Assembly (NCBI GenBank): GCA_001779195.1
Contig: MFJL01000015.1
Span: 1-43,334, forward strand
DNA from: Candidatus Gottesmanbacteria bacterium RIFCSPHIGHO2_02_FULL_39_11
Lineage (GTDB): Bacteria; Patescibacteriota; Microgenomatia; 2-02-FULL-39-11
Length of the DNA stretch: 43,334 nt
Reading direction: 5' to 3'
The notes beneath the pieces are model-generated. The model worked only from the letters and a program-made list of their open reading frames with translations, had not been told where the DNA came from and ran no database searches. Within the stretch, counting starts at the first letter, position 1; each line of letters begins with the position of its first letter. This document shows positions 1 through 43,334 of this stretch, one piece after another. The position numbers were made by a program, and so were the translations under genes.

Positions 1-1572
1 TAATTCTTCTATACTTCCTTTTATTTTTTCATAATTTCCGTCAGATCTAATTAATCCCAGATGGTAGGGCTCCTCAAAACCTGCTGTCATCCCGGGTTTA
101 TTTACCCTGTATACTCTTCCGAGTTCAAAAATAGTTACGGAATCAAAATTTGAGATATTTAATTTCAGCGCTGTTAATAAATTTCCCTTTAATGTCGGCC
201 TGAGGTACTCATAGTCCAAGCTTACGGGATTAGTTAATTTAATAACTTGAGACGGTTCTATGGTTAAATGGTTTAATTGTTGTTTGCTTATTAAGCTATA
301 GGTATACACCTCGGTATATCCAAAGCCTGAAATAATATTTTTTACTTTTTCTTCAAAAGAATAATTTTTAAAATAAGAAATTGGTTCTGTAGGAATTGAT
401 GAGTTGATAAATGTGGGGGTAAATCTATTGTACCCGTATATTCTTGCTACTTCTTCTATCAGGTCTTCTTCTATTTTTAAATCCTGGCGATAGGTGGGGA
501 TTGTGACGGTAATGATACTGGTGTTTTTGTCATGCTGAACTTGTTTCAGCATCTTCATTTCAGATTTTGAAGAGGATCCTGAAACAAGTTCGGGATGACG
601 TTTTTCTTTAGGATTTAGTGCGAGACTTTCAAGAATTGAGGTTATTTCTTTTTCCGGAATATGTATTCCTAATACTTTCCTAACCCTCTCAAGATCTAAG
701 TCTAATTTCCACGGATTAAATTCTTTTTCTTTTAAATCAATACTATCTGATGCTACTTCTCCCCCGGCAAGGGTCAAAATTAACCATGCAGCTCTTTTAA
801 GCGATTCCAAAAGCCCGCCTTTGTCTACACCCCGTTCAAAAATTGCGGATGCATCCGATCTTAAAGCCAGTGCATGGGATGAGCGTCTTATAAGTAGCGG
901 ATCATCCGCGGTAACCTGCAGATAGACAGTTGAGGTCTTATCTGTAATTCCGCTGTTTAGTCCCCCTTTTATTCCGCAAAGATCAATTATCCTCTCTCTG
1001 TCTTTTATAATAATTGCATTTTTCGGCAGCTTATAAGATTTTTCATCAACTGAAGTAAATTCTTCTCCTCCTTTTGAAAGTGAAACATGTATTTCGTGTC
1101 CTTTTATTTGGTCGTAATCAAAAGCATGGGTAGGAATACCCATCTCAAACATGACATAGTTTGTGATATCTACAATAGTATTAATGGGCCGCAGATTTAG
1201 TTGTTTAATTCTTTTCTTCAGCCAATCCGGTGAGGATTTAACTGAAATGTTATCTAAAATAATTCCGGTATATCTTGGAAAAAGTTTAAAATCATTGTGA
1301 ATGGTAATAGGTAAATTCTTGGAAGGCCTTGGTAAAGAAACTGAGGGAAGTTTTATTTTTTTCCTTCCGATTGCGGCTATTTCACGGGCAATTCCGATAA
1401 TTGAGAGAAGGTCGGGTCGGTTTGGGGTTACTTCAACCTCAAAAACATCTTCTCCTTCCATTTTTAATACTTTTTCAACGCTAAGACCCAGTTCCGTAAG
1501 ACGCCATGCTAATTCTTTCGTCGGAAGCGAAATATCTACGTATTCTTTAAGCCAGTTTATTGGAGCAAACAT
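1..1572 (-). CDS. pheT: Phenylalanyl-tRNA synthetase beta subunit, C-terminus beyond window
   Basis: Beta subunit of PheRS (charges tRNA-Phe). It is absent from the ORF track because it runs off the window edge; the frame is open from ATG 1572 to base 1 (524 codons). The start reads MFAPINWLKEYVDIS, and EVTPNRPDLLS follows at about residue 48. The roughly 100-residue EMAP/OB tRNA-binding domain normally lying between these is therefore missing, a short form. B3/B4 follows, then B5 with TIPTYRQD and EEDLIEEVARIYGY, then part of the B6-B7 core. Residues 325-348 are a translated palindromic repeat (HPELVSGSS...KQVQHD) inserted between the B5 segments. It is last in the thrS...pheST gene order and separated from pheS by another repeat. 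The start is chosen as the only Met in family register. Confidence 0.95.
   Translation of the reverse strand, partial: MFAPINWLKEYVDISLPTKELAWRLTELGLSVEKVLKMEGEDVFEVEVTPNRPDLLSIIGIAREIAAIGRKKIKLPSVSLPRPSKNLPITIHNDFKLFPRYTGIILDNISVKSSPDWLKKRIKQLNLRPINTIVDITNYVMFEMGIPTHAFDYDQIKGHEIHVSLSKGGEEFTSVDEKSYKLPKNAIIIKDRERIIDLCGIKGGLNSGITDKTSTVYLQVTADDPLLIRRSSHALALRSDASAIFERGVDKGGLLESLKRAAWLILTLAGGEVASDSIDLKEKEFNPWKLDLDLERVRKVLGIHIPEKEITSILESLALNPKEKRHPELVSGSSSKSEMKMLKQVQHDKNTSIITVTIPTYRQDLKIEEDLIEEVARIYGYNRFTPTFINSSIPTEPISYFKNYSFEEKVKNIISGFGYTEVYTYSLISKQQLNHLTIEPSQVIKLTNPVSLDYEYLRPTLKGNLLTALKLNISNFDSVTIFELGRVYRVNKPGMTAGFEEPYHLGLIRSDGNYEKIKGSIEEL
529..600. repeat. Palindromic repeat (family A, short variant) inside pheT
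   Basis: Imperfect palindrome starting GTCATGCTGAAC and ending CGGGATGAC, related to the 81-bp copies at 1584, 10784 and 20564 but shorter in the middle. It lies in the pheT reading frame without a stop and encodes a 24-residue insert. Confidence 0.85.
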
Positions 1573-1583
1573 AAGTTTCTCTC

Positions 1584-1664
1584 GTCATGCTGAATTTATT
1601 TCAGCATCTTCAGAAGATTCCTGAACCGAATTCAGGACAGGCTCTGAAACAAGTTCAGGATGAC
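1584..1664. repeat. Palindromic repeat family A, 81-bp core copy
   Basis: Begins GTCATGCTGAATT and ends TTCAGGATGAC. It fills most of the pheS-pheT gap and appears to differ from the 10784 copy at a single base. The ends are inverted relative to each other, so the RNA can fold into a long hairpin between the two cistrons. Confidence 0.9.
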
Positions 1665-1671
1665 AAATATA

Positions 1672-2697
1672 TTAAAATTGATTAAGTATCCTCAGATCCG
1701 GCATTGTTAATAATCTCAGATCATCCATTCCGTATTTTAAAGTTACCAGACGTGAAAGACCGATCGCGAAAGCAAATCCCCGCCACATTTTGGGATCAAT
1801 TTTAGCTGATTTTAATACATTGGGATGGATCATTCCCGCGGGCATAATTTCAGACCATCCCGAGTTTTTACAAAAACTGCACCCCATACCTTTGCAGACG
1901 GTGCACTGCATATAGGTGTCAACACCCGGCTCGACAAAAGGAAAATTAGTACAGGCAAATCTTAATTTAGTTTTTTCCCCCATGATCTTTTTTAAAACGG
2001 TTGTAATCGTTCCAAAAAGATCAGAAAGAGTGATGTTGCGATCAACGGCAAACCCTTCCAATTGCCAGAATTCAAACCCGTGGGAGGCATCAACAGCTTC
2101 GTATCTAAATGCCTTTCCGGGAACAATTACCCGGATAGGAGGTGGGGTGCCCTCCATGACGCGAACCTGCATGGCGGATGTTTGAGTCCTTAAAAGAATT
2201 TCTCCAGGATTTGTACTCCCTTTTGTATCTATATGAAGGGACTGCTGAGTATCCCGTGCGGGATGGTCGTTTGGAAAATTTAGACTCCCAAAATTATACC
2301 AGTCTGTCTCAATTTCAGGTCCGTCGGCAGCTTGAAATCCAAGACTCTTAAAAATATCCAGAAGCTCATATAAAACATGTGTCTGAGGATGAAGATGTCC
2401 AAGCGCGGGTTTTTCACCCGGAATAGTTACATCAAACCAGGGAGATGAGTAAAATACGATAAGAGATTTCTTTTTATCCGTAAATGCTTTTTCAAGTTCC
2501 TTTTTTACGCTATTAATCAGTTTTCCTATTTTTGGTTTTTCTTCATTTGAAACTGTTTTTATTTCCTTTGAAAGGGTTGTAAATGATCCGCTCGTTGCAA
2601 AAACAGACAACCAGAGAGACTCCAAAGTAGAGGGGTTATCGACACGTTTAATTTTTTCAAGGACATCCTGTTGTAACGATTTTAATTTAGATTCCAT
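1672..2697 (-). CDS. pheS: Phenylalanyl-tRNA synthetase alpha subunit
   Basis: Catalytic class II subunit of PheRS. Visible motifs are HPQTHVLYELLDIF and the following DGPEIETDWYNF, LLRTQTSAMQVR, motif 2 region GKAFRYEAVDASH, the Cys-rich segment CTVCKGMGCSFC common in PheS, and motif 3 GFAFAIGLSRLVTLKYG. The N-terminus is a coiled coil of about 85 residues that contacts tRNA in this family. The ORF track starts at 2709, but that ATG is part of a palindromic repeat end (GGGATGACAG). I prefer the ATG four codons later (MESKLKSLQQD); neither start has a clear SD. It sits between aroC (about 115-nt gap containing a repeat) and pheT. Length (about 341 aa) is normal. Confidence 0.95.
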   Translation of the reverse strand: MESKLKSLQQDVLEKIKRVDNPSTLESLWLSVFATSGSFTTLSKEIKTVSNEEKPKIGKLINSVKKELEKAFTDKKKSLIVFYSSPWFDVTIPGEKPALGHLHPQTHVLYELLDIFKSLGFQAADGPEIETDWYNFGSLNFPNDHPARDTQQSLHIDTKGSTNPGEILLRTQTSAMQVRVMEGTPPPIRVIVPGKAFRYEAVDASHGFEFWQLEGFAVDRNITLSDLFGTITTVLKKIMGEKTKLRFACTNFPFVEPGVDTYMQCTVCKGMGCSFCKNSGWSEIMPAGMIHPNVLKSAKIDPKMWRGFAFAIGLSRLVTLKYGMDDLRLLTMPDLRILNQF

Positions 2698-2704
2698 ATA
2701 TGCT

Positions 2705-2733
2705 GTCATCCCGGGCTTTGACCCGGGATCCAG
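2705..2733. repeat. Short inverted repeat family B (GTCATCCCGGG...CCCGGGATCCA)
   Basis: Small hairpin-forming repeat at the 5' edge of pheS. It supplies an upstream in-frame ATG for pheS. A second small palindrome (CTGCCTGTCGGCAGACAGG) follows to about 2772. The rest of the aroC-pheS gap shows nothing else. Confidence 0.75.
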
Positions 2734-2813
2734 AATAGATTCCCACCTTCCTGCCTGTCGGCAGACAGGTAACCTACCACCACTTCTCTATTCTATCAAA
2801 AGACTTGTGAATG

Positions 2814-3980
2814 TCATCTATCCGTCGCTATTTGGTTAAGATATCCTTCGTAATTTCTCCTAAGTTCCGTTAAACTATCCCCTCCGAATTTTTCTAAGAA
2901 TGCCTGTGCTAAAGTAAAAGCGGCCATGGATTCGGATATTACTCCGGCTCTGGGTACTACGCATATATCCGATCTTTCTATATTTGCCCTCACTTCTTTT
3001 TTAGTTGTTATATCAACCGTTTTAAGGGGATTTCCCAGTGTTGAGATGGGTTTGTGATAAACCCGCAGGATTATATCTTCCCCGTTTGTGACCCCGCCTT
3101 CAATTCCTCCGGCCCGGTTTGTAATTCTTGCGTATTTATTATTAACCAATTCAATTTCGTCCTGGACTTCAGATCCAAGTTTTGAGGCATTTTCAATTCC
3201 GTTTCCAATCTCAACGGCTTTTACAGATGGGATACTCATAAGAGATGCGCTGAGTTGTCCGTCCAGTTTTCTGTCCCAATGTACGTAGCTTCCAAGACCT
3301 GTTGGAATTCCTTTTACAATAATTTCGATGACCCCACCTAAGGTATTTTTATTTAAAATTGTTTTTTTTATCTCCTCTTTCATTTTGCCAGACGTCTTCG
3401 GATCAATACACCGGATCTCGGGATCAGTTTCAAATACTTTTTTTATTTTTTCAAAATCACGGCTATTCTCTTCTAATCTAATTTGTCCAATTTGTATGGT
3501 ATGACTCGCAATTTCAATTCCAAATTCAGATAAAAGTTTTCGGCAGACGGATCCTACCGCAACTCTCATAACGGTTTCCCGGGCTGAAGCTCTCTCTAAA
3601 ACATTTCTGATATCCGTAAAATGATATTTTAACATTCCCGGTAAATCAGCATGACCGGGGCGGGGGTTGGTAATTGGTGACGGTTGATAGTTATTGGTTG
3701 GTGATTTGATAGACATTTTTTCTGACCAATTTTTAAAATCCAAATTATCAACTTTTAAAGCAATCGGACTTCCCAGAGTTTTTCCGTGCCTTACTCCTGA
3801 AAGTATTTCAACTTGATCATCTTCAATAATCCCTCTTCCGCCCCGTCCGGCTCCCGATTTTCTTTTATCAAGATCCTTTTGAATATCTTCTTTGGTTAAA
3901 TTTAAGCCAGACGGAATACCCTCTAAAATAGCTACCTCAGATGGCCCATGTGATTCTCCGGCGGTTAAAAAACATATCAT
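2814..3980 (-). CDS. aroC: Chorismate synthase
   Basis: Converts EPSP to chorismate, using reduced FMN. Seen: GESHG near residue 8 (first catalytic His), KRKSGAGRGGRG and VEILSGVRHGKTLGSPIA, NPRPGHADLPG (second catalytic His), RASARETVMRVA and AGGIEGGVTNG. These are the canonical AroC signatures, and 388 aa is full length. The start ATG overlaps the aroK-aroE stop in an ATGA arrangement, so translation is probably coupled. It is the last gene of the aromatic block; a repeat-filled gap separates it from pheS. Confidence 0.97.
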   Translation of the reverse strand: MICFLTAGESHGPSEVAILEGIPSGLNLTKEDIQKDLDKRKSGAGRGGRGIIEDDQVEILSGVRHGKTLGSPIALKVDNLDFKNWSEKMSIKSPTNNYQPSPITNPRPGHADLPGMLKYHFTDIRNVLERASARETVMRVAVGSVCRKLLSEFGIEIASHTIQIGQIRLEENSRDFEKIKKVFETDPEIRCIDPKTSGKMKEEIKKTILNKNTLGGVIEIIVKGIPTGLGSYVHWDRKLDGQLSASLMSIPSVKAVEIGNGIENASKLGSEVQDEIELVNNKYARITNRAGGIEGGVTNGEDIILRVYHKPISTLGNPLKTVDITTKKEVRANIERSDICVVPRAGVISESMAAFTLAQAFLEKFGGDSLTELRRNYEGYLNQIATDR

Positions 3981-5254
3981 ATCAGTTTACTCAATTCTTT
4001 TTTAATATTATTTTTATTTAATTTTTGTCCTGTAAATAATTCAAACTGCAGTAAAACATTATTTAAAATCATTTTATCCCCGCAAATGGTAATTGCTCCT
4101 TTTTCCTTTGCTTCTTTTATGAATCGGGTTTCTCTTGGATTATACACGATGTCAAATACAATTTGGCTTTTTTTAATAAGATTTTTTGGAAGAGGTGTTT
4201 CATTTTCGTGTTGTCCTTTCATTCCTAATGGAGTTGAATTAATTATAATGTCATAGTCACCGATACCGGATAAATCCTTTAAGTCGTAAGCGCGGTTTAA
4301 TCTGAATTCTTCAACTAATTTTTGCGCGTTTTTAACCGTTTTATTGTAGACATCAATTATCCCTCCGTGCATCTTTAATCCGTAGCAAAGAGCCCGGGAT
4401 GCTCCTCCTGCTCCAATTATCGCAGTTCTTTTGTTAGAAAGAGAAATGATTTCAGATAACGCTAAAACTGCCGCTTCTGAATCCGTATTAAATCCCATCC
4501 ATTTATCTTTTTTCTTGATAGCAGTATTGATGGCGCCGGTCTTTCCTGATGACGGGTCCAGTTTGTCTAAAAAAGGAATGATATTTTTTTTATGCGGAAT
4601 GGTAACCGCTATACCTTTGAAATATAACCTGTTAATAATTTCCATTCCGATTTTAATATCAGGAATATCCAATGCAAACATGCGTGCATTTATGTTATTT
4701 TCCTTATATCCGATGTTATGAAGGGCAGGTGAAACGGAATGAGAAATAGGATGACCAACTACTCCAAAGAGGAAAGTTTTTTTATCAAAAATAGATTCAC
4801 TATCGTTGTAAATAATTAAATCCGCGGATTTTTCATATAAATTTTTTCTTTCCTCGTATGTTTTTTTCAGATCATCAAAGAAATTTTTGGCATCCGTTAA
4901 AAACGGTCTATTTACTTTGTCTTTTATTCTTTTATATAAAATATCAACGGTTGACTTAAGATAAATTACGTACCCGTTTTTTTTAAGTAAGCCAATATTA
5001 TCAGAGTCTAGAATCACTCCCCCGCCCGTTGCTATAATGTGATTATTAATTTTTGAAATTTTTGCGATTAATTTCTTTTCTTCATATCTGAATTCTTCCC
5101 ATCCGTTTTTTTTAACAAAATCGGAGATGGGTATTTTAAATTCTTTTTCAAGTTCCACATCCAAATCTATCCATGGCAATCCAAGCCTTGCTGAAAAAAT
5201 TCCGGCAAAACTTGATTTTCCACTTCCCCGCATTCCTATAAAAATAAGATTCAT
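3977..5254 (-). CDS. aroKE: Shikimate kinase-shikimate dehydrogenase fusion
   Basis: Two pathway enzymes in one 425-aa polypeptide. Residues 1 to about 158 are shikimate kinase: P-loop GMRGSGKSS (7-15), WIDLD (28-32), FRYEEKKL (55-62), GGG (77-79), LID RPFL (116-119). From about 161 it is AroE: GVVGHPISHSVSPALHN (shikimate-binding SxS), TIPHKK (catalytic Lys), GFNTDSEA (Asp), Rossmann GAGGASRA, NSTPLGM, and a terminal QFELFTG (conserved Gln). Both halves look complete and active, although aroK and aroE are usually separate genes. It starts 1 nt after the aroA stop and overlaps aroC by 4 nt. The kinase step follows the dehydrogenase step, so the fusion could channel shikimate (inference). Confidence 0.95.
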   Translation of the reverse strand: MNLIFIGMRGSGKSSFAGIFSARLGLPWIDLDVELEKEFKIPISDFVKKNGWEEFRYEEKKLIAKISKINNHIIATGGGVILDSDNIGLLKKNGYVIYLKSTVDILYKRIKDKVNRPFLTDAKNFFDDLKKTYEERKNLYEKSADLIIYNDSESIFDKKTFLFGVVGHPISHSVSPALHNIGYKENNINARMFALDIPDIKIGMEIINRLYFKGIAVTIPHKKNIIPFLDKLDPSSGKTGAINTAIKKKDKWMGFNTDSEAAVLALSEIISLSNKRTAIIGAGGASRALCYGLKMHGGIIDVYNKTVKNAQKLVEEFRLNRAYDLKDLSGIGDYDIIINSTPLGMKGQHENETPLPKNLIKKSQIVFDIVYNPRETRFIKEAKEKGAITICGDKMILNNVLLQFELFTGQKLNKNNIKKELSKLI

Positions 5255-5255
5255 A

Positions 5256-6416
5256 TTAGTGGATTACAATAATGTTTGCTCCTAAATTCTTTAAATCTTT
5301 CCAAAAATTCGGGTATGATTTATTTACAACTTCCGCATTTTTAATTACCGACTCGCCTCTGGCAAAACAGGCAAGAATGGAAAGAGACATGGCGATCCGG
5401 TGATCTTTCCATGTATTAAATATGTCTCCTTTAGGATTACCGCCCATTATTTCCAATGTATTTTCCGATGAATTTATTTTAATTCCTGTTTTGGTTAACT
5501 CTGTTTGCAAGGCTTCTATGCGGTCTGATTCTTTATGTCTTAGATTTTTTATTCCCGTTATTACTGTTTTATAATTATTAAAAGAAGCAAGTACTGAAAC
5601 GGTTGGGACTAAATCAGGAAAAAAAGACATATCTATATTTTCTTTTTTGTCTTTAATAATTTCTAATATTTTTTTATCTCCCTGTACCGAATTCTCAGTT
5701 AAGTTTTTAAATTTAATTTTAGCTCCCAGTTCATTTGCTAATATAAAATAGGATGCCGAACTGTAATCCCCTTCGATCCGATAGGTAACTCCCTGATATT
5801 TCTGAGGGGGGACATCATAAGTTTTATTGTCCTTTACATTTACGTTAACTCCGAATTTTTTCATAAGATCAACCGTTATATCTACGTATGGGTGAGAGGG
5901 TAACCGGGATATAAGATGTATTATTAACCCTTTTTTTAATACAGGCGAAATAATAAGAAGTGCACTTAAAAATTGAGAACTTAATGAAGAATCTAGGCGC
6001 ACTTCACCTTTTGGAATCTGCAAGAGAGCTTCTTCAAGAGGTTTGATTGGCCTTTCCAGCAAGCGATTACTTCCTGTAAAATGAATTGAGACAGATGATA
6101 AGAAGCTGACTGCTTTTAGAAATCTGTATGAAGTTCCTGATTCTTTTACGTTTAAAGTTATTTGTTTTTTGTCAGGATTTATATTCCCATTTGTGCCTAG
6201 AATAATAACTCTGTCTTTCTCCTTTTTAATCCCTACTCCTAATTGTGACAGACAATTTAGAGTTGTATCCGTATCTTCACTTACTAACGGATTAATTATA
6301 GTTGTAATCCCGCTTGCTAAAGCGGCCATTATAAAAGCCCGATGCGTGACGCTTTTACTGGGAGGAACCGAAATACTTCCTTCAAGTTTTTTACCCGGTA
6401 TTATTTTAATGTCCAC
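5256..6416 (-). CDS. aroA: 3-phosphoshikimate 1-carboxyvinyltransferase (EPSP synthase)
   Basis: Joins PEP to shikimate 3-phosphate. Visible motifs: PPSKSVTHRAF (residues 18-28), ESGTSYRFLKA (variant of the usual G-T-x-x-R loop), LLERPIKPLEEAL, SSQFLSALLI, DLVPTVSVLA (catalytic Asp), LRHKESDRI, and WKDHRIAMSL near the C-terminus. At 386 aa it is somewhat shorter than E. coli AroA (about 427 aa) but has all the main blocks. It overlaps aroQ by 11 nt and is followed 1 nt later by aroKE, so it is tightly coupled within the operon. Confidence 0.96.
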   Translation of the reverse strand: MDIKIIPGKKLEGSISVPPSKSVTHRAFIMAALASGITTIINPLVSEDTDTTLNCLSQLGVGIKKEKDRVIILGTNGNINPDKKQITLNVKESGTSYRFLKAVSFLSSVSIHFTGSNRLLERPIKPLEEALLQIPKGEVRLDSSLSSQFLSALLIISPVLKKGLIIHLISRLPSHPYVDITVDLMKKFGVNVNVKDNKTYDVPPQKYQGVTYRIEGDYSSASYFILANELGAKIKFKNLTENSVQGDKKILEIIKDKKENIDMSFFPDLVPTVSVLASFNNYKTVITGIKNLRHKESDRIEALQTELTKTGIKINSSENTLEIMGGNPKGDIFNTWKDHRIAMSLSILACFARGESVIKNAEVVNKSYPNFWKDLKNLGANIIVIH

Positions 6417-6849
6417 TTGATTTTATATGCGTAACCAATTTTAATAATCCTTCTTCATAACTTTTTTCCTTTTTACCCGCAACCGTTTCGACTGAAATTT
6501 CTTCTAATACATTTATTTTCCTGAAATCCTCCCGGTTTGAAATATCTGAAAGATGCACGTCGATAACCGGAATATTGGCATCCTTTAGTGCATCAGCGAG
6601 GGCATACGAGTAATGGGTAAGAGCTCCCGGATTTATTAGAACCCCTGAAGCTTTTTGGCAATTGTGTTGAATAAAATCAATCAGTTCTCCTTCATGATTT
6701 GATTGAAAAAAAACAAGATTTATCCCTCGGGATTTTGCCTGGGTTTTTAATTTATCGTTAATTTGGAAGATGGTAAGAAAACCGTAATGCTTTGAGTTTC
6801 TTTTTCCAAGCATATTAAGATTGGGTCCGTTTATCACCAATATTTTCAT
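6406..6849 (-). CDS. aroQ: 3-dehydroquinate dehydratase, type II
   Basis: Third shikimate step, by the small dodecameric type II enzyme. Seen: INGPNLNMLGKR at the N-terminus, catalytic Tyr in KHYGF (about residue 22), NHEGELIDFI, NPGALTHYSYALADAL, and VHLSDISNREDFR with the conserved His. The length of 147 aa is typical. The ATG overlaps the aroB stop by 4 nt and the 3' end overlaps aroA by 11 nt. No type I aroD is present in the window. Confidence 0.96.
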   Translation of the reverse strand: MKILVINGPNLNMLGKRNSKHYGFLTIFQINDKLKTQAKSRGINLVFFQSNHEGELIDFIQHNCQKASGVLINPGALTHYSYALADALKDANIPVIDVHLSDISNREDFRKINVLEEISVETVAGKKEKSYEEGLLKLVTHIKSSGH

Positions 6850-7919
6850 AAGTTTTTGTTACCGTTTAAAAAAGCTAACGATTTTTTCAAATTATCCGGA
6901 TTTATTTTTACTCCCGGCAGCGTAATTCCGATTTTTTTAATGGCAACATAGGTTTTATTTTTTTTATCTTTTTGCATAATGTCCAACACTTTCGGAGTTG
7001 AAAAAGTAATAGAATTTACAATATGTAAAGATAAAATACTCATTTTAATTTTTTCAAATTCTTCCTTACTTAAGTACCCGTCCAGCATGCTCATATAGCT
7101 TTCTCCTAAAAGTCCCCAAACTACTGCAACGCCATGTGAAACTGTCCCGTTTTTTTCTCCCTCAATGCCATGACCGATTGTATGTCCTAAATTTAATTTC
7201 TCTCTTTGTTGGCCCGTTTCATTCGGATCAGATGCTACAATTTCCATCTTTATTTTTTGACATGCTTCAATTATTGGTCTTAGGGTTTGACCCGATTTCA
7301 CATTGTTAAAAATAGACTGTATGTCCAAAAGTTTCGGACTATTCCATCCGACAAAGTACTTCACGATTTCCCCTATTCCGCTTTTTAATTCTTTTTGGGG
7401 AAGAGTCGCAAGAAAATCCGTATCGCACAACACGATTTCCGGCTGATAAAAAGTTCCGATCATGTTTTTGTAAAGCATTCCGTTATTTTGAACATTTACT
7501 CCTGTTTTCCCTCCGAGGGATGCATCTACCATCCCCAGAAGTGTTGTTGGGATATACACCGTTTTAATGCCTCTTAAAAGAACTGATCCTATAAATCCTC
7601 CCAGGTCCGTAACTGTTCCCCCCCCGATTGATAGAAAAACGGATTTTCGCTCAACATCTTTTTCTATAATTTGATTGATTAAGTTAATCAGATCACCATT
7701 TAATGTTTTACTTTTTTCAGATGCACTTACAGGAATAACAGAAGCCACAACACCCAGCTTTTTAAACCCGGAATTGATAGTATTTCCATATAATTTCAGT
7801 ATGGTACAATCGATAAGACATACGACAGATGAAGGATTTAACTCCTTTAACTTTTCAGAAAAGTTTTGCATCAAATGGGATCCTACACTAATTTTAGTGT
7901 CTATTTTGTGAGTAGTCAT
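6846..7919 (-). CDS. aroB: 3-dehydroquinate synthase
   Basis: Cyclises DAHP to 3-dehydroquinate, dependent on NAD and a divalent metal. Motifs: SIGGGTVTDLGGFIGS, RGIKTVYIPTTLLGMVDASL followed by GGKTGVN, GEIVKYF, NLGHTIGHGIE and SHGVAVVWG (metal-binding Glu/His set), and KDKKNK near the C-terminus. At 357 aa it is full length. It starts 1 nt after the chorismate mutase stop and overlaps aroQ by 4 nt. Confidence 0.97.
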   Translation of the reverse strand: MTTHKIDTKISVGSHLMQNFSEKLKELNPSSVVCLIDCTILKLYGNTINSGFKKLGVVASVIPVSASEKSKTLNGDLINLINQIIEKDVERKSVFLSIGGGTVTDLGGFIGSVLLRGIKTVYIPTTLLGMVDASLGGKTGVNVQNNGMLYKNMIGTFYQPEIVLCDTDFLATLPQKELKSGIGEIVKYFVGWNSPKLLDIQSIFNNVKSGQTLRPIIEACQKIKMEIVASDPNETGQQREKLNLGHTIGHGIEGEKNGTVSHGVAVVWGLLGESYMSMLDGYLSKEEFEKIKMSILSLHIVNSITFSTPKVLDIMQKDKKNKTYVAIKKIGITLPGVKINPDNLKKSLAFLNGNKNL

Positions 7920-7920
7920 A

Positions 7921-8181
7921 TTATTTTTGTTGATACGTTTTTGATTCTTTTAACATCTCTTTCCATATTTTTATAATGAATTTTTCAGATAATTTATAAT
8001 TTTTGTTTAACAATCTGACATGATTTAATATTTCCTCTTCTCTTTTTTTTTGAAATACAGGAATATGATTATTTCTTTTAAATGATTTAATTTTTTCGAC
8101 AACTGAAAATCTTTTTGCAATAAGCTTAATTATTTTTTCGTCCACTTTGTCAATTTTCTCTCTCAGGTTGTCAAGTTTCAT
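7921..8181 (-). CDS. Chorismate mutase, AroQ class, stand-alone
   Basis: An 86-aa all-helical chorismate mutase making prephenate. The spacing of active-site residues matches the AroQ fold of E. coli P-protein: Arg7, Arg24, Lys35, Arg47 and Glu48 correspond by spacing to Arg11, Arg28, Lys39, Arg51 and Glu52. In E. coli this domain is fused to prephenate dehydratase; here the two are separate but overlapping genes (11 nt overlap with the upstream pheA). It precedes aroB by 1 nt. Confidence 0.92.
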   Translation of the reverse strand: MKLDNLREKIDKVDEKIIKLIAKRFSVVEKIKSFKRNNHIPVFQKKREEEILNHVRLLNKNYKLSEKFIIKIWKEMLKESKTYQQK

Positions 8182-8995
8182 ATACGGGTGATTGAGAATA
8201 AATTCCTAATAATTTGACGGACTCGCATTTATCTTCAAGACCCTCAACTAACGTATTAAAATTTCCGTTTTCAGGTTTTATAAGATCCACAAAAAAACGG
8301 TATTCCCACGGTTTTCCTTCAATCGGACGGGATTCAATGGTTGTTAAATTAAAATTCTTTGATGCAATACTAGACAGAACATGAGAGAGACTTCCGGGTA
8401 CGTGTTTAACGGAAAATAAAATAGACGCTTTCTCTCCGTCTTTTTTTAACCTTCTTGAAATAACTGCAAAACGTGTAAAGTTATCTCTATGATTTTCTAA
8501 ATGTTCTTTATATATAGTTAACCCGTAAATTTCTCCGGCTTTTTTGCTTCCCACCACAGCACTTGTGCTATCGCCGGTTTTACTCAAATCCCTGGCAGCC
8601 GTTGCGGTATCGTTGACGATAATTTGGATAATACCGGGATGTTTTCCAAAAAAATTTTCACATTGCGCAAAGGCTTGATAATGAGAGAAACAAGACTTAA
8701 TCTCATCCACTGATATCTCATTATTAATTGTTAAAAGACAATGATTAATTCGAAGGACAACTTCATTTGTAATAAATAAATGATATTTATTTAGAAGATC
8801 ATAGCTTTCAACAACTCTTCCATGCAATGTATTTTCAATTGGAATAACTCCCAAGTCATTTTCGCTCTTCCCAATCCTTTGGAATATCTCTTCAAGAGAG
8901 ACGCACGACAATAAATCATTCGTATTATTGAATTTTTCAGCAGCTATGTTTGAGAAAGATCCCGGTAAGCCAAAGTATGTAATAGTGTTTTTCAT
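8171..8995 (-). CDS. pheA: Prephenate dehydratase with ACT domain
   Basis: Converts prephenate to phenylpyruvate, which commits the pathway to phenylalanine. The catalytic part spans about residues 1-185: YFGLPGSFSNIAA, GVIPIENTLHGRV, and DNFTRFAVI with the Thr-Arg-Phe signature. A C-terminal ACT domain follows with GSLSHVLSSIASKNFNLT and ESRP, the motif linked to Phe feedback binding. At 274 aa it is the usual length for a mutase-free PDT. It starts 2 nt after DAHP synthase. No tyrA or trp genes accompany it, so the operon is dedicated to Phe; the final aminotransferase is not in this window. Confidence 0.96.
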   Translation of the reverse strand: MKNTITYFGLPGSFSNIAAEKFNNTNDLLSCVSLEEIFQRIGKSENDLGVIPIENTLHGRVVESYDLLNKYHLFITNEVVLRINHCLLTINNEISVDEIKSCFSHYQAFAQCENFFGKHPGIIQIIVNDTATAARDLSKTGDSTSAVVGSKKAGEIYGLTIYKEHLENHRDNFTRFAVISRRLKKDGEKASILFSVKHVPGSLSHVLSSIASKNFNLTTIESRPIEGKPWEYRFFVDLIKPENGNFNTLVEGLEDKCESVKLLGIYSQSPVYET

Positions 8996-8997
8996 AT

Positions 8998-10011
8998 TTA
9001 TTCCCTGTCAACTGCCCGTGCAACCCGTTTAACTTCTTTAACCAATTTTGTCAACTCCTGAGGCGAGATAGCCTGGTCGGCATCCGAGATTGATTTTCTG
9101 GGATCTGTGTGCGCCTCAATCAGGAGCCCGTCAGCCCCCGCTGCAACCCCCGCCCGGCTTAAGGCTCTGACCATATTAGCCCTTCCCGTGCCGTGACTGG
9201 GATCAACAAATACAGGAAGGTGTGTCTCATGCTTGAGGTATGCAACGGCATTTAAATCCAGGGTAAAACGGGTTTCCTGGACATGAGTCCGTATACCTCT
9301 TTCGCATAAAATCACATGCTCATTTCCTCCGACTAAAATATATTCGGCAGCCAGCAGCAATTCCTTGTATGTTGCCCACATGCCTCTTTTTAGAAGTACC
9401 GGTTTGCGACTTTTTCCAAGCTCGCGAAGGAGCGGATAATTCTGCATGTTTCGGGCACCTATCTGGAAAATGTCTGTATATTTTTCAACAAGCTCAATAT
9501 CTCTCACATCCAGTATTTCAGTAATTACGGGAAGATTATATTTTTTACCTGCATCGTGTAAAAATCGAAGTCCGATTTTACCTAACCCCTGAAAATCATA
9601 GGGTCCGGTACGGGGTTTAAAAGCACCTCCTCTTAGCACATGGCACCCGGCATTTTTGACTTCTTTTCCCATATCCTCAATCTGATGTTTAGTTTCAACA
9701 GAACAGGGTCCTGCCATAATAATTATTTCTCTTCCTCCGATTAATAGAGTGTTGCCAATTTTTATTTTTCCGTTGTTGGGGCGAAATGTTTTGCTTGCAA
9801 GCTTATACGGCCGGTCTATGGGAAGTATTGCTTCAACTCCTGAGTGTTTGGCAACTTCTCTTCGGGATAACTCGGAAAATTTGCCGTTAACTACATATAG
9901 ACTCTGGCTTTTCCATTCAACGGGAATAACATCCACGTGAAGACTTACCAGAAGCCTCCTTACATCCGCATTGTCTTTAAAAGTGTTTGTTTGTTTTAGA
10001 GTAATGATCAT
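8998..10011 (-). CDS. aroF: DAHP synthase, type I-beta with N-terminal regulatory domain
   Basis: First shikimate-pathway enzyme (PEP plus erythrose 4-phosphate). Residues 1 to about 70 form a ferredoxin-like domain (IITLKQTN..., RREVAKHSGVEAILPIDRPYKL) as in Thermotoga-type enzymes, where it mediates feedback by aromatic amino acids. The barrel follows: MAGPCSVET (metal Cys), RGGAFKPRTGPYDFQG, IGARNMQN, LLKRGM, DPSHGTGR (metal His), and DGLLIEAHTDP. At 337 aa it is complete. It is the first structural gene of the aromatic block, downstream of the attenuator and a 128-bp repeat. No SD is evident before the ATG. The symbol is chosen by family and could equally be aroG. Confidence 0.95.
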   Translation of the reverse strand: MIITLKQTNTFKDNADVRRLLVSLHVDVIPVEWKSQSLYVVNGKFSELSRREVAKHSGVEAILPIDRPYKLASKTFRPNNGKIKIGNTLLIGGREIIIMAGPCSVETKHQIEDMGKEVKNAGCHVLRGGAFKPRTGPYDFQGLGKIGLRFLHDAGKKYNLPVITEILDVRDIELVEKYTDIFQIGARNMQNYPLLRELGKSRKPVLLKRGMWATYKELLLAAEYILVGGNEHVILCERGIRTHVQETRFTLDLNAVAYLKHETHLPVFVDPSHGTGRANMVRALSRAGVAAGADGLLIEAHTDPRKSISDADQAISPQELTKLVKEVKRVARAVDRE

Positions 10012-10019
10012 GTTTTTGC

Positions 10020-10147
10020 TGTCATCCCGGACTTGATCCGGAATCCATTCTTTAATAAATAAGTTTTATTCTAAGATTCTTTTCTTAAGGATTGGATTCC
10101 CGCCTTCCCTAAAAAGCGAACTTTTCAGGGTAAACGCGGGAATGACA
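10020..10147. repeat. Composite inverted-repeat element, copy 1 (128 bp)
   Basis: Ends are TGTCATCCCGG and GGGAATGACA (inverted). Internally it has AATAAGTTTTATTCT and the hairpin CCTAAAAAGCGAACTTTTCAGGG. The same mosaic, in the opposite orientation, occurs at 13429-13557 next to thrS. It abuts the DAHP synthase start. Confidence 0.85.
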
Positions 10148-10156
10148 CGTTTTTTC

Positions 10157-10238
10157 ATGGTAAAAAATCTTTCAGATTTTTCACCATAATGGAGAGTAAG
10201 CCTCTTCTTCACTTTGCTCAGAATCGTCAACTCTCCAT
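10157..10238. repeat. Paired hairpins (ATGGTAAAAAATCT... and ATGGAGAGT...)
   Basis: Two adjacent perfect-ended hairpins directly after the attenuator terminator on the minus strand: 10189-10238 (ATGGAGAGT/ACTCTCCAT) and 10157-10187 (stem of about 14 bp, AGATTTTT arms). The same two-hairpin layout follows the terminator at 27914. Role unknown. Confidence 0.7.
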
Positions 10239-10264
10239 AAAAAAACCTCCCAGTTGGGAGGTTC
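10239..10264 (-). terminator. Attenuator terminator before the aromatic operon
   Basis: On the minus strand, AACCTCCC-AACT-GGGAGGTT (8-bp perfect stem) is followed immediately by a run of seven T (the last two stem bases included in the run). Its ascending arm (10251-10246) can instead pair with GGGAGG at 10304-10299, so it is the 3:4 hairpin of an attenuator. Confidence 0.88.
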
Positions 10265-10311
10265 AATATTGAAAGTGCTTATTGCACCATCAATCTTGCC
10301 TCCCTAGGAGG
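10265..10311 (-). promoter_or_regulatory. Attenuator: pause and antiterminator segments
   Basis: Minus-strand order: segment 1 CCTCC (10311-10307, the last sense codons of the leader peptide); segment 2 GGGAGG (10304-10299, overlapping the TAG); an 11-nt-arm hairpin with loop AATAA (10294-10268); then segment 3 CCTCCC (10251-10246) inside the terminator. Segment 1:2 (5 bp), 2:3 (6 bp) and 3:4 (8 bp) pairings are mutually exclusive. A ribosome stalled on the late Phe/Tyr codons would mask segment 1 and favour 2:3 (readthrough). Reaching the stop would mask 1 and 2 and favour termination. The mechanism is inferred from the layout. Confidence 0.82.
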
Positions 10312-10351
10312 TAAAGTAAAAATAAAAGAATTTGGTAGATGTCAGGTTCAT
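10304..10351 (-). CDS. Phe/Tyr-rich attenuator leader peptide (pheM-like)
   Basis: A 15-codon ORF too short for the track: ATG at 10351, TAG at 10306-10304, reading MNLTSTKFFYFYFTS. Six of the last eight codons are Phe (4) or Tyr (2). It begins 17 nt after the rplT stop, with AAGG about 12 nt upstream as a weak SD. The place (after rplT), size, FF-Y-F tail and overlap of its end with one arm of competing hairpins correspond to the E. coli pheST leader pheM, a 14-residue peptide with a similar aromatic run. It is inferred to sense charged tRNA-Phe (perhaps also tRNA-Tyr) and to control the downstream aromatic genes and pheST. Confidence 0.88.
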   Translation of the reverse strand: MNLTSTKFFYFYFTS

Positions 10352-10368
10352 AGTGTTTATTTACCTTA

Positions 10369-10716
10369 TCAGCTATTTTTTACTTTGTCAACGATTGCGT
10401 TAAAAGTTCCGGTATCCGTTATCAGTAAATTAGACAGAATTTTCCGGTCCAGCGTAATATTTGCCTTTTTCATTTTTGAGATAAACTCACTGTAATTAAT
10501 TCCATGGTTTTTGAGGGCTTCTGAGATACGGACAATCCAAAGAGATCTAAAATCGCTCTTTTTCTTTCTCCGTCCGGCAAATGCATATTGTCCGGCATGA
10601 AGGGAAGCTTCTTTGGCAACCCGGACCAGTCTTCTCTTTGTCATCCGGTATCCTTTTACGGAACCGAGAAGCTTGTTATGTTTTCTTCTTGATACAACGC
10701 CTCTTTTTACTCGCAT
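10369..10716 (-). CDS. rplT: Ribosomal protein L20
   Basis: 23S-binding assembly protein of the large subunit. MRVKRGVVSRRKHNKLL, GYRMTKRR, YAFAGRRKKKSDFRSLWI and RISEALKNHGINYSEF match L20 throughout; 115 aa is normal. It is the last gene of the classical thrS-infC-rpmI-rplT string. A 134-bp palindromic element separates it from rpmI, which is unusual since the two are normally only tens of bases apart. The leader ORF of the aromatic operon begins 17 nt downstream. Confidence 0.98.
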   Translation of the reverse strand: MRVKRGVVSRRKHNKLLGSVKGYRMTKRRLVRVAKEASLHAGQYAFAGRRKKKSDFRSLWIVRISEALKNHGINYSEFISKMKKANITLDRKILSNLLITDTGTFNAIVDKVKNS

Positions 10717-10751
10717 ATATATGAAGATACTAAGAGAAAAGATATTAAGAT

Positions 10752-10885
10752 ACTAGAAGTAGTCTCGAAACCTCCGCGTCTGCGTCATGCTGAATTCATT
10801 TCAGCATCTTCAGAAGATTCCTGAACCGAATTCAGGACAGGCTCTGAAACAAGTTCAGGATGACAGTTTAGAGATGACTTCTAAG
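10752..10885. repeat. Palindromic element family A, full 134-bp copy in the rpmI-rplT gap
   Basis: An 81-bp core (10784-10864, GTCATGCTGAATTC...TTCAGGATGAC) is flanked by outer inverted arms ACTAGAAGTAGTCTCGAAACC and, at the other end, inverted, CTTAGAAGTCATCTCTAAACT-type sequence. It is nearly identical, in inverse orientation and with equal length, to 20543-20676. It lies inside a ribosomal-protein operon. Confidence 0.9.
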
Positions 10886-10930
10886 CGATTTTTTAATTTA
10901 ATCTCTAAATATCCTAGTATCTCTCTTTTG

Positions 10931-11119
10931 TTATATTATATTTTTAATAGCTTTATAAAAACTTTTATTTACCTGTTTTGGCTCTGAAAATCTCCGTATC
11001 TGTCTTTTGTTTTTATGACTCATTCTGTGACGGGAACCGTGGTGACCACGCATAATTTTTCCCGTTGAGGTAACCTTAAATCTTTTGGCAATAGTTTTGT
11101 TTGTACGCTGTTTAGGCAT
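10931..11119 (-). CDS. rpmI: Ribosomal protein L35
   Basis: A 62-aa large-subunit protein, MPKQRTNKTIAKRFKVT..., with HHGSRHRMSHKNKRQ typical of L35. The ORF-track entry starts too early at 11230, inside infC; the family start is the ATG at 11119, preceded by AGGGGATT as SD-like sequence. It starts just after the infC stop, within the thrS-infC-rpmI-rplT operon. Confidence 0.95.
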   Translation of the reverse strand: MPKQRTNKTIAKRFKVTSTGKIMRGHHGSRHRMSHKNKRQIRRFSEPKQVNKSFYKAIKNII

Positions 11120-11132
11120 AGAATCCCCTATT

Positions 11133-11660
11133 TTACCGGGTTTCTTTAAATGGTGCAAGTCCTGCAACCAATACTCTTCCTTCAAACATAGGTTGCCGTG
11201 AAACTTTAGAAATCGCGGCCAGTTTTTCAATGGCTTTGTTCATCGTGTTGTATCCAAATTCTTTTCTCGTTATTTCTCTTCCACGGAAGGGAATGGCAAT
11301 TTTGACCTGATTTCCTTCTTTTAAGAATTCAGTTGCCTGGGCAACCTTGGTATTGAGGTCATGTTCACCGATAAAAGGTGAAAGTCTTATCTCTTTCATC
11401 CCTACATTTTTAGAGCTTTTCCGGGATTCTTTGTTCTTTTTAGCCTCAAGATACTTAAACTTCTTAAAGTCGATAAGCTTTACAACCGGAGGGTTGGCGC
11501 GGGGGGCAATCTCGACGAGGTCTTTCTCCTGAGACTGAGCCATACGGAGGGCTTCTTGCTTGTCTATAATACCGATTTGCTTTCCGGTATCATCTAACAG
11601 TCGGAGTTTTAGCGCCTGGATTTGGTAATTTATGCGGTAGTGTTTGTACAGGTTATTCAA
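11133..11660 (-). CDS. infC: Translation initiation factor IF-3
   Basis: Binds the 30S subunit and controls start-codon selection. The N-domain is HYRINYQIQALKLRLLDDTGKQIG, then the helical linker (YLEAKKNKESRKSSKNVGMKEIRLS), then the C-domain with GNQVKIAIPFRGREI and FEGRVLVAGLAP. At 175 aa it is normal. The start overlaps the thrS stop by 8 nt, indicating coupling. No unusual AUU start is seen; an ATG is used. Confidence 0.96.
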   Translation of the reverse strand: MNNLYKHYRINYQIQALKLRLLDDTGKQIGIIDKQEALRMAQSQEKDLVEIAPRANPPVVKLIDFKKFKYLEAKKNKESRKSSKNVGMKEIRLSPFIGEHDLNTKVAQATEFLKEGNQVKIAIPFRGREITRKEFGYNTMNKAIEKLAAISKVSRQPMFEGRVLVAGLAPFKETR

Positions 11661-13419
11661 GTTCTTTTTGAAAAGTTTGTAGAATTTCAGAAATTGAGTT
11701 TTGTCCTAAATCCCCCTCGTCCCGCTTTCTCAAACTTATAAGTGCTTCCTCAGGGTTTTTAGCATCAAAACGTTCTATCTCTTTATCCCCTATTATACCG
11801 ATAAAGGGTACTTTTTGTAAAGTCGCATCCCGGATCTTCGCCTGCATGCGTTCATTTCTATCGTCAACCTCAACGCGGAAATCCTTACTGATAAGATGAT
11901 CAGCGATTATTCGGGATGTGTCAACGTGTTTTTCGGAAATGGGAATTAAAGTTAACTGAACCGGAGAAAGCCACAGGGGAAACTTTCCTGCGTAATGTTC
12001 GATAAGAAATGCAATAAACCTCTCATGTGTTCCTAAAGGAGCCCGGTGGATAACATATACTTCTTTTTCTTTTCCGTCGTTGTCAATATAGTTCAAATTA
12101 AATCTCTTTTTTGCGGCAAAATCAAGCTGTACGGTTGAAATAGATTCTTCTCTTCCTATTACGGATTTAATTTGAAAGTCTACTTTAGGACCATAAAAAG
12201 CCGCTTCATCCATTTTTTCAATAAAGGGAAGTTTTGACTCTTTAAGAACCTCTCGGATTGCGTTCTCAGAGAAACTCCAGGAATCCGGCTCATCAATATA
12301 TTTAGATTTATTTTTGGGGTCATGAAGAGACAGGCGCATATAATAATCGGTAATTCCAAAAACTTTGTAATAATACTTATGAAGCTCAACAACGCGCAGA
12401 AATTCACTTTTTATCTGATCTTTTCTGCAGTAGATATGCGAATCATTCATCGTCATTCCGCGAACTCTTAAAAGACCTGCAAGAGTTCCTGAGAGTTCGT
12501 AGCGGTAAACCGTCCCATATTCAGCCAGACGAATCGGTAGGTCTTTGTAGCTTCTGGGTTTAGATCTATAGATAAGGTGATGGGCAGGACAGTTCATTGC
12601 TTTAAGGTAATATTCCCCATCATCCAATTTCATACCTGGATACATGCTTTCTTTATAATATGGAAGATGTCCGGATGTCTCAAAAAGAATTTTTTTAGCC
12701 AGATGCGGTGTGGCAACACGCTGGTATCCCCAGGCTTTTTCTGTTTTTTTAGCAAAGCGCTCCAGTTCTTCTCTTATAATTGTCCCTTTAGGAAGCCATA
12801 AAACAAGACCCGGACCAACCATGTCATCAAATGTAAAAAGTTCCAGTTCCGCCCCAAGTTTTCTGTGATCTCTTTTTTTAGCTTCCTCTTTTTGCCACAG
12901 ATATTTCTCGAGTTCATCTTTGGTCGGAAACGCTGTTCCGTAAATCCGTGTCAGCATTTTATTTTTCTCATCCCCCCGCCAGTAAGCACCGGCAATGGAA
13001 AGAAGCTTAAAGTGTTTGATATTACTTTTTGGATAGGGAGTATGACCTCCGCGGCACAGGTCGATAAAATCTCCTGATTTATAAAATGTTATTTTTTCTC
13101 CTTTTTGTATCAATTCTTCAATTAGTTCAAGTTTATACGGATTATTTTTAAAATACTCGATAGCTTGATCGCTTGATTTCTCAATCCTCTCAAACCCATC
13201 CCAGGATTTAACCATCTTTTTCATTTCCTCTTCTATTTTTGGCAAATCATCCTCAGATATTTTCACATTGTCGAAATCGAAGTCGTAATAAAACCCTTCA
13301 TCAATTGAAGGGCCAATGGTGGGTTTTGCGTCAGGATAAAATTTCAAAACGGCAGCGGCCAAAAGATGAGCGCAGGAGTGCCTGAGGTTATTAAGCTGGT
13401 TTTGTTTGTTGTTATCCAT
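11653..13419 (-). CDS. thrS: Threonyl-tRNA synthetase lacking the TGS domain
   Basis: Class II synthetase. It starts directly in the editing domain (LRHSCAHLLAAAV with HxxxH, and DLCRGGHTPY), so the usual 60-residue N-terminal TGS domain is absent. The catalytic core carries MNCPAHHLIYRS (zinc Cys), motif 2 YRYELSGTLAGLLRVRGMTM and motif 3 HRAPLGTHERFIAFLIEH. The anticodon domain is at the end (SEKHVDTSRIIAD...). The track start at 13434 lies in a palindromic repeat end (AATGACAT), so I prefer ATG 13419 (MDNNKQNQLNN). First gene of the thrS-infC-rpmI-rplT set; immediately upstream is the 129-bp composite repeat. Confidence 0.95.
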   Translation of the reverse strand: MDNNKQNQLNNLRHSCAHLLAAAVLKFYPDAKPTIGPSIDEGFYYDFDFDNVKISEDDLPKIEEEMKKMVKSWDGFERIEKSSDQAIEYFKNNPYKLELIEELIQKGEKITFYKSGDFIDLCRGGHTPYPKSNIKHFKLLSIAGAYWRGDEKNKMLTRIYGTAFPTKDELEKYLWQKEEAKKRDHRKLGAELELFTFDDMVGPGLVLWLPKGTIIREELERFAKKTEKAWGYQRVATPHLAKKILFETSGHLPYYKESMYPGMKLDDGEYYLKAMNCPAHHLIYRSKPRSYKDLPIRLAEYGTVYRYELSGTLAGLLRVRGMTMNDSHIYCRKDQIKSEFLRVVELHKYYYKVFGITDYYMRLSLHDPKNKSKYIDEPDSWSFSENAIREVLKESKLPFIEKMDEAAFYGPKVDFQIKSVIGREESISTVQLDFAAKKRFNLNYIDNDGKEKEVYVIHRAPLGTHERFIAFLIEHYAGKFPLWLSPVQLTLIPISEKHVDTSRIIADHLISKDFRVEVDDRNERMQAKIRDATLQKVPFIGIIGDKEIERFDAKNPEEALISLRKRDEGDLGQNSISEILQTFQKELE

Positions 13420-13428
13420 AAAATAATA

Positions 13429-13557
13429 TGTCATTCCCGCGTTTACCCTGAAAAGTTCGCTTTTTAGGGAAGGCGGGAATCTATACCTTCAGATAAAAAT
13501 ACTAAGAATAAAACTTATTTATGAATGAGTGGATCCTCGATCGAGCCGAGGATGACA
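13429..13557. repeat. Composite inverted-repeat element, copy 2 (129 bp)
   Basis: Same mosaic as 10020-10147 in the opposite orientation: GTTTACCCTGAAAAGTTCGC hairpin, AATAAAACTTATTTAT, closing with GGATCCTCG...GAGGATGACA. It abuts the thrS start. A simple family B copy (13564-13589) follows. Confidence 0.85.
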
Positions 13558-13563
13558 AAAAAT

Positions 13564-13589
13564 GTCATTCCCGCGCAGGCGGGAATCCA
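13564..13589. repeat. Short inverted repeat family B
   Basis: GTCATTCCCGCG-CAG-GCGGGAATCCA hairpin between the composite element and the GIY-YIG gene. Confidence 0.7.
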
Positions 13590-13593
13590 ATCC

Positions 13594-13887
13594 TTAGACT
13601 ATTTCATTATATAAATCTTTCCAATAAGGGTTACTTCTTTCAATTAATTTTATTTTCCAATCACGATTCCAATGTTTAAGCTGTTTTTCTCTTTCTATCG
13701 CTTCTTCAATTGAGCTAAAGACTTCAAAATAAACTAACCTATTGACATTGTATGTATTAGTAAATCCTTCCACCAAGTGATTCTTGTGTTCAAAGATACG
13801 TCTTATTATATTGCTTGTTACTCCTATATATAATGTTCCTCTATATTTACTTGCAAGAATATAAATACAAAATTGTTTTTCTGTCAC
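13594..13887 (-). CDS. GIY-YIG domain protein (UPF0213/YhbQ-like)
   Basis: A 97-aa single-domain GIY-YIG nuclease-fold protein. CIYILASKYRGTLYIGVTSN carries the YIL...YIG pair, followed by RRIFEHKN and VYFEVFSSIEEAIEREKQLKHWNRDWKIKLI. These stand-alone proteins are common in CPR genomes and their substrate is unknown. The start is GTG at 13887 with no clear SD. It is flanked on both sides by family B repeats. A second, more divergent copy of the family lies at 37188. Confidence 0.88.
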   Translation of the reverse strand: MTEKQFCIYILASKYRGTLYIGVTSNIIRRIFEHKNHLVEGFTNTYNVNRLVYFEVFSSIEEAIEREKQLKHWNRDWKIKLIERSNPYWKDLYNEIV

Positions 13888-13908
13888 TTTGTTGTAATTA
13901 TTAAGGAT

Positions 13909-13937
13909 TGGATCCTTGTGTCAAGCACGAGGATGAC
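13909..13937. repeat. Short inverted repeat family B
   Basis: GGATCCTTGTG...CACGAGGATGAC hairpin just upstream of the GIY-YIG start. Confidence 0.65.
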
Positions 13938-13949
13938 AATCTCTTGCAT

Positions 13950-14010
13950 AAAAAAAGCCGCTGGATATTCACGATCCGGTTGGGAGGTTCCATCGTGATT
14001 CCTAAACGGC
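13950..14010 (-). terminator. Long terminator after the hexokinase remnant
   Basis: On the minus strand GCCG...GGAATCACGAT pairs with ATCGTG...ATCC...CGGC, followed by seven T. It ends the hexokinase/tRNA-Val transcription unit. Its loop contains GAACCTCCCAAC, the same 12 nt as the ascending arm and loop of the phe attenuator terminator. Confidence 0.8.
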
Positions 14011-14113
14011 ACTTAATTATTCTTGTTTCGTAAAGATACGGTACTTCTTTGAGGTTGGTGAGATCTCATGCAAATGAAATACAATGATATGATACCAAAG
14101 CAATTCTGTTTGG

Positions 14114-15426
14114 TCAACTGTTTTCGTAGAGCATATTAAAAACATGCCCTGCTGCCCCCAGTATCCCCGCATTTGGAATTTGAAGAAATCGAATAGGTCT
14201 GCCGCTGTACCTGATCGCCTCTTTTCTAGCAATTATTTCATATCCGGGAGTTCCCCAGAAGAATGAACCCTCGATGGGGATTTTAATTTCATCAAAAGGA
14301 TCTCCCGGATCTAGAGAGACGGCAGATCCTATCATAGTTCCGACACATTGAGCTGAACGGTATCTGAGCCGTGCAGATGCTGCCTCCATGATGGCATAAT
14401 CATTAGGATACAATCCCTTCATAAAAGGTTCGAGAAGGAGGATCTGTACCTAAGAAACGGGAAATATCCGGGGCAGAAGAGAATTTTTCACCTACCTCGT
14501 TGGGTAAGTTGACTAAATTACCCAATAGACCTCCCGCAGTTCGTATGGAATCTCCTATATACATTCCTGATATTTGTTTTTTCAGCCGGTTGTAAACCGG
14601 GATTGGTGCTTTTTCTATTCACTATATGAGAAATAATCGTTTGTGGTATACCATTAAATCCCCCGGATTCGGAATTATATATTTTTCCGTTATAACTAAG
14701 TGCCAGATTAAATCCGGTTGCTACTACTCCGCCCCAATTATCTTCCAGAACAGCGACTGTATCGTTCATTACGGCAATTTTTAAGCTATCAGGTAAGTTA
14801 TCGATATTCCAACCCGTAAGATTTTCTCTAAGAACTTCTATAAAAGTTTGTCCGATATGGACATCCTCTATTCCTTCAACGCTAAATCCTTTTGCCATAT
14901 GTTTATATGGAACTACATCAACTCCATTTTGTGTATGACATGTTTCTCCTGGAAATGAATATACGATACCTAATCCGTGGAAAGTTTGTCCGGCTAATAT
15001 GTCTTTAACCGGATCCATCATTGCACGGATAAAGTCTTTGGGATTTGAATATACTTTTTGTGAAATAGGAGCTTGTTGGAAACAGGGAGATGAATTGTTG
15101 GAATTTTGAATTCGAACATTTCCCTCATTATCCGCCTTTACAATTGCAACACGTACGTTCGTTCCTCCTACTTCAAGAACCAGAACCTTATGGGAGGGAT
15201 TCACCTTCTCTGGATCGAAAGGAGAAAGTCCAGTGTCTATCATGGCGAGGCTTCCGGTACCGGGGTATCTGATTCCTTTTAGCAGTTCTTCTTGATATCT
15301 TCGGGAGATGGCATTAAGACTCGGTCTTGAAAGGTGTTGGGCTCCGAGCTTGTTTAATATATCGATTGCCTCCTGAAATTTTCTTCCGTCGGGAGAAGGG
15401 GGAAATATATGCTCGTGACTTTTCAT
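14114..15426 (-). pseudogene. Hexokinase-family sugar kinase broken by two frameshifts
   Basis: Resembles eukaryote-type hexokinases: VLEVGGTNVRVAIV (phosphate loop), IVYSFPGE, KGFSVEGIEDVHIG, VMNDTVAVLED (catalytic Asp), NSESGGFNGIP, then in a second frame EKQISGMYIGDSIRTAG, then in a third frame ASARLRYRSAQCVGTMIG. The frame breaks at an A6 run (about 14580) and at a GGG (about 14421); removing one base at each restores a continuous kinase of about 436 residues. The start is taken at ATG 15426 (MKSHEHIF), since the track ORF runs back through tRNA-Val. Either recent decay or homopolymer errors in the assembly; if errors, this is an intact glucose kinase. Confidence 0.8.
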
Positions 15427-15440
15427 AAAAAAGGGCAGGG

Positions 15441-15512
15441 TGCGCGCATATGGATTTGAACCATAGACCTTTTCGATGTCAACGAAACGCTCTACCACTG
15501 AGCTATGCGCGC
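15441..15512 (-). tRNA. tRNA-Val (GAC)
   Basis: A 72-nt cloverleaf. Acceptor GCGCGCA/TGCGCGC, D-arm TAGCTCAGTGGTAGAGC, anticodon stem TTTCG/CGAAA around loop TTGACAT (anticodon GAC), T-arm GGTTCAAATCC; 3' CCA not encoded. A promoter TTGCTC-17-TATAAT lies just upstream. Confidence 0.95.
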
Positions 15513-15522
15513 AAAGTGAAGC

Positions 15523-15551
15523 AATTATACGGTATAGAAAAATTTGGAGCA
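15523..15551 (-). promoter_or_regulatory. Promoter for tRNA-Val and the hexokinase remnant
   Basis: On the minus strand TTGCTC, 17 nt, TATAAT, ending about 11 nt before the tRNA. The hexokinase start is 15 nt after the tRNA, so the two are probably cotranscribed. Confidence 0.65.
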
Positions 15552-15602
15552 AGGGAAAAATATATTATTCCAGGACAATCGTGTTTTAATTGTCTCAAAG
15601 CT

Positions 15603-15628
15603 GTCATCCCCGTGTAGACGGGGATCCA
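15603..15628. repeat. Short inverted repeat family B
   Basis: GTCATCCCCGT-GTAG-ACGGGGATCCA hairpin between tRNA-Val and the 71-aa ORF. Confidence 0.65.
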
Positions 15629-15641
15629 TGGATTTCTGCAT

Positions 15642-15857
15642 TTATGGTTTCGTTGACGGATGCGTTATTCTTGCATCCGGATCTGAAGAATTTCGTGCGG
15701 GGACAAAAATAATTTGCTCCTCACCTAACCTAGCTTTGGAAACTTGAACAATTTCGTGGTTTGTAACTCCTAATGCATCTGCCATGTCAAAGTCTCCATA
15801 TCTACCACCGTGAATAGGTTGTTCAGTAGGAACAGGAACTTCACCTTTTTTTGCCAT
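15642..15857 (-). CDS. Small hypothetical protein (71 aa)
   Basis: Unrecognised. Starts MAKKGEVPVPTEQPIHGG and contains VSKARLGEEQIIFVPARN; no membrane segment or Cys. It has a plausible SD (AAGGA, about 5 nt before the ATG), which supports translation. It sits between the 207-aa gene and tRNA-Val, separated by family B repeats on both sides. It could be a real small protein or a decayed gene. Confidence 0.5.
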   Translation of the reverse strand: MAKKGEVPVPTEQPIHGGRYGDFDMADALGVTNHEIVQVSKARLGEEQIIFVPARNSSDPDARITHPSTKP

Positions 15858-15889
15858 ATTTTCCTTTTAAAATAAATAATATTTATAAC

Positions 15890-15916
15890 TGGATCCCGGA
15901 TCTTCGTCCGGGATGA
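15890..15916. repeat. Short inverted repeat family B
   Basis: TGGATCCCGGATC-TTC-GTCCGGGATGAC hairpin in the gap before the 71-aa gene. Confidence 0.7.
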
Positions 15917-15926
15917 CGAATTGCTT

Positions 15927-16550
15927 TTATCCCGCGCTGGTTGCCAGAGAGCGTTCATTGGACATGCCGAATGTGGTTCCGTGTTTTTTGAACTGCTGCC
16001 AGTATCCTTTTTTCTTTTTACCCCGTCCGTTAAATTCTGAAAGCCATGAAGAACTTTCCTCAACTTTTATCCGAAGTTGTCTTATTACGGTAAGTAGCCA
16101 TTCGAAGAAGCGGATGTAATAAATTCCGGCCTTTGCCGGAGCATTATCAACAGAAACTTTAGCCAATTCTCCTTCAAGTTTTTTCTCGCTTTTTTCAAGC
16201 TTCTTGACTTGTTTTGTGATTTCTTTAAGAAGCTCACGGGTTTCTTTGGCAATTTCCTGTTCTCCTTCTCTTTTATCCAGATGGTGGAATGAAAAAATGG
16301 TTCCTTCATGTTTTTCGACCGGATGCTCTTCAGTTTCAGGGGAGCGTTCCGCATCGCCATTGCCGCTCCCGATCCCTAAAAGCTGGGAAAGAAAATCCGT
16401 GGGTTTTACGATACTGGCTGCATCTGCAGCCATTTTTTTAAGCAAGGTTGGGTCTTCTCCGAGATGTTTTGGAGTTTCCTTGAGTTTTTCGCCGGTTTCA
16501 TCCCCGAAGCGGTTTAATTTACGTTTGGATTTATTTCCAAATAGAGCCAT
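15927..16550 (-). CDS. Conserved CPR-type protein (possibly DUF5660)
   Basis: A 207-aa soluble, charged protein. The N-terminal half is variable and low complexity (MALFGNKSKRKLNRFG..., ETEEHPVEKHEG). A helical coiled-coil stretch runs about residues 100-132 (KETRELLKEITKQVKKLEK). A conserved-looking C-terminus follows (FFEWLLTVIRQL, SSSWLSEFNGRGKKKKGYWQ, KKHGTTFGMSNERSLATSAG). From memory that C-terminus resembles a Microgenomates-restricted family (DUF5660); I could not check this. Function unknown. Confidence 0.75.
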   Translation of the reverse strand: MALFGNKSKRKLNRFGDETGEKLKETPKHLGEDPTLLKKMAADAASIVKPTDFLSQLLGIGSGNGDAERSPETEEHPVEKHEGTIFSFHHLDKREGEQEIAKETRELLKEITKQVKKLEKSEKKLEGELAKVSVDNAPAKAGIYYIRFFEWLLTVIRQLRIKVEESSSWLSEFNGRGKKKKGYWQQFKKHGTTFGMSNERSLATSAG

Positions 16551-16642
16551 AGGATAACCTTTTATAATTAATGGAAGTGTCGGTAGCCGGGGAATTTATA
16601 GCACAAAAAAGAGGAAAAGTCAAGAAAAACTATAGGTTACAT

Positions 16643-16729
16643 GTCATTCCCGCGAACGCGGGAATCCAGTAATTTGAAGATGGATCCCGGATCCCTTCGA
16701 TGCTCAGGGTAAACAAGTCCGGGATGATA
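16643..16729. repeat. Two short inverted repeats, family B
   Basis: GTCATTCCCGCGAACGCGGGAATCCA (16643-16668), then GGATCCCGGATCC...GTCCGGGATGAT (16681-16729), which contains the AGGGTAAAC module shared with other repeats here. They fill the gap downstream of trigger factor. Confidence 0.7.
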
Positions 16730-16737
16730 AGACAGGA

Positions 16738-17586
16738 TTAAAGAGAATTTAAGTAGTCTATTACTTTCTGTTGTCTTATTAAATGAGCCAGATAGTAGGT
16801 GTCTTTTTTCATAGCTTCCCGATCCTCAGGCTTCTCAACTTTTGCGATAACAGCCTCAATATCTTCCGGTGTGACTATGATTTTCTGCTCTTCCGCGACC
16901 TGTAACAAAGCAAATTCAAGCATGAGGTTTTTCTCGGCTTGGGTGGTGTATTCACCTTTCAGTTTATCTGTTGTTGTGTTTTTTGCCATAAGATACTGCT
17001 CAACCGTAAGGCCCAGTTTTTTTGTTTGATCCAAAAGGTTAGTAAGCATCCGGTTCACCTCATCTTGGACTAAAATGTCCGGTACTTCAGTCTCAGTTTC
17101 GCTTACCAGAGCTCCTAAGAGTTCATCCAGAGAGGGTTTATTATCCCCCTCTTTTGCCGGAGGGTCTCCCGGCTTATAAATTTTGACTTTACCTTTTTTA
17201 AGTTCAGCAATCTTTTCTTTGTAGTTTTTAAGCTTAACAACGGGTTTTATGGCGCAAATTGCAGTAAATTCCCACGGCTCATTTTCTTTAGCGCTTTTTA
17301 TGGTTACCTGAGGAGAGGAGATAGGATTGATAGAATTGGTTTTTAACGCCTCGGCATATGACTTAGGAACGATTTCTTTTATCACTTCTTCATATACTTT
17401 CTTCTGATCGATTTTTTCTTTGACGAGATCTATAGGAGCTTTACCTTTGCGGAATCCGGGAAGTTCTGTATCTGAAGCAACTGCAGCAAAAATAGTTTCG
17501 TACGTAGCTTTTACCTCATCCCAGGGAATGGTTACCGTAAGTTCAACGGTTGATTTAGGAAGCGATTTTACGGTTGATGCAGCCAT
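16738..17586 (-). CDS. tig: Trigger factor without PPIase domain
   Basis: Ribosome-bound chaperone. The N-terminal ribosome-binding domain has VELTVTIPWDEVKATY and the signature GFRKGKAP at about residue 47. The C-terminal chaperone arms follow (VPDILVQDEVNRML..., EKNLMLEFALLQVAEEQKIIVTPEDIEAVI). At about 282 aa versus about 430 aa in E. coli, the central FKBP-like PPIase domain is missing, replaced by a short Lys/Pro linker (KGKVKIYKPGDPPAKEG). The track begins at a GTG 6 nt earlier, but the promoter -10 ends only 8 nt before ATG 17586, so I start at MAASTVKS; the transcript is then essentially leaderless. Confidence 0.9.
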   Translation of the reverse strand: MAASTVKSLPKSTVELTVTIPWDEVKATYETIFAAVASDTELPGFRKGKAPIDLVKEKIDQKKVYEEVIKEIVPKSYAEALKTNSINPISSPQVTIKSAKENEPWEFTAICAIKPVVKLKNYKEKIAELKKGKVKIYKPGDPPAKEGDNKPSLDELLGALVSETETEVPDILVQDEVNRMLTNLLDQTKKLGLTVEQYLMAKNTTTDKLKGEYTTQAEKNLMLEFALLQVAEEQKIIVTPEDIEAVIAKVEKPEDREAMKKDTYYLAHLIRQQKVIDYLNSL

Positions 17587-17594
17587 AATCACGA

Positions 17595-17623
17595 ATTATA
17601 CAATGAAAATGATCAATTTCCAA
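17595..17623 (-). promoter_or_regulatory. Promoter of tig, leaderless spacing
   Basis: TTGGAA, 17 nt, TATAAT, then 8 nt to ATG 17586. The predicted transcription start falls within about 2 nt of the start codon. Confidence 0.7.
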
Positions 17624-17690
17624 TGCTCAATGTACAATGATACAATCAGATAAAGAATATTAAACGAACAACGAACAACGAATTACGAGT

Positions 17691-18134
17691 ATGTCAATTT
17701 CTAATAACAAGCCTTGTCCGGTATGCGGAAGATACCTGAACCGTGCGATGTCTGTTGATGCTTTGGTAGTAAAGGACGGTAAAGTACTTCTAATATTAAG
17801 AGGAGAAGATCCGTATAAAGGATACTGGGCAATTCCGGGCGGCCACCTGGATTTTGATGAGACTTTAGAAGATGCGGCTCTGCGGGAACTGAAGGAAGAA
17901 ACAAACTTAAAGGGATCGCAGACTCAATTACTCGGAACATACAGCAATCCCAAACGTCACCCCAAACAAACCGCCGCGGCAACTTTTATTATTCTGGATC
18001 CACAAGGGGAAGAAAAACCCGGCGATGACGCAAAAGAATGCAAGTATTTTCCCTTAGATAAACTTCCAGAAAATTTAGCATTTGACCACAGAGAGATTAT
18101 TGACGACTACAAACATTCAACATTTAACAAATAA
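17691..18134 (+). CDS. Nudix hydrolase with N-terminal CxxC
   Basis: A 147-aa Nudix protein hydrolysing a nucleoside-diphosphate-linked substrate that cannot be named from sequence. The Nudix box GGHLDFDETLEDAALRELKEETNL (split here from about residue 53) has all the required Glu residues. The N-terminus CPVCGRYLNRAMSVDALVVKDGKVLLI places half a zinc-ribbon-like CxxC before the first strand, as in many ADP-ribose or NADH-type Nudix enzymes. It is divergent from tig with overlapping promoter regions, and followed 6 nt later by nth, so the two form an operon. Confidence 0.9.
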   Translation: MSISNNKPCPVCGRYLNRAMSVDALVVKDGKVLLILRGEDPYKGYWAIPGGHLDFDETLEDAALRELKEETNLKGSQTQLLGTYSNPKRHPKQTAAATFIILDPQGEEKPGDDAKECKYFPLDKLPENLAFDHREIIDDYKHSTFNK

Positions 18135-18139
18135 CACCG

Positions 18140-18844
18140 ATGGAAAAAAATAAAAAGATAAATAAAATATTAAAAATACTAAAAAGTACATATCCCACAG
18201 CAACTATTGCTTTAAACTTTTCAAATCCTTTAGAGCTTTTGATTGCGGTTATTTTGTCCGCTCAGTGCACGGATAAAATGGTAAATACGGTTACGGATAA
18301 ATTGTTTAAGAAATATAAAACATTAAATGACTATTGCAGCGCCTCTTTAACTGAGTTTGAAAGCGACATTAAATCAACCGGTTTTTATCATAATAAAGCA
18401 AAAAATATTTTAGAAACGGTAAAAATTTTAAAAGAAAAGTTTGGCGGTACAGTTCCCAAAACAATGGAGGAACTGATTACTTTAAAAGGGGTAGCAAGAA
18501 AGACTGCAAATATTGTTTTGGGTAATGCGTATAAAGTAGTTGTTGGAATTCCGGTTGATACACATGTAGGAAGAATCAGCCAGCGTCTGAGACTTGTCGA
18601 TCTTGAGAAAATCGGAGGAAAGAGAACGGTTACATTTAAAAGAAAAGGGAAGGAAGTGGTCGACTTTAAGAAAGATGCCGATGCCAATAAAATTGAGAAA
18701 GAACTGATGAACGAAATTCCCCAAAAAGATTGGATAAAAATAAGCTACGAGATTATCGATCACGGCCGTGCAATCTGTAAAGCAGTAAATCCGAAATGCG
18801 AGATCTGTCCCCTATCCGAACTGTGTCCGGCGTCAAGGGTGTGA
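18140..18844 (+). CDS. nth: Endonuclease III (base-excision DNA glycosylase)
   Basis: Removes oxidised pyrimidines and nicks the AP site. Seen: LLIAVILSAQCTDKMVN, helix-hairpin-helix LKGVARKTANIVLG with the catalytic Lys, VDTHVGRISQRL with the catalytic Asp, and the terminal 4Fe-4S set C-x6-C-x2-C-x5-C (CKAVNPKCEICPLSELC). At 234 aa it is about 20 residues longer than usual because of a Lys-rich insert after VDTHVGRISQRL (KIGGKRTVTFKRKGKEVV). Cotranscribed with the Nudix gene. Confidence 0.94.
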   Translation: MEKNKKINKILKILKSTYPTATIALNFSNPLELLIAVILSAQCTDKMVNTVTDKLFKKYKTLNDYCSASLTEFESDIKSTGFYHNKAKNILETVKILKEKFGGTVPKTMEELITLKGVARKTANIVLGNAYKVVVGIPVDTHVGRISQRLRLVDLEKIGGKRTVTFKRKGKEVVDFKKDADANKIEKELMNEIPQKDWIKISYEIIDHGRAICKAVNPKCEICPLSELCPASRV

Positions 18845-18917
18845 GATATGTGTCGAATATGTTACAAAATGAAATATAGTAAAAAAACTCAGGTTTGTCA
18901 GATGTTTTTTCACCATA

Positions 18918-19025
18918 TATACTGAAAAATGCCTTTTTCAGTATAAACCCTTTTTACACTGAAAAATTTTTCTTAAAATTTTTCAGTGCTAATCCGTTTT
19001 GCGAACTCTACGAGTTGCAAACCGG
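18918..19025. repeat. Three consecutive perfect or near-perfect hairpins
   Basis: 18918-18945 (12-bp stem TATACTGAAAAA, loop TGCC), 18957-18988 (14-bp stem CACTGAAAAATTTT, loop TCTT) and 18994-19025 (CCGTTTTGCGAACTC/GAGTTGCAAACCGG, bulged). They sit between convergent nth and the FAD gene. At least the first two could terminate transcription from either side. The first two share ACTGAAAAA/TTTTTCAGT. Confidence 0.75.
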
Positions 19026-19042
19026 AGTAAGATGGGTATAAA

Positions 19043-20428
19043 TTACTTAAAACGGTATATTATTTTTTCTTTTAATTCTTTTCTATAAAGTACATTTGTA
19101 AGTAATAGCCTGATATAATCCAGTCCCAATATTGAGATGATATCTACGTATTTTGGATTGCGTACAATTCCTGCCATTACTTTAGTTGGTGGAATACCGC
19201 TGTCTATTGCATTCCATAGCCCATCTTCATGCAGACTTTTAATTAAAAATTCTTGTAATCTGCTCGTTGCTGTACTTCTACCTTTTCCTGCGAGCGCCGC
19301 TTCCATTTTTCGTTTGCTTAGAGCTACCTGTTGTCCGAAATTAACCGGACTGGATCCTATCAGCATATCGTGTGGATTCCATTTACCTGTGTTTAAATAA
19401 CGCTGTATTTCATCTGCCATAATCTCTGCATATCCAGCAATGTTGCGAATAAGATACCCATTAAGCGGTTGATTAAGTCCTAATGATTCACCAAAGGCTG
19501 CAACACCACTTTCAGATGGAATCGAACGATAATCTAATAATCCTTGACTAAAAGATCCTGATACTACTTCCTGGCGTTTATCGAATGCAATGGGTATACC
19601 TCTGTCATTAAACCATTTAACATAGGCTTTAATCAGGTGTTTAAGTTTAGGAGTATGCCACTTAGCAATATCTATTAATGTTGTTTCCCAGCCTACAACG
19701 ACTTCAGCTAATCCATTTCCTAGTGGCATAACCCACCCAGCACCTTCTTTGGGAATTCCTTCTCCTAGTGCAGGAAAACCATCTGCAAAAAGCAAAGCAT
19801 CTTCGGATCCATGATACGGATATACTCCTCCGAAACAAGCCCTGACTGTTCGTTTCCCAACAGAATCTTGAATAATTTTATTTCCGAGAAGATTACTAAG
19901 AACACGGACTCTTGAACCTGTTGCATCAATAACGATATCCGAAGTAATAATATCTTCATGTGTTGTTTTAACTTCCCAGCGATGATCTGTATTAGTCACC
20001 TGGCATACAGATTTACCGGTAAGCACATGGTTATTAAACTTACTTCCTAATATATATCGTAGTTCTTCTAAAGAAAACGTCACAAATCCGTTTTTTCGCG
20101 TACTGTTTGGTAATACCTCTTCTCGTACAACTAGTCCGGGAGCTGATGCGTCATATCGAGTGTATCCTGTAATCAATTTTCTATCTTTTGCTTTTTCCTG
20201 ATATTCAGGATCAAGACCTAAAGTTGTTGCTGCATATAAAGAAGTCAGATAATGAATTGATGGACTTCGAGGTTCTTTGCTTGCTTCTAAAACAACATGA
20301 TTTAAACTGCGCCTCTCTAATTCTCTACTAAGAGTCAAGCCACTTAAACTTCCTCCTACAATAACAACAGGAGTTTTAATAATAATAGGTCCTTGTTCGG
20401 ACGATCTAATTGTTTCATTACGATACAT
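19043..20428 (-). CDS. FAD-dependent oxidoreductase, geranylgeranyl-reductase-like
   Basis: A 461-aa flavoprotein. The N-terminal dinucleotide fold reads PVVIVGGSLSGLTLSRELERR followed by an acidic end (VVLEAS). A mid-region DIVIDATGSRVR and a second FAD motif AAFGESLGLNQPLNGYLIRNI, close to the GDAAG-x-P-x-x-GEGI element of geranylgeranyl reductases and related monooxygenases. Substrate unknown. The C-terminal about 120 residues are not recognised. It has its own promoter with an 8-nt gap to the ATG. Downstream is the triple hairpin; no obvious partner genes. Confidence 0.8.
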   Translation of the reverse strand: MYRNETIRSSEQGPIIIKTPVVIVGGSLSGLTLSRELERRSLNHVVLEASKEPRSPSIHYLTSLYAATTLGLDPEYQEKAKDRKLITGYTRYDASAPGLVVREEVLPNSTRKNGFVTFSLEELRYILGSKFNNHVLTGKSVCQVTNTDHRWEVKTTHEDIITSDIVIDATGSRVRVLSNLLGNKIIQDSVGKRTVRACFGGVYPYHGSEDALLFADGFPALGEGIPKEGAGWVMPLGNGLAEVVVGWETTLIDIAKWHTPKLKHLIKAYVKWFNDRGIPIAFDKRQEVVSGSFSQGLLDYRSIPSESGVAAFGESLGLNQPLNGYLIRNIAGYAEIMADEIQRYLNTGKWNPHDMLIGSSPVNFGQQVALSKRKMEAALAGKGRSTATSRLQEFLIKSLHEDGLWNAIDSGIPPTKVMAGIVRNPKYVDIISILGLDYIRLLLTNVLYRKELKEKIIYRFK

Positions 20429-20436
20429 CGGCGGGG

Positions 20437-20465
20437 ATTGTAAAGAAAAGAAGTGGAATAGTCAA
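20437..20465 (-). promoter_or_regulatory. Promoter of the FAD oxidoreductase, leaderless spacing
   Basis: TTGACT, 17 nt, TACAAT, then 8 nt (CCCCGCCG) to ATG 20428, with no room for an SD. Confidence 0.75.
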
Positions 20466-20542
20466 TCCTGATAGGCTAGAATACGAATTCTTATAGTCTA
20501 TATTCTCCTGATAGCCTACAAAATATAGTTCTGATATCTTGG

Positions 20543-20676
20543 CTTAGAAGTCATCTCAAAACCGTCATCCTGAACTTGTTTCAGAGCCTGTCCTGAATTC
20601 GGTTCAGGAATCTTCTGAAGATGCTGAAATGAATTCAGCATGACGCAGACGCGGAGGTTTCGAGACTACTTCTAGT
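20543..20676. repeat. Palindromic element family A, full 134-bp copy
   Basis: Inverted copy of 10752-10885 with equal length: outer arms CTTAGAAGTCATCTCAAAACC and GGTTTCGAGACTACTTCTAG, 81-bp core 20564-20644. Intergenic between the FAD gene and the 108-aa gene. Confidence 0.9.
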
Positions 20677-20694
20677 ATTTATAAAGAATATTAT

Positions 20695-21021
20695 CTATGA
20701 AAAGTTTTTGAGAAGGGACTGAGGATTTTTTGACTGATCTGTGTTTGAATTAAGTTCTGTCTCTGTCCCATTGGCAGAGACGGGGGAAATTTCACTGGTT
20801 GATTGAGGGGTTTTTTCAGGGGGTGGAGCGCCCAATCCTTTATTACGAGTCTTAAGAAATGCTTTTGTTGCGTCAGATACAGCTTTAGGTACATTGATTG
20901 GTCTAACCTTATCAAAATTTTCCATATTAGAAATGGTAGGTCCCGAACCGTGTCCTGAACTTAAGCGTCTCTGTGAGAGAGTTGATGTATCTGCTTCTAT
21001 AATAATTTCTGCACTTTCCAT
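20695..21021 (-). CDS. Small hypothetical protein (108 aa)
   Basis: Unrecognised. It begins MESAEIIIEADTSTLSQRR. The second half is low complexity and rich in Pro/Ser/Thr (GAPPPEKTPQSTSEISP), looking like a flexible tail, with no membrane segment or Cys. A TATTAT/TATATA-rich stretch directly before the ATG would again give a very short leader. Its other-frame shadow at 20691 is discarded. Confidence 0.5.
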   Translation of the reverse strand: MESAEIIIEADTSTLSQRRLSSGHGSGPTISNMENFDKVRPINVPKAVSDATKAFLKTRNKGLGAPPPEKTPQSTSEISPVSANGTETELNSNTDQSKNPQSLLKNFS

Positions 21022-21202
21022 AATTATGTATATAATACAATAATAAATACTTGGCGGGAATAGACTTCATGCATAGGCTTAGCTAAACACTCCATCAATA
21101 CAGGGATAATTCTCATTAATTATACCATGGAATAAACGGTACTATAAGATGTAATCCGAAGTATATTTCAGAAGAAATGTGTATGGTAGAGTAGTGGAAT
21201 AT

Positions 21203-21231
21203 TTGACACCCAATATCTTCAACAGTAAAAT
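21203..21231 (+). promoter_or_regulatory. Promoter of the 243-aa gene
   Basis: TTGACA, 17 nt, TAAAAT; predicted start about 18 nt before ATG 21257. No SD is visible in the short leader. Confidence 0.65.
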
Positions 21232-21256
21232 AAACCGCTTTATCAAATAGTAGACT

Positions 21257-21988
21257 ATGGAAATACTAAACATAAATGTAGGGGGAATGATGGTACCTCT
21301 TCATACATTTGAAAGTGAGTGGAAGGGTACGGAGCCAGATCCCGCGGATAAATTTTGGAAATTCCGTCTTCCCGATCAGCCGAGAGAGAAAGATCCCTAT
21401 GGTTCTTTTCACTATTTTCCGGAGTGTATCGGGAAACTAAGCTTACCCTTAACGATAGAAGATCGGGTAGGGCTTTATTCTGATCTCAAGAGCCGAAGAA
21501 GAAATGAATCTCCGTTGGCTGGTATATTGTTTGATAGGGAAACGCGCGCATTAGTAATAGATACGATGGATTTAATAGGAACCCAAGTAAAAGAGGAGGT
21601 CTATTCCGATTCTGTTTTTAGAGCACTTATATTTAATCCCCACCCGCCCGTAATTGAAGGGCTCCAAATTGGTGAGAGATACCGGGAAGCTTCACTGGTA
21701 TATCCCGGTTCTGACTGGCCAAGGACCGTTTATGTAAAAGGAGAAGTGACAACTCCTGAAGGGAAAATCGAAGGGTGGATGGGTCCGCAGGATGTTACAT
21801 GGCATTCAGCGGATATGGTAAGAGAAAGAAGCGGAGTATTTATATCTCCTATTGAGGAGGGAATTTTGTATTTCTGGTATTTTGACAAGTTAGCCGATGA
21901 AGTAGCGAAAAAAGCTTCTGATCTTAATTTTAAACCGAACATCAGACTAACTCCGGAGCAGAATATAAGAATCGTTTACAAAAGATAA
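21257..21988 (+). CDS. Hypothetical protein (243 aa)
   Basis: Not recognised. Soluble, no signal peptide. It contains Trp/Pro-rich stretches (KFWKFRLPDQPREKDPYG, SDWPRTVYVKGEVTTPEG, IEGWMGPQDVTWHSADMV) and a C-terminal amphipathic segment (DKLADEVAKKASDLNF). It has a good promoter, a clean ATG start and coding-like composition, so it is probably a real protein. The convergent neighbour is the thermonuclease. Confidence 0.7.
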   Translation: MEILNINVGGMMVPLHTFESEWKGTEPDPADKFWKFRLPDQPREKDPYGSFHYFPECIGKLSLPLTIEDRVGLYSDLKSRRRNESPLAGILFDRETRALVIDTMDLIGTQVKEEVYSDSVFRALIFNPHPPVIEGLQIGERYREASLVYPGSDWPRTVYVKGEVTTPEGKIEGWMGPQDVTWHSADMVRERSGVFISPIEEGILYFWYFDKLADEVAKKASDLNFKPNIRLTPEQNIRIVYKR

Positions 21989-22065
21989 ATATTATTTACT
22001 CTTCATTTTCGGCTTGTTTGGAAAGTCTTCAGTTGTGCCGGAAAGAAGACTTGCTTATCCATTCG

Positions 22066-22971
22066 CTACTGACACTGTGAGTCACAGGCTATTTCGTCTT
22101 TGTCTGCATCTCTTGCACCACATCCGCAAACAGTCAGTTGATACTGGGCCTCAGCACAGGACATATTCGGACAGGTTTTACTACAGTTGCAGGCGTAGCT
22201 TTCCGATTGCGTCTGGCTTTGTTGAGTTTGTACTCCTCCAACTTGAGATTTTGTCGGTGTGCTGAAAATTTGAGAGATGGTTGGGGTTATCAGACATGCT
22301 TCTCCCCATAAGCCTCTGTTATTTTCCCTTGCTTCCTGTTCGGCCAACCGGAATTTTTCCTGATACTTAATATCGGGTGGATACGATGAAGATTTGGCAT
22401 AACCTTCTTTTACCAACAGTTCATTGACAAGTATGTTGTCTTTGTACACATACCGAAGCAGTCTTCCATATTTGTCGGTTTCAGATACATCTTTTTCCAA
22501 TCCCACAATTTGTCCTTCAACTAATTCCTTATTCCGGGCAGATGCTTCTTTTGCATAACATTGGACAGGTTTCCGGGGATCCACAGCTTCCGGAGTATCG
22601 ATACCGATATACCGGATTACTTTTCCGTTCTCAAGACTAATAGTGTCTCCATCGATAACTCTTTTGACCGTAGCAAGTTCCAAATTCAAAGGTGCCGGAG
22701 TAATAGACGGTTCAACTATAGAGGAAGGAATGGGTACAACTGTAGGGGCTTGAGTAATCTTAGTCTCGGCAACTTGTAAATTGTTTTTTGAAAGTGAGAC
22801 AATAATTCCCATCAAAATAAAAGATGCGAGTAAACTGCTGCCGAAAATGATAAATACTTTTTTACGGGTAGGATTTGGTATATGAAATAGAGAAAGTATC
22901 GGTGGCCAGAGCAGTCCTATGGGAAGGAGTATAAGGAAGAGAAGAAAAAGTAATACAGATAAACCAACCAT
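22066..22971 (-). CDS. Membrane-anchored thermonuclease-family protein with Cys-rich tail
   Basis: A 301-aa protein. Two N-terminal hydrophobic helices (about 1-25 and 38-62) are followed by a Pro/Thr linker and an SNase-like OB domain: VKRVIDGDTISLENGKVIRYIGID with Asp-x-Asp, IGIDTPE, EKDVSETDKYGRLLRYVY (Arg), and AEQEARENNRGLW. The tail (YACNCSKTCPNMSCAEAQYQ, GCGARDADKDEIAC) has about nine Cys and a DxDxD-like stretch reminiscent of the excalibur calcium-binding motif. Probably an extracytoplasmic DNA/RNA nuclease helping scavenge nucleotides (inference). Confidence 0.88.
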   Translation of the reverse strand: MVGLSVLLFLLFLILLPIGLLWPPILSLFHIPNPTRKKVFIIFGSSLLASFILMGIIVSLSKNNLQVAETKITQAPTVVPIPSSIVEPSITPAPLNLELATVKRVIDGDTISLENGKVIRYIGIDTPEAVDPRKPVQCYAKEASARNKELVEGQIVGLEKDVSETDKYGRLLRYVYKDNILVNELLVKEGYAKSSSYPPDIKYQEKFRLAEQEARENNRGLWGEACLITPTISQIFSTPTKSQVGGVQTQQSQTQSESYACNCSKTCPNMSCAEAQYQLTVCGCGARDADKDEIACDSQCQ

Positions 22972-22979
22972 AATAAGAT

Positions 22980-23162
22980 GTGACAGATTACGCGGGAAAC
23001 TCTCACGCCAGTGCCCCGGAGGAGCCTGTAATTGAACACTTTCTCCCCTGGATTCAGAAAATCATGCTCGCCTACGAGATCAAAAGCACAGATGAAACTG
23101 ATCCATTTCCGCCCGAAGGCATCAAGCTTTCTAAGGGTTATTATACGAAAAAAGTTAATTGA
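22980..23162 (+). CDS. Possible small ORF or gene fragment (60 aa)
   Basis: GTG-started ORF divergent from the thermonuclease (MTDYAGNSHASAPEEPVIEHF...). It has slightly GC-richer, coding-like composition but no recognised domain and no convincing SD. It may be a truncated remnant. The following 23163-23271 is AT-rich with no gene seen. Confidence 0.28.
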   Translation: MTDYAGNSHASAPEEPVIEHFLPWIQKIMLAYEIKSTDETDPFPPEGIKLSKGYYTKKVN

Positions 23163-23271
23163 TTAATATAGAACCTAGACGGATATATAAATTTACCTAT
23201 TGATCAGCACCGACATATTCTGATTATATAAAATTAAGTGCTACGCGCTACGTTGACAAAATTAGAAAATT

Positions 23272-24891
23272 TCAAAACAAACTCATTTGGTCTTTATTAA
23301 TGACTTTATTTTTAGAGGAACTGATAATTTTAGTTAATCCCAAACTTCGATAAGTTCGCAGTCGTTTAAAATACATCAATTTCAGCATGGGTGCTTGGTC
23401 ATCAAAGTAATCATGAACGACGGCTTGTGTTTTACCCTCACAATTTCTTTGCACTCTACCAACATACTGAATTAACTTACCCTTCCAAGAAGATGGAAAC
23501 GCCAGAAATAAGTGAGATACGGCTGGCCAATCAAAACCTTCGCCAATCAACTTGCCAGTAGCGATTAGCAATTGAAAGCGTTCTTGATTCATCCGTTTGG
23601 CGGTTCGCTCGCGTTGTTTTTTAGTCATAACTCCGGTTGCAATAGCGGCATGGATACCCTTGGATTTTTGTCGAACCAATTCAAGTAACTTCTCACAATG
23701 CTCAATCCGTTCGGTAAGCACCAAGCATTTTGCACCGGTTGTTAAAACTACTGCAATGTCGCTGGCAATTTGCTCATTCCGATTTACGTCGGCTACAATG
23801 AATCGACAGGCTTTCTGAAAGTCTTCCTGTTTACCGTTTCCTTTAAATTGGGTTTTCCGAGTAATTAACTCTGTTTTGATTGTTGGTCTTGATTCATTGC
23901 GTTTATCTTGATCATTATTTGTAGCCGTTATTACCTGGTCGCTGATGTATAAATACATCAATTTTTCCAATTTGTCCTTGCGAAAAGTAGTGGCGGTTAG
24001 CCCTAAAACATATTTTGCTGGGAATTGTTTGACTACAGTACTAAAAGTATTTGCAGGAACATGGTGGCATTCATCAATAATTATTAACCCAAAATCATTT
24101 TTTATTTCATCAACTCCTCGCCTGGATAGAGTCATATAAGAGGCAATAGTAACTTTTTTACCAATTTTCCACTTATTATCGCCAATCAACCCTAAATCAT
24201 CTTTTGCCAGCGAAAAGTAATCGGCAATTCGTTTTTGCCACTGATGTAGTAGGGTATTGGTGTGAACAATAATTAGCGTTTTTTGACCCAGCTTTTTCGT
24301 CAAAGCTAGAGCAACCATGGTTTTACCAAACCCCGGTTGAGCTTCCAAAATTACGCGATTATTTACAACCAGTCTCGACAAAACTTGTCTCTGGTCTTTT
24401 CGTAGAATTAATTTTGAAGGAAAACGCATCTGCTTAGTGGTTATTCGTTGATCGGTAATTTCAACTTTAAGTTGTTCTTTTTGAATAAATTCGTTTAGTT
24501 TGTTTAGAAATCCCAACGGAACGACAACACCATCTGGTAATACTCCAAGAGTTTTAATAAATCTTGATGTTTGCCATGTTGAATAACCAAATCTCTCTTT
24601 GTCATAAAAGTCAGGATTGGGGAAGTTCAACTCCTTTTTTAGATAGCCATAAAGCTTATCTGGTAACCAAATATTGGGAATGAAAATATTTGCTCTCAAA
24701 ACCAGCTTGACTTCATGGCTTTGAGTGATGGCTACCGGCTGATCGTCAGCCTCTTCATTCTCTTGAGTTTTGAGGTTTTCGTCAGGTGTTATCTTAGTAT
24801 TTGCTGAGAGTTTAACCGGAAGTTTTATATAGCGCTCAAGAAATTGATCAACTTCTTGCTTGGTTATTTTTCGAATCTCGCGTAAATACTG
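23272..24891 (-). CDS. DEAD/DEAH helicase part of a TOTE-like primase-helicase
   Basis: Superfamily 2 helicase: Walker A EAQPGFGKTMVALAL, DECH box IIIDECHHVP, motif III GLTATTFRKD, motif VI QYVGRVQRNCEGK. The track starts at a TTG (24699), but the frame is open back to 24891, immediately after the TGA of the upstream primase ORF, and the added stretch (QYLREIRKITKQEVDQFLER) is clearly coding. In TOTE systems primase and helicase belong together, so this is probably one gene of about 738 codons split by one stop. Translation of this half alone would need reinitiation or a downstream start. Codon use differs from the flanking core genes. Confidence 0.85.
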   Translation of the reverse strand, partial: QYLREIRKITKQEVDQFLERYIKLPVKLSANTKITPDENLKTQENEEADDQPVAITQSHEVKLVLRANIFIPNIWLPDKLYGYLKKELNFPNPDFYDKERFGYSTWQTSRFIKTLGVLPDGVVVPLGFLNKLNEFIQKEQLKVEITDQRITTKQMRFPSKLILRKDQRQVLSRLVVNNRVILEAQPGFGKTMVALALTKKLGQKTLIIVHTNTLLHQWQKRIADYFSLAKDDLGLIGDNKWKIGKKVTIASYMTLSRRGVDEIKNDFGLIIIDECHHVPANTFSTVVKQFPAKYVLGLTATTFRKDKLEKLMYLYISDQVITATNNDQDKRNESRPTIKTELITRKTQFKGNGKQEDFQKACRFIVADVNRNEQIASDIAVVLTTGAKCLVLTERIEHCEKLLELVRQKSKGIHAAIATGVMTKKQRERTAKRMNQERFQLLIATGKLIGEGFDWPAVSHLFLAFPSSWKGKLIQYVGRVQRNCEGKTQAVVHDYFDDQAPMLKLMYFKRLRTYRSLGLTKIISSSKNKVINKDQMSLF

Positions 24892-25485
24892 TCATTGGTT
24901 GGGAATCGCTATGCCGTCTTGGTTAATAAACACAGTTTTTTCTTCAACGACAAATTTTCCTTGAAGAGGTAAACAAATCAAATTGCCATAACCCTTGCCG
25001 GTATGTTCGTCTTGGCTTGGGAACATTCGATCAAACGTCTTTCTGTTCTTAATACCTGCCTGACCTAGGAGAAGTTTACCCATCTGACGCGCTTTATAGG
25101 CAGGTAACCGTTCGCTAAAGAAAAACCATAGATGTCCACCATTACCGGATTTTGACCGTTCTACAGCACAAAATAGACCGTTATCTATGGCAATAATTGA
25201 TACATTTTGTATCAAGTTAAACCAATCAAGTCTATCAAAATCAATGGCTAAGAAAGCAGTTGTATTGTCTGGAAACAAGGGGTAAACCCCAAGGGTTTGA
25301 TTTCCTTCAAGGTGGGCTAAGATAACTGTATCCGTCAGTGCTTGTGGACTTTGATTTAAGCGATAAACTGGGGCATAACCAGACTTTTTCTGAGATAAAT
25401 CTTCCCAATATCGAGCAAAGACGTCATCTCTGGTATTAAACAGAGATCTGTATAGCTTAATGTCTTCGACTGATATATTAGACAT
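24892..25485 (-). CDS. Archaeo-eukaryotic primase domain, TOTE conflict-system type
   Basis: A 197-aa AEP-like domain. FARYWEDLSQKKSGYAPVY, FLAIDFDRLDW (metal DxD), AVERSKSGNGGHLWFFF (the S-x-G-x-G-x-H-x-W-x-F motif of the TOTE primase family), FDRMFPSQDEHTGKGYGNLICLPL. It terminates at TGA 24894-24892, where the helicase frame continues without shift; from memory the family has Trp in this -QW- context. Biological role: helicase-primase conflict elements linked to mobile DNA or defence (established for the family). ATG start at 25485; it diverges from the AAA ATPase gene. Confidence 0.85.
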   Translation of the reverse strand: MSNISVEDIKLYRSLFNTRDDVFARYWEDLSQKKSGYAPVYRLNQSPQALTDTVILAHLEGNQTLGVYPLFPDNTTAFLAIDFDRLDWFNLIQNVSIIAIDNGLFCAVERSKSGNGGHLWFFFSERLPAYKARQMGKLLLGQAGIKNRKTFDRMFPSQDEHTGKGYGNLICLPLQGKFVVEEKTVFINQDGIAIPNQ

Positions 25486-25526
25486 ATCTTTTCATTTAAC
25501 TGAAAGCAACTAACTAATTGTTTTCA

Positions 25527-25555
25527 TTGACAGTGAAAACAAATTGTATTATAGT
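25527..25555 (+). promoter_or_regulatory. Promoter of the AAA/DUF4143 gene, near-leaderless
   Basis: TTGACA, 17 nt, TATAGT, then 9 nt to ATG 25565. Strong consensus -35. It lies in the divergent spacer shared with the primase gene. Confidence 0.75.
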
Positions 25556-25564
25556 AGATAACAT

Positions 25565-26851
25565 ATGGCAGATCAACAACAGACCCAGATAACCAAAGAC
25601 GTTCTTGCTTCAGCCTTGAAAGAACAGGCTGAATCTTTCAAAAATCGTGATTTAGGTATTGAAAGAGAAATACTCGATCAGTTGAGTGATGCTGTTTCTG
25701 CACCCCAAATTACGGTTATTACTGGCTTGCGACGAGTCGGTAAGTCAACTCTCCTTACCCAAATAGCCAATAGATATCTTAAAGACGGGTATTATTTTGT
25801 CAATTTTGAAGACGAACGACTATTGAACTTCCAAGTCAGAGATTTTGATTTACTCCACGAAACACTCATCAGTCTGTTTGGTGAAAAGCAAACATTCCTA
25901 TTTGACGAAATTCAAAATGTACCAGAGTGGGAGCGATTTGTTCGTCGACTTCACGATCAGGGCTATAAGTTTATTGTAACCGGTTCAAATGCCTCTCTTT
26001 TAAGTCAGGAACTGGGGACCCGGCTGACTGGTCGTTCCATACGGATAGAACTATTTCCGTTTTCGTTTCGGGAGTTCTTGTTGTTTAAGAAGGTTGAAAT
26101 TCCTGATCTAAAAGTATTAACCACTAGGCAAAAAGGTCAACTTCTTAAATTGACGAAAGACTATATTGTCTCTGGTGGCATTCCAGACGCGCTCAAGTAC
26201 CCAGAACTAGAAATTCACAAAACACTCTATGATGATGTTTTGTATCGTGATATTGCGACTCGATATAAACTGGATAACGTCAAGAGTCTAAAAGAGTTGA
26301 CCTTTTACCTCGTCAGTAATATTTCAACACTTATTTCTTTCAATAAACTCAAGGAGCTTCTCAAGCTCGGAAGTGTTAATACCGTTAAGAGTTATATTGA
26401 TTACTTGGAAAATAGCTGGTTATTTTTTGTCGTCAATAAATATGCCTATTCTGTCAAAGAGCAACAAATTGCCGCCAAGAAGATATATAGTATTGATACA
26501 GGCTTAGTTGGTTCAGTCGGTTTTAGCTTTTCTAAAAACAAAGGGAAGTTAATGGAGAATGTGGTTTATCTTCAATTGCGAAGAAAGCGTCAAGACATTT
26601 ATTACTATAAAACCGTTCAAGATTATGAAGTTGATTTCTTTTTACCCAAAGAAAACGCATTTATTCAAGTATCACAATATTTTGACTCACCGGAAACGCA
26701 AGAGCGAGAATTAAGAGCGATTACTGCCGCCGTTCAGGAACAAAAGGAAGTTACAACACACGTTGTGGTGACTGAGAGTGATAAACAAATCTTGAATAGA
26801 GAAGGCTTACAAATTCAGGTTGTACCATTATACGAATGGTTATTAAAATAA
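25565..26851 (+). CDS. AAA_14/DUF4143 ATPase
   Basis: A 428-aa protein of the widespread AAA-DUF4143 type. Walker A GLRRVGKSTL (about 54-63), Walker B TFLFDEIQNVPEW, sensor VTGSNASLLS, TGRSIRIELFPFSFREF. Then the DUF4143 region: ALKYPELEIHKTLYDDVLYRDI, a winged-helix-like NTVKSYIDYLENSWLFF, and a PD-(D/E)xK-like end (MENVVYLQLRRK, YEVDFFL). The usual E-x-K of the nuclease-like core reads QVS here, so it may be catalytically dead. It is a presumed defence/mobile-element ATPase, divergent from the TOTE genes. Confidence 0.88.
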   Translation: MADQQQTQITKDVLASALKEQAESFKNRDLGIEREILDQLSDAVSAPQITVITGLRRVGKSTLLTQIANRYLKDGYYFVNFEDERLLNFQVRDFDLLHETLISLFGEKQTFLFDEIQNVPEWERFVRRLHDQGYKFIVTGSNASLLSQELGTRLTGRSIRIELFPFSFREFLLFKKVEIPDLKVLTTRQKGQLLKLTKDYIVSGGIPDALKYPELEIHKTLYDDVLYRDIATRYKLDNVKSLKELTFYLVSNISTLISFNKLKELLKLGSVNTVKSYIDYLENSWLFFVVNKYAYSVKEQQIAAKKIYSIDTGLVGSVGFSFSKNKGKLMENVVYLQLRRKRQDIYYYKTVQDYEVDFFLPKENAFIQVSQYFDSPETQERELRAITAAVQEQKEVTTHVVVTESDKQILNREGLQIQVVPLYEWLLK

Positions 26852-27055
26852 GGACAAGGATATTTAAGATTGCCTCTGAAACTTCATCGTCTAGTCAGCC
26901 CACCAGAAATTGTAACCGTTGAGGAATCTTGAACACTTTTGAAGCTAAATTATTAGTCTTAAAAACGAGGTTGTGTTCAATAAGTTTATATCCCCTGAGA
27001 TTAGCCCTATCTATCAATCTATTCGCATCTTTGAACCAAAGGTGTGCTCCTTGGG
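26852..27055. other. Gap with possible coding remnant
   Basis: On the minus strand the frame entering from tRNA-Leu reads AHLWFKDANRLIDRANLRGY and on to a stop at 26895, with protein-like composition but no start. It may be the 3' scrap of a lost gene at the edge of the TOTE/AAA insert. No other feature seen. Confidence 0.3.
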
Positions 27056-27137
27056 TGCCGGGGAGAGGACTTGAACCTCCAAACCTTTCGGTATACGGTC
27101 CTAAGCCGTACGCGTCTACCAGTTTCGCCACCCCGGC
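27056..27137 (-). tRNA. tRNA-Leu (TAG)
   Basis: An 82-nt class II tRNA. Acceptor GCCGGGG/CCCCGGC, D-arm TGGCGAAACTGGTAGACGC, anticodon stem TACGG/CCGTA around loop CTTAGGA (anticodon TAG), long variable arm, T-arm GGAGGTTCAAGTCCTC; 3' CCA not encoded. It marks one border of the accessory TOTE/AAA segment. Confidence 0.95.
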
Positions 27138-27218
27138 GCATCAGTATTATATAAAAATAAGCGAAACGGAGAAAGAGAGGAAAAAGAGATTTGGAATATT
27201 ATGACCGAACTATCGGGA

Positions 27219-27728
27219 TTAAGATTTACTCGATTCAATCTGAGCCATGAACCATCTCACCTTTCCGGCCCACGTATGGGAAGGAGGAGCATAAACAGGA
27301 GCTATTTTTTCAGGTGTATCCAGTCCCCGTCCGAAATATTTCTTTCCCAGGGTTGTTGAGACGATCGTGATTGCATCTTCATAATCTTTGAAATAGGTGT
27401 TTCCATTGTTCCATCCCCAGCAATTATAAGACTCATACGGAATTCGTTTACAGAATGTTGATTCTACTCCTGAGATTGCCGCAACCAAATGCCAGGGAAT
27501 CTCGTTTTTTTCAGCCTCTTTGACAAGTTTTTCAGAGTAGGCTGCAAGTTCTGAATTGTGCTTTTTTAAATACTTTCTTACCGTTTCAATTTTTATTATT
27601 CTTTCCTGTGCCGCTTCTATTTCCTTCTGTACTCTTAAGTCTGAAATATCCGCCATAGAGGCATGGACTTTCCGTGTTAATGAAAGACCTATAAGTAGTA
27701 AAGCGATGATGACAAATATTTTTTTCAT
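27219..27728 (-). CDS. Exported lysozyme/glucosaminidase-like protein, paralogue 1
   Basis: A 169-aa protein with an N-terminal signal or anchor (MKKIFVIIALLLIGLSLTRKVHA). The C-terminal domain has HLVAAISGVESTFCKRIP (candidate catalytic Glu), SYNCWGWNNG, FKDYEDAITIVSTTLGKKY. It is similar to the gene at 28124 around ES-x-CKRIP-x-S-x-NCWG, so the two are diverged duplicates, perhaps peptidoglycan-cleaving enzymes of the lysozyme-like fold (inference). A strong promoter with an immediate terminator lies about 190-270 nt upstream. Confidence 0.75.
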   Translation of the reverse strand: MKKIFVIIALLLIGLSLTRKVHASMADISDLRVQKEIEAAQERIIKIETVRKYLKKHNSELAAYSEKLVKEAEKNEIPWHLVAAISGVESTFCKRIPYESYNCWGWNNGNTYFKDYEDAITIVSTTLGKKYFGRGLDTPEKIAPVYAPPSHTWAGKVRWFMAQIESSKS

Positions 27729-27844
27729 AGAAAAATAAGCGAAAGTGAAAAAATAATTCTAAATTTGTTTCAGGATCTTAAAAAGAGTCTGAAACAAGTT
27801 TGGAATTACAATAAAAAATTTAGGGGACTGTAATATTGACTAAA

Positions 27845-27913
27845 ATGGTAAAAAATCTTATCAGATTTTTCACCATATGGGTGACTAAACTCACTTCGTT
27901 CATTAAGTCACCC
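27845..27913. repeat. Paired hairpins, second copy
   Basis: 27845-27876 (ATGGTAAAAAATCT...AGATTTTTCACCAT) and 27879-27913 (GGGTGACT...AGTCACCC). Same arrangement, and nearly the same first hairpin, as 10157-10238; again directly downstream of a minus-strand terminator. Confidence 0.75.
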
Positions 27914-27959
27914 AAAAAAAATCCTAAAGCAGCTTCGATAAATCGAAGAACCTTAGGAT
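27914..27959 (-). terminator. Promoter-proximal terminator
   Basis: On the minus strand ATCCTAA...CTTCGAT-TT-ATCGAAG...TTAGGAT, followed by eight T. The predicted transcription start at about 27963 gives a transcript of about 50 nt if it fires. Confidence 0.85.
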
Positions 27960-27969
27960 GTAAGAAAGT

Positions 27970-27997
27970 ATTATAGCACTTATTATAGGTTTGTCAA
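27970..27997 (-). promoter_or_regulatory. Strong sigma-70-type promoter
   Basis: TTGACA, 16 nt, TATAAT (both perfect consensus hexamers) on the minus strand, upstream of the lysozyme-like gene at 27219 but immediately followed by a terminator. Confidence 0.85.
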
Positions 27998-28018
27998 GTG
28001 ACGGAATTACCATTCACC

Positions 28019-28103
28019 GTCATCCCGGATTTAATCCGGGATCCATTTCTCAAAGACTGGATCCCGACTTTCCTGTCTGCCGACAGGCAGGCGTCGGGAT
28101 GAC
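28019..28103. repeat. Two short inverted repeats, family B
   Basis: GTCATCCCGGATTTAATCCGGGATCCA, then GGATCCCGAC...CTGCCGACAGGCAG...GTCGGGATGAC, containing the CTGTCTGCCGACAGGCAG palindrome also seen near 2750. They lie between the two lysozyme-like paralogues. Confidence 0.75.
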
Positions 28104-28123
28104 ATATAAGATGTATTTTGAGG

Positions 28124-28768
28124 TTATTCTGAGGCGTGGGAAAGGTTTTTTTCGTACTCTCGGATTTTGCCCAGATACGTATTTACTCCGTAAGACCACT
28201 CTCCAGAACTACTGGGTGTCCACTTATCTTCAACCAGAGTTGCATTGGTAAGACCATTATCCTGATAGGATTCCTTAAGAGTTTTGGCTACCTTCTCAAT
28301 TGCGGTTTCAAATGAATCAAATTTAGTAATCTTTTTGCCGTATATCCCATATCCCCAGCAATTGTGAGAATTTTTGGGTATTCTTTTACACCCGTGTGAC
28401 TCCTGCATAGAAATTGCCGGTATAAGGCGGTAATCGAGATTATTTAAGTCCGCTTCCCGCACTAATGTTTCACTTTCAGAAACAAGAGGAGATTGTATAT
28501 CAGTGAGAAAGTTTCGAAGGGCTATAAGGCGAATATCTTCTTTCGGGACAACATCCTGAGGTTTTAAAGTTGGGGTTGGCGGCTGGGTTTTTGCTTCTGT
28601 GGCATGAACCTCTTGCGGATGACGGGGTGTAAAACTTATGGGCAATCGATTATTAACCAGCGCAAAAAGAGAGAAAAAAAGAAGAGTAAGAGTTGCAGGA
28701 AAGAAAATAACGGATAAAATAAAAAGTTTTGTATAAAGAAGGGAACTGTGAGTAGGTTTATTTATCAT
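28124..28768 (-). CDS. Exported lysozyme/glucosaminidase-like protein, paralogue 2
   Basis: A 214-aa protein. One N-terminal transmembrane anchor (LFILSVIFFPATLTLLFFSLFAL), a Thr/Pro linker (KTQPPTPTLKPQDVVP), then a domain with YRLIPAISMQESHGCKRIP (candidate catalytic Glu), SHNCWGYGIYG, FDSFETAIEKVAKTLKESY and GEWSYGVNTYLGKI. It is a paralogue of 27219 with the same spacing of Glu, CKRIP and NCWG. Probably acts outside the cell membrane on cell wall; substrate not determined. Confidence 0.78.
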   Translation of the reverse strand: MINKPTHSSLLYTKLFILSVIFFPATLTLLFFSLFALVNNRLPISFTPRHPQEVHATEAKTQPPTPTLKPQDVVPKEDIRLIALRNFLTDIQSPLVSESETLVREADLNNLDYRLIPAISMQESHGCKRIPKNSHNCWGYGIYGKKITKFDSFETAIEKVAKTLKESYQDNGLTNATLVEDKWTPSSSGEWSYGVNTYLGKIREYEKNLSHASE

Positions 28769-28856
28769 CTACTAACAAGCATGCTGCGTGAAAAATAGAT
28801 CGTCAAGACGGATAAAACTGATTAGCACTGGATCAAAAGGGGCGTGAATACAACTT

Positions 28857-29429
28857 TTATTGGCTTACCCGCTCCAGATATTCCCCCGTTTCAGGGTCAA
28901 TTGCGATCGTGTCTCCTTTTTTGATAAAAAGAGGAACAGTTATTACAACGCCGGTTTCAACGGTGACTGCTTTTCTGGCTGAAGTTGCCGTATCTCCTTT
29001 TACGCCCTCTTCAGCCTGAGTTACCAGAAGTCTTACTTTTTTGGGCGATCTTATGCCTATTGCTTCAGTGTCATTGTAAACCAGGATCTGGTACGTCTCT
29101 CCCTCTTTTAGGAAGTTTACGAAATTTCCCAAAATTTCTTTAGAAAGGTTAAACTGTTCATAAGACTGATTTTCCATAAAAACACACGCAGTGTCCGTTT
29201 TATAGAGGTACTGCATTTCCCGGACATTTATAGGAACTTCAATGACATCCTCACCAGATTTAAAGGTAAACTCCTGAACTTTTCCGGTTTTAACTGATTT
29301 AAGCCGTGTGCGCACAAATGCCGAACCTTTTCCCGGGTTTACATGCTGAAATTCCACAATCTGATGCGGCTCCTCTTTAAACTCTATAAACATTCCTTTT
29401 TGAAAATCGGCGGTTGTAGTTTTGGACAT
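28857..29429 (-). CDS. efp: Elongation factor P
   Basis: Relieves ribosome stalling at polyproline. Start set at ATG 29429 (MSKTTTADFQKGMFI), not at the track's 29483. Three OB-type domains. The tip loop is NPGKGSAF with Lys at residue 34, the position modified in E. coli EF-P; then QYLYKTDTACVFMENQSYEQ, and a C-terminal KKGDTIAIDPETGEYLER. At 190 aa it is normal. It lies 41 nt downstream of an EpmA-type ligase, so Lys34 is the likely target. The gap holds tandem ACAATG(A/T)T units and a TAATAT that could be a -10 leaving 8 nt before the ATG. Confidence 0.96.
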   Translation of the reverse strand: MSKTTTADFQKGMFIEFKEEPHQIVEFQHVNPGKGSAFVRTRLKSVKTGKVQEFTFKSGEDVIEVPINVREMQYLYKTDTACVFMENQSYEQFNLSKEILGNFVNFLKEGETYQILVYNDTEAIGIRSPKKVRLLVTQAEEGVKGDTATSARKAVTVETGVVITVPLFIKKGDTIAIDPETGEYLERVSQ

Positions 29430-29470
29430 GATGGAGAATATTACAATGTTACAATGATACAATGCAACAA

Positions 29471-30559
29471 TCAAAAACTGCAAAAACGAATCTCTTTAAT
29501 CTCTTTAGCATCTGTAAAAAGCATAACCAGACGGTCAATTCCGATTGCGATTCCCGAGCATTTAGGTAAACCCTTTTGAAGTGCCGCGATAAAATCCATA
29601 TCCGGAACAACTTCTGTCTTTTTCCTTCTTTTTATTTCTTTTAATTCGAATTTAAATCTGTTTTCCTGTTCTTTGGCATCTCTTAATTCATTATAGCAAT
29701 CTCCGATCTCCAGTCCGCCCGCATATATCTCAAATCGTTCTGAAAACCGGGGGTCTTCTTTTTTCACCGTTGCCAAAGCTGCCATGGGACGGGGGTAGTC
29801 AAAAAGAATAACCGGTTTTTCTAAATGTGAAATATATGGCTCTACTTCGTTTAAAAAGAATTGGTTAAAAAGTTCTTCCCAGGTGTTATCGCGTGAAATG
29901 GTATACCCCTTTTTTTTCGCAAAAGGTTTTATTAAGTTGACGTTAAACATTTCTTCAACTGTTTTTCCTTTTTTGTTGGTTATTTGGTCAAATGGAATTT
30001 CTGTATATTTTTCAAATGCATCTTTGACACTCATATAAATCCAGGGAGAAGAAAGATCGATTGATTTACCCTGGTAGGTTAACTGAAAAATTCCGTCACC
30101 CTGAACGGTCCGTCTGTTATTTTCTGAACGTTTTAACGACTTAATATAGATATATTGAAACAGCCTCTCGCAGTCTTTTGCAATGTCCATATAATTTGCA
30201 TTCACCCGATAAAACTCCAGAATGGTAAATTCCGGACTATGAGTTGTGGCATCCGTTTCCGTGTTTCTAAAACTTCTGGTTATCTCAAAACAGTTGCCGA
30301 TCCCTTCCACTAATAGTTTTTTAAGGGTTGATTCAGGAGAGGCCGTCAGAAACATTTTTTGAGGCTTTCTGTAACGATTAAAAAGAGTTGTTGTGAAAAT
30401 GTCTAAGTAGGATTCAGGAATTACAGAAGGAACTAAAAGAGGCGTCTCAACTTCGCAAAAGCCCTCATTCCAGAGAAATTGTCGAATTGAGCGGAGAATA
30501 GTATCACGAGTATAGTATTTGGAGAAGTTCATAGAAGAATTTCTAATTGACCTAACCAT
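29471..30559 (-). CDS. epmA: EF-P lysine ligase (EpmA/PoxA/GenX family)
   Basis: Class II LysRS paralogue that attaches (beta-)lysine to EF-P. At 362 aa it lacks the N-terminal OB anticodon-binding domain of true LysRS. Catalytic core: LWNEGFCEVETPLLVPSVIP, LTASPESTLKKLLVEG, FEITRSFRNTET, HSPEFTILEFYR (motif 2), FDYPRPMAALA, GGLEIGDCYNELRDA, and motif 3 SGIAIGIDRLVML. Its position directly upstream of efp supports the function. No epmB (lysine 2,3-aminomutase) is in the window. Start ATG 30559; a Met nine codons later is a possible alternative. Confidence 0.9.
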   Translation of the reverse strand: MVRSIRNSSMNFSKYYTRDTILRSIRQFLWNEGFCEVETPLLVPSVIPESYLDIFTTTLFNRYRKPQKMFLTASPESTLKKLLVEGIGNCFEITRSFRNTETDATTHSPEFTILEFYRVNANYMDIAKDCERLFQYIYIKSLKRSENNRRTVQGDGIFQLTYQGKSIDLSSPWIYMSVKDAFEKYTEIPFDQITNKKGKTVEEMFNVNLIKPFAKKKGYTISRDNTWEELFNQFFLNEVEPYISHLEKPVILFDYPRPMAALATVKKEDPRFSERFEIYAGGLEIGDCYNELRDAKEQENRFKFELKEIKRRKKTEVVPDMDFIAALQKGLPKCSGIAIGIDRLVMLFTDAKEIKEIRFCSF

Positions 30560-30659
30560 AATAAATGAGATGTTTTGAGATTAGAAGTGAGAAATGGAAT
30601 ACGGAAGTAAGATATTTTGATTTCTTGATATCAAATAGTCTAGATCTCTCACTTCAAGA

Positions 30660-30716
30660 ACCCACTTCCTGCCTGCGGAAGGTACCGGCCGGTACTTCCC
30701 TGCGCAGGCAGGCCCA
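30660..30716. repeat. Nested palindrome between typA and epmA
   Basis: CTTCCTGCCTGCGGAAGGTACCGGCCGGTACTTCCCTGCGCAGGCAGG-type inverted repeat. Its outer flanks carry CTCACTTC direct repeats and TGATATCAA. No gene is seen in 30560-30744. Confidence 0.6.
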
Positions 30717-30744
30717 TATCTCACTTCAAAATATCATAAAATAT

Positions 30745-32574
30745 TCATTCTCCTCTTCTTCCCATGATTTTTCTTTGAGTCAAAGACAGATATCTTTTTC
30801 TGATTCTAAGAATTTTGGGAGTTACCTCCAGAAGTTCGTCGTCTCCCAGAAAGTCCAGACACTGCTCAAGGCTTAGGGTGATAGGGGGTGTGAGCTGGAT
30901 GGCGATTTCAGCCGTTTCATTCCGGACATTTGTGAGTTTTTTTGTTTTGCATACGTTTATTTCGATGTCCTCAGCCCTACTGTTTACTCCGACAACCATC
31001 CCTTCATAAACCGCGGCTCCAGCTCCGATAAACAAAGTTCCTCGCGCCTGAGCATTTTCAAGTCCATATCCTGTTGAGGGTCCCGGGTCTGTTGCGACAA
31101 GAACTCCGTTTCTTATGGATTCCATTTTAGCAAGTTTTGGAAAATATCCCAAGAAAAAAGTTGAGATAGTGCCCGTTCCACGCGTTTGAGTCAAAAGGCT
31201 GTTTCTTATCCCTAAGAGATTTTGACTGGAGATTTTATAGACAAATCTAGTCGTGTTATTCGGTTCCGAGATCATATTTACCATTTCCCCTTTCCTTTTT
31301 CCCATTTCCTCGGTTACTACTCCGACATGTTCAGAAGGCACATCGATTGTCACTTCTTCAAATGGTTCGGATACTACTCCTTCAATCGTCTTATAAATGA
31401 CCTGTGGCTTTGAAACCTCCATTTCAAATCCCTCACGCCTCATATTTTCAATAAGGACTGCCAGATGAAGCTCTCCCCGACCGGCAACGGTAAAATTTTT
31501 ACCGTTTACATCCTCCTGGATCCGAAGACCCAGGTTTGTCTCTTTTTCTTTTAAAAGTCTCTCTTTAATCTGTTTCCCTGTCACAAATTTCCCGTCTTTT
31601 CCTGAAAGAGGACTTGTGTTGGGGCCAATCGTTATCTTAATCGTCGGCTCCTCTACTTTTATCTTGGGAAGACTTACCGGATAGCTTAGATCCGTAATCG
31701 TCTGGCCGATTGTCAGGTCGAGAACTCCTGCAACAGCAACAATATCTCCGGCTGAAACTTCAGGAACTTCCATGCGGAGAAGTCCTATGCTTGTATAAAG
31801 CTTTGTAATTTTTGCCTGGGCAATAACCTTACCCTCATCAACAACACTTACACTTTGTCCGATACGTATTTTTCCTTGATTTACCCGACCAATGCATAGT
31901 TTTCCGACATAATTGTCAAAGTCCAGAGTTGAAATCATCATCTGGAAAGGCTTCTCCTCCCCTACCGCGCTTGGGGGGATTTCTTTTAAAATGGTTTCAA
32001 AAAGAGGCGCAAGATTTCCCGGAGTATCCTTATCATAGTGCTCAGGAAGCTCAAAAAATGCTTTTCCATCCCTGCCTACCGCATATAAGATTGTGAAATG
32101 AAGAGAATGCTCGTCCGCGGCAAGCTCTAAGAAAAGATTTTCTACCTCAGTTAAAATTTCAGCAGGCCGTGCATCCCGTTTATCTATTTTATTGATGATG
32201 AGAATAATCTTAAGTTTTGCCTCCAGAGCCTTTTTTAATACAAATTTGGTTTGGGGAAGCGGTCCTTCCGCGGCATCAACTAAGAGTATTGCACCGCTTG
32301 CCATATTCATAATACGCTCAACTTCTCCCCCGAAGTCAGCATGGCCGGGAGTATCGATAATGTTTATTTTCGTGTCTTTGTACTGTACAGAAGTGTTTTT
32401 AGCAAGAATGGTTATCCCCTTTTCTCTCTCCAGGTCATTTGAGTCCATAATAAGCTCCTCCTGCATTTCTTTTTGGTTTTCGCGGAATGTATGAGTCTGT
32501 TTAAGCATTGCATCAACCAGGGTTGTTTTACCATGGTCTACGTGGGCAATAATTGCTATATTTCTGATGTCCAT
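30745..32574 (-). CDS. typA: TypA/BipA translational GTPase
   Basis: Ribosome-associated EF-G-like GTPase. G1 IAHVDHGKTTL, G2 region EREKGITILAK, G3 DTPGHADFGGEVER, G4 NKIDKRDARP. Then domain II (DNYVGKLCIGRV), domain III (VSKPQVIYKTIEGVVSEPFE) and the BipA-specific C-terminus (GYGLENAQARGTLFIGAGAAVYEGMVVG). Start set at ATG 32574 (MDIRNIAIIAHVDHG), as the track start at 32589 lies in the hairpin. Unusually, a terminator-like hairpin abuts the start codon. Confidence 0.96.
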   Translation of the reverse strand: MDIRNIAIIAHVDHGKTTLVDAMLKQTHTFRENQKEMQEELIMDSNDLEREKGITILAKNTSVQYKDTKINIIDTPGHADFGGEVERIMNMASGAILLVDAAEGPLPQTKFVLKKALEAKLKIILIINKIDKRDARPAEILTEVENLFLELAADEHSLHFTILYAVGRDGKAFFELPEHYDKDTPGNLAPLFETILKEIPPSAVGEEKPFQMMISTLDFDNYVGKLCIGRVNQGKIRIGQSVSVVDEGKVIAQAKITKLYTSIGLLRMEVPEVSAGDIVAVAGVLDLTIGQTITDLSYPVSLPKIKVEEPTIKITIGPNTSPLSGKDGKFVTGKQIKERLLKEKETNLGLRIQEDVNGKNFTVAGRGELHLAVLIENMRREGFEMEVSKPQVIYKTIEGVVSEPFEEVTIDVPSEHVGVVTEEMGKRKGEMVNMISEPNNTTRFVYKISSQNLLGIRNSLLTQTRGTGTISTFFLGYFPKLAKMESIRNGVLVATDPGPSTGYGLENAQARGTLFIGAGAAVYEGMVVGVNSRAEDIEINVCKTKKLTNVRNETAEIAIQLTPPITLSLEQCLDFLGDDELLEVTPKILRIRKRYLSLTQRKIMGRRGE

Positions 32575-32605
32575 AAAAAATAAGGACACGGATAAGCCCC
32601 GTGTC
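32575..32605 (-). terminator. Terminator-like 5'-UTR hairpin before typA
   Basis: On the minus strand GACACGG-GGCTTAT-CCGTGTC, then CTTATTTTTT, then ATG of typA. Predicted transcription begins at the foot of the stem, so the whole 5'-UTR is hairpin plus U-run. Confidence 0.65.
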
Positions 32606-32612
32606 TCTTATC

Positions 32613-32621
32613 ATTGTAACA
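32613..32621 (-). promoter_or_regulatory. Extended -10 promoter of typA
   Basis: TGTTACAAT on the minus strand (TGn plus TACAAT), about 8 nt before the hairpin; no good -35. Confidence 0.5.
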
Positions 32622-32761
32622 GAAAAAACGATTAAAATCTACTGTAAAAGGGCATATAGACGACTTGACTTTAGGCCTATAATAGAGTAATATCACTCCT
32701 TAATCTTCTTTCTTCAGTGATCTATCCTCCCATTATCACGTGTCCGTTAATGCATTTATTT

Positions 32762-33445
32762 ATGAGCAATAAAAAAGAAAGTCCTATTAAATTAAGGCAA
32801 ATTGCAGGAATATTTTGTATCGGTATTCTTTTTTTATTTGCCTATCTCCCCTTTTCCTCTTCCCGTGAGATTCACGCTCAAAATGTGTATCTGAGCCGGA
32901 AATCATTCTCACTTTCCAAAAGATATTCGAATCCCTATGTAAATGATGTTATGAAGAAAAACATTCTTCTCTCTTTAGCCTATAAGCGTGGTTTGGTTCA
33001 TAAAGGAGAGTCAATCGATTGGAATTTAGTTGAAAAGCCGTTTGAAACAACCATTTATCTTTCCCCCGGTTCTCTTTTTTCATTTCATGAGGATATTATG
33101 GACAAATATAAAACCTTAACACCTTATACCTTAAATTCTCATTTTAACAGCAGTGAGGGATTTATCTCAGATGGATACTTAGTAGGAGACGGAGTCTGCC
33201 ACCTGGCTTCTCTTATCTATTGGGCCGCAAAAGATGCAGGGCTTGAGGCAGAAGCTCCGACCAATCATGACTTTGCTCGTATTGAGGAGATTGAAAAAGA
33301 ATACGGCGTGGCAATTTATTATACTCCGGGAAATTCTCACAATAACTCTCTTCAGAATTTATATATCAAAAACAGCAAAGGAAGAAATATCCAAATTCTC
33401 ATCAGTTTTAACGGAGACAAATTGTCTGTTGCGATAACGGAATAA
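32762..33445 (+). CDS. Membrane-anchored VanW-like protein
   Basis: A short cytoplasmic start (MSNKKESPIKLRQ), one transmembrane helix (IAGIFCIGILFLFAYLPFS), then an extracytoplasmic domain with IYLSPGSLFSFHED, DGYLVGDGVCHLASLIYWAAKDAGLEAEA (the G-x-C-x-x-x-S-x-x-Y-x-A-A-x-x-AGL pattern of the VanW family) and HNNSLQNLYIKNSKGRNIQI. Role in the cell envelope, exact function unknown for the family. The track's GTG start at 32717 is upstream of M16; I prefer ATG 32762 (or ATG 32750). Upstream has TTGACT...TAATAT. Confidence 0.8.
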   Translation: MSNKKESPIKLRQIAGIFCIGILFLFAYLPFSSSREIHAQNVYLSRKSFSLSKRYSNPYVNDVMKKNILLSLAYKRGLVHKGESIDWNLVEKPFETTIYLSPGSLFSFHEDIMDKYKTLTPYTLNSHFNSSEGFISDGYLVGDGVCHLASLIYWAAKDAGLEAEAPTNHDFARIEEIEKEYGVAIYYTPGNSHNNSLQNLYIKNSKGRNIQILISFNGDKLSVAITE

Positions 33446-33489
33446 CGAGCTTTTAATTATGGAATCAAATAAGTGAGTTTTAATAACGT

Positions 33490-33518
33490 TTGAATAGGAA
33501 AACACATTAACTTATAAT
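33490..33518 (+). promoter_or_regulatory. Promoter of the GHMP kinase, near-leaderless
   Basis: TTGAAT, 17 nt, TATAAT, then 10 nt to ATG 33529. This makes the TTG at 33520 unlikely as start. Confidence 0.75.
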
Positions 33519-33528
33519 CTTGGCCAAG

Positions 33529-34623
33529 ATGAATCCAGAAATTTGCGTTACCGCTCCTCTTCGAATTGATCCCGCATGCGGAATGATGGATGCTCCTCCT
33601 TTAAATGAAGGAGGAACGGATATTACTAATTTTGGAATAACCGTATTTTCTGATTTAGGTAGAAGATCAAGACAGTTAGGTTTAACAGTAGAATTAACTG
33701 ATGGTTCTCAAATCGTATTTACTCGTAACGGAACTCGCGGTAATTTAGCTGATACAAATAATAAATCCATGCTGCTTCCACGAAGTATTATTCACTCTTA
33801 TCTTGAACAATATCCAAGATGCTCCGGATTAGTTTTTAGAGTTGATGATAATTTGCCTACCAGAACTGGATTAGGAGGAAGCGGAAGTTTATCTGTTGCG
33901 CTCCATGTAGGCATAGAGCACGCACTGGCACGTAAGCGTGGAGAAAAATATACTCCGGATCCGAATGTTCTTTTACAACGAGCGCATAATCTTGAAGTTA
34001 ACGAGTTAGGAATTACGGGGGGATTTCAGGATTTTGTAGCAGCTTTTTTTGGAAAACTAAATCATATAGATTTTTCAAGACTTTCTGAGACGAACTTAAC
34101 TACACACCCTACACTTGGTACGCAGATGGAAACGGGAATAAAAGGGTATTTTGATTCACATTTACTAATTTTACTCAGAAGAGATAGGAATATTCCTTCA
34201 AGTACGGTTATGGAAGATGTTATAGAACGGTATGGGACAAATCCAAGTTCTGCACGTGCTAGGTTTAGGGAAATAATCTCCTATAACAGACGTATGTTTG
34301 ATTTGCTCTCAACTTCTGGACCATTATCAAACAGACTTGAGGAAATTGGAGAAATTATGAATAATGCATGGGAACTTCACAGAAGTTTAAGTTCTCTAAT
34401 CGGAGGAAAAGATTTATCTGACTGGGAGCGACTTGTGAAACCCTATGTATATGGAGTTGGGGGTCCGGGAACCGGAGCAAATAGTTTGGTATTACTGACA
34501 CGAGAGGAGGGGAATAAACAGATAGAAAAAGCCCTTCATCCTTACCGGGATACAGTCGAAATTTTGTCAGCACACGTAAGTGAGACCGGAGTTAATGTTT
34601 CTGTACCAACTCCGGATTACTAA
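33529..34623 (+). CDS. GHMP-family sugar kinase
   Basis: A 364-aa small-molecule kinase. N-terminal APLRIDPACG and EGGTDITNFG (substrate part), P-loop-like PTRTGLGGSGSLSVAL, GGFQDFVAAFFGKLNHIDF, and the C-terminal GVGGPGTGANSLVLL of motif 3. The overall layout resembles heptose/fucose-type kinases of the family, but the substrate is not certain. Start moved from TTG 33520 to ATG 33529 because the promoter leaves only a 3-nt leader. It is convergent with an unknown/HAD gene pair that may share a sugar-phosphate role (inference). Confidence 0.85.
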   Translation: MNPEICVTAPLRIDPACGMMDAPPLNEGGTDITNFGITVFSDLGRRSRQLGLTVELTDGSQIVFTRNGTRGNLADTNNKSMLLPRSIIHSYLEQYPRCSGLVFRVDDNLPTRTGLGGSGSLSVALHVGIEHALARKRGEKYTPDPNVLLQRAHNLEVNELGITGGFQDFVAAFFGKLNHIDFSRLSETNLTTHPTLGTQMETGIKGYFDSHLLILLRRDRNIPSSTVMEDVIERYGTNPSSARARFREIISYNRRMFDLLSTSGPLSNRLEEIGEIMNNAWELHRSLSSLIGGKDLSDWERLVKPYVYGVGGPGTGANSLVLLTREEGNKQIEKALHPYRDTVEILSAHVSETGVNVSVPTPDY

Positions 34624-34638
34624 TTTAACAAAATCAAT

Positions 34639-36042
34639 TTACTTACTTACTCCAAGCGGCCGTTTCAAAACAGAGCCAAGTTTCCTTTGTGGAGCTCCGT
34701 CACTTGTTGTGAAGTCCGGAAACAACTTAAGATCTCCAATTTCGCATTGACCGTTCCGCTGACTAATTTTATCCGTCATAAAGCAGAAACTGGCGTGAAC
34801 CGGAAACGTTAACGTTATAGTATTTATTTCTGATGGATCTTTAGCGGCATCATAAATTAATTCTGTCAAAACTCTGTGTGGAATTTTTCCGTATTCCATT
34901 TTTTCCCGGAATAATCGGTATTTTTCCAATCTTTTTTCTATCCATTTTTTAGAATTACCTTCAGCAGTTGGTTTGAGAAGTTCTAATTGTCCATATGTTG
35001 GTTGGATCATGAGAATAAAGCGTGCGATGCTTCCTGCTTTTTTTTGTTCAATTCCGAGGGCATGTAAATAGGTTATAAGAGCAGATTCATATTCATTGGT
35101 ATTTGTATTCTGGGAAGACTCATAGTGACGGTAGTAGTCAAGCCATAAATTATTCATATTCTGGTAAACCCGATCTGTTGATCCAGTGAGATGAGTTAAT
35201 ACATCATATAGTTGTGGAAGTGAAATAGGAGTGCCAAAGTCGATATGAAAGCCCTTTTCTCTTCCTACCAACCCGTTAGCGAAGCGGGATGATTGATTTA
35301 ACAGGTTAATTTCTCCCGGATAGCCAAGAGAGTGAATCTCTTTAATTAAAAATTGAGAAATTTCATCTCCCATTTCTTCCTGAATAATCGTAATCCAGGG
35401 AGCGGTGTATTCTAATCTTGTTTTAACAGGTAAAGCTTCAACAGTAAGATGTTGCTTACTGATATCATAGGCACTGACATGAAGGTGACCTTGTTTCATG
35501 GTTGGTCCTCCCCGTGTTTGTCCTGTTTCGATTCTTTCATCCGGAGTGCCAAATCCCCAAGTACCCCATAACGTTGGAGATCCATGATGGACGACAGATA
35601 TAAAGTCAAGGGCCTTGTGTGTTGATGCACTTATAGCATTATAATAATCTCCACGCTGATTCTGTGGGATTTGGAATAAAGACTCAAAATCAAAAGGTTG
35701 ATGAGGTGCATCTCCATCTCTAAACCAGACAATAACTTGGGGTGAAAATAGCTCTATATGGGTTACACTTTTGGGTAACTCAACAGAATGCCCGAATGCA
35801 CGGGTAGCCTCTGATAAAAAAACAGATCGTGGTACGGATGGTTGAATATGGGGGGCTGGAACGATCGTAATACATGATTCTGCCGTGCCTCTTTTTTCAA
35901 CCCCTGAAAATCTTGAGCCTTCCGTAAAAACGTCCTGTCCGTCTGAGCGGGGACCTAATGGCGCCAGAGTATTTACTCCTATCTGCTGTGGTTCCTGCAA
36001 ATGAGCGCCAATAAGGCGCTGAATTAATATTTCTTCATTCAT
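34639..36042 (-). CDS. Hypothetical protein (about 467 aa)
   Basis: Not recognised. Soluble. Notable stretches: LGPRSDGQDVFTEGSRFSG, VIVWFRDGDAPHQPFDFES, WGFGTPDERIETG, PTMKQGHLHVSAYDI (HxH), GFHIDFGTPISLP. The paired His motif plus many conserved-looking Gly/Pro turns suggest an enzyme, but no family can be named. The track start is TTG; ATG 36042 (MNEEILIQRLIG) is preferred. It follows the HAD phosphatase with a spacing of about 15 nt, so the two are an operon. Confidence 0.75.
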   Translation of the reverse strand: MNEEILIQRLIGAHLQEPQQIGVNTLAPLGPRSDGQDVFTEGSRFSGVEKRGTAESCITIVPAPHIQPSVPRSVFLSEATRAFGHSVELPKSVTHIELFSPQVIVWFRDGDAPHQPFDFESLFQIPQNQRGDYYNAISASTHKALDFISVVHHGSPTLWGTWGFGTPDERIETGQTRGGPTMKQGHLHVSAYDISKQHLTVEALPVKTRLEYTAPWITIIQEEMGDEISQFLIKEIHSLGYPGEINLLNQSSRFANGLVGREKGFHIDFGTPISLPQLYDVLTHLTGSTDRVYQNMNNLWLDYYRHYESSQNTNTNEYESALITYLHALGIEQKKAGSIARFILMIQPTYGQLELLKPTAEGNSKKWIEKRLEKYRLFREKMEYGKIPHRVLTELIYDAAKDPSEINTITLTFPVHASFCFMTDKISQRNGQCEIGDLKLFPDFTTSDGAPQRKLGSVLKRPLGVSK

Positions 36043-36057
36043 ATTGAATAACAACCG

Positions 36058-36957
36058 TTATTCCTGTAAATAGTCAAATTTTTCCTCTGACAGATATTTT
36101 AGGGTTGCGGTATCGTTGAACTCTCCTGATATAAAAATGATTCCGTCTTTCTGCGCAGGATCAAAATTTTCTCTATTTCCAACAAAGATAAATTCAGATG
36201 GAAGTTCCAATTCTTTAAGCCTTTTATGCATCTCTATATCTGATTTACTGTCTCCAAAGCATTTAAATTGATCAGGACGTATTCCGCGATCATTAAGATA
36301 TCTAATAAATATCTCTGCGCCATGCGCTTTTCCTGCAAGAACGCTTTCAACATCTGTAGCAATTCCCGTAGGATCTACTCTAAATTGAGATGATAGTCCT
36401 GCCCCATCCAGTATGGCTTGTAAGTCCGCACACAACTTTTTTTGTGCTCGTTTGAAATCATCGGGTGTTTTCCCTCCCATCTGAGCGGCAGGCAGAACCT
36501 CAAGTGTGACCATGGTTTGTTTTGTGTCATCATAAAACATGGTATCCGAATATTTTTCTCCAAGAAGGGTTTTTACTTTATTCTGAATTGATTGCGGTAC
36601 TTGCAAGTCTTTTTCGATCTGAACCGTTCTCCTGCCTGATGTATCATGAACTATGAGTACCCCTCCTTTTTCTCCGATTGCAACGACGTTATTCATAAGG
36701 CTCGTATCATTCAGACGGTTTTTTAACGGATCAAGAATTTCCTGTTCCAGAAAGTTCTGTGCGCGTCCGGAATTTAAACATATGATCATCCCCATCCCGA
36801 GTCTTTTTTCCAACTGGATAAATAATTCTACTTTCTCCACCTTTTTAGTCCACGGATTGGTAAGTACCCCGTCGACATCAAATAAATACGCATACAATGG
36901 CGGGTAAGGTACGCGTTCTGTTTGAGATCTGCCTGTTTGCTCAAGTCTTAAGGACAT
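36058..36957 (-). CDS. HAD-superfamily phosphatase
   Basis: A 299-aa HAD hydrolase of the cofilin/sugar-phosphatase type. Motif I FDVDGVLTNP (nucleophile Asp about residue 27), motif II CLNSGRAQ, a cap region in the middle (about 100-195), Lys in LAGKAHG, motif IV FGDSKSDIEM. Probably dephosphorylates a sugar phosphate, substrate unknown. First gene of a two-gene unit with the unknown 34639 gene. Start ATG 36957 sits 7 nt after an extended -10 (TGCTATAAT), hence leaderless. Confidence 0.87.
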   Translation of the reverse strand: MSLRLEQTGRSQTERVPYPPLYAYLFDVDGVLTNPWTKKVEKVELFIQLEKRLGMGMIICLNSGRAQNFLEQEILDPLKNRLNDTSLMNNVVAIGEKGGVLIVHDTSGRRTVQIEKDLQVPQSIQNKVKTLLGEKYSDTMFYDDTKQTMVTLEVLPAAQMGGKTPDDFKRAQKKLCADLQAILDGAGLSSQFRVDPTGIATDVESVLAGKAHGAEIFIRYLNDRGIRPDQFKCFGDSKSDIEMHKRLKELELPSEFIFVGNRENFDPAQKDGIIFISGEFNDTATLKYLSEEKFDYLQE

Positions 36958-36964
36958 GATCGGG

Positions 36965-36973
36965 ATTATAGCA
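36965..36973 (-). promoter_or_regulatory. Extended -10 promoter, leaderless HAD gene
   Basis: TGCTATAAT on the minus strand, 7 nt (CCCGATC) before ATG 36957. Confidence 0.7.
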
Positions 36974-37030
36974 TGTTCCCTCCGCCCGAGGGCGGAAATG
37001 GTATAATTCTTTTTGTCATACCGTATATTC

Positions 37031-37102
37031 GCCCCTGTAGCTTAACGGATAGAGTAGGTGGCTTCGAACCATCTGGTGGGGGTTCGATTCCCTCCAGGGG
37101 CA
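37031..37102 (+). tRNA. tRNA-Arg (TCG)
   Basis: A 72-nt cloverleaf. Acceptor GCCCCTG/CAGGGGC, D-arm TAGCTTAACGGATAGAGTA, anticodon loop CTTCGAA (anticodon TCG), T-arm GGGGGTTCGATTCCCTC; CCA not encoded. A stem AAATTTCAGC/GCTGAAATTT with an inner AAAATTCT/AGAATTTT hairpin follows (37106-37156). Confidence 0.95.
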
Positions 37103-37105
37103 CTT

Positions 37106-37156
37106 TAAATTTCAGCGTTAACAATAAAATTCTATGAAGAATTTTGCTGAAATTTA
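37106..37156. repeat. Hairpin after tRNA-Arg
   Basis: Outer arms AAATTTCAGC/GCTGAAATTT enclose AAAATTCT-ATGA-AGAATTTT, a branched, AT-rich palindrome; a possible 3' processing or termination structure. Confidence 0.65.
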
Positions 37157-37187
37157 AGGTGTAAACACTATAAACGGTATTTAAAAC

Positions 37188-37460
37188 ATGAATTGGTTTG
37201 TTTATATAGCTGAATGTAATGACGGATCGTTTTACACCGGTATAACAAAAGATGTAAAGCGCAGAGAACTTGAACATAATCATGATAATAAGCTGGGAGC
37301 TAAGTCACTTCGTGGAAAAAGACCGGTAAAAATTGTTTATTTTGAGGAGTATAATACGCAAAAAGAAGCAGCAAAAAGAGAGTATGCGATTAAACAATGG
37401 AAAAAAGAGTATAAGATAAAGCTTATCGATAAATTGAAAATTTCAAAGGGTTTACCCTGA
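37188..37460 (+). CDS. GIY-YIG domain protein (UPF0213/YhbQ-like)
   Basis: A 90-aa stand-alone GIY-YIG protein: FVYIAECNDGSFYTGITKD (YI...YTG), RRELEHNHDNKLGAKSLRGKRPVKIVYFEEY, EAAKREYAIKQWKKEYKIKLI. Closer to the classic YhbQ type than the copy at 13594. The stop codon (TGA, after ISKGLP) falls inside the left arm of a branched palindrome, so the repeat forms the gene end. It sits between tRNA-Arg and tRNA-Lys. Confidence 0.9.
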   Translation: MNWFVYIAECNDGSFYTGITKDVKRRELEHNHDNKLGAKSLRGKRPVKIVYFEEYNTQKEAAKREYAIKQWKKEYKIKLIDKLKISKGLP

Positions 37461-37528
37461 AAATTTTTTTAAATTGCGAAGCAATTTTGGAAAAATTTAC
37501 AAAGTAAATTTTTAAAAAATTTTTAGGG
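37455..37528. repeat. Branched (three-stem) palindrome, copy 1
   Basis: Outer stem CCCTGAAAATTTTTT/AAAAAATTTTTAGGG enclosing two hairpins, AAATTGC-GAA-GCAATTT and AAAAATTTAC-AAA-GTAAATTTTT. The last three bases (GGG) are also the first three of tRNA-Lys. Confidence 0.85.
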
Positions 37529-37597
37529 CCCATAGCTCAATGGTAGAGCGCTTCCCTCTTAAGGAATCGGTTGGAGGTTCGAGTCCTCCTGGGCTCA
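37526..37597 (+). tRNA. tRNA-Lys (CTT)
   Basis: A 72-nt cloverleaf. Acceptor GGGCCCA/TGGGCTC (one G-T pair), D-arm TAGCTCAATGGTAGAGC, anticodon loop CTCTTAA (anticodon CTT), T-arm GGAGGTTCGAGTCCTCC; CCA not encoded. The 27-43 pair is a C-T mismatch. The 5' end overlaps the branched palindrome. Confidence 0.93.
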
Positions 37598-37799
37598 CAA
37601 ACTGTTCTTGTGAGGTATTGTAAGCCTGGTTTAGCTCGACAATAGGCACTAACTGTGGAGTTCCATTGACCAACTCCTTGTAAGTGGGTGATGTATTAAA
37701 GAGTAGAGAGAACATAGCAGCGTTTTGGATCGGATTGTCGCTCCCAAGTACCAATTCTCCAATGTGTTCCAGAGTAGGAGACGGAGTAGGGGACGAGTA
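37598..37799. other. Possible gene fragment between tRNA-Lys and the RAYT element
   Basis: On the minus strand the frame PTPSPTLEHIGELVLGSDNP continuing to YNTSQEQF looks protein-like (a Pro/Thr linker then a folded segment), but it has no independent start and runs into tRNA-Lys. It may be a scrap of a surface-protein gene cut by the transposable element. Repeated (A)GTAGGGGACG units precede the element. Confidence 0.3.
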
Positions 37800-38530
37800 G
37801 GGGACGGTTCTCAATTGAGTACACTATTGATAAAAACCACGGTATGTAATAACTTGGAAATATGCCAAGATCTCCTCGACTTCTGCTTCCTTTGACTTAT
37901 TACCATATAATGACACGAGGGAATAATCTGAATGTCATATTCAGACAAAGTGACGATTATCTAAAATATCTAGAAATTCTCCATGACTTAAAAGAAATAC
38001 ATCCGTTTGATATGTATCACTATTGTCTTATGCCAAATCATACTCATTTTTTGGTAAGAACCAGGAGCGAAAGCGACTTTTCCTCATTTATGAAAAAGAT
38101 AAATCTTATTTATTTTTACTATTACAAAAAGAAATATGGTTGGGTTGGTCATTTCTGGCAGGGAAGGTTTAAAAGTCAACCGGTTGGAAAAGATGATTAT
38201 TTTATACAGTGTGGGAGATACATAGAACTAAATCCCCTGAGGGCAAATTTAGTTGATGATACGGAAGAGTATCCGTATTCAAGCTTCCACTATTATTCGA
38301 AAGGAAAAGTGGATAGTCTCATTACCGAGGATTTGTTTTATGAAGAGTTAGGTAAAACGATGAAAGAAAGACAGTTAAAGTATAAAGATATAATTATTAA
38401 TGATCTTGTTCTGGATACGTATAAGAAAAAAGCGTGGGGATCAAAAGAACAGAGATATAATGAACATAGGAAAATAAAATACCATGTTTACTAAAATTAT
38501 CAATTATGTGGCTGTTTGAGAACCGTCCCC
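37800..38530 (+). mobile_element. REP-associated transposon (RAYT unit)
   Basis: 731 bp bounded by perfect 15-bp inverted repeats, GGGGACGGTTCTCAA at the left and TTGAGAACCGTCCCC at the right, with secondary symmetry (CAATTGA / TCAATTA). GTAG stands directly 5' of the left GGGGACGG. It encodes the Y1 transposase. Right-end sequences recur at 40247, 41066, 42875 and 43037. Confidence 0.85.
37862..38494 (+). CDS. REP-associated tyrosine transposase (Y1/HUH, TnpA_REP)
   Basis: A 210-aa single-strand HUH transposase. N-terminal PRSPRLLLPLTYYHIMTRGNN, HUH motif LMPNHTHFLV, GHFWQGRFKSQPVGKDDYF, and catalytic Tyr in YFIQCGRYIELNPLRA. Length and motif order fit RAYT proteins, which process REP palindromes rather than carry IS200-type ends. 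It lies inside the 15-bp inverted repeats, with the stop close to the right end. Full-length and possibly active, since diverged non-autonomous relatives surround it. Confidence 0.93.
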   Translation: MPRSPRLLLPLTYYHIMTRGNNLNVIFRQSDDYLKYLEILHDLKEIHPFDMYHYCLMPNHTHFLVRTRSESDFSSFMKKINLIYFYYYKKKYGWVGHFWQGRFKSQPVGKDDYFIQCGRYIELNPLRANLVDDTEEYPYSSFHYYSKGKVDSLITEDLFYEELGKTMKERQLKYKDIIINDLVLDTYKKKAWGSKEQRYNEHRKIKYHVY

Positions 38531-38628
38531 ATACTCTTTCCGTTTTCTTACAGATTTATTTCTTTTTTAATATATTTACTTGAGATATTAAACTTATTTC
38601 TTTAATTATATAAAAGGGAGGTGAGTCT

Positions 38629-38847
38629 ATGAAAGATATAAAAAATGCTATCAAACATTTGAGTAGTCATCAAAAGTATCCCGCAACAAAAGCTGAACTT
38701 GTCGCAGAGTGCGACAATCTGTCTGATTTCTCACAGGAGGATAAAAACTGGTTTAAAAATCACCTCGCTGAGGGAGTGTATTCATCTTCTGATGAGGTAA
38801 TAACGGCATTAGGTTTAAGTGGGAGTGGCATGTCTGCTGGGATGTAA
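38629..38847 (+). CDS. DUF2795-type small protein
   Basis: 72 aa. IKHLSSHQKYPATKAELVAEC...YSSSDEVITALGL matches the DUF2795 pattern (YPATK-x-EL ... Y-S-S-x-D-V). Function unknown. It has a near-ideal SD, AGGGAGGTGA, 5 nt before the ATG, unlike the leaderless core genes. It precedes the next gene with a 13-nt gap, so they form an operon. Confidence 0.85.
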   Translation: MKDIKNAIKHLSSHQKYPATKAELVAECDNLSDFSQEDKNWFKNHLAEGVYSSSDEVITALGLSGSGMSAGM

Positions 38848-38860
38848 GGAGGAATTATGT

Positions 38861-39601
38861 ATGGCAATCAGATGGGAACTTAGTGTGAAGTTTCTGGAGC
38901 AGGGAAATATATTTTTTTTCTACAAACCCAAGAAAGGAGTTGAGGAAGTAAAAGAGTTTGAAGACGTCGGCAGATTTTATTTTGTTTTGGACCCTTATGG
39001 AGAAAAACAGATTCGATTTGTTGTAATGGGACAAAAGAAAATGCCGAGTGTCACAGACGGTCATGAACGTGCATGGGGATTTATAGAAAAAGTCGGAGGG
39101 CGCGGGTTTATGGTGAGCAGCAAGCAGAAAGTGGTATCCGTCTCAGGAAATGCGCGTCCGGTTGGAGAAGGGCTTTATGCGATCCTTCATCATATTGATC
39201 ATACCCATCTGGTATACGTTCTTGAGCTTCCCCGAAAATTAGGAGAGGTGCAGAAGGCTTTTAATATAGAAAGACAGGCAAATTATATTTTTATCATAAA
39301 GCATCCCAATACACCGCTCCCTCCCGGTGCTCTACTTCCTTCTTCTAAGGGAGAGCCTAAAAATGAAAATTTTATAAAAGAATTTGGTACCAGAAAATAT
39401 ATTCCGGTTAATCCCCCATCTTTACTTGACTATGAAGGAGCGATGGTTTTTATGATCGGAGTAAATGACGAATTGGCAAAATTGGGAATTCAGGTAAACA
39501 AAGATATTGAGACGGAAGGGTCTGCAGATATTTTTCAGGAGCTAAAGATGAGTAAAAAAAGACACCCAATTGAACCCCTGATGAAGGGGACATGGAAGTA
39601 A
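38861..39601 (+). CDS. Hypothetical protein (246 aa) downstream of DUF2795
   Basis: Start set at ATG 38861 (MAIRWELSVKFLEQG) behind the SD AAGGAGG; the track start at 38819 lies in the preceding gene. Soluble. Features: NIFFFYKPKKGVEEVKEFEDVGRFYFVLDP, VGEGLYAILHHIDHTHLVYVLELP, FNIERQANYIFIIKHPNTPLP. From memory it resembles uncharacterised proteins found beside DUF2795-like genes in bacteria and archaea; no function can be assigned. Confidence 0.78.
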   Translation: MAIRWELSVKFLEQGNIFFFYKPKKGVEEVKEFEDVGRFYFVLDPYGEKQIRFVVMGQKKMPSVTDGHERAWGFIEKVGGRGFMVSSKQKVVSVSGNARPVGEGLYAILHHIDHTHLVYVLELPRKLGEVQKAFNIERQANYIFIIKHPNTPLPPGALLPSSKGEPKNENFIKEFGTRKYIPVNPPSLLDYEGAMVFMIGVNDELAKLGIQVNKDIETEGSADIFQELKMSKKRHPIEPLMKGTWK

Positions 39602-39895
39602 ATGGTCTTTTTCGGGAACATTAGATCTATTAACCAATTTTGGCTCAGATCCAAGCATATCCAATATTTTTCTGGCGTCCTCTGAATCCGGAACTAACTT
39701 TCCGTTAATGTGACAAAATCTCCTTTTGGCCTTACCACAATTCTAAAGTATTCTCCTACCCTTTTGTTCCGGGTTTGGCTCTGGTTCTCCCCTGCCGCTG
39801 TGCTTGCCATGCTGCCGGTAAGACATGGATTTCCATGCTGCTTGAGCTTTTTTAATATTTTTCCGTGCAGCTTGAATTTGTAGTTGACTTTGCAT
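39548..39895 (-). pseudogene. Small conserved protein with multiple frameshifts
   Basis: ATG at 39895 follows a good SD (GGGGGTGA). The frame begins MQSQLQIQAARKNIKKAQAA and WKSMSYRQH, after which similarity jumps between frames: AQRQGRTRAKPGTKG, then VGEYFRIVVRPKGDFVTL, then NGKLVPDSEDARKILDMLG. Joined, these make one plausible protein, so at least three indels separate the parts. It is convergent with the 246-aa gene and overlaps its 3' end. Decay or assembly indels; function unknown. Confidence 0.6.
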
Positions 39896-39984
39896 ACTTT
39901 CACCCCCTTTCTTTATAAAGCTAGAGAGTAAAGGTTAAATGGCAAATAGAGGAGAGTAAGAATTGGGTAATAAAAGTCGGCATC

Positions 39985-40281
39985 GGGTACAGTTCTCAAT
40001 TGAATACAATTTGATCTGTACCACTATTGTCTTATGCCAAATCATACTCATTTTGATGATTATTTTATACACGGTAACCCGTCTTGCTTGCATTGAGTTT
40101 AACGAATGTGTCCGGAATCCATGTTTGACTAACACAGATTCTGGATGCCTGTAACAATTCCTGTGAATTTTCAGGGTAAACGCCCACAAATCTAGTTTAC
40201 CAGAATGACGTAAATAACGTATTTATAAGATGAGTTCTAAACTGAAATTATCAATTATGTGGCTATTTGAGAACCGTCCCC
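39985..40281 (+). mobile_element. Internally deleted, non-autonomous RAYT derivative
   Basis: The left end GGGTACAGTTCTCAATTGA and right end TTTGAGAACCGTCCCC match the RAYT ends. Inside, 33 nt identical to 38018-38050 are joined directly to 16 nt identical to 38192-38207, i.e. a 141-bp internal deletion of the transposase gene. The rest is unrelated filler. CATCTACC tandem units follow the right end. Confidence 0.82.
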
Positions 40282-40518
40282 ATCTACCCATCTACCCATC
40301 TAATTCCGCAATTCACAAAAAATTAAACTTTTCATTGTTTAATTTCTCCGAACTGTTTACCCTCAAAATTTCTCAATTTTGTAGGGTACCTTTACCCTAA
40401 AAATTTTTTAGCTTGCAAAGCAAGCAAGAAAAATATATCTGATATATTTTCAAAAAATTTTCAGGGCAAGCACCATAATAAATAATTTTCTTTTTGATTC
40501 CCCTTTCGGGGATCAAAT
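40282..40518. repeat. Gap with stacked palindromes, including branched palindrome copy 2
   Basis: No gene seen. 40367-40389 is a hairpin (TACCCTCAAAATT...AATTTTGTAGGGTA). 40395-40466 is the three-stem palindrome: outer CCCTAAAAATTTTTT/AAAAAATTTTCAGGG, inner GCTTGC-AAA-GCAAGC and AAAATATAT-CTG-ATATATTTT, the same plan as 37455-37528. Confidence 0.8.
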
Positions 40519-40773
40519 CTACTTCTTCCCCAGTCCTTTATCATGCATACCGATACTACGAAGAAATACTTCTTCATCAGTCATTATAAAAGTAAAGCGA
40601 TAATGAAAATCCACTCTTGCTTCCCATACTTTTGAATCCATTTTCTTAGTATAAAGAGAAGGATAATGCGGATCTTTAAGCAAGAATGTCATCTGTTTTT
40701 GAAATTTCTTTTGAATTTTGGGGTGAAGTCTGCGGTATTGTTTTTCAAATCCCGGAGTTTGATGGACAATCAT
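40519..40773 (-). CDS. RelE/ParE-family toxin
   Basis: An 84-aa type II toxin of the RelE/YoeB fold. MIVHQTPGFEKQYRRLHPKIQKKF, then KMDSKVWEARVDFHYRFTFIMTDEEVFLRSIGMHD, with the R-x-x-x-x-YR and terminal H-D region typical of RelE-like ribonucleases. It is preceded 3 nt upstream by its probable antitoxin. Likely cleaves mRNA at the ribosome (family knowledge); activity here untested. Confidence 0.85.
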   Translation of the reverse strand: MIVHQTPGFEKQYRRLHPKIQKKFQKQMTFLLKDPHYPSLYTKKMDSKVWEARVDFHYRFTFIMTDEEVFLRSIGMHDKGLGKK

Positions 40774-40776
40774 ACG

Positions 40777-41010
40777 TTAAAGAGTCTTGAGGTATTTTAA
40801 ATACTCTTCGCCATTTTCAAATGTCTTGTATTTTCCCATCTTTATTTCCGCATCAGCACGCTTCTCTGAATAGTCCCACCAGGCTGAAGTTCCACATGGA
40901 GGTTCTTTTTCCATCTTTTCTAATACCTTTTCTACAAGCTTTTCCAACCGACTCATTCGGGTAAGAAGAGAATTAAATGAATTGGATGAAATTGTTATTG
41001 ACTGATTCAT
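40777..41010 (-). CDS. Antitoxin partner of the RelE-like toxin
   Basis: 77 aa, antitoxin-first order with a 3-nt gap to the toxin. A coiled-coil N-terminal half (LTRMSRLEKLVEKVLEKMEK) would dimerise or bind the operator. The C-terminal half (WWDYSEKRADAEIKMGKYKTFENGEEYLKYL) should wrap the toxin, as in RelB/Phd-like pairs. ATG start; own promoter not resolved. Confidence 0.75.
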   Translation of the reverse strand: MNQSITISSNSFNSLLTRMSRLEKLVEKVLEKMEKEPPCGTSAWWDYSEKRADAEIKMGKYKTFENGEEYLKYLKTL

Positions 41011-41065
41011 ATGCTACTAATATATCACTTGATAAAACCATTGTAAATCGCAATTCGTCGTTTGG

Positions 41066-41131
41066 AATTATCACTTATGTGGCTGTTTGAGAAAGGTGTG
41101 GACTCAATTCCACCCTCCAGGTGGAGAATTA
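41066..41131. repeat. RAYT-end/family C chimeric repeat
   Basis: A RAYT right end (GGAATTATCACTTATGTGGC...TTTGAGAA) whose last bases CCGTCCCC are replaced by GGTGTGGACTCAATTCCACC plus CTCCAGGTGGAGAATTA (family C). The family C part encodes the C-terminus and stop of the 62-aa gene on the other strand. Confidence 0.8.
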
Positions 41132-41292
41132 TATAAGATTTCTTTAATATATTTTAATTCTTCTCTATAATAAGCATAAGATTTTATATCCTGATGTTTT
41201 TTTCCAACATTACTATTTCCCATAATTTTCCAGGGTTTGCATAAAAGACACCCGCCTCTAATTGATTTTGGCCCTTTTCGTTTAAAGTTCAT
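41104..41292 (-). CDS. Small Cys-containing protein (62 aa)
   Basis: MNFKRKGPKSIRGGCLLCKPWKIMGN... The GCLLCKPWK core looks like a small conserved family often found near toxin-antitoxin loci (from memory; function unknown). It follows the MNT gene by 8 nt, so it is the third gene of a HEPN-MNT unit. The last residues (NSPPGGWN) and the stop are supplied by the family C repeat, so the native C-terminus was probably replaced. Confidence 0.65.
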   Translation of the reverse strand: MNFKRKGPKSIRGGCLLCKPWKIMGNSNVGKKHQDIKSYAYYREELKYIKEILYNSPPGGWN

Positions 41293-41300
41293 ATCATAAT

Positions 41301-41627
41301 CTATTGAATAACAATTCCCGTTTTACGGATTTCTGAGGCTAGAGTGTAGTATTTATTAGTTAAATCATCAGGGGTAAAAGGCATGGGATTAATATCTATG
41401 TCTTCTTTACTTTTTATTCTCCATAACCGGTCAAACCAGCCTTGGTAATCCTTATCGAATATTTTTGACACTACACATAGGTCAATATCACTATATTTGT
41501 GGTTTGTTCCTTTGGCGAAGGAACCAAAAAGGATAAGCTTATCATAAGAAATTCCCTCTTCTTTGAGAAGATTTGAAAAATGAAGAATTTGATTTAGTAC
41601 TTTTTTATTTATAGTTTTTTTAACCAT
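41301..41627 (-). CDS. MNT-type minimal nucleotidyltransferase (antitoxin)
   Basis: A 108-aa nucleotidyltransferase of the MNT family. LILFGSFAKGTNHKYSDIDLCVVS gives the GS-x10-D-x-D active site. It overlaps the upstream HEPN gene by 19 nt. In HEPN-MNT systems MNT neutralises HEPN, in some studied cases by adding AMP to the HEPN protein. Intact. Confidence 0.9.
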   Translation of the reverse strand: MVKKTINKKVLNQILHFSNLLKEEGISYDKLILFGSFAKGTNHKYSDIDLCVVSKIFDKDYQGWFDRLWRIKSKEDIDINPMPFTPDDLTNKYYTLASEIRKTGIVIQ

Positions 41628-41995
41628 AGAAGTATCTCCTTCGTCTTTTTCATATATTTAATAGTGAATCCTTCAGTCGCTTTTTTGTAAAAGGTAAACT
41701 TTTCATCTTCATATCTTGCCTGAATATTAAAGGTTGTTATTTCTGACAAGTCTTCCTTCATGTCTGCAGGTACAAGAGAGACACTGCTCACCTTAGCCAG
41801 TTTTTCCAGATCATGAATCCAGGGAGGTGCATTATGTTTTTTCTTTATAAAAACGCTTTTGAGCATTTTTTCAATTGTCAGATGACAGAAAAAAAGTGCG
41901 TTGTGGTATTGTTTTCCTTTAAAAAGCACCACTGCGCTTTTATAGTCATTCTCAGCACTTTTTTTCCAGAACTCTATCAATTCTTTTTCCGTCAT
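41609..41995 (-). CDS. HEPN-domain protein (toxin of HEPN-MNT pair)
   Basis: A 128-aa all-helical HEPN protein. FWKKSAENDYKSAVVLFKGKQY, NALFFCHLTIEKMLKSVFI, APPWIHDLEKLA, FNIQARYEDEKF (the ARY-x-D segment common in this HEPN group), KEILLWLKKL. No classical R-x4-6-H RNase motif is obvious. First gene of the HEPN-MNT-62-aa unit. Confidence 0.88.
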   Translation of the reverse strand: MTEKELIEFWKKSAENDYKSAVVLFKGKQYHNALFFCHLTIEKMLKSVFIKKKHNAPPWIHDLEKLAKVSSVSLVPADMKEDLSEITTFNIQARYEDEKFTFYKKATEGFTIKYMKKTKEILLWLKKL

Positions 41996-42082
41996 TATTT
42001 TATTTTATCACAGTATTAAAAATACTCGCAGGTCGCGCAATTCGCAATTTACCCTAGAACCTATTTTATACTCTGAATAGTG

Positions 42083-42130
42083 GGTGTGGACTCAATTCCA
42101 CCCTCCAGGTGGAGGATTATGGAGGATTAT
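42083..42130. repeat. Family C repeat with duplicated tail
   Basis: GGTGTGGACTCAATTCCACC, CTCCAGGTGGAGGATTAT, then GGAGGATTAT again. Intergenic between two HEPN/MNT modules. Confidence 0.8.
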
Positions 42131-42138
42131 CTGGAATA

Positions 42139-42462
42139 TCAGCTATGAAGAATATCTTTACTTTCTTTCAAGGCTTCATATAAAGAAGTTAATGGGCTTA
42201 CTTTTTTTATTTCCTCAGCGGTAAATGCATGTAAATGCATGTCTAAAGGAATAAGGATACGTTTCCCATAAAGAATTTTCAGCCTATCATCAATATCCAT
42301 ATTTTTAAAGTAGTTAGAAACTACAATAAGATCGATATCGCTCCCCTCTTTATACGTTCCTTTTAAATAGGATCCAAAAAGAAGGACCTTTTCAGGCTTA
42401 ACATCTTTATTTAATCTTTCTATATATTGTATTAGGTAGTTATCAATTTTTCTTTTACCCAT
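42139..42462 (-). CDS. MNT-type nucleotidyltransferase, second module
   Basis: 107 aa. VLLFGSYLKGTYKEGSDIDLIVVS with the GS-x10-D-x-D site, and KRILIPLDMHLHAFTAEEI near the C-terminus. It overlaps by 31 nt the HEPN remnant upstream. The MNT itself looks intact while its HEPN partner is broken, so the toxin seems to have been lost first. Confidence 0.88.
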   Translation of the reverse strand: MGKRKIDNYLIQYIERLNKDVKPEKVLLFGSYLKGTYKEGSDIDLIVVSNYFKNMDIDDRLKILYGKRILIPLDMHLHAFTAEEIKKVSPLTSLYEALKESKDILHS

Positions 42463-42812
42463 AAGTAAATTTCCTTACTAATCTTTATTATTGGTTCGAC
42501 TTTACGACGGCTGGTATATACATGCTCTCGAAAATCGGGATATCGTACTCTCCAAAAATGTCGTGTAATTTCTGCAAGTTCCTTTACCCAGTGACTTTTG
42601 GGAGATTCAAATCCTGCATGTACAAAAAGGTCATCTAAATTATGTGTTTTAATCGGAGCTTTATCTTTAAACTCTATATATGCACCCTTTAATATCATTT
42701 CTAAAGCCTGGTGGGCACAATATACAGATAGTGCATACTTGCTATTCTTTAATTAGAATTCCATATTTTCAAAGTTCTTTTCAGCATAGTTCAGCCATAG
42801 TTTGGTTTGTTA
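42432..42812 (-). pseudogene. HEPN gene interrupted by in-frame stops
   Basis: The track shows only 42432-42698 (MILKGAYIEFKDKAPIKTHN...). The same frame upstream reads TKLWLNYAEKNFENMEF, a TAA at about 42748-42750, then LKNSKYALSVYCAHQALEMILKGAY, i.e. a complete HEPN N-terminus with one stop (TTA to TAA would fit). Another TAA lies close to the candidate ATG (about 42812). The ARY-like segment is RVRYPDF. Without readthrough no full-length toxin is made. Confidence 0.7.
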
Positions 42813-43079
42813 CTTCATCTCTATCTATTTTACCACACTGAAAAAATTCTTCGCAAAACCCATGTCATCCCTTTTGGAATTATCAATTCTGTGCCTGTTT
42901 GAGAAAGGTGTGGACTCAATTCCACCCTCCAGGTGGAGGATTCAGGTGGAGGATTACTGCTTGAGAAAGGTGTGGACTCAATTCCACCCTCCAGGTGGAA
43001 GATTACCAGGTGGAAGATTACGCAATTCACTCTTTTGGAATTATCAATTATGTGCTTGTTTGAGAACCGTCCCCATCTA
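42813..43079. repeat. RAYT ends and two family C repeats in tandem
   Basis: RAYT right end (about 42875) running into family C (42906-42955, with a GGTGGAGGATT duplication), CTTGAGAAA then a second family C copy (42968-43020), then another RAYT right end with the normal terminus GAGAACCGTCCCC (43037-43072). No gene seen. Confidence 0.85.
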
Positions 43080-43334
43080 TTATTCCTCAAATACAACCTG
43101 TCCGTGTTTTTTTATTTCAGCAATTAAGGAATGGTATTTCATATTCATTTCAACGGGGCGAAACGGTATAGGTGAGATACGATCGGATATCCTTTGAGAA
43201 AGCATCATCAGATTTACCATTTCATCATGAGGGTCTTTTGCAAAGGGATCCGAAATTATGGCAAGGTCTATATCTGAATCTTCATGAGCCTTTCCTTTTG
43301 CATAAGAACCATACAGAATAACCTTTCGTAAAGG
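43080..43334 (-). CDS. MNT-type nucleotidyltransferase, N-terminus beyond window
   Basis: Not in the ORF track; the frame is open from the window end to TAA at 43082-43080 (84 residues). It reads LRKVILYGSYAKGKAHEDSD, IDLAIISDPFAKDP, a third MNT protein with GS-x10-D-x-D. It ends KKHGQVVFEE. Its HEPN partner, if any, should lie just outside the window. RAYT-end sequence lies 8 nt after its stop. Confidence 0.88.
   Translation of the reverse strand, partial: PLRKVILYGSYAKGKAHEDSDIDLAIISDPFAKDPHDEMVNLMMLSQRISDRISPIPFRPVEMNMKYHSLIAEIKKHGQVVFEE

Follow-up and report, generated by a model that had tools for sequence, protein, structure and literature searches.

The 43,334-nucleotide stretch of DNA analyzed here (the window) contains a primase-helicase gene of the TOTE type that is interrupted by a single in-frame TGA, and the nearest relative of this gene carries a different stop, TAG, at the identical codon. 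In both genes the coding sequence is intact and constrained on either side of the stop, and the standard genetic code is in use. The explanation that we prefer, to which we give roughly an even chance, is that the stop has been retained and is leaky, in which case translation would yield mostly a truncated primase, together with a little full-length protein produced by near-cognate readthrough.

The window makes up one contig of a genome of 1.55 Mb (G000) that is fragmented (46 contigs, 92% complete) and whose relatives belong to a CPR class. The primase open reading frame (ORF) begins with ATG and, after 197 codons, reaches the TGA in the context IPNQ-TGA-QYLREIRK. As the earlier note had described, the same frame then runs on into the helicase: it remains open for 539 codons up to the terminal TGA, with neither a second stop nor a frameshift, a run whose probability by chance is ~6e-12. 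The read-through product has 737 residues and comprises a TOTE AEP primase and an SF2 helicase. Its residues 7–214 match PF22548 (AEP-TOTE) with 217 bits, compared with 196 bits for the primase half cut at the stop (the curated cut-off of the family is 27 bits), and the remainder matches Pfam ResIII and Helicase_C, which bears out the TOTE-like assignment made from the sequence at the outset. The AEP catalytic residues D82, D84, G116, H118, and W120 (the DxD motif and the GGHxW histidine) are invariant in a ten-row alignment (A2), the helicase motifs are retained, and the domain order is that of a TOTE primase-helicase. The primase domain shares its fold family with the CAPP Prim-Pol structures 7NQD and 7NQF, its closest solved relatives, and those of the helicase are XPBII/RAD25. 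Primase and helicase are nevertheless not contained in one open frame, since the TGA at codon 198 interrupts it. The residue expected at this codon was indeed Trp, as the earlier note had proposed: the column is invariant in alignment A2 and Trp is seen in every aligned W-bearing homologue. The nine other Trp codons of the gene are all TGG.

The AlphaFold2 model of the read-through protein (mean pLDDT 75) shows two helices, at residues 197–203 and 209–220, followed by a disordered linker from residue 221. The residue of codon 198 is placed at the start of the first of these helices, 23 residues ahead of the linker. According to the model, the stop is therefore not interdomain, and termination at this point, ~20 residues short of the domain end, would deprive the primase of its two final helices. 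The coordinates of these and the neighboring features are given in Table 1.

Table 1. Features of the interrupted gene and of the module that contains it (window positions)
Feature	Position	Strand	Evidence
Transferred module of two genes, 3.6 kb	23270..26869		82% nucleotide identity to G338 contig C57, 4376-7963
Terminal TGA closing the read-through frame (sister gene: TAA)	23272..23274	-	
Downstream half in the same frame: primase end, linker, XPB/RadD-type SF2 helicase	23275..24891	-	ResIII, Helicase_C
First canonical in-frame start past the stop, TTG, +65 codons; lacking in the sister gene	24697..24699	-	
Codons 199-220, predicted to form the two final primase helices	24826..24891	-	AlphaFold2 model
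In-frame TGA, codon 198; Trp column in homologues, TAG in the sister gene	24892..24894	-	
N-terminal ORF, AEP-TOTE primase residues 1-197	24895..25485	-	PF22548 195.8 bits, profile 1-212/230
Second palindrome copy, weaker/degenerate, adjoining the TOTE start	25489..25507		
Operator-like palindrome GTTTTCA-N7-TGAAAAC	25520..25540		Layout shared by four genomes
Divergent AAA_14/DUF4143 ATPase, partner gene	25565..26851	+	PF13173, PF13635

The nearest relative, 84% identical in amino-acid sequence, comes from Candidatus Pacebacteria bacterium CG_4_10_14_3_um_filter_34_15 (L060; the same gene lies on contig C57 of genome G338), a member of another order of the same CPR class whose genome was published independently. 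The next relatives, at 65–68% identity, have TGG at the position and no internal stop. In the tree, the two stop-bearing genes group together (support 100/100), and their branches, both 0.10 long, show no acceleration. No other full-length homologue with an internal stop was found in the class and phylum samples. Likewise, no further stop-bearing member of the clade was found in two strongly overlapping class samples (374 and 373 genomes), in the sampled orders of G000, G338, G172, and G127, or among 380 genomes of the phylum. A first scan for viral relatives yielded none and an alignment scan yielded distant kin only, at ≤34% identity; the single viral match to the stop-site pattern proved to be an unrelated phage PhoH-like gene and was discarded. 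The Acinetobacter towneri plasmid pGX5 carries a distant, unannotated TOTE primase-helicase with a frameshift near residue 412 (L102:3001-5210), the primase of which keeps the Trp.

Selection was compared on both sides of the stop. The window gene and its sister differ by about one synonymous change per site (dS 0.8–1.1, depending on the region), and omega between them is 0.085 for codons 1–197, before the stop, and 0.075 for codons 264–737, the helicase half. At ~0.08 in both halves, omega gives no sign of the relaxed selection of a pseudogene, and added lesions are absent as well. The entire stretch of codons 199–263 gives 0.152, and codons 199–224 give 0.020 (8 synonymous changes and 1 nonsynonymous, NG86 counts). 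The amino-acid divergence of the stop-bearing pair downstream/upstream of the stop is 0.148/0.157, within the range of W-bearing pairs. The sole coding indel after the stop is of 12 nt and in frame, and among the 129 helicase-half positions that are invariant in the other rows the window gene deviates at 2 and its sister at 3. Codons 199–224, a 26-codon boundary picked after the alignment had been seen, evolve 1.2–2.8 times faster than the primase in all pairs except the stop-bearing one, and 0.24 times as fast as the primase between the two stop-bearing genes. For the 22 codons 199–220, delimited by the structural model, the binomial chance of so few changes lies between 0.05 and <0.0001, according to the family rate assumed. 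As the segment is slow only between the genes in which a stop precedes it, it appears to be constrained as protein. This selection could nonetheless predate the stops, if these were recent and separate.

The gene does not stand alone. The aligned region shared with G338 spans the primase-helicase and a divergently oriented ATPase gene and is bordered by flanks without homology on either side (blastn and tblastx, whole window against G338 contig C57), which indicates that the two genes moved as a unit. The ATPase is 90% identical in the sister module, with an omega of 0.035, and matches the PADLOC candidate defence family PDC-S01 (E=2.9e-108). It adjoins the TOTE gene in four CPR genomes, two with Trp and two with a stop. 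The stretch between the divergent genes (window 25489-25555, with counterparts in L136, L223, and L224) holds a TATAAT box in addition to the two palindrome copies, is conserved in four genomes, and is probably an autoregulatory operator; transcriptional control thus seems to have been retained too. Neither Cas1 nor Cas2 was recognised in the gene list of the window. A tRNA-Leu(TAG) gene at window positions 27054-27137, ~190 bases past the end of the module, is possibly an insertion hot spot.

Decoding was surveyed in both hosts. All tRNA hits were inspected with ARAGORN (49 in G000 and 34 in G338); a UGA-decoding tRNA-Trp was looked for in both genomes and only one tRNA-Trp, with anticodon CCA, was found in each. 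None of the tRNAs found has an anticodon for UGA, UAG, or UAA, and no suppressor tRNA was found in the transferred module. RF1 and RF2 are encoded by both genomes, each with the GGQ motif. The RF1 gene of G000 (L140:1579-2280, contig C9) looks N-terminally short, with 233 amino acids from the first ATG. TGA and TAG terminate ordinary genes in both genomes, and in the window 8 of 27 long ORFs end in TGA, as expected from the earlier remark that TGA is a normal stop there. The marks of a UGA=Trp code, namely a tRNA-Trp(UCA), loss of RF2, and disuse of UGA as a terminator, were not seen. Around the stops themselves, CAA precedes and CAR follows in both copies; the base after UGA in the window is C, and the UAG of the sister gene is flanked by CAA. 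A complete leaky hexamer was not found at either stop, nor was any RNA structure shared downstream of the two, the predicted folds being different.

Three readings of the TGA had been put forward in the earlier note: a one-off inactivation, programmed readthrough, and acquisition from an element in which UGA encodes Trp. The last of these is not supported, in view of the sister TAG and of the decoding apparatus of both hosts. In its broader form, a module that came from, or still relies on, a code that assigns an amino acid to the stop (UGA as Trp, or an element-encoded suppressor tRNA), it is compatible with the horizontal transfer between unrelated flanks, yet it is extremely improbable given that the two copies differ in their stop codon (TGA and TAG), Trp codons that are otherwise TGG with no other in-frame stop, the failure to find a suppressor tRNA either in the module or among the tRNAs detected in the two genomes, both release factors being present, and the ordinary genes that end in either codon. 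A sequencing or assembly error, which the fragmentation of the genome might suggest, is just as hard to credit, since the genome of the sister gene, published separately, shows another stop codon there. It is also rather improbable that the gene has been split into two working proteins, a stand-alone primase ending at the stop and a helicase made from its own internal start. The helicase ORF as listed, 23272-24699, does start at an in-frame TTG, 65 codons past the stop, and another TTG, ~84–88 codons past it, is common to both genes. The former, however, is missing in the sister, the latter would remove the conserved IFIPNIWLPDKLY block, and no ATG or GTG is present between the stop and the conserved helicase part. 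The constrained codons 199–224 would moreover go untranslated, and the relatives are single ORFs, not pairs of proteins with starts just past this point. Since the stop interrupts the fold of the primase domain and is not followed by a usable start that both genes share, a clean split is unlikely. An ATG that overlaps the TGA in the window (A-ATGA) was considered as a restart and rejected, as it is in a different frame and absent in the sister.

There remain, as the main rival, two recent and independent inactivations by nonsense mutations at the same Trp codon, with decay not yet begun, which we regard as possible, if on the unlikely side. This history requires the fewest mutations, TGA and TAG each being one G-to-A change from TGG: two under separate origins, compared with three under a single origin. 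Conflict and mobile genes are often broken, and the mobilome category is over-represented among in-frame stops (Belinky et al., PMC7918605). Lone in-frame stops also occur elsewhere in both genomes, where other convincing gene interruptions number two in ~0.4–0.46 Mb of G000 and one in ~0.3–0.33 Mb of G338. Those in G000 are a lone in-frame TAA in a Maf-like gene, with a PF02545 match that spans it (contig C25, L037:2292), and an in-frame TAG that lies ~92 codons short of the frame end in a family-2 glycosyltransferase (contig C44, L232:9656); in G338, the frame of a LAGLIDADG endonuclease is cut by a single TGA (contig C69, L262:12881). Against this, the coincidence itself is demanding. In the 271 codons considered, 331 single-base nonsense mutations are possible, 77 of them transitions, of which TGG offers two, and a second independent nonsense mutation would hit this very codon in ~0.6–2.6% of cases, atop two events that are each rare; a similar estimate by Belinky et al. 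(PMC7918605) is 1.5%. Stops are absent from every other full-length homologue in the class and phylum samples, neither gene has a second lesion, and the branches are not accelerated. By our inference, a stop that is shared or has been tolerated repeatedly is more likely than coincidence by several to one, though not overwhelmingly so. The one-off TGG-to-TGA inactivation of the earlier note is accordingly weakened by the stop at the same codon in the sister and by the strong purifying selection on both halves, and of its three options programmed readthrough emerges as the best supported, while itself remaining a candidate.

A retained, leaky stop is favored by the same-codon stop in the sister, the constraint on both sides of it, and the preserved ATPase and operator repeats. 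Counting against it are the two known stop-bearing members, the one mutation more that a single origin costs, the lack of a conserved RNA structure past the stop, and the usually short life of in-frame stops (Belinky et al., PMC7918605). In its favor, the same study notes the leakiness of UGA and, in enterobacteria, the insertion of Trp. We infer a common ancestry, in which the leaky stop would be older than the split between the two known carriers. Ribosomes would mostly halt at codon 198 and release a primase that lacks its last two helices, and a minority of them would insert an amino acid and go on to the full-length primase-helicase. In the gene of the window, tRNA-Trp(CCA) acting as a near-cognate at UGA, the textbook kind of leak, would restore the native residue. 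Readthrough of UAG more often inserts Gln, Tyr, or Trp, and any of these may be incorporated at the stop of the sister. The stop would thus dampen the expression of a conflict-type enzyme, and may be either selected for or merely tolerated. A more specific version, in which the stop is a sensor and the full-length enzyme would become abundant only when termination is disturbed (for instance by a phage suppressor tRNA, recoding, or release-factor depletion), we consider very unlikely; on this view, whether a copy has UGA or UAG would adjust it to its own kind of threat, and this would account for the fact that what is kept is a stop and not a particular codon.

Bacterial in-frame stops are usually filed as pseudogenes, and here both halves of the gene remain under selection, in the CPR, a lineage about whose translation fidelity little is known. 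Should readthrough occur, a working protein is being cut in two by gene callers, and a defence-type enzyme would be controlled through the efficiency of termination.

Among known systems, viral-type programmed readthrough cassettes keep the domain past the stop in frame. The present gene resembles them in its in-frame downstream domain and in the CAA before and CAR after the stop, and differs in that neither a conserved downstream stem-loop nor a complete leaky hexamer was found. With the primase-helicases of TOTE conflict systems (PF22548 and SF2 helicase) it shares the catalytic residues, the helicase motifs, and the domain order; it departs from them by the in-frame stop in the primase domain, confined to a two-member clade, the other full-length ones found being single ORFs. 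The helicase-bearing, non-CRISPR CAPP proteins (CAPP_A type 3), which occur in mobile elements without CRISPR genes (PMC8211822), have the same succession of Prim-Pol and helicase, with a Prim-Pol that aligns to 7NQD/7NQF, whereas the gene of the window is not one open frame. The closest parallel to the stop itself is found in the in-frame stops described by Belinky et al. 2021 (PMC7918605), with which it has in common an orthologous stop in two species, a mobile-type gene, and a dN/dS well below 1 on both sides of the stop. Those cases are mostly population-level, whereas the present pair is far older, with dS ~1 and a lower omega, and its two members have different stop codons at the site. 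Conserved in-frame stops were thus already known; what is new is the presence of two different stops at one codon at a dS of ~1.
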